From: Lacrimispora celerecrescens
Lineage (GTDB): Bacteria; Bacillota; Clostridia; Lachnospirales; Lachnospiraceae
Length of the DNA: 64,000 nt
Assembly: GCF_000732605.1 (NCBI RefSeq)
Contig: NZ_JPME01000013.1
Location: 62,001-126,000, forward strand
Direction: 5' to 3'
Shown: positions 1 through 64,000 of the stretch, piece after piece
Layout of the letters: every line of letters starts with the position of its first letter
How positions within the stretch are numbered: position 1 is the stretch's first letter
The notes under the pieces: model-generated
Database searches by the model: none
Told to the model about the DNA's origin: nothing
What the model saw: the letters and a program-made list of their open reading frames with translations, nothing else
Translations under genes and position numbers: made by a program

Positions 1-697
1 TCCTGTCCCAGTTCTACCACATCGCCGGAGGACATGATAATTACATTCTCCTTTGGGGTTCCCATCGCCTGAACCAGATTTTTCTGGGCCATGATATGAC
101 GGTATTCACCGTGTACCGGAATGGCGTATTTGGGGCGGACCAGAGCATACATCAACTTGATTTCCTCCTGGCATGCATGTCCCGATACATGAGTGTCATC
201 GCTGATTACCTCTGCTCCCTTCATAGAGAGCTCGTTAATGACCTTGGAAACAGCTTTTTCATTGCCAGGAATCGGATGGGAGCTTAAAATTATCACATCG
301 GTTGGCTTAATGGAAATCTTTTTATGGGTGCTGCTTGCCATTCGGGAAAGTGCAGCCATGGATTCTCCCTGGCTTCCGGTGGTGATGAGCACAGTCTGCT
401 CATCAGGATAATTTTTTAACTGGTCTATTTCAATGAGAGTTCCATCCGGAATATTGATATAGCCAAGCTCACTGGCCGTACCGATCACATTGACCATACT
501 GCGGCCTTCTACCACTACCTTACGGCCATACTTGGCCGCGGAATTGATGACCTGCTGTACCCGGTCCACGTTGGAGGCAAAGGTGGCTACAATGATGCGG
601 TTATTCTTATGATCTGCAAAAATATTATCAAAGGTTTTTCCAACGGTCTTCTCCGAAGGGGTGAACCCTGCTCTTGTCGCATTGGTGCTGTCACACA
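1..697 (-). pseudogene. rnj: Ribonuclease J, C-terminal part (other frame, cut by window edge)
   Basis: This is the continuation of the RNase J gene that starts at 1279, read in a different frame. From about 698 downward the minus strand encodes the expected sequence (LMCDSTNATRAGFTPSEKTV and, near the left edge, HGEYRHIMAQKNLVQ and ENVIIMSSGDVVELGQ), which are the beta-CASP and metal-binding histidine segments of RNase J. No start codon with a ribosome binding site precedes this part, so it is not an independent gene. It needs one extra base near 700 (GCC-CTG-ATG instead of GCCTGATG) to join the N-terminal part. The gene runs past base 1, so the C-terminal domain is not visible. Whether the break is a real mutation or a sequencing error cannot be told from the sequence. 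Confidence 0.85.
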
Positions 698-1279
698 TCA
701 GGCCAGAACGCCCTTTTTGCCCAACTCGGCAAAACGCTCTAAGTCAGCCGGTTCGCCAAATACCGGAGTATAGTCAATCTTAAAATCGCCTGTATGCAAA
801 ATCACGCCGGCCGGAGAAAAAATGGCAAGGGCGGAGGCATCGGCGATGCTGTGGTTTGTCTTGATAAATTCAATACGGAAACAGCCTAAATTAACGGACT
901 GTCCGTGCTTGATCACCTTTCTCTTGGTGTTTTTCAGTAAATTATGTTCTTTCAGTTTGTTCTCGATCAGGGCAATGGTAAGCTTTGTTCCGTATACCGG
1001 CACATTGATATCTCTTAGAATATAAGGAAGAGCGCCGATATGATCCTCGTGGCCATGGGTAATAACAAATCCCTTTACTTTATCAATGTTCTGTTTTAAA
1101 TAAGAGACATCCGGTATTACCAGATCGATCCCAAGCATATCATCCGTTGGGAATGCCAGTCCGCAGTCCACAATGATGATGCTGTCTTCACATTCAAAAG
1201 CAGTGATATTCATACCGATCTGCTCCATTCCGCCTAAAGGAATGATTTTAACTTTCGCGTTGCTGTCTTGTTTTTTCAA
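698..1279 (-). CDS. rnj: Ribonuclease J, N-terminal part ending at a frameshift
   Basis: RNase J is a metallo-beta-lactamase/beta-CASP nuclease with endo- and 5'-exonuclease activity that matures and degrades mRNA and rRNA in Firmicutes. The N-terminal 193 residues are intact: the start (KVKIIPLGGMEQIGMN) is typical and the zinc-binding motif HGHEDHIG lies near residues 75-82. Reading stops at TGA (698-700) just where the family continues as GVLALMSDSTNAER. The homologous continuation is present one frame over, so a single missing base explains the break. The gene follows the Fur-family gene by 15 bp and probably shares its transcript. Many Clostridia have one or two RNase J paralogues, so loss may or may not be tolerated; a base-calling error is the simpler explanation. 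Confidence 0.9.
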   Translation of the reverse strand: MKKQDSNAKVKIIPLGGMEQIGMNITAFECEDSIIIVDCGLAFPTDDMLGIDLVIPDVSYLKQNIDKVKGFVITHGHEDHIGALPYILRDINVPVYGTKLTIALIENKLKEHNLLKNTKRKVIKHGQSVNLGCFRIEFIKTNHSIADASALAIFSPAGVILHTGDFKIDYTPVFGEPADLERFAELGKKGVLA

Positions 1280-1294
1280 TATTTTACCTCCATC

Positions 1295-1762
1295 TTATGA
1301 TTTTCCGTCCTGTTCTTCTTCCATTGCCTCCCGGCATTCCCTGCAATACCCGTGCAGCTTCACTTCATGATCGGTCACAAGAAAACCTGTCCTGTCAAGA
1401 AGGGCCTGCTCCAGCGTATCCAGTAAATCGCCTTGAAAGGAAAATACGTTTCCGCATCGGTTGCAAATCGCGTGGTGGTGGTGATGTCTGGACTCACGAT
1501 CTAAGCCCCCTAATTCATAGCGGGCAAATCCGTCATCAAAACTGACCTTGTCAATCACTGATAAATCTACCAGTACCTGCACAGTCCTGTAAATCGTGGC
1601 AAGCCCAATCTCCGGGCACTTCTGCCTGGCCAGATCATAGATCTCTTCCGCAGTCAGATGCTGCCCGGGGCGCTCTGCCATGAGCTCCAGTACCAGCATG
1701 CGCTGGTTGGTCACCTTGAGTCCTTTCTCTCGAAGCATATTTTTAAAAATTTCCTGTTTCAT
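1295..1762 (-). CDS. Fur-family metal-dependent transcriptional repressor
   Basis: The 155-residue protein is a full-length member of the Fur/PerR/Zur family: an N-terminal winged helix (about residues 8-80, with GLKVTNQRMLVLELM and GLATIYRTVQVL) and a C-terminal dimerisation and metal domain. It has the HHHHHAICNRCG run (metal-binding histidines plus the first CxxC of the structural zinc site) and a second CxxC (GYCRECREAM) near the end. Such proteins repress iron uptake, zinc uptake or peroxide-stress genes when metal-bound. Nothing in the sequence decides between Fur, PerR and Zur. It lies between the DUF1292 gene (32 bp upstream) and rnj (15 bp downstream), all in one direction, so it is probably cotranscribed with the ruvX group. 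Confidence 0.9.
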   Translation of the reverse strand: MKQEIFKNMLREKGLKVTNQRMLVLELMAERPGQHLTAEEIYDLARQKCPEIGLATIYRTVQVLVDLSVIDKVSFDDGFARYELGGLDRESRHHHHHAICNRCGNVFSFQGDLLDTLEQALLDRTGFLVTDHEVKLHGYCRECREAMEEEQDGKS

Positions 1763-1794
1763 TAACAGTCCCTCAATTACTCACCAACATTTTC

Positions 1795-2076
1795 TTAAAT
1801 TTGAATATCCACATCTGCTCCGTCCAGCAGTTCGGAAAATATCTTAAATAAATAATCTATCTCGTTATCATCCTCTACAAACTCATACAAAGCCTGGCTG
1901 TCTTCCTGCTTTGATAAATCCTTTAAGATGTAACATTCCCCTTCGTCATCGTCATCTGCCGCATCAGTTACCAGCAGATAATTCATCCCATTAATTCTGG
2001 TTTCCTCCAGAACGTAAAACTCCACGCTTTCCCCTGAATCCGTTGTCAGGGTAATCTTTTTCTCATCACTGTTCAT
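1795..2076 (-). CDS. DUF1292 (YrzB-like) protein
   Basis: This 93-residue acidic protein matches the DUF1292 family: an N-terminal strand-rich part ([18 protein letters not shown]), a central acidic stretch ([16 protein letters not shown]) and a helical C-terminus. The molecular function is unknown. In Firmicutes it sits next to ruvX and ireB, as here. Its start overlaps the end of ruvX by 11 bp, which suggests translational coupling. It should be cytosolic: no signal peptide or membrane segment is visible. Confidence 0.85.
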
Positions 2077-2506
2077 TTCCTGTCTCCTGCTTTAAGCTGT
2101 CCAGATAGCCCTGCAGGATCAGCCCTGCCGCCACCTTATCAATGACTGCCTTGCGGTGTTCTCTTCTTACACCGCTTTCCTGTAATATTCTCTCCGATGC
2201 AACGGTCGTGAGCCGTTCATCCCATAGAATGACGGTAAGTCCAGTCCGCCTCTCGAGCATCTCTTTAAACTGTTCCGTTTTCTCGGCCCTATCACCGGCC
2301 GTATTATTCATATTTTTCGGATAGCCGAGGACAATGGCTTCAATCTCATATTCCCGAATCAGTTCTTCAATCCGGGCACAGGTCTTTCTCAGTTTATTCT
2401 CGTCTTCTCTCGTAATTGTCTCCACTCCCTGGGCGGTTATACCAAGTAAGTCGGAAACTGCAACTCCTACAGTTTTAGAACCGTAATCAAGCCCCATAAT
2501 CCTCAT
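2066..2506 (-). CDS. ruvX: Putative Holliday junction resolvase / pre-16S rRNA nuclease
   Basis: YqgF/RuvX family RNase H-fold nuclease, implicated in 16S rRNA 5'-end maturation and proposed as a Holliday junction resolvase. The 146-residue product begins [19 protein letters not shown] with the first catalytic aspartate, has ILWDERLTT in the middle and ends with [15 protein letters not shown] carrying the last acidic residue. The start at 2506 is chosen over one 30 bp upstream because GGAGG (2513-2517) lies six bases before it. It precedes the DUF1292 gene with an 11 bp overlap and follows ireB after an intervening terminator-like hairpin. Confidence 0.93.
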
Positions 2507-2587
2507 ATTTTTCCTCCAAGGTTGCTCTTTTTCCAATCTTTATGCAGCAAAAGAAAGCTGGTCCAAAGCCAACCGTATAAAAACAAA

Positions 2588-2623
2588 CTGTCAGACTCCG
2601 CCTACTTCCACTTCATCTGACAG
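2588..2623 (-). terminator. Terminator-like hairpin between ireB and ruvX
   Basis: An 8-bp perfect stem CTGTCAGA/TCTGACAG encloses a 20-base loop. On the minus strand it is followed by TTTGTTTTTA (2577-2587). It would reduce, though perhaps not abolish, read-through from ireB into ruvX. Confidence 0.65.
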
Positions 2624-2647
2624 CTAGACTTATGATTATCCACAGCC

Positions 2648-2908
2648 TTATTTCAACTTCGTATCAATATATACTCCCATAAGTTCTTCCAAAATCTCAT
2701 CCCGCTCAACTTTCATGATAAGACTTCTGGCATTCTTATGGCTGGTAATATAAGTAGGATCTCCTGACATAATATAGCCCACGATCTGGTTGATCGGATT
2801 ATAGCCCTTTTCATTAAGGGCAATATAAACCTGTTCCAGTACCTGGCTTACATTCAGTTTATTTTCCTGCACTGCCTTGAAAAATTGCGTATTATGAATA
2901 TCGCCCAT
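2648..2908 (-). CDS. ireB: IreB-family regulatory phosphoprotein
   Basis: The 86-residue protein belongs to the IreB/DUF965 (YrzL) family. In Enterococcus faecalis IreB is a substrate of the Ser/Thr kinase IreK and modulates cephalosporin resistance; it is small, dimeric and cytosolic. Family features seen: [12 protein letters not shown] near the start, then [20 protein letters not shown] and [18 protein letters not shown]. The start ATG at 2908 fits better than the in-frame GTG at 2917, because the AAAGGA box is too close to the GTG. The usual neighbours ruvX and DUF1292 follow; alaS, often upstream, is replaced here by mtaB. Confidence 0.9.
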
Positions 2909-2988
2909 GTTTCTCACGTCCTTTAACTGTTCTACTATATTCTAAACCAAAAGTTGGGATTCGGCAAGCCAAAAATAATTTTTATCTG

Positions 2989-4350
2989 TTAATACTTTAA
3001 AAATGCCACCTCATCGTTCATCATTTCCATAAGAATTCCTTCTATCACCACGCCCTTTAAACCTTCTTCAAAGGGCACTGCGGCCTTCACGTATTCTCTG
3101 GTGTGGCCGATCATGTAATGAATGTCATTCCACCAATATTCCTCTTCCATAAGCACTTCTGTCCTGGATCCTAACCATGACTTCCGGTACTCAAGGGACA
3201 TTTCCTTCTCCAGGCAAAGGAGGTCATTGCTGCGCTCCGCCTTTATGGATTCCGGTACCTGATCAGGCATTACCGCGGCCTTGGTGCCGTTTCTTTTGGA
3301 ATATTTAAAAACATGCATCTCATAGAACTGTACATTTTTCAAATATTCTTTTGTCACCTGAAAGTCCTCGTCGCTTTCTCCTGGAAACCCTACGATCACA
3401 TCTGTTGTAATCGCGGGATTTTTAAATGCCTTCCGTAAAATCTGACAACGGTTTAAATAGTCCTCAGTCGTATAATGGCGGTTCATTCTCTTTAAGGTAT
3501 TATCGCTTCCGCTTTGCAGGGATAAGTGGAAATGGGGGCAAATTTTATGAAGTCCTGCAAGCTCTGATGCAAACTCTTCCGTCACGATCCTGGGTTCCAG
3601 GGAACCAAGACGGATCCGTTTTAAGCCTTCCACTTCGTGAATGCTCTTAATCAGATCCAGGAGAGTAAGCCGTTCTTCCTCGGGAAAATCCATGCCGTAA
3701 GAGCTTAAGTGGATTCCTGTAAGTACGATCTCCTGGTAGCCGGAAATGGTCAGACGTTTTACTTCTTCCACCACCTCATCGGGTCTCCGGCTTCTCACCC
3801 GTCCCCTTGTATAGGGTATGATACAGTAGCTGCAAAACTGGTTGCAGCCATCCTGGACCTTGATAAATGCCCTGGTATGGTCTGAGATTCTGTCAATAGA
3901 CAAATTCTCGTATTCCCTGGTGTCACCGATATCAATAATCGTTTCCAGCGTTTCATCGGGGGCATCATTCTGACTGTAGGCTGTGTCTTCTTCCGGCTTT
4001 TTCCTTTGGGCAAAGTAGTCTTCCAGAATAGAAACCAGATCCGTCTTTTTGTTGTTGCCAACGACTAAATCCACCGCTTCATCCTTTTTAAGTTCCTCAC
4101 CTGCTGCCTGTACGTAGCATCCTGCTGCCACGACCACTGCCTCCGGATTCATTTTCTTTGCCCTGTGAAGCATCTGTCTGGATTTACGGTCCGCGATATT
4201 TGTTACGGAGCATGTATTAATAATATAAACATCTGCACCTTCCGCAAATGGAACGATCTCATATCCGGCGTTTTCAAGAAGCTGCTGCATGGCTTCTGTT
4301 TCATAGGAATTAACCTTGCATCCAAGATTATGCAGGGCTGCCTTTTTCAT
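2989..4350 (-). CDS. mtaB: tRNA t6A37 methylthiotransferase MtaB
   Basis: Radical-SAM enzyme that converts N6-threonylcarbamoyladenosine-37 in ANN-decoding tRNAs to its 2-methylthio form, using two 4Fe-4S clusters. The 453-residue product has the N-terminal MTTase domain with cluster cysteines C11 (HNLGCKVNSYE), C47 (INTCSVTN) and C78 (AAGCYVQ), the radical-SAM motif C169-x3-C173-x2-C176 (DGCNQFCSYC) and a C-terminal TRAM-like region. Length is normal. The start is preceded by AGGAG. In many Firmicutes mtaB follows rsmE in the dnaK cluster; here thiI and the plus-strand HPr-like gene lie between. Confidence 0.95.
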   Translation of the reverse strand: MKKAALHNLGCKVNSYETEAMQQLLENAGYEIVPFAEGADVYIINTCSVTNIADRKSRQMLHRAKKMNPEAVVVAAGCYVQAAGEELKKDEAVDLVVGNNKKTDLVSILEDYFAQRKKPEEDTAYSQNDAPDETLETIIDIGDTREYENLSIDRISDHTRAFIKVQDGCNQFCSYCIIPYTRGRVRSRRPDEVVEEVKRLTISGYQEIVLTGIHLSSYGMDFPEEERLTLLDLIKSIHEVEGLKRIRLGSLEPRIVTEEFASELAGLHKICPHFHLSLQSGSDNTLKRMNRHYTTEDYLNRCQILRKAFKNPAITTDVIVGFPGESDEDFQVTKEYLKNVQFYEMHVFKYSKRNGTKAAVMPDQVPESIKAERSNDLLCLEKEMSLEYRKSWLGSRTEVLMEEEYWWNDIHYMIGHTREYVKAAVPFEEGLKGVVIEGILMEMMNDEVAFLKY

Positions 4351-4409
4351 CTTGTTTTCTCCTATCTAAATATTCCTTTTATTTTCAGTATTTTCATGTA
4401 ATATTACCA

Positions 4410-4438
4410 TTGACTTTTATACAATATATCAGTAGTAT
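4410..4438 (+). promoter_or_regulatory. Promoter of the HPr-like gene
   Basis: TTGACT (4410-4415), a 17-base spacer and TAGTAT (4433-4438), about 70 bases before the ATG. The leader contains a G/C-rich patch (GGTCGGTCCCCGAGC) that could fold weakly. Confidence 0.6.
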
Positions 4439-4510
4439 TGAAGTGATTAAGGGTCGGTCCCCGAGCGGTCCCTCATTAAATAAAAGAGCTCACTCAAGGA
4501 GGTTTTTCAC

Positions 4511-4744
4511 ATGAAAACAGTTCGTATATCTTTAAATTCCATCGATAAAGTAAAATCTTTTGTAAACGATTTAACAAAGTTTGATACTGATTTTGATCTG
4601 GTATCCGGCAGATACGTAATTGATGCAAAGTCTATTATGGGCATCTTCAGCCTGGATCTTTCCAAACCCATCGATTTGAATATCCACTCTGAAAATAATG
4701 CTGATGAAATCTTAAACGTATTATCACCATACATCGTAGATTAA
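4511..4744 (+). CDS. HPr-like protein lacking the catalytic histidine
   Basis: The 77-residue protein has the length and fold pattern of the PTS phosphocarrier HPr: strand, helix (SIDKVKSFVNDLTKF), then the SIMGIFSLDLSKPI segment that corresponds to the Ser46 region of HPr. The active-site His15 loop (GLHARPA in true HPr) is replaced by NSIDKVK, so it cannot accept phosphate from enzyme I in the normal way. Such orphan HPr-like proteins are common in Clostridia and may be regulatory. It stands alone, opposite to its neighbours, with its own promoter, a strong AAGGAGG ribosome binding site and a terminator. Confidence is high for the fold family, low for a function. Confidence 0.8.
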   Translation: MKTVRISLNSIDKVKSFVNDLTKFDTDFDLVSGRYVIDAKSIMGIFSLDLSKPIDLNIHSENNADEILNVLSPYIVD

Positions 4745-4758
4745 GCATAATGCCTTTC

Positions 4759-4792
4759 GGGGTCCGGCCTTTTCCAAAAGGAGCCGGACCCC
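4759..4792 (+). terminator. Rho-independent terminator after the HPr-like gene
   Basis: Ten-bp perfect stem GGGGTCCGGC/GCCGGACCCC with an inner CTTTTCC/AAAAGG pairing, followed on the plus strand by GATTTTATTTTTTT. It also lies beyond the thiI stop on the other strand, where no U-run follows. Confidence 0.9.
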
Positions 4793-4804
4793 GATTTTAT
4801 TTTT

Positions 4805-5983
4805 TTAGCACCAAACTTTTTCTACTGTGCTTATAGCGGTTTCAACTAATTCGTCGATCTTTTCTTCTAACTTTTCCTCAGACCGTTCGATCATCTTCAA
4901 ACTCGGTTTTGTCACCGGATGCTTTGCCACAAAAATGGTACAGCAATCTTCAAAAGGTAGCACGGAAGTCTCATAAGTACCAATCTTTTCCGATACATCC
5001 ACGATTTCCTGCTTGTCAAAGCCAATGACAGGACGGAATACCGGCATCGTTGTGGCCGCATCCGTAGCAGCCAGAGACTGCATGGTCTGGGAAGCCACCT
5101 GTCCGATGCTCTCTCCGGTTATGAGTGCCATAGCTCCGCTTTCTTCTGACAGGCGCTCTGCAATTCTCATCATATAACGTCTCATGATGATAGTAAGCTC
5201 CTCATGAGGGCATTTATCATAAATGTACAGCTGGATGTCCGTAAAATTCACAATATGAAGGCGAATCGGACCGGAGTATTTAGAAACCAGCTTTGCTAGA
5301 TCGACAACCTTCTGCTTTGCACGCTCACTGGTATATGGCGGAGCATGGAAGTAAACGGCATCGATCTTAACCCCGCGCTTTGCGATCATATAACCTGCCA
5401 CCGGGCTGTCGATACCACCGGATAAAAGAAGCATGGCCTTTCCATTGGTTCCCACCGGCATGCCGCCAGGACCAGGAATGACATGGGAGTAAATATTGAT
5501 CTTATTGCGAACTTCCACATGAAGCATCACATCAGGCTTATGAACATCTACCTTTGTCTCGGGAAATGCATGAAGGATCAATTCCCCCAGATCCCTATTG
5601 ATCTGTTCGGAATTTACCGGATATTTTTTGTTTCCTCTGCGGGCGTTGACCTTAAAGGTGAAATTCTTATCCTCATAGAATTCATCCACATAAGACTGCA
5701 CCTGTTTCTTTAAATCCTCGTATCCATTGTCCTCCACCTGAATCATAGGGCAGATGGCGGCAATGCCGAAGATACACTTTAACGCTTCTATGACCTCATC
5801 AAAATCATATTCTGACTCTGCATTTACATAAATACGTCCTGATTCCTTGGAAACTATAAAATCACCATCCACTCTCTTTAAGGAGTGGCGGATCTGAGTC
5901 ACCAGGGCATCCTCGAACAGATAACGGTTTTTTCCTTTCACCCCGATTTCTGCATATTTAATTAAAAATGATTGATATTGCAT
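4805..5983 (-). CDS. thiI: tRNA 4-thiouridine synthase ThiI
   Basis: ThiI adenylates U8 of tRNA and inserts sulfur to give 4-thiouridine; it can also deliver sulfur for thiazole synthesis. The 392-residue product has the N-terminal ferredoxin-like/THUMP region (about 1-165) and the PP-loop ATPase motif SGGIDSPVAGY at 188-198. It has no C-terminal rhodanese domain, as is usual in Firmicutes, where a dedicated cysteine desulfurase supplies the sulfur. That partner is encoded directly upstream, the same arrangement as nifZ-thiI in Bacillus. The ribosome binding site AGAGGAAAGG comes from the 3' end of a repeat element in the 82-bp gap. Confidence 0.95.
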   Translation of the reverse strand: MQYQSFLIKYAEIGVKGKNRYLFEDALVTQIRHSLKRVDGDFIVSKESGRIYVNAESEYDFDEVIEALKCIFGIAAICPMIQVEDNGYEDLKKQVQSYVDEFYEDKNFTFKVNARRGNKKYPVNSEQINRDLGELILHAFPETKVDVHKPDVMLHVEVRNKINIYSHVIPGPGGMPVGTNGKAMLLLSGGIDSPVAGYMIAKRGVKIDAVYFHAPPYTSERAKQKVVDLAKLVSKYSGPIRLHIVNFTDIQLYIYDKCPHEELTIIMRRYMMRIAERLSEESGAMALITGESIGQVASQTMQSLAATDAATTMPVFRPVIGFDKQEIVDVSEKIGTYETSVLPFEDCCTIFVAKHPVTKPSLKMIERSEEKLEEKIDELVETAISTVEKVWC

Positions 5984-5999
5984 CTGTTATCCTTTCCTC

Positions 6000-6052
6000 T
6001 TTCCTGCCCATGAATTTTGGGCATAAAGGTATACCCGAAGGGTATTACTTTC
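6000..6052 (-). repeat. Two-hairpin intergenic repeat, copy 1 (upstream of thiI)
   Basis: Minus-strand layout: hairpin A (ATACCC-TTC-GGGTAT), linker ACCTTTAT, hairpin B (GCCC-AAAATTCAT-GGGC), then AGGAAAGAGGAAAGG, which is the thiI ribosome binding site. Related copies in the same orientation precede gpr (two), dnaK and pgk, with a partial copy before the cysteine desulfurase gene. Confidence 0.75.
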
Positions 6053-6065
6053 TGTAAACTACTCT

Positions 6066-7220
6066 TTAACCTCTCTGATACCGTCTTAATACAGGCAAAA
6101 GCTCCTTAAGTACATCTATGCAGTAATCCACTTCCTCTTTGGTGTTATAAACCCCGAAGCTGAACCGCAGCGTGGAATCCAAAAGCTCAGGTTTTACGCC
6201 GATTCCCTTTAACGTTCCGCTGACAGCCGGATGATTTGAAGAGCAGGCAGACCCGGAGGATACATAAATCTCCTTATCTTCCAGAGCATGCAAAAGCACT
6301 TCGCTTCGGATTCCCAAAAAGCTTGCACTGACAATCTGAGGCGCTGACAAATCACCAGGCAGACTGTTAACCGTAACGCCGTCGATCTCTGAAAGCCTGT
6401 CTATCATATAATCTTTAAGGGTGATCATGGACCGCATCTTCTCGCCATGATCCGTATACATCATGTTAGCTGCCACTCCCATGCCTGCAATTCCAGGAAC
6501 ATTTTCCGTACCGGAACGCATGCCTCTCTGCTGGCCGCCTCCATAAATCAAAGGCCTGATTTTCACCCTCTGGTCAATGTATAAAAATCCTACTCCTTTT
6601 GGCCCATGTATCTTATGGGCGCTGACGGATAAAAGGTCGATTCCCTGACGTTTTGGACGGATGACAAATTTTCCGTAAGCCTGAATGGCGTCCACATGAA
6701 ACAGGATGGACGGATTCTTCTTTTTTATGACCTTTGAAATGGCTTCGATGGGTTCCACCGCACCGATTTCATTATTCACATACATAATGGAAACCAGAAT
6801 GGTCTCCGGACGGATTGCCGCCTCCAGCTCGTCCAGACGGATATGTCCCTGTGCATCTACAGGAAGGTAAGTCACCAAAAAGCCCTGTTCCTCTAAAAAC
6901 GCCAGAGGATTATACACGGAGGCATGTTCTATTCCGGTGCTGATGATGTGGTTTCCCGCCCTTTTATTGGCCATAGCAGTCTCAATCAGGGCCATATTGT
7001 TGGATTCTGAACCACCGGATGTAAAAACAATTTCTTTTGGGGCAACTTTTAAGGTCCCGGCTATGATCTCCGCTGCTTCCTTAATATAACGTTCCGCTTC
7101 CATTCCCTTTTTATGCTTGGCAGATGGATTTCCGTAGTCCTCCGTCATGATCTTTACAACAATATCTCTTACCGGCTCTAACACTCTGGTCGTTGCCGAA
7201 TTATCAAAATAAGCTTCCAT
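6066..7220 (-). CDS. Cysteine desulfurase (NifS/IscS-like), probable sulfur donor for ThiI
   Basis: PLP enzyme that removes sulfur from cysteine as an enzyme-bound persulfide. From the start at 7220 the product is 384 residues: MEAYFDNSATTRV, the cofactor-stacking His99 (GIEHAS), the PLP lysine K203 (SAHKIHGPKG) and the active-site Cys326 (SSGSACSSN). The longer frame starting at 7298 would overlap rsmE, and its first 26 residues do not resemble the family, so 7220 is preferred. The adjacent thiI makes it a probable dedicated donor for tRNA thiolation rather than a general Fe-S IscS; no iscU or regulator is nearby. Confidence 0.92.
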   Translation of the reverse strand: MEAYFDNSATTRVLEPVRDIVVKIMTEDYGNPSAKHKKGMEAERYIKEAAEIIAGTLKVAPKEIVFTSGGSESNNMALIETAMANKRAGNHIISTGIEHASVYNPLAFLEEQGFLVTYLPVDAQGHIRLDELEAAIRPETILVSIMYVNNEIGAVEPIEAISKVIKKKNPSILFHVDAIQAYGKFVIRPKRQGIDLLSVSAHKIHGPKGVGFLYIDQRVKIRPLIYGGGQQRGMRSGTENVPGIAGMGVAANMMYTDHGEKMRSMITLKDYMIDRLSEIDGVTVNSLPGDLSAPQIVSASFLGIRSEVLLHALEDKEIYVSSGSACSSNHPAVSGTLKGIGVKPELLDSTLRFSFGVYNTKEEVDYCIDVLKELLPVLRRYQRG

Positions 7221-7228
7221 ATATGGCT

Positions 7229-7266
7229 CGTTCCTTTCCTCTTCCCTGTCCATGCTTTTGGGAGGG
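7229..7266 (-). repeat. Partial copy of the intergenic repeat (upstream of the cysteine desulfurase)
   Basis: The minus strand reads CCCAAAAGCATGGACAGGGA and then AGAGGAAAGG, matching the hairpin B/ribosome-binding-site half of the repeat. Hairpin A and the ACCTTTAT linker are absent; GATATCCCTCC stands in their place. The copy overlaps the rsmE-desulfurase junction. Confidence 0.5.
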
Positions 7267-7294
7267 ATATCAGTAAGTTGTTCTCCAGGCTCTG

Positions 7295-8032
7295 TCAACC
7301 TTCCAGCTGGAATGCCAGCACGGATACAATCGCAAGGCCGGCGGTTTCCGTCCGAAGGATTCGTTTTCCAAGGGTAATTAGTTTTGCTCCGAAATTCTTT
7401 GCAAGCTCCATTTCAGAATCCTCAAAGCCTCCCTCCGGTCCGATAAATATCCCCGCACTCATTCCCGGCTTGATGGCTGACAGGATTTCTTTCGTCTCTG
7501 CCATATCCTTTGCGTGTTCAAACGGAATCACCGTTATATCAAGATCCTTTGCAAAGGTCAGAGCCTCCTGAAACGTCATGACACCGGTCACCTCCGGTAT
7601 GATAAGCCGCTTGGACTGCTTGGCAGCGCTTTCTGACACTGCATTCCAGCGGCGAAGCTTTGATTCTTCCTTCTTTTTATCCAGCCGCACAACTGCCCGT
7701 TTGGTCTGCACCGGTATGATCTGGTATACACCAAGTTCCACAGCCTTCTGGATAATTAATTCCATTTTATCACCCTTTGGCAATCCCTGAAACAGGTAGA
7801 GCCTGGCAGGAAGCTCAGTGCCTCCTTCATCGACTGACAGGATCTTGGCCGTAACTTCCGTAGATGCCACCTCCAGAATCTCACACAGGTAATCCTTGTC
7901 TACGCCATTGCTGATTAAAATCTGTTCTCCGGCGCCCATCCGCAGAACATTCTTCATATGGTTTACATCCGGCCCCATGATCCGGATTGTCTCTGCTCCG
8001 ATTTGATCCGGATTAACAAAAAAGTGATACAT
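7295..8032 (-). CDS. rsmE: 16S rRNA (uracil-1498-N3)-methyltransferase
   Basis: SPOUT-class methyltransferase that modifies U1498 of 16S rRNA. The 245-residue product starts MYHFFVNPDQIG, has the N-terminal PUA-like region and ends with the trefoil-knot SAM site (GIFIGPEGGFEDSE, then LGKRILRTETAGLAIVSVLA). The upstream in-frame start at 8083 would add 17 residues overlapping prmA and not conserved in the family, so 8032 is preferred. prmA directly upstream is the usual neighbour. Confidence 0.95.
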   Translation of the reverse strand: MYHFFVNPDQIGAETIRIMGPDVNHMKNVLRMGAGEQILISNGVDKDYLCEILEVASTEVTAKILSVDEGGTELPARLYLFQGLPKGDKMELIIQKAVELGVYQIIPVQTKRAVVRLDKKKEESKLRRWNAVSESAAKQSKRLIIPEVTGVMTFQEALTFAKDLDITVIPFEHAKDMAETKEILSAIKPGMSAGIFIGPEGGFEDSEMELAKNFGAKLITLGKRILRTETAGLAIVSVLAFQLEG

Positions 8033-8052
8033 CCTTTTCCCCGTTCCTCTTC

Positions 8053-9009
8053 CTATTTCTTCCTGACTGTTATAGAAACCCATTCGCCCTGATAAGTGGT
8101 TTCCACAAGCTCAAAGGCATCATTTTCCTCAAATGCTTTCTTCACCGCTTCTTCCTTCATGTTAATGATACCGGAAGTAATGAAAATAGCGTCTTTTTTC
8201 ATGTGAACAGAAATTTCTTTCTGAAGCAGGATGATGATATCTGCCAGGATATTGGCTACCACCACATCATATTTTTCAAAGCCTGCTTCCTCTTGTATCG
8301 CCCTGTCATCAATAATATTGCCCTGTAATACTTTAAACTTCTCCACAGGGATATCATTGGCTTCCATGTTTTCCTTAACGGCGATAATAGCATTTTCATC
8401 AAGGTCCGTTCCAAATACCTCTTTCGCACCCAGCTTTAAGGCAGTGATTCCCAGAATGCCGCTTCCGGTTCCCACATCAAGGAGAGTTGTCTCCGGTGTC
8501 ACATATTTGCGCAGCTGACGGATGCAAAGCTGGGTCGTCTCATGCTGCCCGGTTCCAAAGGCAGTTCCCGGATCGATCTCAATCAAAAGCTTGTCCTTAT
8601 GTTCCTCCGGAATTTCCTCCCAGGTAGGTTTAATCAGGATATCATCCACGGTAAAAGGCTTAAAATACTGTTTCCAGTTATTAATCCAGTCTTTATCCTC
8701 AGTCTCACCGGACGCAATGGTGCATTCCCCTAAATCCGTGAACATGGAAAGCTCTGTCAGTCCTTCCTCTACTCGTTTTAACATGCCATCGATGTCAGAA
8801 TCCGGTTCCAGATAGAAGCTGACCTTTGCAACGCCCTCATCCGGGGGAAGCTCCGGCAGAATGTCGATAAACATGCCTTTTGTCTCCGCCTCTGTAAGAG
8901 GGATATTATCCTCGATTTCAATTCCTTCTATACCGATTTCATCAAACATGCTGCTGACTAAATCCACGGCCTCTGTCGTGGTGGTCAGCGTAAATTTTTT
9001 CCATTTCAT
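8053..9009 (-). CDS. prmA: Ribosomal protein L11 methyltransferase
   Basis: Trimethylates ribosomal protein L11 using SAM. The 318-residue product has the N-terminal L11-recognition domain (MKWKKFTLTTTTEAVDLVSS) and the class I methyltransferase motif I LLDVGTGSGILGITALKLGA, followed by the NILADII segment. Length is typical. It precedes rsmE; in Bacillus this pair directly follows dnaJ, while here a TauE-like permease gene and a secreted protein gene lie between. Confidence 0.95.
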   Translation of the reverse strand: MKWKKFTLTTTTEAVDLVSSMFDEIGIEGIEIEDNIPLTEAETKGMFIDILPELPPDEGVAKVSFYLEPDSDIDGMLKRVEEGLTELSMFTDLGECTIASGETEDKDWINNWKQYFKPFTVDDILIKPTWEEIPEEHKDKLLIEIDPGTAFGTGQHETTQLCIRQLRKYVTPETTLLDVGTGSGILGITALKLGAKEVFGTDLDENAIIAVKENMEANDIPVEKFKVLQGNIIDDRAIQEEAGFEKYDVVVANILADIIILLQKEISVHMKKDAIFITSGIINMKEEAVKKAFEENDAFELVETTYQGEWVSITVRKK

Positions 9010-9018
9010 AGCAATTCC

Positions 9019-9765
9019 CTATCCTTTTATAATTTTCACAAACAGACACAAAAGCACCACTAAGACAATCGGGCGCACAATCTTTAATCCATTTTTTACC
9101 ACCAGGCCTGATCCGATATAATGGCCTGCAATGCAGAAAAGTCCTGACACCAGTCCTAAGGGGATCAAAACCTTTCCATTTATTAGAAAAGTCACCAATG
9201 CTGCAATGTTGGAAGACAGGTTGATCACTTTCGTGGTGCCTGATGCACTCCTGACATCCATTTTGGCGAATCCGGTCAGAATCAGCAGTAGAAAGGTTCC
9301 CGTACCTGGTCCGTAAAATCCGTCATAGCATCCGATGACCAGTGCTGCACCTATGCTGATTAAAAACATCTTTTTCTCAGGCAGGCAGCTGCTCTCCTCC
9401 GGATTTCCAAGACTTTTATTCTTAAGAACATAAAAGGCAACAACCGGAAGCACCGCCAGCATCATGCCCTTTAATACCCGCTCACTGGCAAGCATGGATA
9501 AATGCGCTCCGATTACAGAACCGACCACAGCAAAAAGTGCGGCTAGCAGAGACAGCTTTGCTTTAATGTAGCCGCCCTTCGCATACCTGGCTGTAGAAAT
9601 CACAGTTCCCATGGTAGAACCCAGTTTATTGGTCCCAATGGCCAAATGAGGAGGTACCCCTGCTGCCAGATACGCCGGAAGGGATATCAGGCCTCCGCCT
9701 CCTGCTATGGAATCTACAAAACCCGCCAGAAAAACAAGAGGGCATACGATCAAAAATGGGTTCAT
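9019..9765 (-). CDS. TauE/SafE-family membrane permease
   Basis: The 248-residue protein is highly hydrophobic with about seven or eight predicted membrane segments and the family's N-terminal motif DSIAGGGGLISLPAYLA, plus GTNKLGSTMGT and GCYDGFYGPGTGTFL in the second half. TauE/SafE proteins are proposed exporters of sulfite, sulfoacetate or other small anions; the substrate here is unknown. The start at 9765 is preferred over 9849 because AAGGAAAGG precedes it and the extra residues are charged and unlike the family. The gene ends 9 bp before prmA and has its own promoter, so it may drive prmA-rsmE-desulfurase-thiI. Confidence 0.85.
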   Translation of the reverse strand: MNPFLIVCPLVFLAGFVDSIAGGGGLISLPAYLAAGVPPHLAIGTNKLGSTMGTVISTARYAKGGYIKAKLSLLAALFAVVGSVIGAHLSMLASERVLKGMMLAVLPVVAFYVLKNKSLGNPEESSCLPEKKMFLISIGAALVIGCYDGFYGPGTGTFLLLILTGFAKMDVRSASGTTKVINLSSNIAALVTFLINGKVLIPLGLVSGLFCIAGHYIGSGLVVKNGLKIVRPIVLVVLLCLFVKIIKG

Positions 9766-9852
9766 AGGGTGTTTCCTTTCCTTGACATCCGGGAACCGGA
9801 CTTTCTCTTTATAGTATATGAATGTTTTGCTCTCAGCTTTAAACCACAAGAT

Positions 9853-9881
9853 ATCATAACATACAATGAAATCGCTTGCAA
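9853..9881 (-). promoter_or_regulatory. Promoter upstream of the TauE/SafE gene
   Basis: On the minus strand TTGCAA (9876-9881), a 17-base spacer and TATGAT (9853-9858), about 88 bases before the start at 9765. The -35 box is part of the small palindrome CGCTTGCAAGCG. Confidence 0.6.
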
Positions 9882-10150
9882 GCGTCTAACATGTACGAAA
9901 TTTGAAGGGTTATTTCGCATTTAATAAAAAAATTTATTTTTTTTAAAAAAGATGCAATAAAAACTGAAGCTGGTGCATTAACTAATTGAACGGATGAAAA
10001 TAACTTTTGTTTCGTTCTGATCGCAAGGGCAAAAAAATATCAAGTAAACGAAATTCCTTGATGCATTACACCCCATCACACCCGCCTGAGCGACTGGAAT
10101 TGAAACAGGAACTATTTTCACAAATTACAAAGCAAAAATTTTTGTAATGA
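9882..10150. other. AT-rich intergenic region without a recognisable gene
   Basis: No convincing reading frame with a ribosome binding site was seen on either strand. It holds A/T-rich runs near 9925-9965, an inverted repeat ATTACAAA/TTTGTAAT around 10123-10149, and one GGAATTGAAAC at about 10096 that resembles a CRISPR repeat end but is not repeated. Confidence 0.5.
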
Positions 10151-10210
10151 AAAACAAGGGACGCACCTCATGGCTGATTCATTTCAGCTGTCTGGTGCGT
10201 CCTTTGTTTT
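10151..10210 (-). terminator. Bidirectional terminator after the cell-wall-binding protein gene
   Basis: AACAAGGGACGCACC pairs with GGTGCGTCCTTTGTT (one G-T pair) and the 26-base loop can form an inner GGCTGA/TCAGCT stem. On the minus strand the stem is followed by CTTGTTTTTC; on the plus strand by TTTTTTATT. It most likely ends the transcript from 10836. Confidence 0.85.
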
Positions 10211-10275
10211 TTATTGAGAAAGAAAAGGTACAGCAGAAAATTTCCGCCATACCTTTTAAAAACATTCCATCAAGT

Positions 10276-10836
10276 TTATTGGATCCATGCGCCATCAGCT
10301 CCTACCTTATATCCGTCAGGAGTGGTCGTATTGGTAAGCATCCTTCCCTTATAACCATCGGACATGGTGTTAAAGTAATAAGCTTTTCCGTCTACAATCT
10401 GCCAGCCTATCCTCATAGTTCCCATTGTTCCGTCATCTACCGGATTTAAGTAATACCGGAAGCCTCCCTCATCGGTATACCAGCCGGTCAGCATATGGCC
10501 TTCAAAGTTAAACCGGTACCATCTTCCATCGATATACTTCCAGCAGTTAGAGGGCCAGCTGCCATCACTATACTGAAACCACCAGCCGGATGGGCTGTAA
10601 CGCCAGCCTCTCTGATAGCTGTAGGCCCCCGGACCATCATCATCGTCATCGTCGTCATCCCAGCAGTCAAAGGATACACTTCCCTCAATAGGCCCTTTGT
10701 TTTTTGTGCCCGAGCCGTTCCAGCCCGGAAAATCCCGGACTGCCTGCCCGTCCGCGGCCATAGCGACCGCCGGAAATAAAGCTGTTATCCATATGACAGC
10801 GGCAGCCAGGGCCAGTTTTTTTGCAAACCTTCCCAT
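10276..10836 (-). CDS. Secreted protein with cell-wall (choline-binding-like) repeats
   Basis: The 186-residue protein has a signal peptide (KKLALAAAVIWITALFPAVAMAAD, shown here in two parts: KKLALAAAVIWI and TALFPAVAMAAD), a short linker with eight consecutive aspartates, and then aromatic/glycine repeats of the choline-binding type (GWWFQYSDGSWPSNCWKYI, GRWYRFNFEGHMLTGWYTD, GKAYYFNTMSDGYKGRML). Such repeats bind teichoic-acid choline or related wall polymers. No catalytic domain is present, so it is probably a surface or wall-associated protein of unknown role. The start at 10836 is chosen because GGAGGGG precedes it. It lies 40 bp after dnaJ in the same direction and may be partly cotranscribed with the heat shock operon. 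Confidence 0.8.
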   Translation of the reverse strand: MGRFAKKLALAAAVIWITALFPAVAMAADGQAVRDFPGWNGSGTKNKGPIEGSVSFDCWDDDDDDDDGPGAYSYQRGWRYSPSGWWFQYSDGSWPSNCWKYIDGRWYRFNFEGHMLTGWYTDEGGFRYYLNPVDDGTMGTMRIGWQIVDGKAYYFNTMSDGYKGRMLTNTTTPDGYKVGADGAWIQ

Positions 10837-10876
10837 ACATTCCCCTCCATTTAAAACCATGTACCTTCCGGAATCC

Positions 10877-12010
10877 TTATTTAAAGATTCCCTTCTTTTT
10901 ATGTTTGTCGCCTTCCACTGTGCCGTTCATGGCCTCGTCAAACTTACGAAGCGCCTCTTTTTGAGCCTCTGTCATGCGCTCTGGCACTGAAACCACCAAG
11001 GTGACAAAATGGTCGCCGCGAATGGCACGGTTGCGCAGGGAAGGAACACCCTTTCCTTTTAAGCGCACCTTTGTATCCGTCTGGGTACCCGGCTTTACTT
11101 CGTATTCCACTTCTCCATCCACGGTCTTGATCCGGATGGTTCCGCCCAAGGCAGCATTTGCAAAGGAAACCGGTACCGTTGAGTAAATGCTGGTATCCTG
11201 GCGTTTGAAAATCGGATGGTTGGATACCACTGCCTCTACCAGAAGATCGCCTCTCTCTCCGCCATTGGTTCCCGGTTCTCCGGCACCTGCAAGGCGCACA
11301 GACTGTCCGTTATCAATTCCTGCCGGAATGGTAACTTTAAATTTCTTTCTTTTGGTAATGTATCCGCTGCCATAGCAATCCGGACATTTATCTTTCACGA
11401 TTTTCCCGCTGCCGCCGCAGTCCGGACACGTCTGAACATTCTGTATCTGTCCGAAGAAGGATTGCTGGGTATACATGATCTTTCCTTTTCCGTTACATTT
11501 TGGACATGTAACCGGTGAGGTTCCCGCTTTTGCACCACTTCCGTGACAAGAGGAACACTCTTCCTTGAAATTGATCTCAATCTCCTTCTCACAGCCAAAT
11601 ATTGCATCCTCAAAAGTTATGCGGATGCTGGTTCTAATATTTGCTCCCCTAGATGGCCCATTGTAACGGGCGCTGCTTCTTCCTCCGCCAAAGATATCTC
11701 CGAAAATATCTCCGAAAATATCTCCCATGTCCGCTCCACTAAAATCAAAGCCGCCAAAGCCGCCTGCTCCGCCGCTGCCGTCAAAGGCAGCAGAACCGAA
11801 CTGGTCATATTGGCGCCTCTTATCAGCATCGCTAAGGACACTATAGGCCTCGGAAGCCTGCTTGAACTTTTCAGCAGCCGCAGTATCTCCGGGATTTGTG
11901 TCAGGATGGTATTTTTTAGCTAATGCCCTGTAAGCCTTCTTAATCGCTGCATCATCTGCATCTTTAGGAACGCCCAGGGTTTCATAATAATCTTTCTTAC
12001 TCTCTGCCAT
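10877..12010 (-). CDS. dnaJ: Chaperone DnaJ
   Basis: Hsp40 co-chaperone that stimulates DnaK ATPase and delivers substrates. The 377-residue product has the J domain with the HPD tripeptide ([11 protein letters not shown]), the G/F-rich linker ([29 protein letters not shown]), four zinc-binding CxxCxGxG repeats ([32 protein letters not shown]) and the C-terminal substrate domain. The start at 12010 follows an AAAGG box and gives the standard [14 protein letters not shown]. It is last in hrcA-grpE-dnaK-dnaJ, 203 bp after dnaK with hairpins between. Confidence 0.97.
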
Positions 12011-12152
12011 CTTAGGTCTACCTTTCATAGATTAAGAAAATTCGATTCACCTTTGGCTCACCGAACGGCTGAGTTTCCTAATACCCATCAGGGTAAACCA
12101 CAGCCTTCGTTTTCTCTCGTCTTTGCTGAGGAACTCATGCCTGAAGAAATTC

Positions 12153-12185
12153 GGAAAAAGTGCTGTATCGCTACAACACTTTTCC
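12153..12185 (-). other. Intercistronic hairpin between dnaK and dnaJ
   Basis: Nearly perfect stem GGAAAAAGTGCTGTA/TACAACACTTTTCC with the four-base loop TCGC. On the minus strand it is followed by GAATTTCTT rather than a long U-run, so it may be a partial terminator or an mRNA-stabilising structure that lowers dnaJ relative to dnaK. Further small hairpins follow in the same gap (TACCC/GGGTA near 12088-12106; CTCA/TGAG near 12056-12074). Confidence 0.6.
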
Positions 12186-12213
12186 CAAAGTCCTGTCTAC
12201 TGACCAGACTAGT

Positions 12214-14088
<1,875 letters not shown>

Positions 14089-14123
14089 CTAATTAATAAA
14101 CAAAATATAAATGATTACCTTTT

Positions 14124-14172
14124 TCCTGCCCCTCTTGGGGTATCAAGGTATACCTGGAATGTATTATCTGCT
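14124..14172 (-). repeat. Two-hairpin intergenic repeat, copy 2 (upstream of dnaK)
   Basis: Minus-strand layout: hairpin A (ATAC-ATTCCA-GGTAT), linker ACCTTGAT, hairpin B (CCCC-AAGA-GGGG), then CAGGAAAAAGG. It diverges from the thiI and gpr copies but keeps order, spacing and orientation. Here about 45 bases, including a separate AGGAGG, separate it from the dnaK start. Confidence 0.6.
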
Positions 14173-14188
14173 TCCTGATGCCATGTGA

Positions 14189-14839
14189 CTAATTAGCCAC
14201 CTGCACCATGGAATGCCTTACCACGCTGTCACGATAAGTGTAACCCTTCTGAAGCTCCTGGGAGACTACATTTTCACCCAGTGATTCATCTTCAATATGC
14301 ATTACCGCATTATGGAAATTGGGATCAAACGGCTTTCCAATTGCTTCAATTGGTTTGACGCCGGCTTCTTCCAGCGTTTTCATAAGCTGCTTATATATCA
14401 TTACCATTCCATCTGCAAAAGGAGCGTTTTTTTCCTCCTCAGATATGGCTGCAAGGCCTCTTTCAAAGTTATCAACTACCGGAAGGATCCGTTCAACGAT
14501 ATCCTTTGCTCCGATTTCAAACATGGCTGACTTTTCTTTTTCTGTTCTCTTGCGGTAATTATCAAACTCAGCCATGGACCTCTGAAGGCGGTCTGTGAGT
14601 TCCTCTATTTTTTCATCCTTTGGATCTTTCTTCTCTTTCTTTTTTCCGAAAAGGCCCTTTTTCCCGGATTCTTCTTTGGAACCCTCTTCAGCCGTTTCTT
14701 CTTCCGGAACATATTCCTGGGTTCCATCGTCCCCGCAGGATTCTGCACCTTCTATTTCTTTCTCAGTGGGAACGGCATCCTCTGTATAAACAGTCTCATC
14801 TGCCAGATTCTCATCTGTTTTCACATCTTCCATGCTCAA
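14189..14839 (-). CDS. grpE: Nucleotide exchange factor GrpE
   Basis: Releases ADP from DnaK. The 216-residue protein has a long acidic, low-complexity N-terminus (about 1-75), then the coiled-coil dimer helix (ELTDRLQRSMAEFDNYRKRT) and the C-terminal beta domain (GKPFDPNFHNAVMHIED). The C-terminal part is conventional; the N-terminal acidic extension is longer than in Bacillus. AAGGG lies six bases before the start. It follows hrcA by 11 bp. Confidence 0.95.
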   Translation of the reverse strand: MSMEDVKTDENLADETVYTEDAVPTEKEIEGAESCGDDGTQEYVPEEETAEEGSKEESGKKGLFGKKKEKKDPKDEKIEELTDRLQRSMAEFDNYRKRTEKEKSAMFEIGAKDIVERILPVVDNFERGLAAISEEEKNAPFADGMVMIYKQLMKTLEEAGVKPIEAIGKPFDPNFHNAVMHIEDESLGENVVSQELQKGYTYRDSVVRHSMVQVAN

Positions 14840-14850
14840 TGCTCTACCCT

Positions 14851-15900
14851 TTACCTTTCATCTTTTTTCAAAATGGTATCCAGCTGCGTCATGAGATTAC
14901 GCAATGTGCTGAGAACCTTTTCATAATCCATCCGTTTCGGTCCTATGATTCCTATAGTCCCTCTTAAGCCTTCACCCAGTTCATAGTTGGCGGTTACAAT
15001 GCTGCAGTCCTTCATTGTCTTAACAGGCGCCTCATCACCGATGTATACCTGGATTCCGGATCCGCTCTCCGAGCTGTTCACATCATCGATCAGCCCCTGC
15101 AAAAGATCCTTCTGTTCCAGTGTACCGATAAGCTTACTGGCCCTTTCTCCGTCACTTAACTCCGGATACTTGAAAATGTTCGTGGCCCCGCTGGTATAAA
15201 TCTGAAGGTCATCATCATCACCCCGGATAGCGGTAGCTACCTCGCCTAGAACCCGGTCCACCACATCACTGTGGGGCCCTGCCTGAACCTTCATTCTGCT
15301 GATCACTTCAAGATTGATCTCCTCTATGGTCAGCCCGTTAAGGGCATTGTTAAGAAGAATGTTAAGATTCAAAAGTCCTTCGTCATCTAATTCCGTATGA
15401 ATGGGAATCATGGTATTCTTAATGATATTGCCCTCCACCACAATCACTACAAGAAGCTTTTCTTCGTCAACCTTGGAAAGCTGGATAAACTTCAGTTTGT
15501 TCCGGTGGAACTGGGGCGCGCTGATCATTGCAGCGTAATTGGTGTTCTGGGCGAGAAGCTTTGCCATCTGTTTTAACAAGAGCTCTACCCGGTCCACCCG
15601 CTTTAATATCATATCCTTGATCTCAGTGACTTCCTCTTCTTTTTCCTGCATGATCTGGTCCACATAAAAGCGGTAACCTCTGTCTGAAGGAATCCTTCCG
15701 GCGGAGGTGTGAGGCTGCATGATATATCCAAGCTCCTCCAGATCAGACATCTCATTCCGGATTGTGGCAGAACTTAAGTTTAAATCCGTATACTTTGATA
15801 TGGTACGGGAACCTACCGGTTCTCCGGTTTCCAGATAAGTTTTGATAATAGCCTTTAATATAGTTACTTTCCGCTCATCTAGCTGATCCCTGTCACTCAA
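14851..15900 (-). CDS. hrcA: Heat-inducible transcription repressor HrcA
   Basis: Represses class I heat shock genes by binding CIRCE; its activity depends on GroEL. The 349-residue product has the N-terminal winged helix (ILKAIIKTYLETGEPVGSRT, then LSSATIRNEMSDLEELGYI), the dimerisation region and a C-terminal GAF-like domain (LRGTIGIIGPKRMDYEKV). It is first in hrcA-grpE-dnaK-dnaJ and is autoregulated through the CIRCE element 31 bp upstream of its start. Confidence 0.97.
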   Translation of the reverse strand: MSDRDQLDERKVTILKAIIKTYLETGEPVGSRTISKYTDLNLSSATIRNEMSDLEELGYIMQPHTSAGRIPSDRGYRFYVDQIMQEKEEEVTEIKDMILKRVDRVELLLKQMAKLLAQNTNYAAMISAPQFHRNKLKFIQLSKVDEEKLLVVIVVEGNIIKNTMIPIHTELDDEGLLNLNILLNNALNGLTIEEINLEVISRMKVQAGPHSDVVDRVLGEVATAIRGDDDDLQIYTSGATNIFKYPELSDGERASKLIGTLEQKDLLQGLIDDVNSSESGSGIQVYIGDEAPVKTMKDCSIVTANYELGEGLRGTIGIIGPKRMDYEKVLSTLRNLMTQLDTILKKDER

Positions 15901-15930
15901 ACTGCCCCACTTCCTTTCTGAGTTGTTTTG

Positions 15931-15957
15931 TTAGCACTCAACGTTTAGGAGTGCTAA
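15931..15957. promoter_or_regulatory. CIRCE operator (HrcA binding site)
   Basis: TTAGCACTC-N9-GAGTGCTAA, an exact match to the CIRCE consensus, placed just downstream of the -10 box of the hrcA promoter. Confidence 0.97.
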
Positions 15958-15971
15958 CATCTTCTTTTCAT

Positions 15972-16000
15972 AATATATTCTTTTTTTCTACATTTGTCAA
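15972..16000 (-). promoter_or_regulatory. SigA-type promoter of the hrcA-grpE-dnaK-dnaJ operon
   Basis: On the minus strand TTGACA (15995-16000), a 17-base spacer and TATATT (15972-15977). The CIRCE element covers the expected start region. Confidence 0.85.
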
Positions 16001-16097
16001 TACATTCCTGAAAATATTTTGGTGAAGTTTTTGTGGCCTGCTTGTACATTTTTCCTCATATATCAATGAAATATTACACGCTGTTGACATTATTTCC

Positions 16098-16125
16098 TTG
16101 ACTTTTAACACTTTTGTAATATAAT
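16098..16125 (+). promoter_or_regulatory. Promoter of the first 3D-domain gene
   Basis: TTGACT (16098-16103), a 16-base spacer and TATAAT (16120-16125). A second TTGACA lies at 16083-16088. The predicted leader is about 115 bases. Confidence 0.7.
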
Positions 16126-16163
16126 GGTAATTATGACACCATAACAACACAATTGCGAGGTAG

Positions 16164-16189
16164 GGTTGGAAGAAAGATGTCTTACAACC
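16164..16189 (+). other. Leader hairpin upstream of the first 3D-domain gene
   Basis: GGTTG-G-AAGA, loop AAAGATG-like, TCTT-A-CAACC: a 9-bp stem with one mismatch at 16164-16189, about 60 bases before the start codon. There is no U-run after it. It could stabilise the 5' end of the mRNA; no known riboswitch class was recognised. Confidence 0.45.
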
Positions 16190-16248
16190 TTTAGCTTGTG
16201 AATTGACTAGTATGCCTGCATATTAGTTGATCCATTTGGAGGTAAATT

Positions 16249-16818
16249 ATGAATAGTTTTTCAGGGAAAAAGAGGATCACCGGATTCCTGACACTTCTTT
16301 GTATCCTGCTGTTGTCTACCACTGCACTGGCAGCCGAGACTACAGGAAATGACGAAACCGTGAATCAAGTACAGTCCGAAAACTCTGGAACGGATCACCA
16401 AACCATACAAACCAGCACGGAAAATCAGGCGGCAACAGCCAGCACTGAGGAAATCGGACCTGGCATTAAGAAAAAAGAAACCGAACCTGTAAAGCCGGAA
16501 GAACCGTCCAAACCGGTATATGAAAAGGGAGAATCCTTGGGACTCTTCTCCGCCACGGCTTATTGTCCGGGCGAAAGCGGCAGCAAACAGTGCCGAACCT
16601 ATTCCGGGACGATTCCACAGCCACAGCACACCATATCCGCAGATATCACAATTCTACCCCTTGGAACAAAGGTCATGATCGATGATATCGTTTATACCGT
16701 TGAAGACATCGGAAGCGGTGTGAAGGGAAACAAAGTCGATATTTTCTTTGCAAGCCGCGCGGAAGCATTAAATTTTGGAAGACAAACAAAAGAAATATTT
16801 ACAGTCATTGAACGTTAG
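16249..16818 (+). CDS. Secreted 3D-domain protein, probable wall hydrolase (first of tandem pair)
   Basis: The 189-residue protein has a signal peptide (ITGFLTLLCILLLSTTALAA), a low-complexity Gln/Thr/Glu/Pro linker (about 30-95) and a C-terminal 3D domain (about 100-189). The domain carries FSATAYCPG, the central ISADITILPLGTKVMIDD and VEDIGSGVKGNKVDIFF, which include the three conserved aspartates. 3D domains share the double-psi barrel fold of MltA and occur in spore and wall proteins (YabE, YocH, Sps families) that cleave peptidoglycan. The gene is divergent from hrcA, has a GGAGG ribosome binding site and its own terminator. Confidence 0.85.
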   Translation: MNSFSGKKRITGFLTLLCILLLSTTALAAETTGNDETVNQVQSENSGTDHQTIQTSTENQAATASTEEIGPGIKKKETEPVKPEEPSKPVYEKGESLGLFSATAYCPGESGSKQCRTYSGTIPQPQHTISADITILPLGTKVMIDDIVYTVEDIGSGVKGNKVDIFFASRAEALNFGRQTKEIFTVIER

Positions 16819-16835
16819 AAAATGTCCATGTGACG

Positions 16836-16876
16836 CCGCAGAACAGTGAATTTTATCACTGCTCTGCGGTTTTTTT
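16836..16876 (+). terminator. Terminator after the first 3D-domain gene
   Basis: CCGCAGAACAGTGA pairs with TCACTGCTCTGCGG (one mismatch), loop ATTTTA, then TTTTTTT. Confidence 0.9.
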
Positions 16877-16886
16877 CGTCTTAACC

Positions 16887-16914
16887 TTGACAAAACTGGA
16901 AAAATGTGTAAAAT
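16887..16914 (+). promoter_or_regulatory. Promoter of the second 3D-domain gene
   Basis: TTGACA (16887-16892), a 16-base spacer and TAAAAT (16909-16914), about 100 bases before the ATG, directly after the terminator of the first gene. The two paralogues are therefore transcribed separately. Confidence 0.65.
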
Positions 16915-17012
16915 GATTACTTGTACCTCATTTATTACAATTCTGTTACATATAATTATAAATATATTAAAACTTGTTACAGATTGTAAAAAAGAAAGGA
17001 AGTATTTGTAAT

Positions 17013-17735
17013 ATGCAGAAAACAAACCGAATTCACTGGTTCCTCGGAACCTTACTAATGATGGCATTTTTCTTAATAAGTGCATGGAACGTTTTGGCAG
17101 CCCAGACAGCAGGGATTATAGACAATGCGGACGAAAGCAATGTAAGGGGCTGGGCCCTAAATAGCTCTGATCCAAGCTCTGCGGCAGAAGTAAAGGTTGT
17201 CATCACCAATCAGTCAAACGGGCAGGTCGTAGCAGAGCTTACCACCACTGCCTCCAAGTACCGAGAGGATCTGGCATCTAATGGAACCGGAAATTACGGT
17301 TTTGAAATACCAGTTCCCTGGAATTCCTACGGAGACGGCACTTACCTGGTGGAAGCCTATACAGGCGGCCAGAAGCTTTCCGGCACCAGAGTGCATGGAG
17401 TAGGAGCTGCCGCTGCCGCAAGTCTTCAAAACAGCAGCTCCAATCTCCGTTCCCTGGGCGCATTTAAAACCACAGCTTATTGTCCCTGCCGAAAGTGTTC
17501 CGGAGGCTGGGGAGGACGTACCAGCACGGGAACCATTGCAACAGCAAACCATACCATTTCTGTTGATCCAAGGGTCATTCCTTACGGCAGCCGCATCATG
17601 ATAAACGGAGTCATCTATACGGCGGAGGATTGCGGAGGCGGAGTTAAGGGAAACCACATTGATATTTTCTTCAACACCCATGGAGAAACCCGAGCCTACG
17701 GCACCAAAAGTGTAGAAGTGTATCTCGTTCAATAA
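17013..17735 (+). CDS. Secreted 3D-domain protein with an N-terminal beta-sandwich-like module (second of tandem pair)
   Basis: The 240-residue protein has a signal peptide (LGTLLMMAFFLISAWNVLAA), a module of about 100 residues with the pattern of an Ig-like beta sandwich (AGIIDNADESNVRGWALN, YREDLASNGTGNYGFEIPV, DGTYLVEAYTGG) and a C-terminal 3D domain (TTAYCPCRKCSGGWGG, ISVDPRVIPYGSRIMING, AEDCGGGVKGNHIDIFF). The CPCRKC cysteines are typical of clostridial 3D proteins. A wall-lytic role is inferred. The start at 17013, after AAAGGAAG, is preferred over 16974. The N-terminal module was not identified with confidence. Confidence 0.85.
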   Translation: MQKTNRIHWFLGTLLMMAFFLISAWNVLAAQTAGIIDNADESNVRGWALNSSDPSSAAEVKVVITNQSNGQVVAELTTTASKYREDLASNGTGNYGFEIPVPWNSYGDGTYLVEAYTGGQKLSGTRVHGVGAAAAASLQNSSSNLRSLGAFKTTAYCPCRKCSGGWGGRTSTGTIATANHTISVDPRVIPYGSRIMINGVIYTAEDCGGGVKGNHIDIFFNTHGETRAYGTKSVEVYLVQ

Positions 17736-17750
17736 TACCAATTCCATAAT

Positions 17751-17788
17751 AATAGCCCGGTAAAGATTTTACCTTTTACCGGGCTATT
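17751..17788 (+). terminator. Bidirectional terminator between the second 3D gene and hemW
   Basis: AATAGCCCGGTAAA/TTTACCGGGCTATT, a 14-bp perfect stem in the space where the plus-strand 3D gene and minus-strand hemW converge, with an A/T-rich flank on both sides. Confidence 0.9.
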
Positions 17789-17830
17789 ATTATATTATCG
17801 TTCTCTTTTATTTTCTCATACATCTTCCGC

Positions 17831-19015
17831 TTAAGTTAAGAACCGGCTCATGACATAATTACTGATGTCGATTCCTCTGGAAGTCAGACGATAATTGCCG
17901 TCTATAAACTCCATAAGCCCTTCCTCTTCCATTGCATCCAGCACCATACCGTAAACACTCCGGATATTGTGGCCAAAGCTTCCGGCAAACCCATGGGCAG
18001 AGACACCTTTCATCAGACGCAGCCCCAGAAACATGTACTCTTCCATCTTATCCTCTATTGTCAGCTGTTCAAACTCCTGCCTAAGCACCCTTTGAAATGC
18101 TTCTTCCTGGTCCAGATGGGCGCTGCAATACTCATCGAATACCGGAGTATTGTGAAAACGGCAGCCATTTATATAAGAGGCCGCCCCCAGACCTAAGCCA
18201 AGATATTCTACTCCGGTCCAATAGCCGATGTTATGCCTGCACTCATATCCGTTTTTGGAGTAATTGGATATTTCATACCTTTCATACCCTTGTTCGTTTA
18301 GAAATTCCTGGGTCAGGTAGTACATTTCACGCTCTGTATCTTCATCCGGCAATTCCGGCAGGGACATAAGACTATTCCGCTCTTCCAGTGTCAGGGAGCG
18401 GTTTTCCATGTTCACTTGCTCTCCATACCGATCAAAATATGGGGTTCCTCTTTCCACGATCAAACTATAGGCAGATAGATGCTCCGGTTTCAGCATGGTC
18501 ACCTTTTTTAAGGTATTCTTCCACGATTCCAACGTCTGGCCTGGAATTGCTGAAATCAGATCCACATTCACATTGTCGAAACCCGCCATACGAACTCTCT
18601 GATAACTTTTCAGGAATTCGTCGTAAGTATGAATTCTGCCTAAATAGCGCAGTTCTTTGTCATCTGCAGATTGAAGCCCAATACTGATTCGGTTCACCCC
18701 TGCTTCCCTGTAACAGGAAAGGGCCTCGGCCGTTACCGTACCAGGATTTACCTCCATCGTAATCTCTGCTTCGGGGAGAATCTCAAATTCTTCCCTGAGA
18801 GAATGAAGAACTGCTGCCATGTCATCAATACCTAATATAGAAGGAGTGCCTCCCCCTATGAATACACTGATCACCTGGTATTCTTTGACTTTGGCACTCT
18901 GGCATTTGATCTCCTCTATTAACTTTTTTGTATATTCCCGCTGCGCCTGCTGGTTACCCGGAAAAGAAAGGAAATCGCAGTAAGCGCATTTACGCGCGCA
19001 GAACGGGATATGCAC
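17831..19015 (-). CDS. hemW: Radical-SAM heme chaperone HemW (start displaced by an A9 tract)
   Basis: HemW, formerly called oxygen-independent coproporphyrinogen oxidase-like, is a radical-SAM protein thought to insert heme into proteins. The product has the HIPFC-x3-C-x2-C cluster motif (HIPFCARKCAYCDF), GGGTPSIL and the C-terminal HemN domain. The open frame begins at a GTG (19015), the codon for V in the family's YVHIPFC motif, with no ribosome binding site. The expected start, [15 protein letters not shown], is present from ATG 19043, which overlaps the lepA stop, but a run of nine A (19029-19037) puts it out of frame; eight A would join it. It follows lepA in the usual order. Confidence 0.9.
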   Translation of the reverse strand: MHIPFCARKCAYCDFLSFPGNQQAQREYTKKLIEEIKCQSAKVKEYQVISVFIGGGTPSILGIDDMAAVLHSLREEFEILPEAEITMEVNPGTVTAEALSCYREAGVNRISIGLQSADDKELRYLGRIHTYDEFLKSYQRVRMAGFDNVNVDLISAIPGQTLESWKNTLKKVTMLKPEHLSAYSLIVERGTPYFDRYGEQVNMENRSLTLEERNSLMSLPELPDEDTEREMYYLTQEFLNEQGYERYEISNYSKNGYECRHNIGYWTGVEYLGLGLGAASYINGCRFHNTPVFDEYCSAHLDQEEAFQRVLRQEFEQLTIEDKMEEYMFLGLRLMKGVSAHGFAGSFGHNIRSVYGMVLDAMEEEGLMEFIDGNYRLTSRGIDISNYVMSRFLT

Positions 19016-19035
19016 ATAGATCTCAAGATTTTTTT

Positions 19036-20850
19036 TTATTCATCATCTAATTTCAGTACGCTCATAAATGCCTTTTGCGGTATCTCAACGTTACCGACCT
19101 GGCGCATACGTTTTTTACCTTCCTTCTGCTTTTCAAGAAGTTTCTTCTTTCGGGAAATATCACCGCCATAACATTTGGCAAGAACGTCCTTTCTCATGGC
19201 CTTCACTGTCTCGCGGGCAATGATCTTGCCGCCGATAGCTGCCTGGATAGGGATTTCAAAAAGCTGTCTTGGAATCTCATCCTTTAGCTTCTCACACATT
19301 CTCCGGCCCCTGTCATAGGCAGATAATGCATGGACGATAAAAGAAAGAGCATCCACTTCTTCTTTATTAACCAGAATGTCTAACTTCACAAGCTCTGACT
19401 TCTCGTAGCCCTTTAATTCATAATCAAAGGACGCATATCCTTTGGAACGGGATTTTAAGGCATCAAAGAAATCATAAATGATCTCATTTAAAGGAAGCTC
19501 ATATCTTAAGAGTGCCCTGGTAGCTTCCATGTATTCCATACCCAGATACACGCCCCGCCGTTCCTGACACAGGGTCATGATGGCGCCTACAAATTCTGTG
19601 GTCACCATGATCTCAGCACTTACAATTGGTTCTTCCATATATTCAATTTCAGTTGGATCAGGCAGGTTGGAGGGGTTTGTTAACTCCAACTTCTCACCGT
19701 TCTTTTTATAAACATGATAAACAACGCCGGGTGCTGTTGTTACCAGATCCAGATTATATTCCCGTTCCAGACGCTCCTGAATGACCTCCAGATGAAGGAG
19801 TCCTAAAAATCCGCATCGAAAGCCAAAGCCAAGGGCAAGTGAAGTCTCTGGCTCAAAGAACAGAGAAGCATCGTTAAGCTGAAGCTTTTCCAAAGCATCC
19901 CGCAGATCATTATAACGGGCTCCATCCGCAGGATACAGGCCGCAGTAAACCATGGAAGTAACTTTCTTATAGCCTGGGAGGGCCACCTTGCAAGGACGGT
20001 CCGCATTGGTAATGGTATCACCCACTGCGGTTTCCTTTACATTTTTAATGCTGGCTGTTAAATATCCTACCATACCGGCACTTAATGACTCACACGGAAG
20101 GAACTGGCCTGCGCCGAAATAGCCTACTTCCACCACCTCTTCTACTGCTCCGGTAGCCATCATGCGCACCCTGTCGCCCTTTTTCACCGTTCCTTCCTTC
20201 ACACGGAAGAAAACGATGACACCTTTATAGGAATCATAAAGAGAGTCGAAAATCAGGGCCTGAAGGGGTGCATCAGGGTCTCCCTCTGGAGCCGGGATCT
20301 TTTCAACAATGGCATCCAGGACTGCTTCCACATTTAAGCCTGTCTTTGCGGAAATCCTTGGAGCATCGTGGGCTTCGATCCCGATGACATCTTCGATCTC
20401 CTCTACCACACGCTCCGGTTCTGCGCTTGGGAGATCGATTTTATTTAATACCGGAAATACATCAAGATTATGATCCAGAGCCATATAAACGTTAGCCAGT
20501 GTCTGCGCCTCGATTCCCTGGGAAGAATCCACAACCAGGATGGCTCCGTCACAGGCTGCAAGGCTACGGGATACCTCATAGTTAAAGTCCACGTGACCTG
20601 GAGTGTCAATCATGTTAAAAATGTATTCTTCGCCATTCCCTGCTTTATAAACGGTCCGGACTGCCTGGGCCTTAATGGTAATTCCCCGCTCTCGTTCCAA
20701 ATCCATATTATCAAGCACCTGAGACTGCATTTCTCTGCTGGTGAGCAAACCTGTCTTCTCTATAATCCGGTCTGCAAGAGTTGACTTACCGTGATCAATA
20801 TGAGCGATAATACAAAAGTTACGTATCTTATTCTGCTGGGCAGCTGCCAT
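19036..20850 (-). CDS. lepA: Elongation factor 4 (LepA)
   Basis: Translational GTPase that binds ribosomes and affects translocation or initiation under stress. From the start at 20850 the product is 604 residues, the normal length. It has the P-loop AHIDHGKST (16-24), the [10 protein letters not shown] switch, [16 protein letters not shown], and ends with the LepA-specific C-terminal domain ([20 protein letters not shown]). The longer frame to 20901 adds 17 unconserved residues, while AGAGG precedes the ATG at 20850. hemW begins at or near its stop codon. Confidence 0.97.
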
Positions 20851-21069
20851 ATAGTTAATTCCTCTTTTCTGATGTTTCTGGTGTTTTCCGGCCAGCCCCA
20901 TCCCAAGGAGGGCGCAATTCGCCAGATTACTATGATATCTTTAAAAATATACCATTAAAATTACCGATTGTCCACTGTGAAAGCATTGAATTTCCTTGTA
21001 ATTCCGTTGAAAAATCAAAGTTGATCCCTTGGTTATATCATAGTGTTACTAAAATGACATCACTTTCAC

Positions 21070-21098
21070 TTGCAAATACAGTAACTGTGTATTAGAAT
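21070..21098 (+). promoter_or_regulatory. Promoter of a candidate antisense RNA
   Basis: TTGCAA (21070-21075), a 17-base spacer and TAGAAT (21093-21098) preceded by TAT, on the plus strand in a region with no plus-strand gene. It faces the 3' end of the small toxin-like gene. Confidence 0.6.
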
Positions 21099-21104
21099 AA
21101 TATT

Positions 21105-21199
21105 AAAGAAACAACCGCCCCATTACAAGGGGTTGGCCAAATACTCAGAATAGAAACTCCATCCTTTTCACTCGCCAAAGTTTACAAGGATGGTTTTTC
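21105..21199 (+). ncRNA. Candidate antisense antitoxin RNA (about 95 nt)
   Basis: Defined by a promoter (21070-21098) and a Rho-independent terminator (21159-21198) on the plus strand. It encodes no peptide with a ribosome binding site. It is complementary to the predicted 3' untranslated region of the 27-residue holin-like peptide mRNA, whose stop codon is at 21231, about 30 bases away. This is the geometry of type I toxin-antitoxin pairs such as txpA/ratA and bsrG/SR4 in Bacillus. No expression evidence is available; the role is inferred. Confidence 0.5.
21159..21198 (+). terminator. Terminator of the candidate antisense RNA
   Basis: CCATCCTT (21159-21166) pairs with AAGGATGG (21186-21193), then TTTTT. 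On the minus strand the same stem is followed by AGTTTCTATT, a much weaker U-run, so it mainly works in the plus direction. Confidence 0.75.
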
Positions 21200-21230
21200 T
21201 ATGCCCATTTCTGGGACTTTATAGAAAACG

Positions 21231-21314
21231 CTACTTACAATTATAAAAAATAAAGGTAAGCAATGCTAAAATGAATGTACCAAAGGCCATAAGGTCTTTA
21301 AAGTCATATTTCAT
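21231..21314 (-). CDS. 27-residue holin-like peptide, candidate type I toxin
   Basis: The peptide is MKYDFKDLMAFG followed by TFILALLTFIFYNCK: a short charged start and one hydrophobic segment of about 16 residues. This matches the pattern of putative holin-like toxins (Hol-Tox family) of Firmicutes, whose members often contain LM..FGTFILALLT. The ribosome binding site is excellent: GGGAGGTG (21321-21328) eight bases before the ATG at 21314 (another ATG at 21320 is too close). A plus-strand antisense RNA candidate overlaps its 3' region. A possible promoter is TTGCAG (21410-21415)-N17-TACCAT (21387-21392). It is too short for standard gene finding. Family membership is by eye. Confidence 0.65.
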   Translation of the reverse strand: MKYDFKDLMAFGTFILALLTFIFYNCK

Positions 21315-21557
21315 CCGCATCACCTCCCATCTATGTAATGATGGAAGGCCAACGTCCTTGCAGTGACACGATTGTTCCATATTATTATGGTAACATATCC
21401 CATTTTAATCTGCAATTATTTTCCTGGCTACAAAATGATGGATACCTATATTCTGTTATATCTTTGATAAACTATGCAGAAAAAAAGGCTGATAAATAGG
21501 TGGGTGGCAGAGAGATTGCAGGAATTCGTAACAAATTAGTATCATTTCATAATGAAA

Positions 21558-21594
21558 AGCAGGGAATACCTAGCATCTAAGCGGATTCCCTGCT
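21558..21594 (-). terminator. Terminator after spoIIP
   Basis: AGCAGGGAAT/ATTCCCTGCT, a 10-bp perfect stem with a 17-base loop, followed on the minus strand by TTTCATT. It lies 22 bases past the spoIIP stop. Confidence 0.7.
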
Positions 21595-21615
21595 CTATTT
21601 AATTAAAATAACATT

Positions 21616-23025
21616 TTAATTACCTTGCAACACCATATCCAAAATTTCAGACAGAGGTTCCATGGCGTTTAACGCTTCCTGGTATGTATTCGTCTGGGCT
21701 CCTACTTCAATAAGGGCTGACCTTGCTCTTAAGTGCTGGTTATATCGAAGTCCTTTTATGTATATTTTCCGGGTCAGATTTGGAAAATAGGCCGCAGCGT
21801 CAAGCTGCATCTGTAAGCTGAAAGCAAGATTCTGCGTACGATAAGGATTGGGAAGATACTCAATCGGCCCTTTTGGGGTCTGGCTGACTCCATTAAAAAA
21901 CATAATGGGAGCAGTTGGTTTCCCATTTACCTGGTTTACCATATGCAGATTCTCGTTTACCCCATCCCGGTGAACATCCAGTATTACCTCAATAGATGGA
22001 TTCTTCTGCAGGATTTCTGTAATGCCATCCAAGGCATAAGTATATGCTTTGTTCCTATCCAGCTTCCCGTTTTGCAAATCATAAACCGAGGTATCGTGAA
22101 TCACGTTGTAGCCCTTTTTGGTCAAAAGCTCTGTAAGATAGTTTCCGATTCCCACCACAGTCGCATTGGGATTCTTCGGCCCATGGTCCGCAAATTCCTC
22201 CTGGGAATGGGTATGATAAATGAGAATCTGTGGTTTGTCGTTTCCGCCCTCCAGGGTAAAATCCTTGGAAAGGAATTCATCCGCCTTCATTAAATCCCTG
22301 CCTGCCGTTGTGGAGGTATGGATACTGTAAAAATGCTGGATGAGGAAGTCATAGTCAGCCAGCTGTTCCTTGCGGTATACGGCCCCTGCTATCGGCCATA
22401 TAGTGCTGGACGCACAGGTCATGGCAGGGTCCTTATCCGTAGTCAGCGTATTTACTTTATCAACTTTTGCCACCTCAGTTTCAGCTGCCTGATTTTGCTC
22501 CGGTACCTGATTGGCTGTCGTTTCTCCTCCAGCCGGTGGCTGCTCTGACGGCTGTGCCTTATGGGTTCCTGCATTGATGCTTCCGTCTTCTCCGCTTTCC
22601 TCTCCGCCGTCATATAAAAGGAAACTATGTTCCTCATAAAACCTTCCGCTTTCTAAATATCCTTCATAGGCCGGGTCCGCTTCTCCATGGTTCGTTTCCG
22701 TTTTGCCGCTGCCTCCATACCGGTAAAGTGGAGACTGGCTGAAAAGGATATCACAGAGAACGTTTACCATTGATTTTTCATGGGTTCCGGACAGAATACT
22801 GCTCTGATCACTCTCATCCCATGTTGCGGCCGGATACTGGAGCCTCCAGATATAGGAAACCCCAAAGCCGGCCCCTTCTTTTGCCCAACTTTCCACCTTA
22901 TGAGGATCCGCCTTTTTTCTCACTTCTGAAACTTCTTTTATGCTGAAAAGAACGGCCAGAACCAGGCTTACGATGATCATCATTTTTCTTATATACCAGT
23001 TAATTTCCTTATTTCTCCGCCTCAT
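21616..23025 (-). CDS. spoIIP: Stage II sporulation protein P (SpoIIP)
   Basis: Membrane-anchored amidase/endopeptidase of the SpoIID-SpoIIM-SpoIIP complex that degrades septal peptidoglycan during forespore engulfment. The product has an N-terminal membrane anchor (MMIIVSLVLAVLFSI), a Ser/Glu/Gln-rich linker (about 150-210) and the C-terminal amidase domain with the metal-binding motifs LIYHTHSQEEF, ILDVHRDG and ALIEVGAQTN. The ATG at 23025, after AGGAAGG, is slightly preferred over the in-frame ATG at 23052. It follows gpr by 30-57 bp, as in many sporeformers. Confidence 0.95.
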   Translation of the reverse strand: MRRRNKEINWYIRKMMIIVSLVLAVLFSIKEVSEVRKKADPHKVESWAKEGAGFGVSYIWRLQYPAATWDESDQSSILSGTHEKSMVNVLCDILFSQSPLYRYGGSGKTETNHGEADPAYEGYLESGRFYEEHSFLLYDGGEESGEDGSINAGTHKAQPSEQPPAGGETTANQVPEQNQAAETEVAKVDKVNTLTTDKDPAMTCASSTIWPIAGAVYRKEQLADYDFLIQHFYSIHTSTTAGRDLMKADEFLSKDFTLEGGNDKPQILIYHTHSQEEFADHGPKNPNATVVGIGNYLTELLTKKGYNVIHDTSVYDLQNGKLDRNKAYTYALDGITEILQKNPSIEVILDVHRDGVNENLHMVNQVNGKPTAPIMFFNGVSQTPKGPIEYLPNPYRTQNLAFSLQMQLDAAAYFPNLTRKIYIKGLRYNQHLRARSALIEVGAQTNTYQEALNAMEPLSEILDMVLQGN

Positions 23026-23081
23026 AACCGCCTTCCTGCATAGATTATTCATAATATCCTATGCAGAATACCTGTCATTTA

Positions 23082-24059
23082 CTACGAATCTTCCTGTCCC
23101 AAAAATGCCATATGAATTCCTTCCGAGATGGTAAAGCTAAGTTCCTTTACTGTTTCATCAATGTCCGGAGGCGTTACATACAATGGTCCAAATTCCGGTT
23201 CCAGCAATTCCCGGATAAGATCATACTGCTCATCCGAGTTCAGCTTTCCAATGAAGTCTCCCATTCCCTTGGTTTCCATGCTCTTTGAAAGAGCTCCAAT
23301 CATAGCGGAAACTGTATCATGGACAATGGCTGCCGCCCCTACAACCGTGGGTACTCCGATCGCCATGACCGGCACGCCAAGGCTTTCCTTCGTAAGGCTG
23401 TGCCTGTGATTGCCTACTCCGGACCCCGGGTGAATCCCTGTATTCGTAAGCTGAATGGTAGTCCCTAGCCGCTTTACGCTTCTGGCTGCCAGCGCATCAA
23501 TGGCAATGATGAGATCCGGTTCTGTTTCTTTTATAATTCCCTTTAAAATCTCCGCACTTTCCATTCCAGTCTGAGCCATGACTCCCGGAACGATACCACT
23601 GATAACAGGCATGGTTCTTCCCTTCCAGAAATCATCTCCATACTGGATTTTCAAATGCCTTGTTACTTGAAGATTTTTAAGAACTCTGGGGCCAAGAGAG
23701 TCCGGTGTAACAGAGGAATTGCCAAGCCCGGCCACCAATACATGAAAATTCGGTTTCCGGAAATCTTTCCCCGCAAGAAGACGTTCAATCTGGTTTGCCA
23801 GCTCTTCTGAAACCTCTCTGTGATAATCTTCGTCTTTCATGGAAAGCTCATCAGCTTCCAGGGTAATATAGGTTCCAATGGGTTTTCCCATGGCCTTTGA
23901 GCCTTTTTCGTCAAGAATTTTTACCTCGGTCATTTTTATATGGCTGTCTGATCGATGCCACTCACGCAGTGATACTCCTGATATCTCGCCGCCGTCACCT
24001 GGGAAACTCTCTCTTTCTTCTACCGCAAGGTCTGTACGCACTGTAAATGTGTTTTCCAT
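23082..24059 (-). CDS. gpr: Germination protease GPR
   Basis: Endopeptidase that degrades small acid-soluble spore proteins early in germination; made as a zymogen in the forespore. The product of about 325 residues starts MENTFTVRTDLAVEERESF, with GGEISGV resembling the autoprocessing region, and has the core segments VAGLGNSSVTPDSLGPRV, GIVPGVMAQTGMES and AIDALAARS typical of A25 peptidases. The ATG at 24059 is used because AAAGGTGG lies five bases before it; the GTG at 24068 overlaps that box. Two tandem copies of the intergenic repeat precede it. Confidence 0.96.
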   Translation of the reverse strand: MENTFTVRTDLAVEERESFPGDGGEISGVSLREWHRSDSHIKMTEVKILDEKGSKAMGKPIGTYITLEADELSMKDEDYHREVSEELANQIERLLAGKDFRKPNFHVLVAGLGNSSVTPDSLGPRVLKNLQVTRHLKIQYGDDFWKGRTMPVISGIVPGVMAQTGMESAEILKGIIKETEPDLIIAIDALAARSVKRLGTTIQLTNTGIHPGSGVGNHRHSLTKESLGVPVMAIGVPTVVGAAAIVHDTVSAMIGALSKSMETKGMGDFIGKLNSDEQYDLIRELLEPEFGPLYVTPPDIDETVKELSFTISEGIHMAFLGQEDS

Positions 24060-24065
24060 TTTTTC

Positions 24066-24174
24066 CACCTTTCCTATTTAATGCCCATATCATTAGGGCA
24101 TAAAGGTATGCCTGTATGGCTTTCCTCTTTATTGCTCATGCTTTTTGGGCATAAAGGTATGCCTGTATAACTTT
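24066..24174 (-). repeat. Two-hairpin intergenic repeat, copies 3 and 4 in tandem (upstream of gpr)
   Basis: Two adjacent units of about 53 bp. Both contain GGCATACCTTTATGCC, where hairpin A is reduced and the linker itself can fold. Hairpin B is GCCC-TAATGATAT-GGGC in the gpr-proximal unit and GCCC-AAAAAGCAT-GAGC in the distal one, each followed by an AGGAAAG box. The units share a 20-base identical block around ATACAGGCATACCTTTATGC. The tandem arrangement suggests recent duplication. Confidence 0.8.
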
Positions 24175-24219
24175 CCAGCATTTCTAAGGTATTTTCTGCA
24201 AAAATACGGGAATTATGTA

Positions 24220-24248
24220 TTGACATCTGCGTCGAAATTCGTTAAAAT
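24220..24248 (+). promoter_or_regulatory. Promoter of rpsT
   Basis: TTGACA (24220-24225), a 17-base spacer and TAAAAT (24243-24248), about 90 bases before the start codon. Confidence 0.8.
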
Positions 24249-24338
24249 ATAAAAGTATGTTTACATTGAACTGTCCGTGTCCAGGCTTTGATGCAAAACA
24301 AAGAATAATCATATATCATATTATTGGAGGTGTACCGA

Positions 24339-24602
24339 TTGGCTAACATTAAATCTGCAAAAAAGAGAATTTTAGTAAACGAAACAAAGGCTGCAAGAAA
24401 TAAAGCGATCAGATCCAAAGTGAAAACATCTATCAAGAAGGTAGAGGCTGCTATCGTTGCCGGTGACAAGGCTGCTGCACAGGCAATTTTAGTAAACGCT
24501 ATCTCAGAGATCGATAAGGCTACTACTAAGGGCGTATATCATAAGAATACTGCATCCAGAAAAGTATCCAGAATCTCTAAAGCTGTAAACACAATGGCTT
24601 AA
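24339..24602 (+). CDS. rpsT: 30S ribosomal protein S20
   Basis: Small basic protein that binds 16S rRNA in the 30S body. The 87-residue product (MANIKSAKKRILVNETKAAR at its start, with V.TSIKKVEAAI and a final NTMA) is full length. Translation appears to begin at TTG (24339-24341), because GGAGG (24326-24330) lies eight bases before it and the family starts M-ANIKSAKKR. A TTG start is known for rpsT in other bacteria, where it is linked to S20 autoregulation. It is transcribed alone, divergent from gpr. Confidence 0.97.
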   Translation: MANIKSAKKRILVNETKAARNKAIRSKVKTSIKKVEAAIVAGDKAAAQAILVNAISEIDKATTKGVYHKNTASRKVSRISKAVNTMA

Positions 24603-24621
24603 TTCATAGAACAGACTTTTA

Positions 24622-24656
24622 TCCCATTCGGAATAACCCACTGAATGGGATTTTTT
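24622..24656 (+). terminator. Terminator after rpsT
   Basis: TCCCATTC/GAATGGGA stem, 13-base loop, then TTTTTT. Confidence 0.9.
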
Positions 24657-24666
24657 GTACAGTTTT

Positions 24667-24715
24667 AAGGCTTTTGCAGAATAGTCTCACGCACTATTTT
24701 GCAAAAGCCTTTTTA
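24667..24715 (-). terminator. Bidirectional terminator between rpsT and the alpha-glucoside operon
   Basis: AAGGCTTTTGCAGAATAGT pairs with ACTATTTTGCAAAAGCCTT (one mismatch), loop CTCACGC. Plus side followed by TTTATTTTT; minus side by AAAACTG. It probably ends both transcripts; it marks the left border of the accessory region. Confidence 0.8.
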
Positions 24716-24722
24716 TTTTTAA

Positions 24723-26381
24723 CTATTGATAAATCACAAATGCTTCATAAGGTTTTAGCTCACCGCTTTTTCTCTCCATAGATTCATAATTGCTGATCAA
24801 AACGGTTCCCGATTTAAATTCCTCTGGTAATCTATAATCTAACGTCCGTCCGCAGAAGCTGCATACAACCAGAAGCTTCCTCTCTCCCAAGGTCCTCACG
24901 TATGCATAGATGTCCGGATCATCAGGAAGCAACAGTTCGTAACTGCCATAAACGATGATCTCATATTCGTGGCGAAGAGTGATCAATTGTTTATAATAAT
25001 GGAATACGGATGTCTTTCGTTCCACCTGTTCTTTGGCATTGATATTTTTATAATTAGGATTTACCATGATCCAAGGGTCGGCCTCTGAAAATCCGGCATT
25101 CGTGCTTGTATCCCACTGCATGGGGGTCCTCGCATTGTCCCGGCTCTTATACCTTAAATACTTCATCATTTCCTCTTGGGTAAAAATTCCTTTTCCTGTC
25201 AGCTCATAGTAGGCATTTATGCTGTCCAGATCCCGAAAATCATGGATGGTTTCAAAGGGGACATTGGTCATTCCCAGTTCCTCTCCCTGATACACATAGG
25301 GAGTTCCCTGCATCATATGGAGGCAGGTGGCAAGCATCTTGGCTGAGCGTTCCCGGTATTCCTCACAATCATTTCCAAATCGGGAGACAACTCTTGGCTG
25401 ATCATGATTATCCCAGAACAGGCTGTTCCAGGCAATTCCCTCAAGCCCTTTCTGCCATTTTGTCATAATAGTTTTAAGATCCGGAAGATACAGCTTCTTA
25501 TCCGTCCATTTGTTGTCAGGATCCCCATCCACGTCCATATGCTCAAACTGGAATACCATGTTAAGTTCACTTCCATCAGAGGACGCGTACCTGGCCGCCT
25601 CCTCAAGAGTCACGCCGGAGCACTCTCCTACCGTCATGATATCGTAGCCGGATAAAACCTCCCGGTTCATTTCCTTTAAATATTCGTGAACATTTGGTCC
25701 GTTTGCTGAAACATTAAAGCTGGCATACCCATTGATCATGGCCGGACCGTCAGGAAGTCCTTCCTGCTTGGAAATCAGGCTGATCACATCCATGCGGAAT
25801 CCATCGATCCCTTTATCCAGCCACCATTTCATCATATCGTATACCTCTGTCCGGACTTTCCCGTTATCCCAGTTTAAATCAGGTTGTTTTTCTGAAAAAA
25901 GATGAAGGAAATATTGGTCTGTTTCCTTATCATATTTCCATGCAGGTCCGGAAAAGCAGGATCCCCAGTTATTGGGTTCTTTTCCATCTTTTCCGTCTCT
26001 CCATATGTAATAATCCCGGTAAGGATTATCCTTTGATTTTCTGCTTTCTAAAAACCATGGATGCTCATCTGAGGTGTGGTTAACCACAAGATCCATAACC
26101 AGTTTGATTCCCCGTTTGTGTAACTCTTCCAAAAGTCTGTCAAAGTCCTCCATGGTTCCAAATTCCTTCATGATATCACGGTAATCACGGATATCGTAGC
26201 CATTGTCATCGTTTGGAGAATCGTATACGGGAGACAGCCAGACCACATCAATCCCCAGTTCCTTTAAATAGTCCAGCTTGTTTATGATTCCCCCTATATC
26301 GCCGATTCCATCCCCATTGCTGTCACAGAAGCTTCTGGGGTAGATTTGATATACTACAGATTCTTTCCACCAGATTTTCAT
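24723..26381 (-). CDS. GH13 alpha-glucosidase / oligo-1,6-glucosidase
   Basis: Retaining alpha-glucosidase of family GH13 (likely the oligo-1,6-glucosidase-like subfamily). The 552-residue product starts MKIWWKESVVYQIYPRSFCD and has DLVVNHTSDEHPW (98-110), the nucleophile D198 in GFRMDVI, the acid/base E253 in TVGECSG and D327 in FWDNHDQPR. It lacks a signal peptide, so it acts in the cytosol on imported oligosaccharides. AAGGAG precedes the start at 26381; it lies 13 bp after the GH63-like gene and is last in the operon. Exact linkage specificity cannot be read from the sequence. Confidence 0.92.
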   Translation of the reverse strand: MKIWWKESVVYQIYPRSFCDSNGDGIGDIGGIINKLDYLKELGIDVVWLSPVYDSPNDDNGYDIRDYRDIMKEFGTMEDFDRLLEELHKRGIKLVMDLVVNHTSDEHPWFLESRKSKDNPYRDYYIWRDGKDGKEPNNWGSCFSGPAWKYDKETDQYFLHLFSEKQPDLNWDNGKVRTEVYDMMKWWLDKGIDGFRMDVISLISKQEGLPDGPAMINGYASFNVSANGPNVHEYLKEMNREVLSGYDIMTVGECSGVTLEEAARYASSDGSELNMVFQFEHMDVDGDPDNKWTDKKLYLPDLKTIMTKWQKGLEGIAWNSLFWDNHDQPRVVSRFGNDCEEYRERSAKMLATCLHMMQGTPYVYQGEELGMTNVPFETIHDFRDLDSINAYYELTGKGIFTQEEMMKYLRYKSRDNARTPMQWDTSTNAGFSEADPWIMVNPNYKNINAKEQVERKTSVFHYYKQLITLRHEYEIIVYGSYELLLPDDPDIYAYVRTLGERKLLVVCSFCGRTLDYRLPEEFKSGTVLISNYESMERKSGELKPYEAFVIYQ

Positions 26382-26394
26382 AGTCTTCTCCTTT

Positions 26395-28113
26395 CTAATC
26401 CAACACATAATCACGCAGCAGAATAAGAAACACACTGGCTGTCCAGGTAAAACCGTGATCTCTCAGACCCCGCCCGTCCAGCGCACTGTAATTTTCATAA
26501 AATCCATTTTCAGCACAAAGTCTGCAGAAACGTTCTGCATAAGAACGTGCCTCTTTCTGTCTGCCGCACTGTTTTAAAGCATCTACCAGAATCATGGCAG
26601 CGGCTGGCCAGACCGCTCCCCGCCAGTATCCGTCTTCTTCAAACAACATGCTGTCCAAAGGCTCTGATGCAAACCCCCAGGGACCGGCCAGATGGCCTTT
26701 CTTTAAAAGCTCTGAAATCAGATTTTCCCGTATCTTCTCTGGAAGGCGCTCCCCAAGAATCAGGGGAAGATACAAAATCAGGGAATCGGAAGGGACCACT
26801 TCCATCTCAGGGATCTTCACCGCTTCAAACCGTCCATCTCTCACAAAATAGGTCTGAAGCTTAGAGAACAGACTTCCCCCCTTTTCCTTCCACGCTTCAG
26901 CCTCTGACAGCCAGCCAAGCTGCCTTGCCGTGTGCTCCAGAAACCCCATCTGCAAAACAAGCCAGGCCGATAAATCCGGCGACTGGACCGGCAAGCCCAG
27001 ACGGAATACGGTGGCATTGTCCCAGCCGGAATCATTACCATGCTGGTAGGTTGGGATGCCGTTTTCCTCTACCCGGTAGGTCAGCCACCAATCGGTAAAG
27101 GAGGCAACAGAACGGTACAGCTTCTCCTTTACTTCCCTGCCCGGATCGTGGATCTGAAACATCTTCTTTAGGATAAATCCCTGGACCGGAGGCTTTACAA
27201 AGGAACGGATGATCGTCCTTGCCTGGTAAGCATCGGGGTATGCGCCATACTCATCCTGTTGGTCTGCCATGGCCAAAAACTGTCCGTATGCCAGCTCCGG
27301 CTGAGACGAGACCAGGGCAAGGCCATTAAAGGCATAATCCCAGCTCCATACCAGATTCATCCAGTTTTTCGTCATGACCATGACAGGTCTTTTGATATAA
27401 CCGGAAGGCTGAAGCACGGAATGCCACAAAACATAGGCTGCTTCCCTTCCGGCTTTTTCAAAAGCAGGATCTGCTTTCTTTAAATCTTTCATGATCCCTT
27501 TCTCAAACTCCAGATATTCCTCTTTTACAGTCTGACGGCACAAGGCATAGCTCCCGTACTCTTTTTTCTGCGGACTTAAACCGGTGAGGGTGATCACGGC
27601 CAACAGTTCTCCCTCTTCCGGGCTTAGAAGAAGCCCCGTCCTGCTGCTTCCATAACCATTGTCCGGACATGCCGATTGATCCTTTGCCTTTCCTTTTCGC
27701 AGGGTCACGCGGAGGGCCATATCATCTCCCGCTATTTCAAAGCTTCCATCCATGTGTCTCATCACTCTGTCATAAGAACCAGCTTTTGTCTTTGTAATCA
27801 GAACAGAGCTGTTTGATTTAAAGAGGACCCCTTCCTCATCCCCAAAGCATATAGAGTATTCTCCTGTTTCAGAAGTTACGTTCAGTTCCCAGGGTGACAT
27901 GGAAACTGCAATCGTTTTTTCCGGTTTCCCATCATCATTTACCGGTATGATGGGATAAGTCTCCTGTTGGGAAAACGCTCCGTAAAGCACCCGCACCGCA
28001 ATGTGGCCGTCAAATTCCTTCGTGCCATCCTGAGGGTAGGAAAATGCCAAATAAGAGCCGTATCTGCTAAAAGGTACGGAATGGATATCCAGTTGTCTAC
28101 TGTGTTCCTCCAT
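26395..28113 (-). CDS. GH63-like (MGH1/YgjK-type) glycoside hydrolase
   Basis: The 572-residue cytosolic protein has an N-terminal beta-rich domain (about 1-210) and an (alpha/alpha)6-barrel with WMNLVWSWDYAFNGLAL, YQHGNDSGWDNATVFRLG and EEDGYWRGAVWPAAAMIL. These segments are characteristic of GH63-type glucosidases such as E. coli YgjK, which prefers alpha-1,3-glucosidic bonds. The NDSGWDN motif probably holds the general acid; the assignment is by analogy. It lies between the GH65-PGM fusion (12 bp upstream) and the GH13 gene, so it should act on the same imported alpha-glucosides. Confidence 0.8.
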   Translation of the reverse strand: MEEHSRQLDIHSVPFSRYGSYLAFSYPQDGTKEFDGHIAVRVLYGAFSQQETYPIIPVNDDGKPEKTIAVSMSPWELNVTSETGEYSICFGDEEGVLFKSNSSVLITKTKAGSYDRVMRHMDGSFEIAGDDMALRVTLRKGKAKDQSACPDNGYGSSRTGLLLSPEEGELLAVITLTGLSPQKKEYGSYALCRQTVKEEYLEFEKGIMKDLKKADPAFEKAGREAAYVLWHSVLQPSGYIKRPVMVMTKNWMNLVWSWDYAFNGLALVSSQPELAYGQFLAMADQQDEYGAYPDAYQARTIIRSFVKPPVQGFILKKMFQIHDPGREVKEKLYRSVASFTDWWLTYRVEENGIPTYQHGNDSGWDNATVFRLGLPVQSPDLSAWLVLQMGFLEHTARQLGWLSEAEAWKEKGGSLFSKLQTYFVRDGRFEAVKIPEMEVVPSDSLILYLPLILGERLPEKIRENLISELLKKGHLAGPWGFASEPLDSMLFEEDGYWRGAVWPAAAMILVDALKQCGRQKEARSYAERFCRLCAENGFYENYSALDGRGLRDHGFTWTASVFLILLRDYVLD

Positions 28114-28125
28114 TTAAATCCCTCC

Positions 28126-31098
28126 TTATCCGACGATCTCCAGCAGCTGTCGGAAGGCTGACAGCTTATAATCTGCTAATAAAGATTTTACCGCATCTCC
28201 CACTGCTCCGCAATCCATTCCGCCAGATTTTGCTGCTATAAGTCCTGCCTCGGCATCTTCTACTACAAGGCAGTTTTCCGCCTTGCAGTTTAGCATGGCC
28301 GCTGCCTTTTGAAATACTTCCGGATGGGGCTTTGAATGGGTGATTGCATTCCCGTCAGAGACGGCATCAAAAAAATGTTCCAATCCCAACTGCTTTAAGA
28401 TCAGTCCTGCATTCTTGCTGGAGGAGCCGATCGCAAGTTTCATCCCCCGTTTTCTAAGCTCCATCAACGTATCCTTTGTTTCCTCCGGCAAATCGGAAGG
28501 GGTCATGCCTTCCAACAGCTTTTTATAACCTTCATTTTTCTTTGTTAGATATTTTTTCTTATCTTCTTCCCTCATGACCTTATCATACCGTTCCAGTATG
28601 ATGTCAAAGCTCTCCTTCCGGCTGACCCCCCGCAGCCGGTTATTGATGATCTCATCAAAATAAATCCCCAACTCATCTGCCACCTCTTTCCATGCAAGAT
28701 AGTGGTAATGATCGGTATGACAGATCACACCGTCCAAATCAAAAATAACCGCTTCATAGGTTTTCTTTTCCACGTAAACAGATGCTTCCGGTTCCACCCT
28801 GGTGTTTCTTCCCAATACCATAAGCGATACCGGGCAATTTCCGCTGTTTCCGATTGTAACGCCTTTCTTATCCACTGTAACCGTCAGCTTCTGACCCTTC
28901 CATACCAGAGGAAACCGAAGCTCTTCCCAGGCCTTAGGCAGCTTTGGATTAAGTTCCAGGCCACCACGGCGGATCCTCAGCCCTCCAAAGCCCATGACGC
29001 AGCTTAACCAGATTCCACCGATGGAGGCACTGTGGATTCCTTCCTCCGATGATTTCATATTGGGCCCCAGATCGATGGAGCATGCCGCCTGATGCATCTG
29101 GTAGGCCATGTCCTCCATTCCGTAATCATTGGCTAAAACTGCATGAACGCAGCGGCTTAAGGATGAATCATGAAGGGTCTTATCTTCATAAAATATAAAG
29201 TTTTTTCTTTTTGTTTCCAAGGAAAATAAATCTGGCATCACAAAATCCAGCATGACCGTATCGGCCTGTTTAGAGACCATGAGTTTCCCCATCTGCTCCA
29301 TATTATAATCCTGATGGATTCCAAGGACCTTTCCAGAGGCCTTATAAGGTGCCAGGTCAATGGGCTCTAAGCTCATATATTGGTCAGTTTGAGGGACAAT
29401 GCCATTTCCCCCGGGAACCGGTAAGTAGAGCTTTTCCCTTTTTTCCTTTAGCCTCTGTATTAACCGGTCAAAATGGAACTTCTGGTCCAACCGGTCTGAA
29501 ACCTCCTTATTTTCCTTTGGCAAAGCTTCCATAATACGTTCAGCCAGCTCCATATTATAATCCGCCATATAATTGGTATAGGCATTATTATCCACATGCT
29601 CCTTATACTCATCCGGTCCGATCACGTCAAGGATCTCATAACAGTCCTTTTTCTCATTCCATTCCAGCCGGCTGGACCAGAAAAGAGCCGTATCCAATAT
29701 GATCTCATATCCATACCGGTCCATATAGTCCTGATCTCCGGAGGCCTGGTAATACTGCCATACCGCATAAGCCACATCCGCACTGATATGGTGTTCGATT
29801 AATCCTGTCAGGCACTTTTGCACCTTGCCCGTTACTACGTCGGTGCCAAGATATAAGGGAGTTACCTCTCCGTCATCGATCCAGGCGCATTCCCATGGAT
29901 ACATGGCCCCCTCCCAGCCGTTTTCGGCGGCCTTTTTGCGGGCGCCATAGAGATTTCTGTAGCGATATTCCAGAAGGGTTCTGGCGGTTTGAGGTTCCGT
30001 AAGGGTAAAATAAGGCAGGATAAACATTTCCGTATCCCAAAAGGAATGGCCCTTATAGCCTTCTCCTGTCAAAGCCTTTGCAGCGATCCCCACCCGGTTG
30101 TCGTCCTTTTTCACCATGATATTTAAATGATACTGGGCAAAGCGGAGGGCGAGCTGATCAAAATCATCATTTCCCCGAATGATCACCTCATGATTTTTCC
30201 AGAATTCTTTCCACGCTGCCTCTGACTCCGCCAGCAGTTTGTCATATCCCTTATCAAATTCGATCCGTAAGCATTCCATGCCGTCCGCTTTCAGACGTTC
30301 AAAATTACCGGAGCGCTCTTCCTTTTCGTAAGCAAGATCCCTGGAGGAATGAAAGCAGGATATCTTTTCTAAGCGGATGGTTTCACCGGCCTCTGCTTTC
30401 ACAGACCAGCGCAGATCCATATTTCTTCTTCCCATAACCGGAAGAGGCTTTTCCTCCCGGTTTATCCTGCAGGCACTGTGGACCGCTGTCAGCACCCGGG
30501 ACTCGGTGGTTTCTGCCAGGAACTGCATGGTGATACCGTCATAGATTCTGCGCCTTAAATTCTCAAAATGCATGGCCCCATGATTAGTCACATCCCCATG
30601 AATTCCAGTTTCAATCACCAGCTGCGCACTGCCGTCACAGGACAGCTCCAGATATTCCGCCGCAATATGTTCATTTTTTAAAGATACAAACCGTTTAAAA
30701 ACAGCCGTAACCAGAGTTTTTGATGGACATTCCCACACAACCTTTCTGGTGGTTTCTCCGTTCTTTAAGTTCATGACCCTGGAATACTCCATGACCTTAC
30801 CAGACTGCAGGTTCAGACGGTATCCGTCAACAAAGATATCCATAGCAGTTACATCCGGAAGATTGGGAAGTTCTGTCACCTCTTCGTCTCCCGCTTTATT
30901 AAAGGTTCCGGTGATAAATGTGTTCCTCACCTCTTCCACATACCGCTCTTCGAGAGCATTTCGCATCCCTATGTAACCATTTCCCTGGGCAAAAACCGCC
31001 TCATATTTTCCCAGGTTCCGGGCATCAAATTCTGTTTCCTCAATCAGCCAGTTTTTTAAATCTCCCTGACCCTTAAAAAAATTCATTGTGTTAATCAT
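28126..31098 (-). CDS. GH65 disaccharide phosphorylase fused to beta-phosphoglucomutase
   Basis: A 990-residue two-enzyme fusion. Residues about 1-770 are a GH65 inverting phosphorylase (GEGYKGHSFWDTEMFI at 346-361, general acid E497 in GPDEY, phosphate-site KQAD at 610-613 and GIHSASIGG at 687-695). Residues about 780-990 are a HAD beta-phosphoglucomutase (nucleophile D787 and acid D789 in FDLDGVI, then SSKNAG and VVEDAEAG). The first domain would cleave an alpha-glucoside (trehalose, kojibiose, nigerose or maltose) with phosphate to beta-glucose-1-phosphate; the second makes glucose-6-phosphate. Usually these are separate adjacent genes. AGGAG precedes the start. Confidence 0.92.
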   Translation of the reverse strand: MINTMNFFKGQGDLKNWLIEETEFDARNLGKYEAVFAQGNGYIGMRNALEERYVEEVRNTFITGTFNKAGDEEVTELPNLPDVTAMDIFVDGYRLNLQSGKVMEYSRVMNLKNGETTRKVVWECPSKTLVTAVFKRFVSLKNEHIAAEYLELSCDGSAQLVIETGIHGDVTNHGAMHFENLRRRIYDGITMQFLAETTESRVLTAVHSACRINREEKPLPVMGRRNMDLRWSVKAEAGETIRLEKISCFHSSRDLAYEKEERSGNFERLKADGMECLRIEFDKGYDKLLAESEAAWKEFWKNHEVIIRGNDDFDQLALRFAQYHLNIMVKKDDNRVGIAAKALTGEGYKGHSFWDTEMFILPYFTLTEPQTARTLLEYRYRNLYGARKKAAENGWEGAMYPWECAWIDDGEVTPLYLGTDVVTGKVQKCLTGLIEHHISADVAYAVWQYYQASGDQDYMDRYGYEIILDTALFWSSRLEWNEKKDCYEILDVIGPDEYKEHVDNNAYTNYMADYNMELAERIMEALPKENKEVSDRLDQKFHFDRLIQRLKEKREKLYLPVPGGNGIVPQTDQYMSLEPIDLAPYKASGKVLGIHQDYNMEQMGKLMVSKQADTVMLDFVMPDLFSLETKRKNFIFYEDKTLHDSSLSRCVHAVLANDYGMEDMAYQMHQAACSIDLGPNMKSSEEGIHSASIGGIWLSCVMGFGGLRIRRGGLELNPKLPKAWEELRFPLVWKGQKLTVTVDKKGVTIGNSGNCPVSLMVLGRNTRVEPEASVYVEKKTYEAVIFDLDGVICHTDHYHYLAWKEVADELGIYFDEIINNRLRGVSRKESFDIILERYDKVMREEDKKKYLTKKNEGYKKLLEGMTPSDLPEETKDTLMELRKRGMKLAIGSSSKNAGLILKQLGLEHFFDAVSDGNAITHSKPHPEVFQKAAAMLNCKAENCLVVEDAEAGLIAAKSGGMDCGAVGDAVKSLLADYKLSAFRQLLEIVG

Positions 31099-31115
31099 TA
31101 TGCTCTCCTATATTG

Positions 31116-31940
31116 TCAGCCTTTTACTCCGGTTGCCGCAACGCTGGCCTGCACCTGCTCCTGGGCCAGCGCATATAAAATGATGCCCGGAAGCACGACA
31201 AGGGTCAAAGCGGCAAACAGCTTTGTGTAGTCATATGAAAATGATTCGGTAAAAAATTGCAGCGCCACCGGCAGAGTCCTGTTCTTATTAGAAGAGGTCA
31301 GCAGGGAAGCATAGAAAAATTCATTCCAGTTATTCAAAAACATAAGAATCCCGGCCGTAGCCAGCCCTCCTTTTGCCAGAGGAAGGTTGATCTGGAAAAA
31401 TACCCGGAGAAAACCTGCCCCTTCCAGCCTGGCCGCCTCATCTAAGGATGATGGAATGGACATAAAGGTGGATTTTAAGATAAACACGGACATTGCAAGC
31501 CCCATGGATAAGTAAACCACCGCCAGCCCCCAGATGTTGTCATACAGATTTATCTTCATAATCAGGGAAAAGATGGGCTGTGCCTTGGAATGGGAAGGAA
31601 CCAGCAGGGTAATGGTAAACAAGGCAAAAATCAGGGATTTTCCTGGAAAACGGTACTTTCCGATCACATAAGCGCCCATGGCAAAGAACAGGAGCGACAG
31701 GAGTGTTGAGGTAATGCAGACCAGAAAGGAATTGACCGCGTACCGTAGAAAATCGTATTTCTCAAATAAGTATATATATGGTTCAAAACTTATGGAGGTC
31801 GGCAGTGTAAATGGATTTCCAAGAATCTGGGCATTGGTTTTAAAGGATGACATGATCACCCAGAGAATCGGAAAGACCGATATGATCACAGTAAAGACCA
31901 TAAGAAAATACATGCAAAACACAGTAATTTTTTTCTTCAT
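31116..31940 (-). CDS. Sugar ABC transporter permease (MalG type)
   Basis: The 274-residue inner-membrane protein has six predicted membrane segments and the EAA loop (LDEAARLEGAGFLRVFFQINLP broken as LDEAARLEGAG and FLRVFFQINLP) that contacts the ATPase. It is the second permease of the importer. The start at 31940 follows AGGAGGAGG and overlaps the last codons region of the first permease only at the ribosome binding site. No ATPase gene is in the operon, so a shared MsmX/UgpC-type ATPase encoded elsewhere is expected. Confidence 0.92.
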   Translation of the reverse strand: MKKKITVFCMYFLMVFTVIISVFPILWVIMSSFKTNAQILGNPFTLPTSISFEPYIYLFEKYDFLRYAVNSFLVCITSTLLSLLFFAMGAYVIGKYRFPGKSLIFALFTITLLVPSHSKAQPIFSLIMKINLYDNIWGLAVVYLSMGLAMSVFILKSTFMSIPSSLDEAARLEGAGFLRVFFQINLPLAKGGLATAGILMFLNNWNEFFYASLLTSSNKNRTLPVALQFFTESFSYDYTKLFAALTLVVLPGIILYALAQEQVQASVAATGVKG

Positions 31941-31953
31941 TTCGCCCCTCCTC

Positions 31954-32850
31954 CTAATAGATGCTGTCATTCATACGGAATGTAATATTGACGGCTGCCA
32001 GGATGATTAAGCCCAAAACAAACATGACCATACCGTTGGCATTGGCGTATCCGTACTTCATATCAGATATGGAATTGACCAGAATTAACGGTATATTCAT
32101 GGTATCATCCCCAGGGCCTCCTGCAGTCGTCAGCCTGATCTGCTCATACATGGCGATCCTGGAAGTAATGGAACAGATCACTCCGGTTCCAATGGCATTT
32201 CTGCAAAGGGGAAGCATGATATGACGGGTCAGCTGCCAAGGGGATGCCCCGTCTACCCTGGCGGCTTCCACCACTTCCTCCGGGACTGCCATCAAATCAT
32301 TTAATACCACCAGAGTCACAATCACCGCATAAAAGATCCAGGTGCATGTAACTGCCCAGAATGCATATGGGGATTGAAAGAACCATTGGACATGAAAGTC
32401 CGGAGAAAACCTACGGATTAAGTTATTTAAAATACCCATATCGTCATTGAAGATGAATTTATATATCATGGCCCAGGCAGCCGCTGAGATCACGTTAGGA
32501 ACCATAAAAATCACCCTGGTAAATTTCCAGCCCTTTGGCTTTGCATACAGTACAAATGCCATCAGCACGCCGAATCCCACATGGAGAGTGGCTGCAATCA
32601 CGGACCAGGCAAGAAGGTTTTTCAAAGATATGAGAAAGGTTTTGGAATGAAAAAGATCGATATAATTTTTTAGCCCTATGAAAACCGGTTTGTTAAAGCC
32701 ATCCCACTTGGTAAAGGATGTGGCAATTACAGTAAGAATTGGTGATAAGTAAAACAGTAAAAATATCAGGAGGGAGGGCAGCAAAAATAAGTAGCACCAC
32801 TTATAATTCCTTCTCTCCAAAACAGTGGAATTTGATTTTCCTGCTTTCAT
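31954..32850 (-). CDS. Sugar ABC transporter permease (MalF type)
   Basis: The 298-residue integral membrane protein has six predicted membrane segments, the FYLSPILTVIATSFTKWDGF start typical of MalF/UgpA-type permeases, and the EAA loop VEAARVDGASPWQLTRHIML. It pairs with the MalG-type permease just downstream. A stem-loop separates it from the substrate-binding protein gene. Confidence 0.92.
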   Translation of the reverse strand: MKAGKSNSTVLERRNYKWCYLFLLPSLLIFLLFYLSPILTVIATSFTKWDGFNKPVFIGLKNYIDLFHSKTFLISLKNLLAWSVIAATLHVGFGVLMAFVLYAKPKGWKFTRVIFMVPNVISAAAWAMIYKFIFNDDMGILNNLIRRFSPDFHVQWFFQSPYAFWAVTCTWIFYAVIVTLVVLNDLMAVPEEVVEAARVDGASPWQLTRHIMLPLCRNAIGTGVICSITSRIAMYEQIRLTTAGGPGDDTMNIPLILVNSISDMKYGYANANGMVMFVLGLIILAAVNITFRMNDSIY

Positions 32851-32870
32851 TTTCTTCCCCTCTTTCTAAA

Positions 32871-32919
32871 AAATACTGCTGCAATACACCTATTTTCACA
32901 GGCTTTTGCAACAGTATTT
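32871..32919 (-). other. Intercistronic stem-loop between substrate-binding protein and permease genes
   Basis: AAATACTGCTGCAA (32871-32884) pairs with TTGCAACAGTATTT (32906-32919) with small internal mismatches. On the minus strand no U-run follows directly (TTTTAGAAAG). Such structures after binding-protein genes commonly give differential expression: much binding protein, less permease. Confidence 0.6.
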
Positions 32920-32937
32920 AATTCCCATGTACGATGT

Positions 32938-34296
32938 TTAGTTTTTCGCTTCTTCTGCTTTCTGAGTCAACTGACTGCAGAATTCCTCCGGCGTAAGAGT
33001 TCCGTCTGCAAGCTTAGGAAGCAGCTTACCAAATTCCGTATCAGCAACAGAAGCCGGCATCACATCGAAAATAGAGGCGGTGTATCTAGTATTTTCATCC
33101 ATGCTTTCGGCAAGCTGGGATAAGATACGGTTTTCTGCCTGTTTCTTTAAGAATTCGTCACTGTAATCAAGCTTCGGAGCCACTCCGCCTTCGGTCAGTA
33201 CCAGCTGCTCGATTTCTTCCTTGGAATCGCGGAAAGCAAAGAAGGCTTTTGCCAGCTCTTTTTCCTCATCAGAAGCGGTATTTGCAATCCAGAATTCACC
33301 GAATACTCTCGGATTGGCAATAGCAAAATTTCCTGGATAAATATCTGAAGTCACTTCCTCACCAGTAAATCCATTTGACCACTTGTCTGCTGATTCTTCA
33401 TCAAAATCAGAGGCCATCCAGGAACCGTTGCATATAATGGCAGCACTCTTGCTCATAAATGCATTGGCTGCATCTGCGTAAGCTGCGCCAATGGTATTGG
33501 CTGATGCATTACTCTGAAGGAGTTTCTGCAAAATGGATATAGCGGAAACGATCTTTGCATCGGTGTAATCATAAAGTTTGTCATCCACATACTGAGCCAG
33601 ATATGTCTCTCCCCCCTCCTGATTGGCAATAAGAGCGGTAAGGAGAAGTCCTGATGTCCAGGCATTTTCCGCAGTCTGGAATGCAAACTTGTTATCTCCG
33701 ATGCTTTCCATGAACTCGTCAAGTTTCATATCCTTAACGGCTTTTTCCGGCTTATACATGGTATTGTTATAATACAGACCCACAGGCTTTAACACGGAAA
33801 GGGGCTTGCAGATAAGTTTTCCGTCCACGGTGCAGTAATCCATGGAGTCATCAATCCAGTTATTTTTTACCTCCGGGTTAGCATTTGCAAATTCGCTTAA
33901 GTCATATGCCATGCCATTGGCAAGAACTACGCTCTTAAACCACTGAAGATCGATACCACCGGAACCAGGTGCGTGGACAATGGCGGGAAGCTTATTCTGC
34001 TGGGCCAATTGCTTAATCTTTTCCGCATACTGGGCCTGAGGAACCTCCTCGATCACGATCTTATACTTGCCTGCGTATTTCTGATTAAACCGTTCTACTT
34101 CAGGGAGAAAGAAAACAGCACCAACATTTTCACCTGCCAGATAGGTTGGAAAAGTCATCTGTATTTCCTTTCCCGACGCATTTTCAGAATTGCCTGCCCC
34201 CGGTGCCGTTGTTTTACTGTTCCCACCGGAACAACCGCTGATCACCGTTGCCGCCGCCATAACAGCTGCCATAATCCCCGCCAATTTTCTTTTCAT
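32938..34296 (-). CDS. Sugar ABC transporter substrate-binding lipoprotein
   Basis: The 452-residue protein has a lipoprotein signal peptide with lipobox ISGC (C22), a Gly/Ser/Asn linker and a family 1 extracellular solute-binding fold (MTFPTYLAGENVGAVFF, NGSWMASDFDEESADKW). It would capture the oligosaccharide at the cell surface and pass it to the two permeases. It lies 23 bp downstream of the lacI gene and is probably on the same mRNA. The ligand is inferred to be an alpha-glucoside from the enzymes encoded further on. Confidence 0.92.
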   Translation of the reverse strand: MKRKLAGIMAAVMAAATVISGCSGGNSKTTAPGAGNSENASGKEIQMTFPTYLAGENVGAVFFLPEVERFNQKYAGKYKIVIEEVPQAQYAEKIKQLAQQNKLPAIVHAPGSGGIDLQWFKSVVLANGMAYDLSEFANANPEVKNNWIDDSMDYCTVDGKLICKPLSVLKPVGLYYNNTMYKPEKAVKDMKLDEFMESIGDNKFAFQTAENAWTSGLLLTALIANQEGGETYLAQYVDDKLYDYTDAKIVSAISILQKLLQSNASANTIGAAYADAANAFMSKSAAIICNGSWMASDFDEESADKWSNGFTGEEVTSDIYPGNFAIANPRVFGEFWIANTASDEEKELAKAFFAFRDSKEEIEQLVLTEGGVAPKLDYSDEFLKKQAENRILSQLAESMDENTRYTASIFDVMPASVADTEFGKLLPKLADGTLTPEEFCSQLTQKAEEAKN

Positions 34297-34318
34297 AAAT
34301 ATCCTCCTTAATATTTTT

Positions 34319-35339
34319 TTACAATTGTTTCACACTCTTGCCTTCCTCAAGAAAATATTTCGTCATATGAACTCTGGAATACTTTTCGTCATTCACCATT
34401 TTCATGAGAAGCTTTGCCGCATCGTAGCCTTTTTGCCACATGTTCTGGTTGATACGGGTAATAAAAGGATCAATGTATTTCATAAAGTAGTTGCCGTCAT
34501 AACCGGTAATGGAAAAATCCTTTGGGCTCTGATATCCCAGCTCCTCAACTGCTCTTAAAACGCCTATGGCCGTTAAGTCGCTCATGCAGACAAACGCGGT
34601 CCCAGCCTCCTCCTTATATTCCTTCAGCAGTTTCTTTGTTCCTTCATACGCTTTCTGTTCCATAAAATCCGTATAGATCACTTTGCAGCTTTTGGGATCA
34701 ATGCCGTTCTTTTCAAGGGCATCTAAGTAACCCTGTTGACGTCTGATGGAAACATCGGACTTTTTCCGTCCATAAACAAGAATCAGTTTCCGGTGTCCGC
34801 GATCGATCACGTACTGGGTGACCTGCTCAAATGCCTTTCTGTCATCTGTCATGACTGCTGATGTGCATGCTCCGTCCAGCTGAATATCAATGGACACACA
34901 GGGCAGGGCGGTGTGAGGCAGGCTTTTTACCAGAGGATCCGTTATCCTGAGTCCCATAATTACGGCTCCTGATAATGAATATTCTCTGCAAAATGTGTCA
35001 AAATCCTTTTTCTCCTGTTCTTCCTTTCCAATGGAATACATGGCCAGATTGATCTCATGCTTCATCATATAGGTATAAGCTCCCTGGATAACATTCATCA
35101 TGAACTCGTTAGACTGGGCCTCTTCCAAAAGCCCGCAGATGAGTAAAGCCACATTTTTTTTTGTTCTTTGAAGACAGATTTTTGGCACTGGTATTGGGAA
35201 CATACCCAAGTCTTTCCGCCGCCTCCACCACGCGCGCCCTGGTCTTGGCCGATACATCACTGTATCCGTTTAATGCTCTTGATACGGTACTTACCGATAA
35301 TCCCGTTTCCTGTGCCACGTCATAAATTGATTTTGCCAT
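34319..35339 (-). pseudogene. LacI-family operon repressor, frameshifted at an A9 tract
   Basis: The N-terminal DNA-binding domain is intact (MAKSIYDVAQETGLSVSTVS, ALNGYSDVSAKTRARVVEAA, then GYVPNTSAKNLSSK). The effector domain continues in another frame (TKKNVALLICGLLEEAQSNE, then GAVIMGLRITDPLVKSLPH and SDLTAIGVLRAVEELG). The frames meet at nine consecutive A on the coding strand (35154-35162); with eight the product would be one normal LacI protein of about 340 residues. As read, only about 75 residues would be made. GAGG precedes the start at 35339. The gene is first in the alpha-glucoside operon, with palindromic operators upstream. Polymerase slippage, a real mutation or a base-calling error are all possible. 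Confidence 0.88.
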
Positions 35340-35356
35340 TCTACACCTCGTTTTTT

Positions 35357-35372
35357 CCAAAAACGTTTTTGG
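35357..35372. promoter_or_regulatory. LacI-type operator O2 (perfect palindrome)
   Basis: CCAAAAACGTTTTTGG, a 16-bp perfect palindrome centred on CG, typical of LacI/GalR-family sites. It lies in the leader, 18 bp before the lacI start codon. Confidence 0.8.
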
Positions 35373-35387
35373 TCTTTGGTTTTTTTT

Positions 35388-35409
35388 AACACTTCATTTT
35401 AGAAGTGTT
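35388..35409. repeat. Inverted repeat between the two operators
   Basis: AACACTTC-ATTTTA-GAAGTGTT, a perfect 8-bp inverted repeat in the lacI leader. It could be a further protein-binding site or a leader hairpin; there is no U-run. Confidence 0.5.
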
Positions 35410-35427
35410 GCATGAAAGACCTATTTA

Positions 35428-35441
35428 CGAAAACGTTTTTG
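35428..35441. promoter_or_regulatory. LacI-type operator O1
   Basis: CGAAAACGTTTTTG, one mismatch from palindromic, same core as O2, starting about 9 bp downstream of the -10 box, so a bound repressor would cover the transcription start. Confidence 0.8.
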
Positions 35442-35449
35442 ATAATTAC

Positions 35450-35478
35450 AAAATACCATTTTCTTAGGCCCGTGTCAA
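35450..35478 (-). promoter_or_regulatory. Promoter of the lacI/alpha-glucoside operon
   Basis: On the minus strand TTGACA (35473-35478), a 17-base spacer and TATTTT (35450-35455). O1 follows immediately. No other clear promoter was seen before the transport genes. Confidence 0.75.
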
Positions 35479-35591
35479 TATATTTTATATAATTTGTCGT
35501 AAATGTTGAATTGTTATCGTTATTTTTAGGCATATTGTCCTCCGTAGTTTGTTTGAGAAGGTTGTTCTCATTTCTACCACACGGATGGGAT

Positions 35592-36425
35592 CTATTTTTT
35601 TCTGTTACGAGAGATATAAAAGAAAAGTACTATGAGAAATGAAAGGGTTTGTGCAATGGTAATGCGGACAGACAGTAATTCATCCACGCCGGATGATGTG
35701 ACTACGTGCAGCAAGTTAGCCGTGGTGTTATTCACAAAATGAGCCGTCATTCCTGCCCACAAGGATCCTGTAAGCTTATAAAGCATACAGTACTGAATAC
35801 CAAGCAGAGTACTGGTGACTACCAGAATCAGGCCGGCCATAAATGCACCTGCCATGGACTGATTGCCGTCTATAACATTTCTTAAGGGCTGCATGATATG
35901 CCAGACTCCAAAGAGAACGGAAGACAGGATACATGCGACGGGAAAGGAATACTTTTCTTCTGCCAGCCGGACAAACAGTCCACGAAAAACGCCCTCTTCC
36001 ATTATCACATTGATCATGTTTCCAGCAATGCAGATCATGATAAACAGTAAGTTGCTTTGCATTCCACGGTTGCCTAAGAGAGAATAACTGGTTACGTAAA
36101 ACTTAAGTCCTGAAAAATTATCTGTTGATGATTGAATCAGTATTTCTATTCCATAGCCAACAGTAAAAACAGCTGTACCAAGCAATGCTCCTAATAAAAT
36201 ATTTCGGAATACCTTTACAGGAGAAAAGCCGACTTTTGTCCATGAATACCGGAAAAGTGAAATGGAGATCCCTAACAGTAGAATGCCGGACAGTTTATGT
36301 ATAAATGCTTCGCCGATTACCGTCTGGTCAGTACGGAATATAAAATATTCTATTGTCCGGAATGCAAAGCAAATGGCATAGAGCATAAGAATGATTGGAA
36401 TTGGGTTTCGTTTATAATCCAGCAT
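35592..36425 (-). CDS. CPBP-family intramembrane glutamic protease
   Basis: The 277-residue membrane protein has about seven or eight hydrophobic segments and the CPBP (CAAX protease/bacteriocin-processing) motifs: EEGVFRGLF (motif 1, paired glutamates and arginine), FGVWHIMQ (motif 2 histidine) and MTAHFVNNTTANL (motif 3). Members cleave membrane substrates and in bacteria are linked to bacteriocin self-immunity or peptide processing; the substrate here is unknown. The start at 36425, after GAGG, is preferred over 36485. It stands between the lacI operon and the lysis module; no bacteriocin gene was found nearby. Confidence 0.88.
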   Translation of the reverse strand: MLDYKRNPIPIILMLYAICFAFRTIEYFIFRTDQTVIGEAFIHKLSGILLLGISISLFRYSWTKVGFSPVKVFRNILLGALLGTAVFTVGYGIEILIQSSTDNFSGLKFYVTSYSLLGNRGMQSNLLFIMICIAGNMINVIMEEGVFRGLFVRLAEEKYSFPVACILSSVLFGVWHIMQPLRNVIDGNQSMAGAFMAGLILVVTSTLLGIQYCMLYKLTGSLWAGMTAHFVNNTTANLLHVVTSSGVDELLSVRITIAQTLSFLIVLFFYISRNRKK

Positions 36426-36594
36426 AGGGTTACCTCTCTGACTGTTATTTATGAAGTTGGAAAAATTCCGCTGCCACTGATTCATTGGGTTATCTTATGA
36501 TGAATCCCTCGGTTGCACAATTATCTGCTATATAGGCAATTTTAGCATAGTGTATGAATATTTTCCAGAACCTTTCGATGGCTTCCACAAATTT

Positions 36595-36630
36595 AGACGG
36601 GGCCGGATTACCGGACTCCCGTCTTTTTTT
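36595..36630 (+). terminator. Terminator-like hairpin at the 3' side of the endolysin gene
   Basis: AGACGGG/CCCGTCT with an inner CCGG/CCGG pairing, followed by TTTTTT on the plus strand. On the minus strand, the direction of the amidase gene, the stem is followed by AAATTTG, so termination there would be weaker. Confidence 0.55.
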
Positions 36631-37460
36631 CAGACAATATGCAGGGCACCTTTTTCATCAGTACTCAGACTCATTTTTCCTTCAAACATGCTTCCGTCTT
36701 CCGTTACACGGTATAATTCTTCCTTCCAGATAATCCACTGGTTTTTCGCCATAGTACCGTTGTCTTTTAGATAATACCATTTGCCGTCTGATCCAGTCTT
36801 CCATGTATCTTTTACCATAAATCCGGCACTATCGAACCAATACCAGTCTTCCCCATCCTTATACCAGTCGTTTGCAACATAATTTCCGGTATTTCCCAGA
36901 TAAAACCTCCAGCCGCCCTCTTCTTCAGTCCAGCCGGATTTAAGCTGCGGTGCTTCTGTCAGTGCTGCTTTAAAGCTGTCCCAAGTATGTTCGGTATGAT
37001 TGTATACATAGGGATTGGGGCAGATCTTTCCCGTTACATCATAATGGCGGATTACATGATCCGCCGGGATATTGTATTGCTTCATCAGTTCTTTTGTCAG
37101 TTGGATGGCAACCTCCACGGTTGCATCTTCAAAATACCAATCTCTGCTAGTATCTGACTGACTGCCATTATTCCTGACACAAAGCTCTATTCCCAGGCTG
37201 TTGCTGTTGCGGCATTCTGGATGGGTATATGTTTTTGCCCCGCAATGCCATGCAATATCTTTGTCTTCAACGGACTGCCATATTTCTCCGCTGAATCCGA
37301 CAAAATAATGGGCACTGGCTCCAATGTATTGAGAGGCGTAGTATTTACAGTTTGCTTCCGCTCCTCCAAGAGCTCCTACATAGTGTATTACAATATATTT
37401 TATCCGGTCTATCTGACCGTTGCTGTAGTTATATGGTGTCAATAGTTTGTGAACTTCCAT
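36630..37460 (-). CDS. N-acetylmuramoyl-L-alanine amidase endolysin with wall-binding repeats
   Basis: The 276-residue protein is a phage-type endolysin. Residues about 1-165 form an Amidase_2 zinc domain (YIVIHYVGALGG, GASAHYFVG, NSLGIELCV, VIRHYDVTGKICPNPY). The rest is choline-binding-like repeats (GWTEEEGGWRFYLGN, DWYWFDSAGFMVKDTW, GKWYYLKDNGTMAKNQWI). It has no signal peptide, so release needs the holin encoded upstream. Its ATG follows the stop of the 51-residue gene by one base (TGA-T-ATG), implying coupled translation. The repeats resemble those of the host protein at 10276-10836. Confidence 0.92.
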   Translation of the reverse strand: MEVHKLLTPYNYSNGQIDRIKYIVIHYVGALGGAEANCKYYASQYIGASAHYFVGFSGEIWQSVEDKDIAWHCGAKTYTHPECRNSNSLGIELCVRNNGSQSDTSRDWYFEDATVEVAIQLTKELMKQYNIPADHVIRHYDVTGKICPNPYVYNHTEHTWDSFKAALTEAPQLKSGWTEEEGGWRFYLGNTGNYVANDWYKDGEDWYWFDSAGFMVKDTWKTGSDGKWYYLKDNGTMAKNQWIIWKEELYRVTEDGSMFEGKMSLSTDEKGALHIV

Positions 37461-37461
37461 A

Positions 37462-37617
37462 TCAAATTCCTTCCCTTACGCCCACAAAGCCCATTTCATC
37501 CGCATCAAAGGATTCTCGGAAACGTTCAATCTCCGTGTAATCGGAGTTCTTTAGATTTTCCTGTATTCCCAGCAGCTCCATGTTTGACATATCTTTCGTG
37601 GCTTCACTTTTAACCAT
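37462..37617 (-). CDS. 51-residue hypothetical protein between holin and endolysin
   Basis: Start MVKSEATKDMSNMELLGIQE, then NLKNSDYTEIERFRESFDAD and EMGFVGVREGI. It is hydrophilic and acidic with no membrane segment. AAGGTGA lies four bases before the ATG at 37617. Its stop is one base from the endolysin start, and the frame is open only in this gene direction, which supports a real gene. Small hydrophilic proteins often sit in phage lysis cassettes, but this one was not recognised. Confidence 0.65.
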   Translation of the reverse strand: MVKSEATKDMSNMELLGIQENLKNSDYTEIERFRESFDADEMGFVGVREGI

Positions 37618-37696
37618 AAAATCACCTTGTCCTTTCTGTTTTATTATATGATTGAATGGAAGGAGATGTACCGGGATTGCGATGGGCTTATCATTG

Positions 37697-38116
37697 TTAT
37701 TGTGATGTTTGTGACTTTTTATTTAAAATGTCGATGGCTTTAACAAGAGCTGCTGGGAGAGGCAGGCCCATAAGGCCTGCATTTTCTACGATAGATATAA
37801 GCTCGTTTGCCATAAAGCCGATGATGGCTGTGTCTCGTATGTAGGACGTTCCCAGAGATAGGTCTAGGCGGTGGGCGATTAATACAAATAACATGGTCAT
37901 GCATTTTCTGCATAGGCCTTTCCAGCCGGCTTTTGATTCTAAGGTACCTGTTCCTGTCTTTTGGCTGTTGTGAAATATTCCGGCTACGGCCAGACCAGAG
38001 AAAAAATCAATGGCCATGAATAGAATCAAGGTACTTATGCTAACATTCCAAATGCCAAATAGGGTTGTGATGATGTTGACGATGATTCCGATAAGGGTAT
38101 ATAGTATGTGTTTCAT
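37697..38116 (-). CDS. Phage holin (TcdE/phage_holin_4 type)
   Basis: The 139-residue protein has three predicted membrane segments (IGIIVNIITTLFGIW; STLILFMAIDFFSGLAVAGI; CMTMLFVLIAHRLDL and following) and the family's KAGWKGLCRKCMTMLFVL and DTAIIGFMANELISIVENAG. Holins of this type form membrane holes that let endolysin reach the wall; the relative TcdE takes part in toxin release in Clostridioides difficile. GGAGGTG precedes the start. It is the first well-supported gene of the minus-strand lysis transcript, about 170 bases from the promoter at 38288-38316. Confidence 0.92.
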   Translation of the reverse strand: MKHILYTLIGIIVNIITTLFGIWNVSISTLILFMAIDFFSGLAVAGIFHNSQKTGTGTLESKAGWKGLCRKCMTMLFVLIAHRLDLSLGTSYIRDTAIIGFMANELISIVENAGLMGLPLPAALVKAIDILNKKSQTSQ

Positions 38117-38214
38117 CTTTTCACCTCCTTTTTAATAGTTGTTCCGCAATAGGGCATTTTTAAGTTATAAAGTGATGGATCAGAACTAAATTTCCGCTTG
38201 CTAGTTCTTGTGTC

Positions 38215-38340
38215 CATTTTGTCTACTTGTTTAGGAAAGAAAATCCACTTCTTCCTTTTTGTTGTAGTCATTTTGTCTACACTAGTTATCATACTCCCAT
38301 GTCCTATATTTGTCAACAACATCTCGCAATTTTGTTGAAC
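38215..38340. promoter_or_regulatory. Four repeated operator-like motifs in the divergent control region
   Basis: Four same-orientation copies of a TTTGT-containing motif: CATTTTGTCTAC (38215-38226), CATTTTGTCTAC (38269-38280), CTATATTTGTCAAC (38304-38317) and CAATTTTGTTGAAC (38327-38340). The third covers the -35 of the lysis promoter, the fourth the -35 of the repressor promoter, and the second the lysis transcript start. They are probable binding sites of the XRE repressor. Confidence 0.6.
38288..38316 (-). promoter_or_regulatory. Promoter of the lysis genes
   Basis: On the minus strand TTGACA (38311-38316), a 17-base spacer and TATGAT (38288-38293). It is close to consensus, so it would need active repression. 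Confidence 0.8.
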
Positions 38341-38363
38341 ATTATTCTACACCGTGATATAAT
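38335..38363 (+). promoter_or_regulatory. Promoter of the XRE repressor / ImmA-like genes
   Basis: TTGAAC (38335-38340), a 17-base spacer and TATAAT (38358-38363), 20 bases before the start codon at 38384, with GGAGGTG between. Confidence 0.8.
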
Positions 38364-38383
38364 GCTGCTATGGAGGTGATCCT

Positions 38384-38866
38384 ATGGAAATTGGACAGAT
38401 AATTAAAAGGAGACGGGAAGAGCTTGGGATCTCGCAGGAAGAACTGGCGTTAAAGGCCGGCTATAAATCCCGTTCTTCCATTAATAAAATCGAGGTAGAC
38501 GGAAGAGGGCTTCCCCAGTCAAAGATCGTAGCAATTGCCAATGCCTTAAGGACAACCCCAGCCTATCTCATGGGTTGGGAAAGCGATACTGCTTCTGCTT
38601 TTGATTATATCAGCGGCCGTTTCGGGGAATATGCAGGAGAATTGATTGAGAATTTTCACCGTTTAAATGAGAAAGGGCAAATGGAAGCATTAAAACGTAT
38701 CAAGGAAATGGTTCATATCCCCGAGTATGTAAAAAGCCAAAGCCCGGTTAAGATTTTAAATACTGACAGCAGAGCCTATCTGGAGCCGGTAGCTGCCCAT
38801 GAACGGACCGACATTGAAGTGACAGAAGAAATGAAACAGCATGATGATGCCTTTTTTGATGAATGA
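38384..38866 (+). CDS. XRE-family (CI-like) transcriptional repressor
   Basis: The 160-residue protein has an N-terminal helix-turn-helix (about 3-66: IGQIIKRRREELGISQEELA, SRSSINKIEVDGRGLP, AIANALRTTPAYLMGWE) and a C-terminal helical part without the Ser/Lys autoprotease of LexA-type repressors. This type is usually removed by a partner ImmA protease. It is divergent from the holin gene and 16-25 bp from the ImmA-like gene downstream, the layout of ImmR/ImmA in ICEBs1 and many phages. It should repress the lysis promoter and its own. Confidence 0.9.
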   Translation: MEIGQIIKRRREELGISQEELALKAGYKSRSSINKIEVDGRGLPQSKIVAIANALRTTPAYLMGWESDTASAFDYISGRFGEYAGELIENFHRLNEKGQMEALKRIKEMVHIPEYVKSQSPVKILNTDSRAYLEPVAAHERTDIEVTEEMKQHDDAFFDE

Positions 38867-38891
38867 GAAATAACTCATTGAGGTGATTTAT

Positions 38892-39344
38892 TTGAACTAT
38901 GAATCTTTATTAGAAGAAGCGGATTCCCACGGAATCATCATAAAGGAACGGCCGCTGATAGCCAATGACGGCAGGATAAAGGGTACCCAGATACTGATCC
39001 GCCAGGATATGACAGACTGTCAAAAGGCCTGCGTTCTGGCGGAAGAGCTGGGACACTACCATACCACCACCGGCGACATTCTGGATCAGTCTGATGTATC
39101 CAACCAGAAGCAGGAACGTACCGCAAGACTTTGGGCCTACAATAAGATGATAACCATAGATAAGCTGGTTGCGGCAAAAGAAGCTGGATGCCGGAATGGG
39201 TTCGAAATTGCAGAACATTTAGATGTAACGGAAGAGTTTTTGCTGGAAGCCATTCACTGCTATCAGGCCATATACGGAAAAGGAATGCAAAAAGACGATT
39301 ATCTGATACTTTTTGAACCTTTAAACATCTATAAGTTAGTGTAA
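38892..39344 (+). CDS. ImmA/IrrE-family anti-repressor protease (atypical zinc motif)
   Basis: The 150-residue protein has the family's central segment KACVLAEELGHYHTTTGDIL and the RTARLWAYNKMITIDKL helix. ImmA proteases cleave the adjacent XRE repressor after DNA damage. The zinc motif here reads EELGH rather than HExxH, so the first metal histidine is a glutamate; similar EELGH variants are, to my knowledge, frequent in phage-linked clostridial members. The start TTG at 38892 is favoured: GAGGTG (38880-38885) overlaps the GTG at 38883 and is well spaced from the TTG. Confidence 0.85.
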   Translation: MNYESLLEEADSHGIIIKERPLIANDGRIKGTQILIRQDMTDCQKACVLAEELGHYHTTTGDILDQSDVSNQKQERTARLWAYNKMITIDKLVAAKEAGCRNGFEIAEHLDVTEEFLLEAIHCYQAIYGKGMQKDDYLILFEPLNIYKLV

Positions 39345-39403
39345 GAGATTTTTTCTGACTTACCGCCCGTCTGCCACATATACTATCCAGAGGTGATATA
39401 TTT

Positions 39404-39586
39404 ATGCAACCCTGCGAACTAGTAGTGCTTATATCAACCCTGGCCTGCCATATCGCCGAGGGCCGGTCTGCCGATGAAATCGCTTTGATAAGTTCCATAT
39501 TCTCACAGCTTGGTGACACACTGAGCACTATTTCAGCCTTTCAGGATCTCTGTTGTGATAACGAGGAGGAAAAGGATACCAACTAA
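39404..39586 (+). CDS. Small DUF6774-like protein
   Basis: The 60-residue protein (MQPCELVVLISTLACHIAEG, then RSADEIALISSIFSQLGDTL) matches from memory the DUF6774 family of short Lachnospiraceae proteins, often near phage genes; function unknown. GAGGTGA lies seven bases before the ATG. It follows the ImmA-like gene by 59 bp and precedes a strong terminator, so it is the last gene of the repressor transcript. The family assignment is moderate; the gene itself is well supported. Confidence 0.7.
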   Translation: MQPCELVVLISTLACHIAEGRSADEIALISSIFSQLGDTLSTISAFQDLCCDNEEEKDTN

Positions 39587-39608
39587 TGAAATGAAAACCC
39601 GGTCCATA

Positions 39609-39668
39609 AAGAAAGGAGTGCTGCTTCCATAGACAAACAATTATCTATGAAAGCAGCACTCCTTTCTT
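39609..39668 (+). terminator. Long bidirectional terminator closing the lysis module
   Basis: AAGAAAGGAGTGCTGCTT (39609-39626) is perfectly complementary to AAGCAGCACTCCTTTCTT (39651-39668), with an inner CATAGA/TCTATG pairing. It separates the plus-strand module from the minus-strand AI-2E transporter gene, whose stop is 5 bp away. Confidence 0.9.
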
Positions 39669-39673
39669 ACACC

Positions 39674-40876
39674 CTAATCCAAATGACTGGAAGAGCCCTC
39701 CGGGGAAGGGTCCACACTTACTGGGATCGGGGCTGTATGAGCTTCCCGAACCTTTCTTTCTCTGGCCGCAATGATATCTCCGGCAATTGTCTTAAATATA
39801 TGAACAACGGGTACCGCCAAAACCATTCCCCATATGCCGGCCATGGCACCACCTACAGTGATTCCTATAACGATCAAAGCCGGGCTTAAGGAAAATGAGT
39901 TTCCCATAAGCTTTGGCTGTATCACATTCCCATCAATCTGCTGCGTAACAAGTAAAACCAGGCCAGCAATCGCACCTGTATTGATACCGCTTGTACACGC
40001 AATGATAATCACAACGCCAATGGAGCCAAAAATTGATCCAAAGTAAGGTACAATATTACAGATACCCAGCATAACCCCAAGCGCCAGCGAATACCTGGAA
40101 CCAAGTATGGTAAATTCAATGGTGGTAATCGTACATAAAATCAGAGAATCTAAAAGCTGGCAGACAATAAATTTCTTAAAGCTGTCATTGATTATCGTTC
40201 CGTACCTATAAGCTACTTTCCTGATGTTTTCGTGAAGAAACAAATCCATGAGCCGCTTTATCTGGAATGTAACATTATGAGTTTCCAGAAGGAAATACAC
40301 GGAAGATACAATTGTAATAAATCCGCTGAAAATATGGGAAGTAACTCCCAAGACAGCATTTAACGAGCCCATTACCTCTTTTAAGCCGACTCCCTCCAAC
40401 ACATTTTTCCAGGCAGTCTGGGTTGGCAAAATCTCTTCCAGCTTATCCGATAAGCCAAACTTTTCCAGCGGCAGCTGTTCAATAGCCGTTATTGCGTTAT
40501 TATAATAAGTATTAAAATTTGTTATAAAATCCAATATGCTTCTCTGAAGAAGGGGAATGCCCTTGTTTATGACCAGAACAACAACAGAGATAAATAAAGC
40601 ATAAATAATAAAAACACTGATCCCTCTGGAACTTTTTTGAAACGGACCAGATTTAAACCTGTTTAAGCGCCGTTCCAGCGCAGAGCATGGGATATTCAGC
40701 AGATATGCTATGACAAATCCATAAAAGAAGGGAATAAGTACCTTAGTAAATGACTTAAGCCAAATCATCACATCTGAAACGTTCATAACAATTTTATAAA
40801 ATATAATAACTAGCATGGCAAGCAGCAGCCTTGATAAAAATACCCTTATCTGCTTTTTTTTCAATAATTCTTCCAT
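39674..40876 (-). CDS. AI-2E family transporter (TqsA/YtvI-like)
   Basis: The 400-residue membrane protein has about seven or eight predicted membrane segments and PF01594 features: IIFYKIVMNVSDVM near the start, the amphipathic middle region, GVMLGICNIVPYFGSIFGSI and QQIDGNVIQPKLMGNSFSLS with the conserved PKLMG-like motif. Members include E. coli TqsA (autoinducer-2 export) and Na+/H+ antiporters; the substrate here is unknown. GGAGG precedes the start at 40876. It lies 55 bp after holA in the same direction. Confidence 0.88.
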   Translation of the reverse strand: MEELLKKKQIRVFLSRLLLAMLVIIFYKIVMNVSDVMIWLKSFTKVLIPFFYGFVIAYLLNIPCSALERRLNRFKSGPFQKSSRGISVFIIYALFISVVVLVINKGIPLLQRSILDFITNFNTYYNNAITAIEQLPLEKFGLSDKLEEILPTQTAWKNVLEGVGLKEVMGSLNAVLGVTSHIFSGFITIVSSVYFLLETHNVTFQIKRLMDLFLHENIRKVAYRYGTIINDSFKKFIVCQLLDSLILCTITTIEFTILGSRYSLALGVMLGICNIVPYFGSIFGSIGVVIIIACTSGINTGAIAGLVLLVTQQIDGNVIQPKLMGNSFSLSPALIVIGITVGGAMAGIWGMVLAVPVVHIFKTIAGDIIAARERKVREAHTAPIPVSVDPSPEGSSSHLD

Positions 40877-40931
40877 CCTGCCCTCCTTTCCAAGATAATT
40901 AACCAAATTTTACTAGTTTAATCGTTAAACC

Positions 40932-41903
40932 CTAATATTTTTGTGTCAGCAGCAATTCCACTGCCATTCGGTCATTTAACCTACCGGTCTTAACTGCTTC
41001 TTCCGTTTCTACGCACAAGTTTACATAAGATAGAATCTGATCTTTGGAAAAAGTCCTTGCCTGAGGCATGATCTTTCCTGCTGCAAAAGGAGGGATCTTA
41101 AGCTTCGAGGCAATGCCGCCCTTATCCATTCCCTTCCCCATCAGCTCCTTTGCCTGCAGAATCTGATTAAACTGCCTGGCGATCAGAAACAATATCCTCA
41201 TGGGAGGTTCCTTTAATGTGAGTAAGTCCTCATAAAGGTCCATGGCTTTTTTGGTCTCTCTGTTCACGATCGCCGCCACCATATCAAAGATTTTATTGGT
41301 TGTCCGAACGGTACAGATGGTTTCCACATCCTCATCCGTTATTATCTCTCTTCCCAGAGTATAGCTTATGAGCTTCTCCAGTTCCATACGGATGTTTTCC
41401 ATATCATCTCCGGTCATATGAAGAAACAATTCCATGGTACGTCCTGTGATCTTCTTTCCTTCCCTAGAAAGCAAAGTCCCTGCCCATCTGGCAAGCTGGG
41501 CCGTATCCTGGCGTTCCATTTCAGCCGCATAACCCAGTTCCTTCACCTTTTTAAACAGCTTGCTTCGCTTATCTACCTCTGATTCCACAAAGATCAGGCA
41601 GGTGGTATCCGGCATCTGGGGCAGATAAGATACTATTTCATCAGAAGCCGATTTTAAAAAGCCGCTGTTCTCTACCAGGATCAGGCGTTTTTCCGCGAAA
41701 AAAGGCATGGTATCTGCTAGGCTGATGATTTCCCGCACATCGATCCCTTTTCCTTCAAACTGGTTAAAGTTCATGGTATCGCCTGCCGTAATGGCTGCCT
41801 TCATTTGATTTTTATAGCTGTTTCTCAAGAAGGCTTCTTCTCCATATAGAAGATAGACCGGCTTAAAGCTGTGATTTTTAATATCCTGAGTCAGCGTCTG
41901 CAT
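40932..41903 (-). CDS. holA: DNA polymerase III subunit delta
   Basis: Clamp-loader subunit that opens the sliding clamp during replication. The 323-residue product (start MQTLTQDIKNHSFKPVYLLY, with GEEAFLRNSYKNQM, and LARWAGTLLSREGKKITGRT) has normal length for Firmicutes HolA/YqeN. The ATG at 41903 is preferred over 42002 because GGGAGG precedes it and the longer form overlaps comEC. comEC upstream is the usual partner; rpsT, the usual downstream neighbour, lies 16 kb away. Confidence 0.95.
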   Translation of the reverse strand: MQTLTQDIKNHSFKPVYLLYGEEAFLRNSYKNQMKAAITAGDTMNFNQFEGKGIDVREIISLADTMPFFAEKRLILVENSGFLKSASDEIVSYLPQMPDTTCLIFVESEVDKRSKLFKKVKELGYAAEMERQDTAQLARWAGTLLSREGKKITGRTMELFLHMTGDDMENIRMELEKLISYTLGREIITDEDVETICTVRTTNKIFDMVAAIVNRETKKAMDLYEDLLTLKEPPMRILFLIARQFNQILQAKELMGKGMDKGGIASKLKIPPFAAGKIMPQARTFSKDQILSYVNLCVETEEAVKTGRLNDRMAVELLLTQKY

Positions 41904-41940
41904 GGTATCCTCCCTTTCTGGCATGACTTTTTTATCCCAT

Positions 41941-44394
41941 CTAATTATACCGGGAGAATTTCTCCCCGTCAACGAAACTTTCAAATCGGATCTTCTCCCC
42001 ATCGGTCCACATCATAATGGCCCCTCCTTCTCCTGTTTTGAAAACCTCGGTTTCCCTCTCTTTTAAACGGTCCAAAACCTCTTGGTGAGGGTGTCCATAA
42101 GAATTGCCCACTCCATAAGACACCACTGCCCACCGGGGCTTTATTGCGTCGAGGAACGCCTCCCCGGAAGAATTTTTCGAGCCGTGATGGGCCACCTTTA
42201 GCACATTCACATCCGCTAGTATCTTCCTTTCCCCGGGCCTTTCCAATAACTCTTTTTCTCCTCTTTCCTCCATATCTCCCGTAAACAGCATACGGCAGTT
42301 TCCATAGTCCATTTTTAATACTTCTGACTCCTCATTGGTCGTTTCCGGCCGGTCTTCTATTCCCGGATACAGGCAGGTAATTAAAAGGTCCTCTACCTGG
42401 ACCTGATCCCCTCCTGCCACATAAATCACATTGGTTCCCCGCCGCTTTGCAAGCTCTTCCAGTTTCTTTATTTCCTCATCCTCCCTTCCATGATAGGGAA
42501 GCATGAGATTTTCAATTTTTATATCTTCACTATTTTCCAAAAGATAGGCAACACCGCTTAAATGGTCCTGATCCCCATGGCTGATAAATGCAAAGTGAAT
42601 CACAGGTACTCCCATACTTTTTAAACAAGGCTCCAGAGAATATTTGCCCAGTGATTTTTTAGAAGAACTTCCTCCATCCACTAAAACCGCGGACCTTCCT
42701 GTCCGCAGCAGGATGCCATCCCCTTGTCCCACATCAAGAAACACTGTTTCCAGACCTTTCACAGGGCCGGGCTTCAAAAACAGAATACAAAAACAATACA
42801 TCCCTGCCAGAGTAAGAACCTTTAATCCGTAGAAGCTCCTTTTCTTTTTCTCTTCCTTATTCTCACCGATTCTTTTCTCCTCATACTTCTCCCAGACTTT
42901 CAAACAGGCCAGCCCTGCAAACAGAATAAGACCATAAGCTGCAAGACGCCCGAATTCCGGCCTGCCAAAGGTCAGACTGTATCCAGGAAGCCCTTCCATG
43001 CTTTTACAGATCCATTCATAAAAGGCTAGTATGTAATGTCCTGTTCCTGCCGCGCCGATCCCAAGAAGGGGACTGAAGCTTCCAAGAAAGATAATGCCGA
43101 TTCCGGAACAAACCACCCAATCCATGAGTGGTATAAGCAGTAAATTTAAAAACAGTCCATAGAAGGGAATCTGAAAAAAATGATATAGTGTAATTGGCAT
43201 GGTGACCATTTGTACCGCCACTCCTGTGGAAATAGCGCCAGACAGGAACCTTTTCCTTCCAAGCCATTTTTCAAGTATGGGACTTGCCCCTCCGATTGCA
43301 TAAACAGCTCCAAAGGACAGCTGAACGCCTCCATTCATAAGGAGCATAGGTGATTTAAGTCCCAGAAGCAGCAGAGCCAGGGAAGCAGAAGTTAAAAGGT
43401 CATAGGTCCTTCCAAGATAGGAGGCCAGAAATGCAACAGACATCATAATCACAGCCCTCACCACCGAAGGACCGCTGCCTGTTAAGATCCCGTACAAAAC
43501 AACCAGGACAGCTCCCGCCAAACCTGCGCTTCCAAGGCCCAGACCGGTTTTCCTTAAAATCCGGTAAAAAGAAAGACCAAGAAAGGACATGTGCATTCCG
43601 CTGATTGCAAGAAGATGGGAAATTCCGTTCTTCTGATATAAAGATTTAATATCTTCCGGAAGCCCGCCTGTATCCCCTAGAACAGCGGCTGTTAATACGC
43701 CGGCATCTTCTTTGGATGTATACTTATAAAGGAGGGAGCGTCCCCATTCCCTGACCTGGCGTATTCCATCTAAAAGAGGATCTTCTCTTGGATCCAGAAT
43801 CTCCAGCTCCTTCCCAAGAAACCTTCCGTCAATCCCCAGTCCCTTATAATATCCCTTGCTGTCAAACTCTCCCGGATTCCTGGCCGATGAGAAAGGCTGT
43901 ACCTCTCCTTTCACTTTGAGGAGCTGCCCCAGACGCAGACTTATATCCTTATTATCACCAGTTCTTTTGGGATATAACAACGTGTCTGTCCCCGGCTCCC
44001 CTAAAAGCTTCACAGACACCATCAGACCTGGGACTAAATAGCAGGTTTCCTGTTTCCATACCTTAGTATTCTTTAAAACAATCTGAAGAGATCCATTCTT
44101 TTCTTCAAAAGAAGAAACCCTTCCCTCTGTTTCTACAAAATCAAGGGAAAGCTCCTCGATGGTTCTTTCCCTTTCCTCCCACCTTTTGCAATCGTATCCG
44201 GCCCGGGCCGCACCAAGGTATAAAAAAAGAAGAGGCAAAAGAACCCAAAGCCGGTTTCTGCCTCTCCAATAACCATAAAGAACAATCCCGGCAGCTAAAA
44301 AAGCCGGAACCAAAAGCCAGGATGTCAAAACCAGCAAAGCGGCAGTCTCTCCAAGTACAAATCCCCCTGCGATCAGACATAATGGGCGTTTTAT
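41941..44394 (-). CDS. comEC: ComEC/Rec2 DNA uptake channel with apparent AUA start
   Basis: Membrane channel that carries single-stranded DNA into the cell during transformation. The product of about 817 residues has the N-terminal soluble domain, the competence membrane domain (about 215-510, with NGISHLLAISGMHMSFLG) and a C-terminal metallo-beta-lactamase domain (VFLDVGQGDGILLRTG, ISHGDQDHLSG, KVAHHGSKNSS). The family N-terminus (KRPLCLIAGGFVLGETAALL) lies upstream of the first usual in-frame start (TTG 44337). The only start giving it is ATA at 44392-44394, nine bases after a perfect GGAGG and overlapping the stop of the preceding gene. Confidence 0.9.
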   Translation of the reverse strand: MKRPLCLIAGGFVLGETAALLVLTSWLLVPAFLAAGIVLYGYWRGRNRLWVLLPLLFLYLGAARAGYDCKRWEERERTIEELSLDFVETEGRVSSFEEKNGSLQIVLKNTKVWKQETCYLVPGLMVSVKLLGEPGTDTLLYPKRTGDNKDISLRLGQLLKVKGEVQPFSSARNPGEFDSKGYYKGLGIDGRFLGKELEILDPREDPLLDGIRQVREWGRSLLYKYTSKEDAGVLTAAVLGDTGGLPEDIKSLYQKNGISHLLAISGMHMSFLGLSFYRILRKTGLGLGSAGLAGAVLVVLYGILTGSGPSVVRAVIMMSVAFLASYLGRTYDLLTSASLALLLLGLKSPMLLMNGGVQLSFGAVYAIGGASPILEKWLGRKRFLSGAISTGVAVQMVTMPITLYHFFQIPFYGLFLNLLLIPLMDWVVCSGIGIIFLGSFSPLLGIGAAGTGHYILAFYEWICKSMEGLPGYSLTFGRPEFGRLAAYGLILFAGLACLKVWEKYEEKRIGENKEEKKKRSFYGLKVLTLAGMYCFCILFLKPGPVKGLETVFLDVGQGDGILLRTGRSAVLVDGGSSSKKSLGKYSLEPCLKSMGVPVIHFAFISHGDQDHLSGVAYLLENSEDIKIENLMLPYHGREDEEIKKLEELAKRRGTNVIYVAGGDQVQVEDLLITCLYPGIEDRPETTNEESEVLKMDYGNCRMLFTGDMEERGEKELLERPGERKILADVNVLKVAHHGSKNSSGEAFLDAIKPRWAVVSYGVGNSYGHPHQEVLDRLKERETEVFKTGEGGAIMMWTDGEKIRFESFVDGEKFSRYN

Positions 44395-45380
44395 TGTTCT
44401 GTTCCTCCTATATCACTGGATACTTCCTCATTTTCCGCATTGTAATCCAGGTTGCGTTCAAAAAGCTGGTTCAAGGAAATGGAATCACGGAACATGACTT
44501 CCTGTGAACCGTTTACCGTAATCTGCACCTTATTAATGGAGGAGGCTGCAGCCAGGGAATTCACGATAGAATAAATCGGGATATATTCCTTTACCTCCAG
44601 GGTGTTGTTAAGAAATGCGGAATCAAAATTAATGTAACAAATATTTTCATTGACCGACACATTAAGAAGCTTTGTATCCTTCGGCAGAGTCGGATTCATC
44701 CCCGGCCTTCCCGGTCCGGCGATCAGCTGTTCAATGACCAGCTTTTCTAAGGATGTGTTTACGTTATGCACCACTTCCCTTGTCTCTTTTACCAGCTTCT
44801 CACCGGTATCATCAGAGAAATACAAGGGCAGCTCTGTCTTCTCATAGGAATTGACGTTGCTGATGTTGTCAATAAAATCAGAATTAGCCATAGGCCCTAC
44901 CGGACTTCCGGAGCTGTCCATCAGGGGTTGTTCCGCAGTATACACGGCAACATAATCCACTCCTTTTACCTGAGTCAGTGTCCTTACCAGGGAAGCCCTG
45001 CATAAAATCTCTCTGGTCCCATTCATCATGGCATAATTGTTGTCAAAATACAGATATAGGACCGTATCCTCCAGCTTGTAGCGTTCAAAGCCCACCTTAT
45101 CTGGTACCGCTGCCTGCCGGTCTAAGTCCTTAGGCACTGTCCGGAGCTGCTCCATCAGATTCCTGATTCTCCAGTCCGTCACATCTTCCAAGTCATTTTC
45201 CGGTTTCTGAGTCATGTGATAATCCTGAGGCTCCAGCTTTGTCATGGCAGAGTTCAGATAGTAAATCTTATACACATCTTCAATGGTTTCCGTTCCCTTT
45301 CCTTCTCTTTTTCCACAGCCGGTCAGACATAGAAAGCACACCAGGAAAAGGAGCCCCCTCCTTAGCAGTTTCAGTTTCAT
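44391..45380 (-). CDS. GerMN-domain lipoprotein
   Basis: The 329-residue protein has a lipoprotein signal peptide with lipobox LTGC (C22) and two GerMN repeats (about 90-190 and 215-315; the second with LLNVSVNENICYINFDSAFL and YSIVNSLAAASSINKVQI). GerM of Bacillus takes part in sporulation and germination and associates with the SpoIIQ-SpoIIIAH complex. It follows the histidine kinase gene by 17 bp, an arrangement like that of LpqB/MtrB or YycH-type partners, so it might modulate that kinase from outside; that link is inference. Confidence 0.88.
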   Translation of the reverse strand: MKLKLLRRGLLFLVCFLCLTGCGKREGKGTETIEDVYKIYYLNSAMTKLEPQDYHMTQKPENDLEDVTDWRIRNLMEQLRTVPKDLDRQAAVPDKVGFERYKLEDTVLYLYFDNNYAMMNGTREILCRASLVRTLTQVKGVDYVAVYTAEQPLMDSSGSPVGPMANSDFIDNISNVNSYEKTELPLYFSDDTGEKLVKETREVVHNVNTSLEKLVIEQLIAGPGRPGMNPTLPKDTKLLNVSVNENICYINFDSAFLNNTLEVKEYIPIYSIVNSLAAASSINKVQITVNGSQEVMFRDSISLNQLFERNLDYNAENEEVSSDIGGTEQ

Positions 45381-45397
45381 CTAATAGCCTCCTGTTT

Positions 45398-46840
45398 CTA
45401 AGAAATATACGTGAGCGGAATCCGTACAGTAAATGTGGCTCCCTCGCCCTCTTTGCTTTGAAGTTTCAATGCTCCCTGGTGCATCAGCACAATTTTTTTG
45501 GTAATGGACAGACCAAGGCCTGTGCCTCCTGTTTCTCTGGATCTGGCCTTATCCACCCGGTAGAACCGCTCAAACACATGCTCCTGGAACTCTTCCGAAA
45601 TTCCGATTCCGGAATCAGCTACCTTTACATAAAAAAACTTATGGTCCGCGTCAAGGGTCACCCGTACCCAGCCGCCTTCTACATTGTATTTGATGGCGTT
45701 CTCCACCAGATTGCTTAAAGCCAGGGACAGTTTCATCTCATCCACATCGGCGGTGACCTCCCGAATGCTTTCAAAGGTAAGCTCTACATTGCGTTTTCCG
45801 GCAATGGGGCGCAGCCTCTTTAAGATCAGCTCCATCAGCCCGTTGATATTCACCTGGGCAATGTTTAAATTTCCTCCAGCAGTCTTGTCCATGCGGACTA
45901 AAGACAGCAGGTCATCAATGATCTTATTTTCCCTCTCTATTTCATCGGATATATCACTTAAAAATTCCCGGTAAAGTTCTGCCGGAACATCTTCCATCCC
46001 CACCAGAGAATCGGCAAGCACCCGGATCGATGTGATCGGAGTCTTCAGTTCATGGGAAACATTTGACACAAATTCTTCCCTGGACTGGTCCACTGCCTTT
46101 AGCTTCTTAAGAGTTAAGTTAATGGTTTCCGTAATCTGCATGGTTTCCTTATAAGCATAGGGACTGATGTTCTCGTCCATATCCCCCTCTGCGGCTCTGT
46201 TTAACGTCCGCTGCAGCTCCCGGAAGGGCTTCATCATAAATTTTGCGAGAAAAACCACAAAAATTGCCAGGACGGAAAAGATCATAAGCTGAAGAAACGC
46301 TCCCTTTTCCGATACCACAGAAACCCGGTTCAGCAAATCCTCCGTAGACGCCGTCACAATCATAACCCCGGCAATTTCCTTTTCCTGACTGTTGGAATAA
46401 ATAGGTATCGTCAGAGCCGAATAATGTTTATCAGAATTATATTTGCTGCTGTTTTCTCCGTCAAAGCAGCGGAGAACCTCCTCAGATATATTAAGCTTTC
46501 CCACAGAAAGGGAAAAGGTATCGCTGATGATCCTGAAATTCCGGTTCACCACCACAATCCGTCCATTGAACATATCTGCCTTTACGGACATTTCATTATC
46601 TAAAAGCGGGTCCCTTGGCTCCATGGTCAGGTACCCGATCCTTGTCATTTTGTTGCTTAAAATCCAGCACTGGTTTTGGATGTCCTGCATTCTGGACTCA
46701 ATGAGGTTCTGCCGGTAAGTACCCAGCATGACGGAATTCTGGATAAATACCGGAATGGTTCCAACCACCAGAAGGGCTATAATCAGGGTAACCCGCAGGC
46801 TTATGGCATGTTTCTGATTAAAAAGCTTTATCTGCAACAT
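45398..46840 (-). CDS. Sensor histidine kinase without adjacent response regulator
   Basis: The 480-residue protein has an N-terminal membrane segment (about 16-38), an extracellular sensor region (about 40-180), a second membrane segment (about 184-200), HAMP (200-250), HisKA with phospho-acceptor H263 (VSNVSHELKTPITS) and HATPase (NLVENAIKYNVEG, GIGISEEFQEHVFERFYRVD, GGTGLGLSITK). It belongs to the WalK/PhoR-like class. The upstream gene is degV and the downstream gene is the GerMN lipoprotein; no response regulator lies within the window, so the partner is elsewhere. Confidence 0.93.
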   Translation of the reverse strand: MLQIKLFNQKHAISLRVTLIIALLVVGTIPVFIQNSVMLGTYRQNLIESRMQDIQNQCWILSNKMTRIGYLTMEPRDPLLDNEMSVKADMFNGRIVVVNRNFRIISDTFSLSVGKLNISEEVLRCFDGENSSKYNSDKHYSALTIPIYSNSQEKEIAGVMIVTASTEDLLNRVSVVSEKGAFLQLMIFSVLAIFVVFLAKFMMKPFRELQRTLNRAAEGDMDENISPYAYKETMQITETINLTLKKLKAVDQSREEFVSNVSHELKTPITSIRVLADSLVGMEDVPAELYREFLSDISDEIERENKIIDDLLSLVRMDKTAGGNLNIAQVNINGLMELILKRLRPIAGKRNVELTFESIREVTADVDEMKLSLALSNLVENAIKYNVEGGWVRVTLDADHKFFYVKVADSGIGISEEFQEHVFERFYRVDKARSRETGGTGLGLSITKKIVLMHQGALKLQSKEGEGATFTVRIPLTYIS

Positions 46841-46867
46841 GACCCTGCACCTCCAACCTTATTCCTG

Positions 46868-47734
46868 TCATACATCCAACCTTTTCGTACATGCGATGGC
46901 CAGCGCTCCCGGCCCAATGTGGCAGGATACGCTTAAAGAAAGATTGTCCACGTAGATTTCTCCTGTATTTGGAAAAACCTCCTCCAGCTCCTTCTTAAAT
47001 TCCATGGCAGCCGCTTCATTGTTGGAATGAGCAATGGCAATACTGGTACGGTTTCCTTCCGGATCGCCAAATCGCTCCTCCATATCTTTTTTCGCAGCCG
47101 TAATCATCATGGTTTTTGCCTGCTTCATGGTTCTTGCCTTGGCAAAGGCGTCCAGCTTCTCTCCCTGAATGGTAAGAACCGGTTTGATCCTCAAAAATGT
47201 CCCCAAAAGAGCCGCTGCCGGAGTGATTCTTCCACCCTTTTTTAAATATTCCAGCGTATCCAGGGTAATATAAATGGTAGATTCCATTTTCGTCTCTTCC
47301 AGCTTTTCCTTAATGGCAGCCGCGGTCATTCCTTCGTTTGCCATTCTCTTCGCTTCCAGAACTGACTGTCTCTGAGTGACAGAAATCCTCTGATTATTGA
47401 CGACAAATACCTTTCCCTCATAATCTTCCGCCAGCATAATGGCAGTCTGACAGGCACTGCTCAAACCGCTGGACATGGGAATGTGTACAATTTCCTCATA
47501 TTCTTCTAACAGTCCGTTCCACAGATCCAAAAGGTCGGCCGGAGATGGCTGAGAGGTGGATATATCTACCCCTCCCTCCAGTTTTTCATAGAAATCCTTC
47601 TGTGTCAGGCTGATATCCTCATAAAACGTTTCCTCTGCCATCATAAATGGCATGGGTACTACGTAAATCCCAGCTTCCTCTCCTTGTCTTTGGGTAATTC
47701 CGCTGTTGCTGTCTGTTACAATCGCTACTTTCAT
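46868..47734 (-). CDS. DegV-family fatty-acid-binding protein
   Basis: The 288-residue protein starts MKVAIVTDSNSGIT and has the family motif TSQPSPADLLDLW, VVNNQRISVTQRQ and CHIGPGALAIACTKR at the end. DegV/FakB proteins bind a fatty acid and present it to the FakA kinase for phospholipid synthesis. No fakA is nearby and many genomes have several paralogues, so the exact lipid and partner are unknown. It is separated from the ABC exporter gene by a 101-bp gap containing a hairpin. Confidence 0.92.
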   Translation of the reverse strand: MKVAIVTDSNSGITQRQGEEAGIYVVPMPFMMAEETFYEDISLTQKDFYEKLEGGVDISTSQPSPADLLDLWNGLLEEYEEIVHIPMSSGLSSACQTAIMLAEDYEGKVFVVNNQRISVTQRQSVLEAKRMANEGMTAAAIKEKLEETKMESTIYITLDTLEYLKKGGRITPAAALLGTFLRIKPVLTIQGEKLDAFAKARTMKQAKTMMITAAKKDMEERFGDPEGNRTSIAIAHSNNEAAAMEFKKELEEVFPNTGEIYVDNLSLSVSCHIGPGALAIACTKRLDV

Positions 47735-47772
47735 TTCTGTTCTCCTTTATTTCTGCAGGCAATGAGCCAGGC

Positions 47773-47794
47773 GCATAAATGCTTGTATTTATGC
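47773..47794 (-). other. Small intercistronic hairpin upstream of degV-type gene
   Basis: GCATAAAT-GCTTGT-ATTTATGC, a perfect 8-bp stem about 40 bases before the start of the DegV-family gene, without a U-run. Possibly mRNA-stabilising. Confidence 0.4.
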
Positions 47795-47835
47795 ATCGGG
47801 CGAATGCTGTCCGTAGTCTGCTGCATGGTATTTGA

Positions 47836-49614
47836 CTACCTTGTAAGGGCAGCCTGTCCTTCTTCATCCGCAGACGTATAAAGCTGATAGTACATTCCCC
47901 GCTTTAAAAGCAGCTCCTCATGATTCCCCTCTTCCACAATATTGCTGTCGGACAGCACCAGGATCCGATCCGCATTCTGGATCGTAGTTAAGCGGTGGGC
48001 AATGGTCAGTGTGGTGCGGCCTACTGCCAGACGTTCCAGGGACTGAGAAACCAGATGTTCGCTCTCGTTATCAAGAGCAGAAGTGGCTTCATCAAGGATC
48101 AGCACCTGAGGATTTTTAAGAAATACTCTGGCAATGCTGATGCGCTGCTTTTGTCCTCCTGAAAGCTTTACGCCCCGCTCTCCCACATAAGTATCGTAGC
48201 CGTCCTTAAGCCCTGTAATGAATTCGTGAGCTCCGGCCAGCTTTGCTGCCTGGATCACTTCCTCCTTGGAAGCTCCGGGGTGACCATATTCAATATTTTC
48301 AAAAACCGTTCCTGAGAACAGATATACATCCTGCTGCACCACGCCTACAGTGCTTCTTAAACTCTCTAAGGTCACGTTCCTGATATCCTGGCCGTCAATG
48401 AGGATCTCACCTTCCGTCGGATCATAGAAGCGGGGGATTAAGTTGCATAACGTTGTCTTGCCGCCTCCGGAAGGGCCGACAAGGGCCACCTTTTCTCCCT
48501 TTTTGATATCAAGGTTTATACTGCTCAGCACCGGATTATGGTCATCCGGGTATTCAAAGGATACATGATGAAAGGTGATATTTCCTTTTACATCGCAAAG
48601 CGGCTTCGCTCCTTCTTCATCAAAGATGTCTACGTTGGCATCCATTAACTCCATAAAACGTTCGACTCCAGTTATTCCTCTCTGGAACTGTTCTGCAAAT
48701 TCAATGATCCTGCGGATTGTGGCAAGCAGAGTGGTCACATATAAGGTGTAAGCCACCAGATCCCCGGGCTCGATCAGTCCTTTAATCATGAATATGCCAC
48801 CTGCAACGATAACCACCACATACATCAGACCGTCAAACATCCGAATGGTATTCTGGAAAGCAGCCATGTATTTATAGGTTTTTCGTTTAATCTCTAAAAA
48901 TGCCAGATTATCCCGGTTGAACTTTTCAATCTCGATTTTTTCATTGGCAAACGCCCGGACTACCCGGTTTCCTAAAAGGCTGTCCTCAATCCTGGCATTC
49001 AGCTCACCAATGTGATTTCTTTGATGTTTAAACGCATTTTTCACCTGTAAGTTAAAGTAGGTACAGGATATCCCCATAACCGGAATCAGCAGGAAGATAA
49101 TAAGCGTCAGAGGGAGATTAATCCCTGCAAGTATAATAAAGGATACCACCGTCTTTAAGAATGCAATGAAAAATTCCTCCGGGCAGTGGTGGGCAAATTC
49201 CGTCACGTCAAATAAGTCGCTGGTGATCCGGGACATGATCTGCCCAACCTTTGTATTGTTAAAATAGTTATCCGACAGCTTCTGCAAATGTTCAAATGCA
49301 TCCTGTCTCATATCAGTCTCAATCGCCGCTCCCATAACATGGCCAGTGTAAGCCATATAGAAGCTGGCCAATCCATCTATGATCCTGAGACCAAAATAAA
49401 GGGCACCGATCCCGATGATCGTACGAATCGTAAGGGTTGTTACGTCTCTTAATCCCTGATTGGTAATATAACGTAAGATCAAAGGCAATACCATCTCACA
49501 GATGGTGGTAAGTGAGGCACAGAATAAATCCATGACCATGACTTTCGTATATTTTTTATAGTAGGGCACAAAGCGTTTTAACAATGTGCCCGTTTTCATC
49601 TCATTTTGTTTCAT
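47836..49614 (-). CDS. ABC exporter, fused membrane and ATPase domains
   Basis: The 592-residue protein is a type IV-fold exporter half-transporter: six membrane segments (about 20-320) and a C-terminal ATPase with Walker A GPSGGGKTTLCNL, signature KLSGGQKQRISIARVFL and Walker B VLILDEATSALD. It would act as a homodimer exporting lipids, drugs or peptides; no C39 peptidase domain is present and no partner half-transporter is adjacent. It starts 8 bp after the unknown gene upstream, so the two are cotranscribed. Confidence 0.93.
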   Translation of the reverse strand: MKQNEMKTGTLLKRFVPYYKKYTKVMVMDLFCASLTTICEMVLPLILRYITNQGLRDVTTLTIRTIIGIGALYFGLRIIDGLASFYMAYTGHVMGAAIETDMRQDAFEHLQKLSDNYFNNTKVGQIMSRITSDLFDVTEFAHHCPEEFFIAFLKTVVSFIILAGINLPLTLIIFLLIPVMGISCTYFNLQVKNAFKHQRNHIGELNARIEDSLLGNRVVRAFANEKIEIEKFNRDNLAFLEIKRKTYKYMAAFQNTIRMFDGLMYVVVIVAGGIFMIKGLIEPGDLVAYTLYVTTLLATIRRIIEFAEQFQRGITGVERFMELMDANVDIFDEEGAKPLCDVKGNITFHHVSFEYPDDHNPVLSSINLDIKKGEKVALVGPSGGGKTTLCNLIPRFYDPTEGEILIDGQDIRNVTLESLRSTVGVVQQDVYLFSGTVFENIEYGHPGASKEEVIQAAKLAGAHEFITGLKDGYDTYVGERGVKLSGGQKQRISIARVFLKNPQVLILDEATSALDNESEHLVSQSLERLAVGRTTLTIAHRLTTIQNADRILVLSDSNIVEEGNHEELLLKRGMYYQLYTSADEEGQAALTR

Positions 49615-49622
49615 ATAATCCT

Positions 49623-50870
49623 CTACTCTGTAATCTTAATATTTTTAATAAGCCCCAAAGCCCAATCCCTTTCTCCAGGCTTTCTGCTTACAATATTAAT
49701 GTTCATGCGCTGCTCCTTGTAAAGTACCTGTGCGGACATCACATAAAGAATTTCCCCGTCCTTCTCTTCCGGTTCATAAAAAGCCACCCGTGCTTTGGCC
49801 TTTTCTATGTCAAAATCCTCGATTTCCGGACTTTTCCCCTGCTCAAACCACTGCTTCTTAAACTCGGCCTTACGTCCTTCAAAAACTGCGGCGTAGACAT
49901 AATAATCATGGCCACCATACCCTTTCCCGTCATAGTAGTGATCCATGCTGCCGCTATTTGACTCATCATAAAGAAAATTTCCCGGTATCCCGAAGCTCAT
50001 ATTGCCGATCTTTCGGTAAACCAGGTGCTTCCTGCATCCAATGGAAACCTCCTCTGAAAAGGGTGTCACTCCTTCCAGATTCACAGGAACATGGCCGGCA
50101 AGGCTGCATACCTCCAGATATTCCTTCTTGGGGAAGGGAAGCCTGCGGTCCATGGAAAGCGTTGTCTCCAGGAACTGGATGATCTGCTGGTTCACCTGCT
50201 CATCCTGCCTGCTGCGGACTGAAGGCATGAAATAACAGAATTGGTGAAGCAAAACCATGGCGCTGTTTCTGTAATAATAAGCATCCCTCTCCAATTCATT
50301 CCATACAAAAAAATCCCTGGCAAATGCGACGCCTATACCAGAATGCATCATCCCTTTTATCTCTTTAAAAGAAAATGACCGAATATGGGTGACCAGTTTT
50401 CCCTCCTGACGGTCCGGTATATAATAGACCGCAGGCCAGCAAAACATGTATTCCCCATCCCCGCTCCATCCGGATACCAGCTTCATAAGATCGGAAAACC
50501 ACTGGTAAAAGTACTTTTGCCTCATGGCAAGAAAGTCCCTCTTAATATAATATCCTGTCCTGTCCTCGACCTTTAGCCTTAGCTTTTCTTTTTTTGCCAG
50601 CCGCTCCAGAAAATCGATAGCTGCCGCATGGAAACCAGGGCCGGCAATATTCGTCTGGCTCTCTCCTTGAAGCTTGCTCTTGCTCCACTTAAACCAGACA
50701 TAGCCTTCCTGGCATAGCTGCACAATCATAAATCCTTCGATCCGAAAACAGCGGTACCCCATTTCCTTTGCCAGCTTTTTTGCCATACCTTCCGCTGACT
50801 GGCCATTCCAGTCTATTCCTGAAAATATTTTTTTCTTTGGCTCCAAAGAAAATCTGATTCGAATACTCAT
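49623..50870 (-). CDS. Hypothetical 415-residue protein
   Basis: Not recognised. It is soluble, with no signal peptide or clear membrane segment, rich in aromatic residues (GYVWFKWSKSKLQG, KYFYQWFSDLMKLV, AYYYRNSAMVLLHQFCYFM). Segments that look conserved-like are LAKEMGYRCFRIEGFMIVQL near the start and GKGYGGHDYYVYAAVFEGRK near residue 320. It precedes the ABC exporter gene by 8 bp and probably belongs to the same transcript; it could be an accessory or a nucleic-acid-independent structural protein. No catalytic motif was identified. Confidence 0.75.
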   Translation of the reverse strand: MSIRIRFSLEPKKKIFSGIDWNGQSAEGMAKKLAKEMGYRCFRIEGFMIVQLCQEGYVWFKWSKSKLQGESQTNIAGPGFHAAAIDFLERLAKKEKLRLKVEDRTGYYIKRDFLAMRQKYFYQWFSDLMKLVSGWSGDGEYMFCWPAVYYIPDRQEGKLVTHIRSFSFKEIKGMMHSGIGVAFARDFFVWNELERDAYYYRNSAMVLLHQFCYFMPSVRSRQDEQVNQQIIQFLETTLSMDRRLPFPKKEYLEVCSLAGHVPVNLEGVTPFSEEVSIGCRKHLVYRKIGNMSFGIPGNFLYDESNSGSMDHYYDGKGYGGHDYYVYAAVFEGRKAEFKKQWFEQGKSPEIEDFDIEKAKARVAFYEPEEKDGEILYVMSAQVLYKEQRMNINIVSRKPGERDWALGLIKNIKITE

Positions 50871-50983
50871 CTGAAACCCTTCCTAAGATATCTTTCTCTA
50901 TTCTATCTTATTTTCATTAGAAATGGAAGCATAAAAAAAATAAGGACAAATTTAATTTTCCTGTGGATTCATTCATATACAAA

Positions 50984-51022
50984 AATGAGGGCTGTCCAGC
51001 ATGCCGCTGGAAAGCCCTTATT
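50984..51022 (-). terminator. Terminator after gpmI
   Basis: AGGGCTTTCCAGC/GCTGGACAGCCCT (one mismatch) with a five-base loop, followed on the minus strand by CATTTTTG. Confidence 0.9.
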
Positions 51023-51037
51023 TTTAGCATAGTTAAC

Positions 51038-52576
51038 TTATTTTACGAGTAATGATTTACCTGTCATCTCTTTTGGCTGCTTTAATCCCATCAGCTCAAT
51101 CAGAGTAGGAGCGATATCAGCCAGGCAGCCGCCTTCTCTTAACTTATATGCCGGGTCAGCATTTACCAGGATAAACGGAACCGGATTGGTGGTATGAGCG
51201 GTAAATGGTTCTCCTGTCTCATAATCCAAAAGCTGTTCTGCATTTCCATGATCAGCGCAGATGAACATAATTCCATCTGTTTCCTTGATCGCCTCCACAG
51301 TTCTTCCTACACAAGCGTCAACCGTTTCAATTGCTTTAATAGCTGCGCCTTCGATTCCTGTATGGCCAACCATATCCGGGTTTGCAAAGTTTATAATGAT
51401 CACATCATATTTTCCGGATTTGATCGCCTCTACCAGCTTATCACATACAATAGGAGCGCTCATCTCAGGCTGTAAGTCATAGGTGGCAACCTTTGGAGAA
51501 GGAACCAGGATCCGATCCTCTCCCTTATTCGGCTCTTCCACTCCGCCGTTAAAGAAAAAGGTTACATGGGCATACTTTTCAGTTTCAGCGATTCTTGCCT
51601 GAGTCATGTTGTTCTGAGCCAAAAATTCGCCAAAGGTATTTAAAATGGCTTCTTTTTTGAAAGCAACCAGTTTGTTTTTAATGGTTTCATCGTAATCCGT
51701 AAAGCATACATAGGTCAGGTTCAGGCGTTTTTCTCTTGGAAATCCCTTAAATTCATCATCACAGAATGCTCTCGTTATTTCTCTTGCCCTGTCAGGACGG
51801 AAGTTAAAGAAGATCACGGAATCGCCGTCCTTCACCGTAGCTAATGGTTTTCCATCCTCTGTCACAACAAAAGGCTCTACAAACTCATCATGAACCCCTT
51901 TGTCATAGGAAGCCTGGATTCCGGCTGTTGCCGATTCCACATGGTTTCCTTCTCCCTTTGTCATGGCATTGTATGCGCGTTCCACACGGTCCCAACGGTT
52001 ATCCCTGTCCATAGCATAGTAACGGCCCATGACAGATGCCACTTTTCCTGTACCGATTTCCTTCATCTTTGCTTCCAACGCTTCCACGAAGCTCTTTCCG
52101 GAAGCCGGAGGCGTATCACGTCCATCCAGGAAGCAATGAACATAGACCTTGTCAAGGCCGTTTCTCTTTGCCAGCTCTAAAAGGCCGTAAATATGGGTGT
52201 TGTGGCTGTGAACTCCGCCATCGGATACCAGGCCCCACATATGAAGGGCTGAACCGGATTTCTTACAGTTTTCCACTGCCTGTAAAAATTCCGCCACTTC
52301 AAAAAAGTCGCCGTCTTCTATAGACTTTGTAATCCTGGTCAGCTCCTGATATACAATACGGCCTGCGCCCATATTTAAATGTCCTACTTCAGAGTTTCCC
52401 ATCTGTCCGTCAGGAAGGCCGACGGCCAGTCCGCTGGCATTTCCTTTAACAAATGGGCACTGGCTCATAAGCTGATCCATGATCGGGGTTTTGCCTTCAC
52501 AGACAGCGTTATGGTCGCAGTTATCATTTAATCCATAACCATCAAGTATCATTAATACAATCGGTTTTCTGCTCAT
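51038..52576 (-). CDS. gpmI: 2,3-bisphosphoglycerate-independent phosphoglycerate mutase
   Basis: Interconverts 3- and 2-phosphoglycerate in glycolysis; manganese-dependent, alkaline-phosphatase fold. The 512-residue product has D12 (LDGYG), the phosphorylated nucleophile S62 ([13 protein letters not shown]), [10 protein letters not shown], the arginine-rich [13 protein letters not shown] and the C-terminal metal motifs NPDMVGHTG and CADHGNAEQ. Length is standard. It has its own promoter and terminator although it lies last in the gap-pgk-tpiA-gpmI order. Confidence 0.98.
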
Positions 52577-52647
52577 AACTAGTTCTCCTTATTCTCTTCT
52601 TTGTTCTATTGTAATAGAAGCATCGAAATCATTGTCTCACAGTATAT

Positions 52648-52676
52648 ATTTTACATGATTTGCCTATTTCTTGCAA
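52648..52676 (-). promoter_or_regulatory. Promoter of gpmI
   Basis: On the minus strand TTGCAA (52671-52676), a 17-base spacer and TAAAAT (52648-52653), about 70 bases before the start. Confidence 0.65.
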
Positions 52677-52732
52677 CCGGTGAATGATGAAATAATAATC
52701 AGTCTCCGGGATCTGCCTTTACTATGTGGAAA

Positions 52733-52771
52733 AAGCTGCCCTCCCCTACCGTTAAGGAAGGGGCAGCAGCT
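52733..52771 (-). terminator. Terminator after tpiA
   Basis: AGCTGCTGCCCCT pairs with AGGGGAGGGCAGCT (one bulge), then TTTTTCC on the minus strand, 10 bases past the tpiA stop. Confidence 0.85.
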
Positions 52772-52780
52772 TTTACCCGC

Positions 52781-53533
52781 TTATTTGTTGTAATTTACGA
52801 TCTTTCCAAACTCCGGTTTTAAAGATGCTCCGCCAACCAGACCACCGTCAATATCAGGCTGTGCAAATAGTTCCGGTGCACTTGCTGCAGATACAGAACC
52901 GCCATACTGGATGCGAATGGCTTCTGCGGTTGCTTCGTCATAGATTTCAGCGATGCATTCGCGGATCGCGCCGCAAACTTCCTGTGCCTGCTCGGTTGTC
53001 GCTACCTTTCCGGTACCGATCGCCCAGATTGGCTCATAAGCGATTACCGCATTGGCTGCATTCTCTGCCGGTACATTTAAGAAAGCGATCTTAATCTGCT
53101 GGCGAATCCAGTCAAGAGTGATTCCCTGCTCTCTCTGAGTAAGTGTTTCTCCGCAGCAAACGATAGGAGTAATGCCGTATTCAAAGGCCTTAAGAACCTT
53201 TTTGTTCACAGTTTCATCGGTTTCCGCAAAGTATTCTCTTCTTTCGGAATGGCCGATTACCACGTATTTTACCCCTGCATCTTTTAACATGGCAGGAGAA
53301 ATCTCTCCGGTGTAGGCCCCTTTATCCTCATAGTACATATTTTCAGCACCGATGTGGATATTGGTTCCCTTTGCAGCCTCCATAGCTGGCATTATGTCAA
53401 TAGCCGGAACACAGAAAATAACGTCCACCTCATCATTTGCCACCAGAGGCTTTAATGTATTCACCAACTCAACCGCTTCGGTTGGAGTCATATTCATCTT
53501 CCAGTTACCTGCAATAATTTTCTTTCTGGACAT
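52781..53533 (-). CDS. tpiA: Triose-phosphate isomerase
   Basis: Interconverts dihydroxyacetone phosphate and glyceraldehyde-3-phosphate. The 250-residue product has K12 (AGNWKMN), the electrophile H95 (VIGHSERR), the catalytic base E167 ([11 protein letters not shown]) and the phosphate-binding loops IQYGGSV and GGLVGGASL. It follows pgk by 23 bp and is ended by its own terminator. Confidence 0.98.
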
Positions 53534-53556
53534 AGTATCAACCTTCCTTTAATTTC

Positions 53557-54768
53557 TTATTTATTATCTGCTGCAGCAACGCCTGGCAGTTCCTTGCCTT
53601 CTAAGAATTCTAAGGAAGCTCCTCCGCCTGTAGAGATATGGGTCATCTTGTCAGCAAAACCAAGTCTCTTAACCGCATTTACGGAGTCACCGCCTCCGAT
53701 TACCGTAGTAGCATCAGAAAGCTCTGCAACTGCACGGCATACCTCTAAAGTGCCTTCAGCAAAATTAGAGAATTCAAATACGCCCATCGGTCCGTTCCAA
53801 ACAACAGTCTTGGCGCCCTTTAAGGCATCCTTGAAAAGTTCAATGGATTTTGGTCCGATATCAAATCCTGACCAGCCTGGATCGATCTCGCTTACTACCT
53901 TTCTTTCTGTATCATTAGAAAACTCCTTGCCTTCTAAGTTATCTACAGGAAGCAGCAGTTTTACGCCCTTAGCCTCTGCCTTTTTAATCATCTCTAAGGC
54001 ATAGTCAAGCTTATCTTCCTCACATAAGGAATTTCCGATCTCCTTGCCCTGAGCCTTTGCAAAGGTATAAGCCATACCGCCGCCGATGATCAGAGTATCA
54101 ACCTTATCAAGCAGGTTATTGATTACGTTGATCTTATCGGAAACCTTTGCTCCACCCAGGATTGCCACGAAAGGACGTACTGGATTCTCAACTGCCTGGC
54201 CCAGGAATTTGATTTCCTTTTCCATCAGATAACCAACTACGTTGGTTGTTGTGTATTTGGTAACACCTACATTGGAGCAGTGAGCTCTGTGAGCGGTACC
54301 GAATGCATCGTTTACGAAAATGCCGTCGCAAAGGGAAGCCAGCTTTTTTGCATATTCATCTGCGCTCTCATCCTTACCGTACTTCGTCTCTTCCACTCTG
54401 TAACGGGTGTTCTGAAGCAGCAGAACTTCTCCATCCTTTAATTCTTCAGCGATCTTTCTGGTCTCAGGACCTGTAACCTTTGGATCGTTTACAAATTTCA
54501 CTTCTACTCCAAGTCTTTCACTTAAAGCTGGAGCAACCGGCTCTAAAGACATCTCCGGAAGAGGCTCGCCCTTCGGTTTTCCTAAATGGGAGCAAAGAAT
54601 TACTCTTGCGCCCTGATCTAATAATTTCTTAATTGTAGGAACGGCTCCGTCAATACGGTTAAAGTTCTGAATCACTCCATCCTTTAACGGCACGTTAAAA
54701 TCACATCTCACTAAAACTTTCTTTCCCTGTAATCCGGTTAAATCATCAACTGTTTTCTTATTAAGCAT
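53557..54768 (-). CDS. pgk: Phosphoglycerate kinase
   Basis: Makes ATP from 1,3-bisphosphoglycerate. The 403-residue product has [11 protein letters not shown] (21-31), [20 protein letters not shown], the nucleotide-binding [11 protein letters not shown] and the glycine-rich GGGDSVNAV and [13 protein letters not shown]. Length is normal. It lies 166 bp after gap, with a terminator and a copy of the intergenic repeat between. Confidence 0.98.
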
Positions 54769-54778
54769 ATTTCAATGC

Positions 54779-54864
54779 TCCTTTCCTATTTTTGCCCATG
54801 TTTTCTGGGCAGAGCCCACCCCGTTTTATCGGGTGTAAAGGGACACCTGTAAGGTGTTTCCTAT
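54779..54864 (-). repeat. Two-hairpin intergenic repeat, copy 5 (upstream of pgk)
   Basis: Longest copy. Minus-strand layout: hairpin A (ACACC-TTAC-AGGTGT), linker CCCTTTA, an extra hairpin (CACCC-GATAAAAC-GGGGTG), hairpin B (GCCC-AGAAAACAT-GGGC), then AAAAATAGGAAAGGAG, which overlaps the pgk ribosome binding site. The same AGGAAA box also precedes hairpin A. Confidence 0.65.
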
Positions 54865-54898
54865 TTTACTATATCTTCAAAGATTTATAAAAATAAAA

Positions 54899-54923
54899 GG
54901 CCCGGTCCATAACGACCGGACCC
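54899..54923 (-). terminator. Terminator after gap
   Basis: GGTCCGGTC/GACCGGGCC (one G-T pair) with a six-base loop, then TTTTATTTTTAT on the minus strand. It should cut most transcripts before pgk. Confidence 0.85.
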
Positions 54924-54934
54924 TTTGTGGATCA

Positions 54935-55966
54935 TTAGCCTAATTCAGCAAAGTACTTAATTGTACGAACCATCTGGCTTGTATAGGAGTTCTCGTTGTC
55001 ATACCATGAAACAACCTGAACCTGATATAAATCATCGCCAATCTTGGAAACCATGGTCTGAGTAGCATCGAATAAAGAACCAAATCTCATACCAACAACA
55101 TCAGAGGAAACGATTTCATCTGTATTGTATCCGAAGGAATCGCTTGCTGCTGCCTTCATAGCTGCATTAATGCCTTCCTTGGTTACGTCTGCACCCTTAA
55201 CAACTGCTGTTAAGATGGTAGTGGAGCCTGTTGGAACCGGAACACGCTGAGCGGAACCGATTAACTTGCCGTTTAATTCCGGAATAACCAGACCGATTGC
55301 TTTTGCAGCACCGGTGGAGTTAGGAACGATGTTGGCAGCGCCTGCTCTTGCTCTTCTTAAATCACCTTTTCTGTGAGGTCCGTCAAGGATCATCTGATCG
55401 CCTGTGTAAGCATGGATTGTGCTCATGATACCGGACTGGATCGGAGCATAATCGTTAAGAGTCTTAGCCATAGGAGCCAGGCAGTTAGTTGTACAGGAAG
55501 CAGCGGAGATGATCTTGTCATCTGCTGTTAATACATTCTCGTTTACGCTGTAAACGATTGTAGGAAGATCGTTTCCAGCCGGAGCGGAGATAACAACCTT
55601 CTTAGCACCTGCATCAATATGAGCCTGAGCTTTGTCCTTAGCGCAATAGAAACCTGTACACTCAAGAACTACGTCAACGCCGATCTCTCCCCATGGAAGT
55701 TCAGCAGCTTTTGCCTGAGCATAGATTTTAATTGTCTTTCCATCTACAGTAATGGAGTCCTCGGAAGCTTCTACAGTGTGAATACCCTCACCATAGTATC
55801 CAGCGTATCCGCCCTGTGCAGTATCATATTTTAATAAATGTGCTAACATCTTTGGATCTGTTAAATCGTTAATAGCTACTACTTCATAGCCCTCTGCGCC
55901 AAACATCTGTCTGAATGCAAGACGGCCAATACGGCCGAAACCATTAATCGCCACTTTTACTGCCAT
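54935..55966 (-). CDS. gap: Glyceraldehyde-3-phosphate dehydrogenase, NAD type
   Basis: Oxidises glyceraldehyde-3-phosphate to 1,3-bisphosphoglycerate. The 343-residue product has the Rossmann motif [14 protein letters not shown] (7-20), N33-D34 consistent with NAD preference, the catalytic C158 ([12 protein letters not shown]) and [12 protein letters not shown] near the end. First of the glycolytic cluster; AGGAGG precedes the start. Confidence 0.98.
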
Positions 55967-56028
55967 AATTCAATTCCTCCTAAGAATAAAATTAAATTTG
56001 ATTGTTAAATATTAATCAACTACCCTTT

Positions 56029-56057
56029 ATTTTACCTAATATTCCACTAAATAGCAA
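56029..56057 (-). promoter_or_regulatory. Promoter of gap
   Basis: On the minus strand TTGCTA (56052-56057), a 17-base spacer and TAAAAT (56029-56034), about 60 bases before the start. Confidence 0.6.
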
Positions 56058-56086
56058 GTCCTTTTTTAATTTTAATCCCGGCCTGC

Positions 56087-57757
56087 TTAAATCTCACTTT
56101 TCACATAGCTGGCCAGATTGTAGGAATGGTCGGAAATACGTTCCAGATTACTGATAAGCTCCAGGAATACAACACCTGCCGATGGTTTGCACCCGCCTGA
56201 GGAAAGTCGTTCAATATGCTTTTCCCGAAGCTCCTCTTCAAGAAGGTCTACTTCATCCTCACATTTGCTCACTTTACGGACATCTTCCATATCCCCTTTT
56301 CTCCTGGCCTCTATGGAATGGAAAAAGGATTTGTAAGCCGTTTGACAGATAACCTCCAGATCAGAAGCACCGGTTCCGGAGAAACTGATTTCATGCTGAA
56401 TCATATAATCCGCCTGCTCCGCCAGGTTTTCTGCGTGATCTCCTACCCGTTCAATATCATTGATGCTGTAAAATAAGTTGTTGATTACCAATTTTTGTTC
56501 CTCTGTTAAGGACAGATTGTTGATTTTGACCAGATATTCCATCAACATCTTTTCCATATTATTAATCGTCTTTTCTGTTTTATACACTTCTTTTACTTTA
56601 TCCGCATTTTTCGTGAGAACCGCATCCATGGCCAGCTTCACATTTTCTAAAGTGATCTGCCCCATATGTACCACCTCCATGGAGGCAGTTTCCACCGCGA
56701 AAGCCGGGGATTCAAAGATCCTCTCATCCAGATGTTTCATGGTCACAGCTTCTTCTCCGGCTATCTCACCATCATCGTTTCTTCCTTCCGGAATGACAAC
56801 TCCTGATAAGTCCACCAGCTGTTTCGCAAAGGGGAACAGGAGGAGTGTATTGGTCAGGTTAAAGAAGGTATGGAATATGGAAATCTGTACTGCAGTTATG
56901 TTATGGGCCGCCAGAACCGGAGAGGCTGCAAAAAGGATGAAAGAACCAATGCCAAATATAATTGCTCCCATCACATTAAAAGACAAATGGATCACTGCCG
57001 CCCGCTTTGCAGTCCTGGTGCCGCCGATACTGGAAATAAGGGCTGTTACGCAGGAACCGATGTTCTGCCCAAGTGTTATAAAAATAGCGGCATTGGTGGT
57101 AACCACACCATTCATGGCAAGGGTCTGCAGGATACCTACCGATGCGGAGGAGCTTTGAAGAAGAGCCGTAACAATGGCACCGATCAGCATGCCAAGCAAT
57201 GGATTTTTTCCTAAAATACGGAATGCCTCAGAAAAAATAGGGGCATCAGTATAAGGAGAAATTGCTCCTGACATAAAATCCAGGCCAACAAACAGCATGC
57301 CAAGTCCCACCAGGATCTCCCCTATGGTTTTCATCCTCTGCTTTTTACCGAACAACAGAAGTACCGCTCCGATTCCGATAAAAAGAGGAGCCCAAAAGGA
57401 AGGCTGCATTATGGAAAACGCATCTCCCAGCTGATTCATGGATACAATCCAAGCCGTAATCGTGGTACCAATGTTCGCTCCCATGATAACGCCGACTGCC
57501 TGAGTCAGATTAAGCACTCCTGCGCTTACAAAGCCGACTACCATGACCGTGGTCGCTCCGCTGCTCTGGATGATAGCCGTTATCAGTGCTCCCAGGAGTA
57601 CCGCCAGGAAACGATTGTTTGTAAGCATTCCCAAAAACCGGCTCATCCTGCTTCCTGCACTCTTCTGCATGCCATCTGCCATGGTGTTCATGCCATACAG
57701 GAACATTCCCAGCCCCCCTAAAAACCCAAACAGACTCGATATGTCATTTATAGACAT
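56087..57757 (-). CDS. Na/Pi cotransporter family protein with PhoU-like domain
   Basis: The 556-residue protein has two PF02690 repeats forming the membrane part (about 1-310; the paired motifs TAIIQSSGATTVMVVGF and TALLQSSSASVGILQTLA hold the QSS signatures) and a cytosolic C-terminal PhoU-like helical domain (about 350-556, with INDIERVGDHAENLAEQ and NLERISDHSYNLASY). Such proteins (NptA/YjbB-like) move phosphate with sodium and may respond to phosphate status through the PhoU part. It is monocistronic. Confidence 0.93.
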   Translation of the reverse strand: MSINDISSLFGFLGGLGMFLYGMNTMADGMQKSAGSRMSRFLGMLTNNRFLAVLLGALITAIIQSSGATTVMVVGFVSAGVLNLTQAVGVIMGANIGTTITAWIVSMNQLGDAFSIMQPSFWAPLFIGIGAVLLLFGKKQRMKTIGEILVGLGMLFVGLDFMSGAISPYTDAPIFSEAFRILGKNPLLGMLIGAIVTALLQSSSASVGILQTLAMNGVVTTNAAIFITLGQNIGSCVTALISSIGGTRTAKRAAVIHLSFNVMGAIIFGIGSFILFAASPVLAAHNITAVQISIFHTFFNLTNTLLLFPFAKQLVDLSGVVIPEGRNDDGEIAGEEAVTMKHLDERIFESPAFAVETASMEVVHMGQITLENVKLAMDAVLTKNADKVKEVYKTEKTINNMEKMLMEYLVKINNLSLTEEQKLVINNLFYSINDIERVGDHAENLAEQADYMIQHEISFSGTGASDLEVICQTAYKSFFHSIEARRKGDMEDVRKVSKCEDEVDLLEEELREKHIERLSSGGCKPSAGVVFLELISNLERISDHSYNLASYVKSEI

Positions 57758-57932
57758 GTGTTACCTCCTTATAAACACTAATTATGGTTTTATTCCAGTG
57801 CTTTCCACCTCTCACCGGTAGACGCACCGTTTAAAATATAGCATAGGCAGAATTGCTTTTTCAATGTTTTTTAAAAATTATGTAAAATTTTGGTGAAGTT
57901 TAGGTAAAATCAGCACTTATTTTCAGCAAAAA

Positions 57933-57968
57933 GACCGCCCTGCTGATTGAAAATCTGCGGACGGCTCT
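57933..57968 (-). terminator. Terminator of the second sugar operon
   Basis: GAGCCGTCCGC pairs imperfectly with GCAGGGCGGTC, followed by TTTTTGC on the minus strand, about 25 bases past the phosphorylase stop. Confidence 0.7.
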
Positions 57969-57991
57969 TGCCGGAGAGAAATTCACAGGAT

Positions 57992-60900
57992 TTAGATCCC
58001 GTTTTTTTCTCCTATCTTTATAACAAGAGATTTCACTTTTCCATCTCTTAATTTCAAAGCTTCAGTTCCAGAAAGTCCTGCTTTTTTTATCTCCTTTCTC
58101 TGCCCATCAAGGTATTCCAGTTCCATCCGTTCAATGCGGTAGGAGCCGGGTATCATATCCCGTTTTTCAAAAAAATGATAGACGATCTTGGTTTTTCCTA
58201 AAAAGCTGGCTTCAACGGTTTTATCCTCCGGTATAAGATACCCAGGAATCGCAGGCTCAAAAAAGCAGCATAGCTGACCTCCTTCCATGAAAAAGGGCTT
58301 TTCTCCAAACATCATAATCTGCCACATCTGCAGGAATTCAGCCGTGGAACCGCTCAGTCTTGCCACAAAGCCTCTTCCATGAAGCTTATCATCGGCATTT
58401 GCACTGCTTACAAGAAAAGAGGAGTTCTCCAGCAAGCTTCTTCCGTATACCTCCTCATCCAAAAACGGAATGCAGGCATTGTGGAAATCCCGGAAGAATT
58501 CGTCATATAATTTTGATTTAAGTAATTCCAGAAGATATTTATATTCCATGTGAAGCCAAATGGACTCATTTTCCAGCCAGCCGGGTGAAAATGCTTTTGC
58601 TCTTCCGATCTCAAAGGATGCATTGTCCAGAGATTCATTGACCTTGTACATCTTTAATTTTGTATCATATAATCCGGTCTCCTTAACCTTATGGTACAAG
58701 GATAATTTTTCTTCCCTGGATACCGGCAGTTTCATATACCGGACAAACCCTTCCAGGAACAGAGGAAGCGCGATGACCTGCAAATTTTCAGGAATGATAT
58801 GAGTTTCAGCCATTTCATAGCTGTCAAGCTGATGAATATAATAGGTGGGAATCCCTCCATCTTTCTTACAGGCTGATTGTATGCCGTCTTCCACATAGGA
58901 AATCCACTTACCTAGAATACTGCAAAATTCCCGCCCGGACATGGTTATCTCATCACCCCGGACGCCTTTTGCCGTAATCTCCCTGTAGTGCTCCTTATAA
59001 CCATTGCACTCATTCCATACCCACAGCCTGCTCTTAGACTTTTTTTCATAGGAAGCAAAGGTTTTATCCAGACCTTTGATAAAATCATATAACTCGGCCG
59101 GTACCGTAACTCCTTCTCCATACCGCTCCAGGGCGCTTTCTATAAATTTAAGCAATCGGTACAGCTCAAAGGTTTCCGGCATAGAGGAGCCTAAAAGTCC
59201 TGGCAGCCCATTTAAGGCATCATACCAGCCCGGCTTTCCCGCCTCCATTTCTATCCCTAAGCCTGACATATCCAGAGAAGCGGTTTTATTGGCAGCCACC
59301 ACCACAAGCTTTGTCATCAGGTTTGTGGCATAAATGGTTCCTTTTCCATAATCAGTGTATACAGTATCCTTTAAAGCTTCCTTTTTCCGGTCCTCACAAA
59401 GAGCATGGTACTGCCTGATTCCCCGTTCCGTCTGCACATAACGTTCATGGCGCGGCCTCACAACCGCTCTCGATTCGTAATACGTGTAGCTTTTATCAAT
59501 AAACAGCAGGTGCTCTTCCATTTCAGGATAAACGGAAAGATAAGCTTCAATCAAATCAAGATGATATGTCCAGTGATCGGTCCAGTATCCTTCACCAAAA
59601 TCTGCGTGGAATGTAAGACTGCTGTGCTCCACCACCGTACTTAAGAATTCCTCCCTGCTGCATTCTAAGGAGATGGAGTGGTGTTCCAGAAAGGCAAACA
59701 AGCTCCCCGGCGAAAACTCCTTCCGGAAAAATTCTTCCATAAGGCTTTTGCCTCCCTGTTCCACAACCTTAAGAATCTTATCCGCACGGACAGCTTGATA
59801 AGTAACCTGGCGCACTACCAGGGGATTATACCCATCAAGCTGCAGCAGATTGTAAAACAGCTTGATGTTATGGTCCTTCACATAAGGTGTAAATAAAACA
59901 TCGCTTCTCCGGTTTTGGTTTACATCTCTGAAATTACCATTTCCCTGAGTAAAGTACTCCGGAATCATGGAAAAATCATTGTAATCCCGCTCCATATCCC
60001 CATGCTTTCTGGAATACACGTAAAAAACAGAATCCTTCCCTGTTTTTATTGGAAACCCGCCCCGCAGCACGTTATCAACATAGGTTTGTTCGCAATAGGC
60101 ATCAAACACCGGATCAGAGGTTTTCGTGCGGATGAAGCTTCCCAGTTCCCGTGTTTTTTCTGCCGCCTTTTTGTATTTCTCCTCGAAATAACTTCTGTCC
60201 AAGGTACATTCCCCATAATCGGATAATATTTTCTTAGTTGAAGCCTGACCTGCCACACTGTTCCAGCCCACAGTCTCCCCGGCAGACAAGACCCTGGTAA
60301 GACAGGAAAAACCGGAAGGCACAATATTTTGAGTGATCTGCTTTTTTTGCAGCAGCTCATCAAGACTGTGTCGGATCAGGCCCACAGGATGTTCCAATGC
60401 CGTATCATGTTCAAACACAAGCTCAGGATCTGCAATAATGGGTAACAGCCGGCCAGATTCTGATAAGGAAAGTATAAAATTACCTTCTTCCACCCTAGAA
60501 ACAACTGCCGAATCCCCTGTGCTGTACCGTACCCGGTAATAAGGCATCCTCTTCTCCACATCCTCCACCTGCATCCAGGCTTTCATGGTCTGGGCCATTT
60601 CCTTCATTTCTTTTAATCCAATTCCATAGGGGATGACTCCAGGCATTCCATCCAGTATCTGTAGGTCTAGCTTCTGTTTGGAGATGTTTTGTATGGTCAC
60701 CCTTCTCACCAGGCCGGCAACCGCTTCATCGGGAAGGGTATAATACAGGACATTGGTTTTTAGACCTTTTTCCTCGTTGATTTCTTCCAGCTCCAGTTCA
60801 TTCATACCCACATACATACGAGTTTTTACGGAATCCAGGCGAAATGGTTCATATACCTCATTCCCAGTTTTTATAAAGGTGCGAAACCCCATGTTCCTTA

Positions 60901-61108
60901 CAAGCTGGTAAGCCTGATGGGCCGGATAAAATTCCATAATGGAATGATTCTTATTTTCTACGCCAAAGCTTACAACTGCCTGGCCCCGGTTTGTATAGAA
61001 GCACCAGAGAGGGATGCCGTAAATTCCGCTGATTCCTGGAAGGAAGCTGGAAAATGCCGGTTTCTGATTATAATCTTCTATTATAAATCTTCCTCTTGAA
61101 TCAAACAT
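57992..61108 (-). CDS. GH94/GH149/GH161-type beta-glucan or cellobiose-like phosphorylase
   Basis: A 1038-residue cytosolic protein with an N-terminal beta-sandwich domain (about 1-310; FASFLPG-like segment SSFLPGISGIYGIPLW) and an (alpha/alpha)6 barrel. The likely catalytic acid is D395 in GNFRDVNQNRRSDV, with DYNDFSMIPEYFTQGN just before it; these segments recall inverting phosphorylases of GH94, GH149 and GH161, which make alpha-glucose-1-phosphate from beta-glucans or cellobiose-like sugars. GH161 (beta-1,3-glucan) is my best guess from memory of its N-terminus, at low confidence. It lies 7 bp after the permease gene of an ABC importer. Confidence 0.8.
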   Translation of the reverse strand: MFDSRGRFIIEDYNQKPAFSSFLPGISGIYGIPLWCFYTNRGQAVVSFGVENKNHSIMEFYPAHQAYQLVRNMGFRTFIKTGNEVYEPFRLDSVKTRMYVGMNELELEEINEEKGLKTNVLYYTLPDEAVAGLVRRVTIQNISKQKLDLQILDGMPGVIPYGIGLKEMKEMAQTMKAWMQVEDVEKRMPYYRVRYSTGDSAVVSRVEEGNFILSLSESGRLLPIIADPELVFEHDTALEHPVGLIRHSLDELLQKKQITQNIVPSGFSCLTRVLSAGETVGWNSVAGQASTKKILSDYGECTLDRSYFEEKYKKAAEKTRELGSFIRTKTSDPVFDAYCEQTYVDNVLRGGFPIKTGKDSVFYVYSRKHGDMERDYNDFSMIPEYFTQGNGNFRDVNQNRRSDVLFTPYVKDHNIKLFYNLLQLDGYNPLVVRQVTYQAVRADKILKVVEQGGKSLMEEFFRKEFSPGSLFAFLEHHSISLECSREEFLSTVVEHSSLTFHADFGEGYWTDHWTYHLDLIEAYLSVYPEMEEHLLFIDKSYTYYESRAVVRPRHERYVQTERGIRQYHALCEDRKKEALKDTVYTDYGKGTIYATNLMTKLVVVAANKTASLDMSGLGIEMEAGKPGWYDALNGLPGLLGSSMPETFELYRLLKFIESALERYGEGVTVPAELYDFIKGLDKTFASYEKKSKSRLWVWNECNGYKEHYREITAKGVRGDEITMSGREFCSILGKWISYVEDGIQSACKKDGGIPTYYIHQLDSYEMAETHIIPENLQVIALPLFLEGFVRYMKLPVSREEKLSLYHKVKETGLYDTKLKMYKVNESLDNASFEIGRAKAFSPGWLENESIWLHMEYKYLLELLKSKLYDEFFRDFHNACIPFLDEEVYGRSLLENSSFLVSSANADDKLHGRGFVARLSGSTAEFLQMWQIMMFGEKPFFMEGGQLCCFFEPAIPGYLIPEDKTVEASFLGKTKIVYHFFEKRDMIPGSYRIERMELEYLDGQRKEIKKAGLSGTEALKLRDGKVKSLVIKIGEKNGI

Positions 61109-61115
61109 ATTCTTA

Positions 61116-61937
61116 TCATCCTTTCACCGCACCTGCAACCAAGCTATCCTGGATCTGATTGCTCAGAATAAAATAAATGACAATGGTAGGCAGGGTTGCA
61201 ATGACCATGCCCGCTCCGATTAACCCCCAATCAGTGGAATATTGACCTGCAAAGGACATGATTCCTACAGGCAAGGTCCGGTACCGGTCGCTGTCCACAA
61301 AGGTATTAGCTAACATCAGCTCATTCCAGGTCCCTAAAAAAGTAAAAATAGAGGCGGTGGCAATCGCCGGCTTGATGATGGGAAGTATAATGGTTGCAAA
61401 GCACCGGAAAATCCCGCAGCCATCAATACAGGCTGCCTCTTCTATTTCTATGGGAATGCTTTTGTAAAATCCGATTAATATCATAATGCTCATGGGAAGG
61501 GCTCCCGCAATATAAGGAATGAGAAGCCCTAAATATCCGCCTTTTAATCCGGTTTTATCAAGGACCTGAAATAAGGGCAGCAAGGCAGCCTGGGCCGGAA
61601 TCATAATTCCCAATGCGAAAATTCCAAATACCAGGGATTTAAGCTTCCATTTCATTCTGGCTATTGCATAAGCAGCCATGGCAGATAAAATTCCTGCAAC
61701 GGCCACAGTTGCCATGGAATAGAATACGGAGTTTAAAAAGTACCGGATCAGGTTTGTCTGGGTAAATGCATTACCGTAATTTTCCCATCTCCAGACCTGG
61801 GGAAGCCCGATGGGGTTATCTCCAAATATCTCCCCATTGCTTTTTAAGGAAAAGGTAAAAAGCCAATATAATGGAAAGAGCTGAGTCAGTGCAATGAGGC
61901 ACAGCAGCAAAAACTTTATCTTTTTTTTCATCTTCAT
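61116..61937 (-). CDS. Sugar ABC transporter permease (MalG type), second operon
   Basis: The 273-residue membrane protein has six predicted membrane segments and the EAA loop EIEEAACIDGCGIFRCFATI. GGAGG precedes the start. It is the second permease of the importer, 16 bp after the MalF-type gene. As in the other sugar operon there is no ATPase gene, consistent with a shared ATPase. Confidence 0.92.
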   Translation of the reverse strand: MKMKKKIKFLLLCLIALTQLFPLYWLFTFSLKSNGEIFGDNPIGLPQVWRWENYGNAFTQTNLIRYFLNSVFYSMATVAVAGILSAMAAYAIARMKWKLKSLVFGIFALGIMIPAQAALLPLFQVLDKTGLKGGYLGLLIPYIAGALPMSIMILIGFYKSIPIEIEEAACIDGCGIFRCFATIILPIIKPAIATASIFTFLGTWNELMLANTFVDSDRYRTLPVGIMSFAGQYSTDWGLIGAGMVIATLPTIVIYFILSNQIQDSLVAGAVKG

Positions 61938-61953
61938 AGGACCGCCTCCTCAT

Positions 61954-62847
61954 CTATATGGCCGATGCATTTTCTTCCGCTTTTTTAAATAACTTACTTA
62001 CAATAAAGGTGAACAACAGGCATTCCACCACAATGAAAAAAGCCTGTGCGCTTCCATACCCATATAGGCCCCTACGGAATAAATTGTTGTACATCAGGGT
62101 TGCAGGTACTTCACTGGCATGGTTCGGACCGCCTCCGGTCATGACATAAATAAGATCAAAGGCCCTTAGAGAACCGGTAATGGAGAATATGACACAGGTC
62201 TTGATAACCGGAGCCAGGAGAGGCAGTGTAATCTTTGTATTCACCTGCCACTTACTGGCACCATCGATTTGAGCTGCCTCATAATAATCCTGGGAAATGG
62301 ATTTGATCCCAGCATAAAAAATCAGCATGTGGTAACCGATATACTGCCACACCGCAGGAATCAAAGTGGAAAGAAATGCGGTTTTGGGATTGGAAAGCCA
62401 GGAATAGCTGAAATCAGAGGCTCCCAGAGCGCGGATTAAATGGTTTAGAAGACCATATTCGCTGTTAAACATCTTCATCCAAAGCTGACCGATTACCATA
62501 CTGGAAATGACCACCGGCAAAAAGTAAACGGTGCGAAAGAACTTTTCTCCTTTTACCCCCCTAGCCAGAACCATCGCCAGTAAAAGGGAGATGGGAAGCT
62601 GAATGAGTAAGGAGGCACCCACTAAAAGAAAGGAATTTAAAACAGCCTTCACAAAGTGGCGGTCCTCCGCAAACAGCCTAATATAATTCACAAGTCCGAT
62701 GAACTTCATTTCCCCCATGCCATCGTACTGGAAAAGGCTGTAGGCTCCGGAAATAAAGAGGGGGATCATACTAAAGCTGATAAACAGGATGAGCGCAGGC
62801 AGCACAAAGCAGGCCACAAATCTCTTTTTCCCCAACATGTTATTCAT
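61954..62847 (-). CDS. Sugar ABC transporter permease (MalF type), second operon
   Basis: The 297-residue membrane protein has six predicted membrane segments, LFISFSMIPLFISGAYSLFQ at the start and the EAA loop YEAAQIDGASKWQVNTKITL. It pairs with the downstream MalG-type permease. A strong hairpin lies between it and the binding-protein gene. Confidence 0.92.
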   Translation of the reverse strand: MNNMLGKKRFVACFVLPALILFISFSMIPLFISGAYSLFQYDGMGEMKFIGLVNYIRLFAEDRHFVKAVLNSFLLVGASLLIQLPISLLLAMVLARGVKGEKFFRTVYFLPVVISSMVIGQLWMKMFNSEYGLLNHLIRALGASDFSYSWLSNPKTAFLSTLIPAVWQYIGYHMLIFYAGIKSISQDYYEAAQIDGASKWQVNTKITLPLLAPVIKTCVIFSITGSLRAFDLIYVMTGGGPNHASEVPATLMYNNLFRRGLYGYGSAQAFFIVVECLLFTFIVSKLFKKAEENASAI

Positions 62848-62877
62848 AATCAGTCTCCTCTACTTTGGGCAAAAAAT

Positions 62878-62907
62878 GGGTATCGCCCGGTTCTGTAAGC
62901 GATACCC
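62878..62907 (-). other. Intercistronic hairpin between binding-protein and permease genes
   Basis: GGGTATCGC/GCGATACCC, a 9-bp perfect stem that can be extended by GGCAAA/TTTGC pairing. On the minus strand it is followed by ATTTTTTGCCC, so it can act as an attenuating terminator that favours the binding protein over the permeases. Confidence 0.7.
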
Positions 62908-62920
62908 CCTTTGCTCTTAC

Positions 62921-64000
62921 TTACTTATTGATAGCTGCTTCATGTTCCTTTATAAATTCACCCGTATCGGCGCCTGGAGCGAACAGGGTCTGCACCTGTT
63001 CATTGTGAATGGTGGCCGGTTCTGCATCAAGAGAGGTATCCCATGCAAGGACTGAGGTCTTTCCTTGAAAAAGGAGATCCTTGATCTGTACGAAAAGAGG
63101 ATTTAAGCCCTTTTCATCTACCTCAGTTTTCCAGCCGCTGAAACCAGTGCCTGACTCATAAGCAGCTTCACCCATCTTCTCATTTATGTAGATTGCAAAT
63201 TTAGCAGCCTCATCCGGATTCTTCGTGCTCTTATTCACCCAGAAGGATTCTACGAATCCGCCGCAATAATCGGTTTCATTTCCTTTGCCGGTAATCATGG
63301 GGATTTTCATTGCCACCACATCCTCCGGATTGATGGTAACGGCTTTATCTGTATAAATGCCGTTTGCAAACCAGCTTCCCATAAGTCTCATGGCCGCCCT
63401 TCCGGTTCCAAAGGCTGCATTGGCATCATCATTGCCCTGTTCCAGAGGATTGGCTCCAAATGCGCCCATCTTGTATAATTCCTGGACCTTATCAGCCGCT
63501 TCTGCATAGCCTTCTCCTTCAAAGGGAGCCTGACCGGTAAGCATCTTGTTGATTCCCTCTGCCCCTACGGTTCTTAGTGCCAGCGCCTGATAGATAAATG
63601 CTGCATTCCAGCCATCTTTTGCGCCAGAAGCCAGAGGGGTTACCCCGTCAAGAGCCTTCAGCTTTTCAACTGCGGCTACCAGCTTGTCGTATGTATCGGG
63701 TAACTCTGCTCCTGCCTGATCAAATAATGCCTTATTGCAGTATAAGGTCATATACCAGGAAAAGGAAGGAAGAGAATAGGTTTTTCCATTGTATTCAAAA
63801 GCTGCCGTGGACCCCTCTAAAAGTTTTCCCCTGATCTCGTCTGTGAGATAGGAATCCAACGGAAGGAGTTTATCCGCATTGATCATCTTTCTTGCGGTCC
63901 CTGCCCCCCAGTAATAGAACACATCAATTCCCTTTGCATCTCCAGCAAACTCTGCGGAAATCTTAGTTTTATAAGCCTCCGTATCCAGGGTCTGCGTGTT
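62921..64000 (-). CDS. Sugar ABC transporter substrate-binding protein (N-terminus outside window)
   Basis: Family 1 extracellular solute-binding protein; 360 codons are visible and the frame stays open to base 64000, so the signal peptide is not seen. Recognisable segments are IDVFYYWGAGTARKMI, SFSWYMTLYCNKALFDQAG and KIPMITGKGNETDYCGGFVE. It would deliver a sugar, inferred to be a beta-glucoside or beta-glucan oligosaccharide from the phosphorylase gene, to the permeases downstream. Confidence 0.9.
   Translation of the reverse strand, partial: NTQTLDTEAYKTKISAEFAGDAKGIDVFYYWGAGTARKMINADKLLPLDSYLTDEIRGKLLEGSTAAFEYNGKTYSLPSFSWYMTLYCNKALFDQAGAELPDTYDKLVAAVEKLKALDGVTPLASGAKDGWNAAFIYQALALRTVGAEGINKMLTGQAPFEGEGYAEAADKVQELYKMGAFGANPLEQGNDDANAAFGTGRAAMRLMGSWFANGIYTDKAVTINPEDVVAMKIPMITGKGNETDYCGGFVESFWVNKSTKNPDEAAKFAIYINEKMGEAAYESGTGFSGWKTEVDEKGLNPLFVQIKDLLFQGKTSVLAWDTSLDAEPATIHNEQVQTLFAPGADTGEFIKEHEAAINK

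What the first reader, a model, noticed from the sequence alone, without database searches (positions are those of the whole stretch)
21070..21415. Candidate type I toxin-antitoxin locus between lepA and spoIIP
Seen: a 27-codon minus-strand frame (21231-21314) with a near-perfect ribosome binding site and a single hydrophobic segment; a plus-strand promoter (TTGCAA-N17-TAGAAT) and terminator (CCATCCTT/AAGGATGG-TTTTT) that define an RNA of about 95 nt antisense to the 3' side of the small gene. Also seen: GTTGGCC in the toxin 5' leader (near 21350) and GGCCAAC near its 3' end (about 21132), which could pair, as in type I toxin mRNAs where 5'-3' pairing blocks translation. Known: Hol-Tox and TxpA/BsrG-like peptides have this size and layout. 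The locus sits inside a conserved housekeeping cluster.
Basis: partly seen in the sequence, partly recalled or inferred. Interest (0 to 1): 0.75.

Follow-up and report, generated by a model that had tools for sequence, protein, structure and literature searches.

The report
Hol-Tox-like toxin with antisense antitoxin
Between two housekeeping genes of a Lacrimispora bacterium sits a tiny membrane-peptide gene with an RNA predicted from the opposite strand that probably silences it; the pair belongs to a widespread group of likely 'addiction' modules of a known kind, and its messenger RNA is predicted to close on itself end to end.

Summary
The 27-codon frame (21231-21314, minus), its ribosome site, the plus-strand promoter and the terminator are present. 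Alone they are weak evidence; conservation makes the case. The peptide is in 25 of 25 genomes of the genus (Lacrimispora; 113 places) and 81 of 397 of the family; an antisense-strand promoter pattern lies beside 73 of 74 intact copies. Antisense elements outlive the peptide (18 without it), whereas 6 of 8 antisense-less peptides are broken against 4 of 85 with antisense, as expected of toxin and antitoxin. Nearest known systems: bsrE/SR5 and bsrG/SR4 of Bacillus subtilis. Leader-3' pairing also appears in 22 of 28 canonical Hol-Tox loci and three phages. So this is a new, abundant Lachnospiraceae group of a known kind. Transcription and toxicity were not tested; the window peptide scores just under Pfam's Hol_Tox cut-off, while one own-genome paralogue passes.

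The parts
21231..21314 (-). 27-codon toxin ORF, peptide MKYDFKDLMAFGTFILALLTFIFYNCK, stop included
   Evidence: Read; 25 of 25 genus genomes; dN/dS 0.16 in its group; Hol_Tox E 1.6e-4.
21387..21415 (-). Predicted mRNA promoter TTGCAG-N17-TACCAT; start of mRNA near 21380
   Evidence: Sequence; a TTG...TANNNT pattern in 64 of 74 genus leaders (12% in base shuffles).
21369..21378 (-). P1, 5' arm (GGAACAATCG) of the 5'-3' helix
   Evidence: Covariation.
21347..21360 (-).
21323..21348 (-). Predicted local hairpin CCTTCCATC...GATGGGAGG that hides the SD (GGGAGG 21328-21323)
   Evidence: Folded for 74 loci; arm sequences differ while pairing is kept in groups A-C, weak in the two group D loci.
21159..21193 (-). 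Inner hairpin of the mRNA 3' UTR; its other strand is the antisense terminator
21126..21138 (-). P2, 3' arm (GGCCAACCCCTTG); overlaps the 5' side of the mRNA terminator hairpin
21108..21117 (-). P1, 3' arm (CGGTTGTTTC)
21105..21136 (-). Predicted mRNA terminator hairpin and T-rich tail; mutually exclusive with P1/P2
   Evidence: Sequence; energy -10.2 alone against -41.0 kcal/mol for the 5'-3' duplex.
21070..21098 (+). Antisense promoter TTGCAA-N17-TAGAAT
   Evidence: promoter pattern in 73 of 74 intact genus loci.
21105..21198 (+). Predicted antisense RNA (antitoxin), about 94 nt, covering the mRNA 3' UTR but not the ORF
   Evidence: Promoter and terminator; profile R1 finds 126 such elements in 25 genus genomes. 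Not shown to be transcribed.
21159..21198 (+). Antisense terminator CCATCCTT...AAGGATGG-TTTTT
   Evidence: Sequence.

Best explanation
A chromosomal type I toxin-antitoxin locus of the Hol-Tox/BsrE kind. A 27-residue membrane peptide is made from an mRNA of about 275 nt whose SD is closed in a local hairpin and whose two ends pair in a long helix. A convergent antisense RNA of about 94 nt is complementary to the mRNA 3' UTR. Most likely its terminator loop first meets the matching inner hairpin of the mRNA. Its 5' part then takes the 3' arm away from the mRNA leader, which it resembles because the locus is an inverted repeat. RNase III would destroy the duplex. The freed leader lets the SD hairpin close by two more pairs, similar to what is reported for bsrG/SR4. 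If the antisense RNA is lost, the mRNA survives and the peptide damages the membrane. Shown by sequence: conservation, predicted structures with covariation, and the asymmetry of decay. Inferred: transcription, the order of pairing, RNase III, and toxicity.
For: Peptide in 25 of 25 genus genomes, 113 places, 1-10 per genome, and 81 of 397 family genomes; purifying selection. Antisense promoter pattern in 73 of 74 intact loci. 5'-3' duplex -32.6 to -50.6 kcal/mol in the 74 genus mRNAs; each group's leaders pair best with its own tails. 17 anchored pairs: 1148 of 1258 cells paired against 1099 +/- 4.5 with tails permuted, at most 1115 in 1000. P1 in 143 of 155 loci: 9.25 of 10 pairs against 8.62 +/- 0.04, both-side changes at 9 of 10 pairs. 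Tool count on 74: 93.9% paired against 88.0, covariation 0.324 against 0.222, neither reached in 500 shuffles. Decay asymmetry: 18 antisense elements without peptide; peptides without antisense are broken in 6 of 8, with antisense in 4 of 85, Fisher p 7e-6. Relatives also on 3 plasmids and 30 viral contigs.
Against: No RNA or toxicity data. The window peptide is 1.4 bits under the Hol_Tox cut-off; 6 of 10 relatives scanned are under it too. Predicted SD exposure does not rise when the 3' arm is removed (0.16 to 0.07), so the helix is not simply a lid on the SD. Two of the eight antisense-less peptides look intact (L082; a tandem copy in G009); 'broken' was defined after the loci had been seen, and L043 counts as broken only through its altered, longer C-terminus (with L043 counted intact p is 1.2e-4). 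Two's five measures are less clear (pairs with a both-side change 5 against 3.4, reached by 32 of 500; further pair types reached by 29 of 500). Loci are related, so counts are not independent events. 14 of 81 further loci show weak leader-tail pairing (z above -2); in L011 the 5'-3' pairing probability is 0.35. Only 7 of 18 elements without peptide keep the promoter pattern.
Confidence: 0.82

Rival explanations
1. The peptide is a small membrane regulator rather than a toxin, for example like the ComI competence inhibitor, and the antisense RNA tunes its dose.
For: NCBIfam's only hit is ComI (E 0.0022, 17.7 bits against a cut-off of 55). The copy at lepA-spoIIP is kept in 13 of 25 genus genomes.
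Against: The ComI score is far below its cut-off. Copies are many and variable (1-10 per genome), relatives sit on plasmids and viral contigs, and five genus genomes have an empty lepA-spoIIP gap. The antisense outlives the peptide.
Confidence: 0.12
2. Toxin-antitoxin as above (a variant of the best explanation, not exclusive of it), but the 5'-3' helix works as in hok or AapA: the closed mRNA is an inert store that 3' trimming activates.
For: Both mRNA ends are paired in the nine predicted minimum-energy folds; AapA3 mRNA is reported to combine SD hairpins with a 5'-3' interaction (PMC6733600, passages). The leader becomes freer after trimming (0.16 to 0.38 unpaired).
Against: The SD stays hidden after trimming in equilibrium folding. 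Trimming would also remove much of the antisense target. For B. subtilis type I systems a review describes alternatives to processing (PMC6562991, section 8).
Confidence: 0.25
3. A selfish repeated RNA element with a chance reading frame.
For: Dispersed, multi-copy, inverted-repeat structure; 18 elements without the frame.
Against: dN/dS 0.16-0.18, conserved SD, 4 of 10 peptides scanned over the Hol_Tox cut-off.
Confidence: 0.02

Closest known systems
bsrE/SR5 and bsrG/SR4, Bacillus subtilis
   Same: Peptide of 30-38 residues, bsrE mRNA 256 nt, convergent antisense pairing at the 3' ends, SD hidden locally, antitoxin loop pairing with the 3' part of helix P1 of bsrG mRNA (PMC7430163 and PMC6562991, passages and sections 7-8). 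An SPbeta-phage Hol-Tox locus (L344), whose peptide I recall as BsrE/BsrH-like without having compared it, shows leader-3' pairing (z -3.3).
   Different: Antisense predicted at about 94 nt against 163 nt (SR5). In the Lacrimispora mRNA the 3' arm of the helix is also its terminator; in L344 the terminator lies farther downstream.
Hol_Tox, Pfam PF16935
   Same: Single-helix peptide, core ...LMxFGxFxxALLTF; 77 of 80 distinct peptides match at E <= 0.1.
   Different: N-terminal F/YDFKD and a Cys in the last three residues in 75 of 90 genus copies; the window copy is under the cut-off.
txpA/RatA, Bacillus subtilis
   Same: 3' overlap of about 120 nt and complementary loops: antitoxin terminator loop with an mRNA loop, and an antitoxin loop with the mRNA terminator (PMC3531473, passages).
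   Different: Another toxin; no sequence comparison was made here.
hok/Sok and aapA/IsoA
   Same: mRNA closed by a 5'-3' interaction; SD hairpins in aapA3 (PMC6733600, passages).
   Different: The predicted antisense covers the 3' UTR and not the leader or ORF start; the SD is not bound by the 3' end.
Fst, par of pAD1
   Same: Convergent RNAs; a 5' stem-loop hides the SD (PMC7472228, passages).
   Different: par uses direct repeats so that the antitoxin pairs with the leader; here the repeat is inverted, so the antisense resembles the leader. No shared terminator.

Membership tests
Hol_Tox (PF16935) | Score at or above the curated cut-off (23.3 bits) | tested here: not met
   Window peptide 21.7 (with two upstream codons) and 21.9 bits. 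Own-genome paralogues: L002 peptide 24.4, L003 peptide 12.8; 4 of 10 peptides scanned pass. So: Hol-Tox-like, sister to members.
Type I toxin-antitoxin | Small hydrophobic peptide under selection | tested here: met
   27 aa, one hydrophobic segment; dN/dS 0.16.
Type I toxin-antitoxin | Antisense RNA complementary to the toxin mRNA | tested here: inconclusive
   Promoter pattern in 73 of 74 loci and terminator present; transcription not observed.
Type I toxin-antitoxin | Peptide toxic, relieved by the RNA | not testable with these tools
   Indirect only: decay asymmetry, p 7e-6.
bsrE/bsrG-type modules | Antitoxin overlaps the mRNA 3' part | tested here: met
   Predicted antisense 21105-21198; ORF ends at 21231. 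Ends are predicted.
bsrE/bsrG-type modules | SD hidden in a local helix of the mRNA | tested here: met
   Predicted hairpins in groups A-C, weak in the two group D loci; SD unpaired probability 0.20 in the window copy, mean 0.16.
hok / AapA-type fold-back | 5'-3' pairing that masks the SD until 3' trimming | tested here: not met
   5'-3' pairing predicted, but the SD is no more open after trimming in equilibrium folding.
Fst/par | Direct repeats giving antitoxin-leader complementarity, shared terminator | tested here: not met
   The repeat is inverted and the two terminators are separate (read).
ComI (NF052249) | Score at or above 55 bits | tested here: not met
   17.7 bits.

The most novel reading that the evidence does not exclude
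The mRNA leader is an inverted internal copy of the antitoxin's 5' half, so leader and antisense RNA compete for one 3' arm that is also the terminator: a strand-displacement switch, in which the antitoxin also tightens the SD hairpin. Antisense genes left after peptide loss may then act as anti-addiction RNAs against plasmid- or phage-borne copies of the same toxin.
Probability: 0.22. Interest if true: 0.75.

Novelty: new member of a known kind. Interest (0 to 1): 0.5.

Why it matters
It points to an abundant group of likely addiction modules in Lachnospiraceae (up to 10 copies per genome), on chromosomes, plasmids and viral contigs. The one annotation check made (3 Enterocloster plasmids) shows no feature under the match, though that gene table is incomplete. 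The end-to-end mRNA helix with covariation gives a concrete structure to test, and leader-3' pairing in 22 of 28 canonical Hol-Tox loci suggests a shared control logic for this toxin group. The decay asymmetry gives genetic support for a toxin-antitoxin reading without a bench test.

Tried and rejected
Rfam: no family at gathering score in the window; for 20950-21500 three hits at E 0.24-3, all far below their gathering scores. A chance or artefact reading was dropped. A hok-like lid on the SD was weakened. An upstream in-frame ORF (49 aa) was considered and dropped: it is interrupted in L002 and L008 (read). One search ended in an output error and was redone. One search was a faulty count (its 5' anchor fell into the SD hairpin in part of the loci); one search replaces it, and still holds a few mis-anchored rows. 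Model R1 came out almost without base pairs (3 in 116 positions) and served as a sequence profile only. The shuffles keep base composition only, not dinucleotides. Peptide against the phage collection: no match. Papers: the listings showed nothing describing this group in Lacrimispora or Lachnospiraceae. A review says that an earlier search found TxpA-like sequences in Clostridium bolteae (PMC6563280, passages); a look-up of that earlier paper failed, so it was not read, and a prior sighting of a relative is likely. A holin-like toxin gene with a mapped start site is reported in C. acetobutylicum (PMC9045289, passages).

Rows left out: 94 genus loci were held after (113 places are listed), 90 of distinct sequence. 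Of these, 12 (L021, L033, L038, L040, L043, L052, L061, L073, L077, L078, L080, L082) were left out of the RNA alignment as broken or unusual and 4 as identical transcripts, leaving 74. One search tested 81 of 139 loci (36 duplicates, 22 too short or without the motif pattern). One search missed 12 of 155. One search covered 28 of the 30 loci (L336 too short, L339 not entered); two of the 28 (L330, L340) are from the window's own family, both weak. One search printed 28 distant loci; its output was cut in the middle.

Full report
What is there. The minus-strand frame at 21314-21231 encodes MKYDFKDLMAFGTFILALLTFIFYNCK behind the SD GGGAGG. On the plus strand TTGCAA-N17-TAGAAT (21070-21098) and a terminator (21159-21198) define a predicted RNA of about 94 nt that covers much of the 3' UTR of the small gene and stops before its ORF. 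The gene lies in the lepA-spoIIP gap with its own predicted promoter (TTGCAG-N17-TACCAT, 21415-21387).

Is it more than chance? The promoter hit alone is not (9 sites found, 4.6 +/- 2.0 expected). The peptide is: it occurs in 25 of 25 genomes of the genus at 113 places, 1-10 per genome, four of them in the window's own genome, and in 81 of 397 genomes of the family, 73 of 334 genera. Coding is supported by dN/dS 0.16 (30 ORFs, 429 pairs) and 0.18 (18 ORFs, 150 pairs). The antisense-strand promoter pattern is in 73 of 74 intact loci, the mRNA promoter pattern in 64 of 74, against 5% and 12% of base shuffles.

The end-to-end helix. The mRNA 5' end (21378-21347) is predicted to pair with its 3' end (21138-21108), 28 pairs in the window copy and 22-30 over the 74 loci. 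All nine mRNAs folded close this way in the minimum-energy structure. Duplex energies are -32.6 to -50.6 kcal/mol, and each group's leaders pair best with tails of the same group (for example group A leader with A tails -43.3, with B tails -25.4). Of 17 anchored pairs, 1148 of 1258 cells are standard pairs; with tails permuted among loci the mean is 1099 (sd 4.5; highest 1115 of 1000), and six pairs show changes on both sides. Over genus and wider loci, P1 has 9.25 of 10 pairs on average in 143 of 155 loci, 92 perfect, against 8.62 +/- 0.04 permuted (best of 500: 8.76), with both-side changes at 9 of 10 pairs. The tool count on the alignment of 74 gives 93.9% paired against 88.0 in shuffles and 31-62% when slid; covariation score, paired cells and cells changed on both sides were not reached in 500 shuffles, but the number of pairs with a both-side change (5 against 3.4) was reached by 32 and the number of further pair types by 29. 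The loci are related, so these counts are not independent events. Of 81 further loci, 67 have z below -2 and 59 below -3; 14 are weak.

What the helix does is less clear. The SD is predicted to lie in a local hairpin in groups A-C, weakly in the two group D loci. Its mean unpaired probability is 0.16 in the full mRNA, 0.07 when the 3' arm is cut off and 0.08 when the mRNA is cut at the inner hairpin, my stand-in for the antisense-bound state. So the helix does not hide the SD; rather, leader bases CC that pair with the 3' arm would otherwise lengthen the SD hairpin (read). Antisense binding should give these bases back, which resembles the 4-to-8-pair extension reported for bsrG/SR4 (PMC6562991, passages and sections 7-8). 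This step is inferred.

Toxin-antitoxin logic in the genomes. A sequence profile of the 3' UTR/antisense element (R1) finds 126 elements in the 25 genomes; 105 lie beside a peptide hit and 21 do not. Reading the 21: two have an intact related peptide, one a frameshifted one, and 18 have none; by my reading ten of the 18 keep the inner hairpin and the core motif and eight are partial. One of the 18 is in the window's own genome (G000:C10:339320-339430). Eight peptide hits have no antisense element; six of these are broken in SD or ORF, against 4 of 85 held loci with the element (Fisher p 7e-6; three of the eight were read and entered by hand). The definition of broken was made after seeing the loci; counting the borderline L043 as intact gives 5 of 8 and p 1.2e-4. 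Intact exceptions are L082 and a tandem copy in G009. A search by peptide finds intact peptides whether or not an antisense stands beside them, so it should not have hidden intact, antisense-less copies. Peptide-less elements decay: 7 of 18 keep the promoter pattern against 73 of 74. They may therefore be relics rather than working RNAs.

The lepA-spoIIP site in 25 genomes: 13 hold the module (in one, G015/L021, the peptide's start codon is lost); one holds it beside spoIIP with lepA 2 kb off; two hold a different peptide (MFSFADVLLFATFILALLTYIDKLKK and a relative; Hol_Tox 21.3 and 19.7 bits) with leader-tail pairing (L237 z -4.8, L241 z -2.2); three keep antisense without the peptide (G005, G007, G024); five are empty (57-85 bp); one contig ends there.

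Mobile copies. Three Enterocloster bolteae plasmids (two antisense elements in one of them), 30 viral contigs, none in the phage collection. R1 finds the element in 54 of 55 chosen distant, plasmid, viral and own-genome loci, four of which the model was built from; L237 has none, L241 only a weak match (E 0.0038), and in L122 it lies about 1 kb from the peptide.

Comparison with known systems. Pfam Hol_Tox is the family that fits: window peptide 21.9 bits, cut-off 23.3; of the own-genome paralogues scanned, one scores 24.4 and one 12.8. I therefore call it Hol-Tox-like and not a Pfam member. Canonical Hol-Tox loci of the class (31 of 291 genomes) also show leader-tail pairing, 22 of 28 with z below -3 (all 22 lie outside the window's family), and so do loci of SPbetaL6, a Brevibacillus phage and a Paenibacillus phage (z -3.3, -3.1, -3.9). 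In the SPbetaL6 locus the terminator lies beyond the helix; in Lacrimispora the two are merged. The bsrG antitoxin is reported to start at loops and then pair with the 3' part of helix P1 of the mRNA, and bsrE/SR5 to go a similar way (PMC7430163, passages), which fits; that P1 corresponds to the helix described here is my inference. The fold-back is thus likely a common property of this toxin group, so I file the finding as a new member of a known kind.

Limits. No expression data; no toxicity data; RNA ends are predicted; folding is thermodynamic only. Own-genome antisense RNAs are predicted to bind their own mRNA best, but those of L003 and L004 cross-pair strongly (-162.5 and -168.4 against own -176.9 and -183.7).

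Noticed in passing
L296 / L312 (window's own genome, G000:C10:339320-339430): A fifth element in the own genome has the antisense half but no peptide gene; it lies behind ORFs that look by eye like a BlaR1/BlaI-type pair (no search made).
   Followed up: partly
L340 (window's own genome, G000:C18:299436-299516): A further Hol_Tox match over the cut-off (27.8 bits) of another type; its leader-tail pairing is weak (z -1.4).
   Followed up: partly
L237 and L241, lepA-spoIIP gap: Two genus genomes carry a different Hol-Tox-like peptide with leader-tail pairing at the very same site.
   Followed up: partly
L002:1390-1500: The leader of this own-genome paralogue has a duplicated SD hairpin.
   Followed up: no
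L033 and L038 leaders: The promoter side of two copies is replaced by a similar foreign stretch that looks by eye like the end of an insertion element.
   Followed up: no
L313 (G009:C1 about 1936-2458): Tandem pair of modules 285 bp apart; the upstream one lacks its own antisense promoter side.
   Followed up: partly
L123 (Enterocloster bolteae plasmid pCbo51), 4098-4215 and 4430-4546: Two antisense elements in tandem on a mobilizable plasmid; no annotated gene there.
   Followed up: no
window 21559-21595, minus strand: A hairpin GCAGGGAAT...ATTCCCTGC with TTTT behind it could end the spoIIP unit, so the small gene is probably its own transcription unit (read).
   Followed up: no
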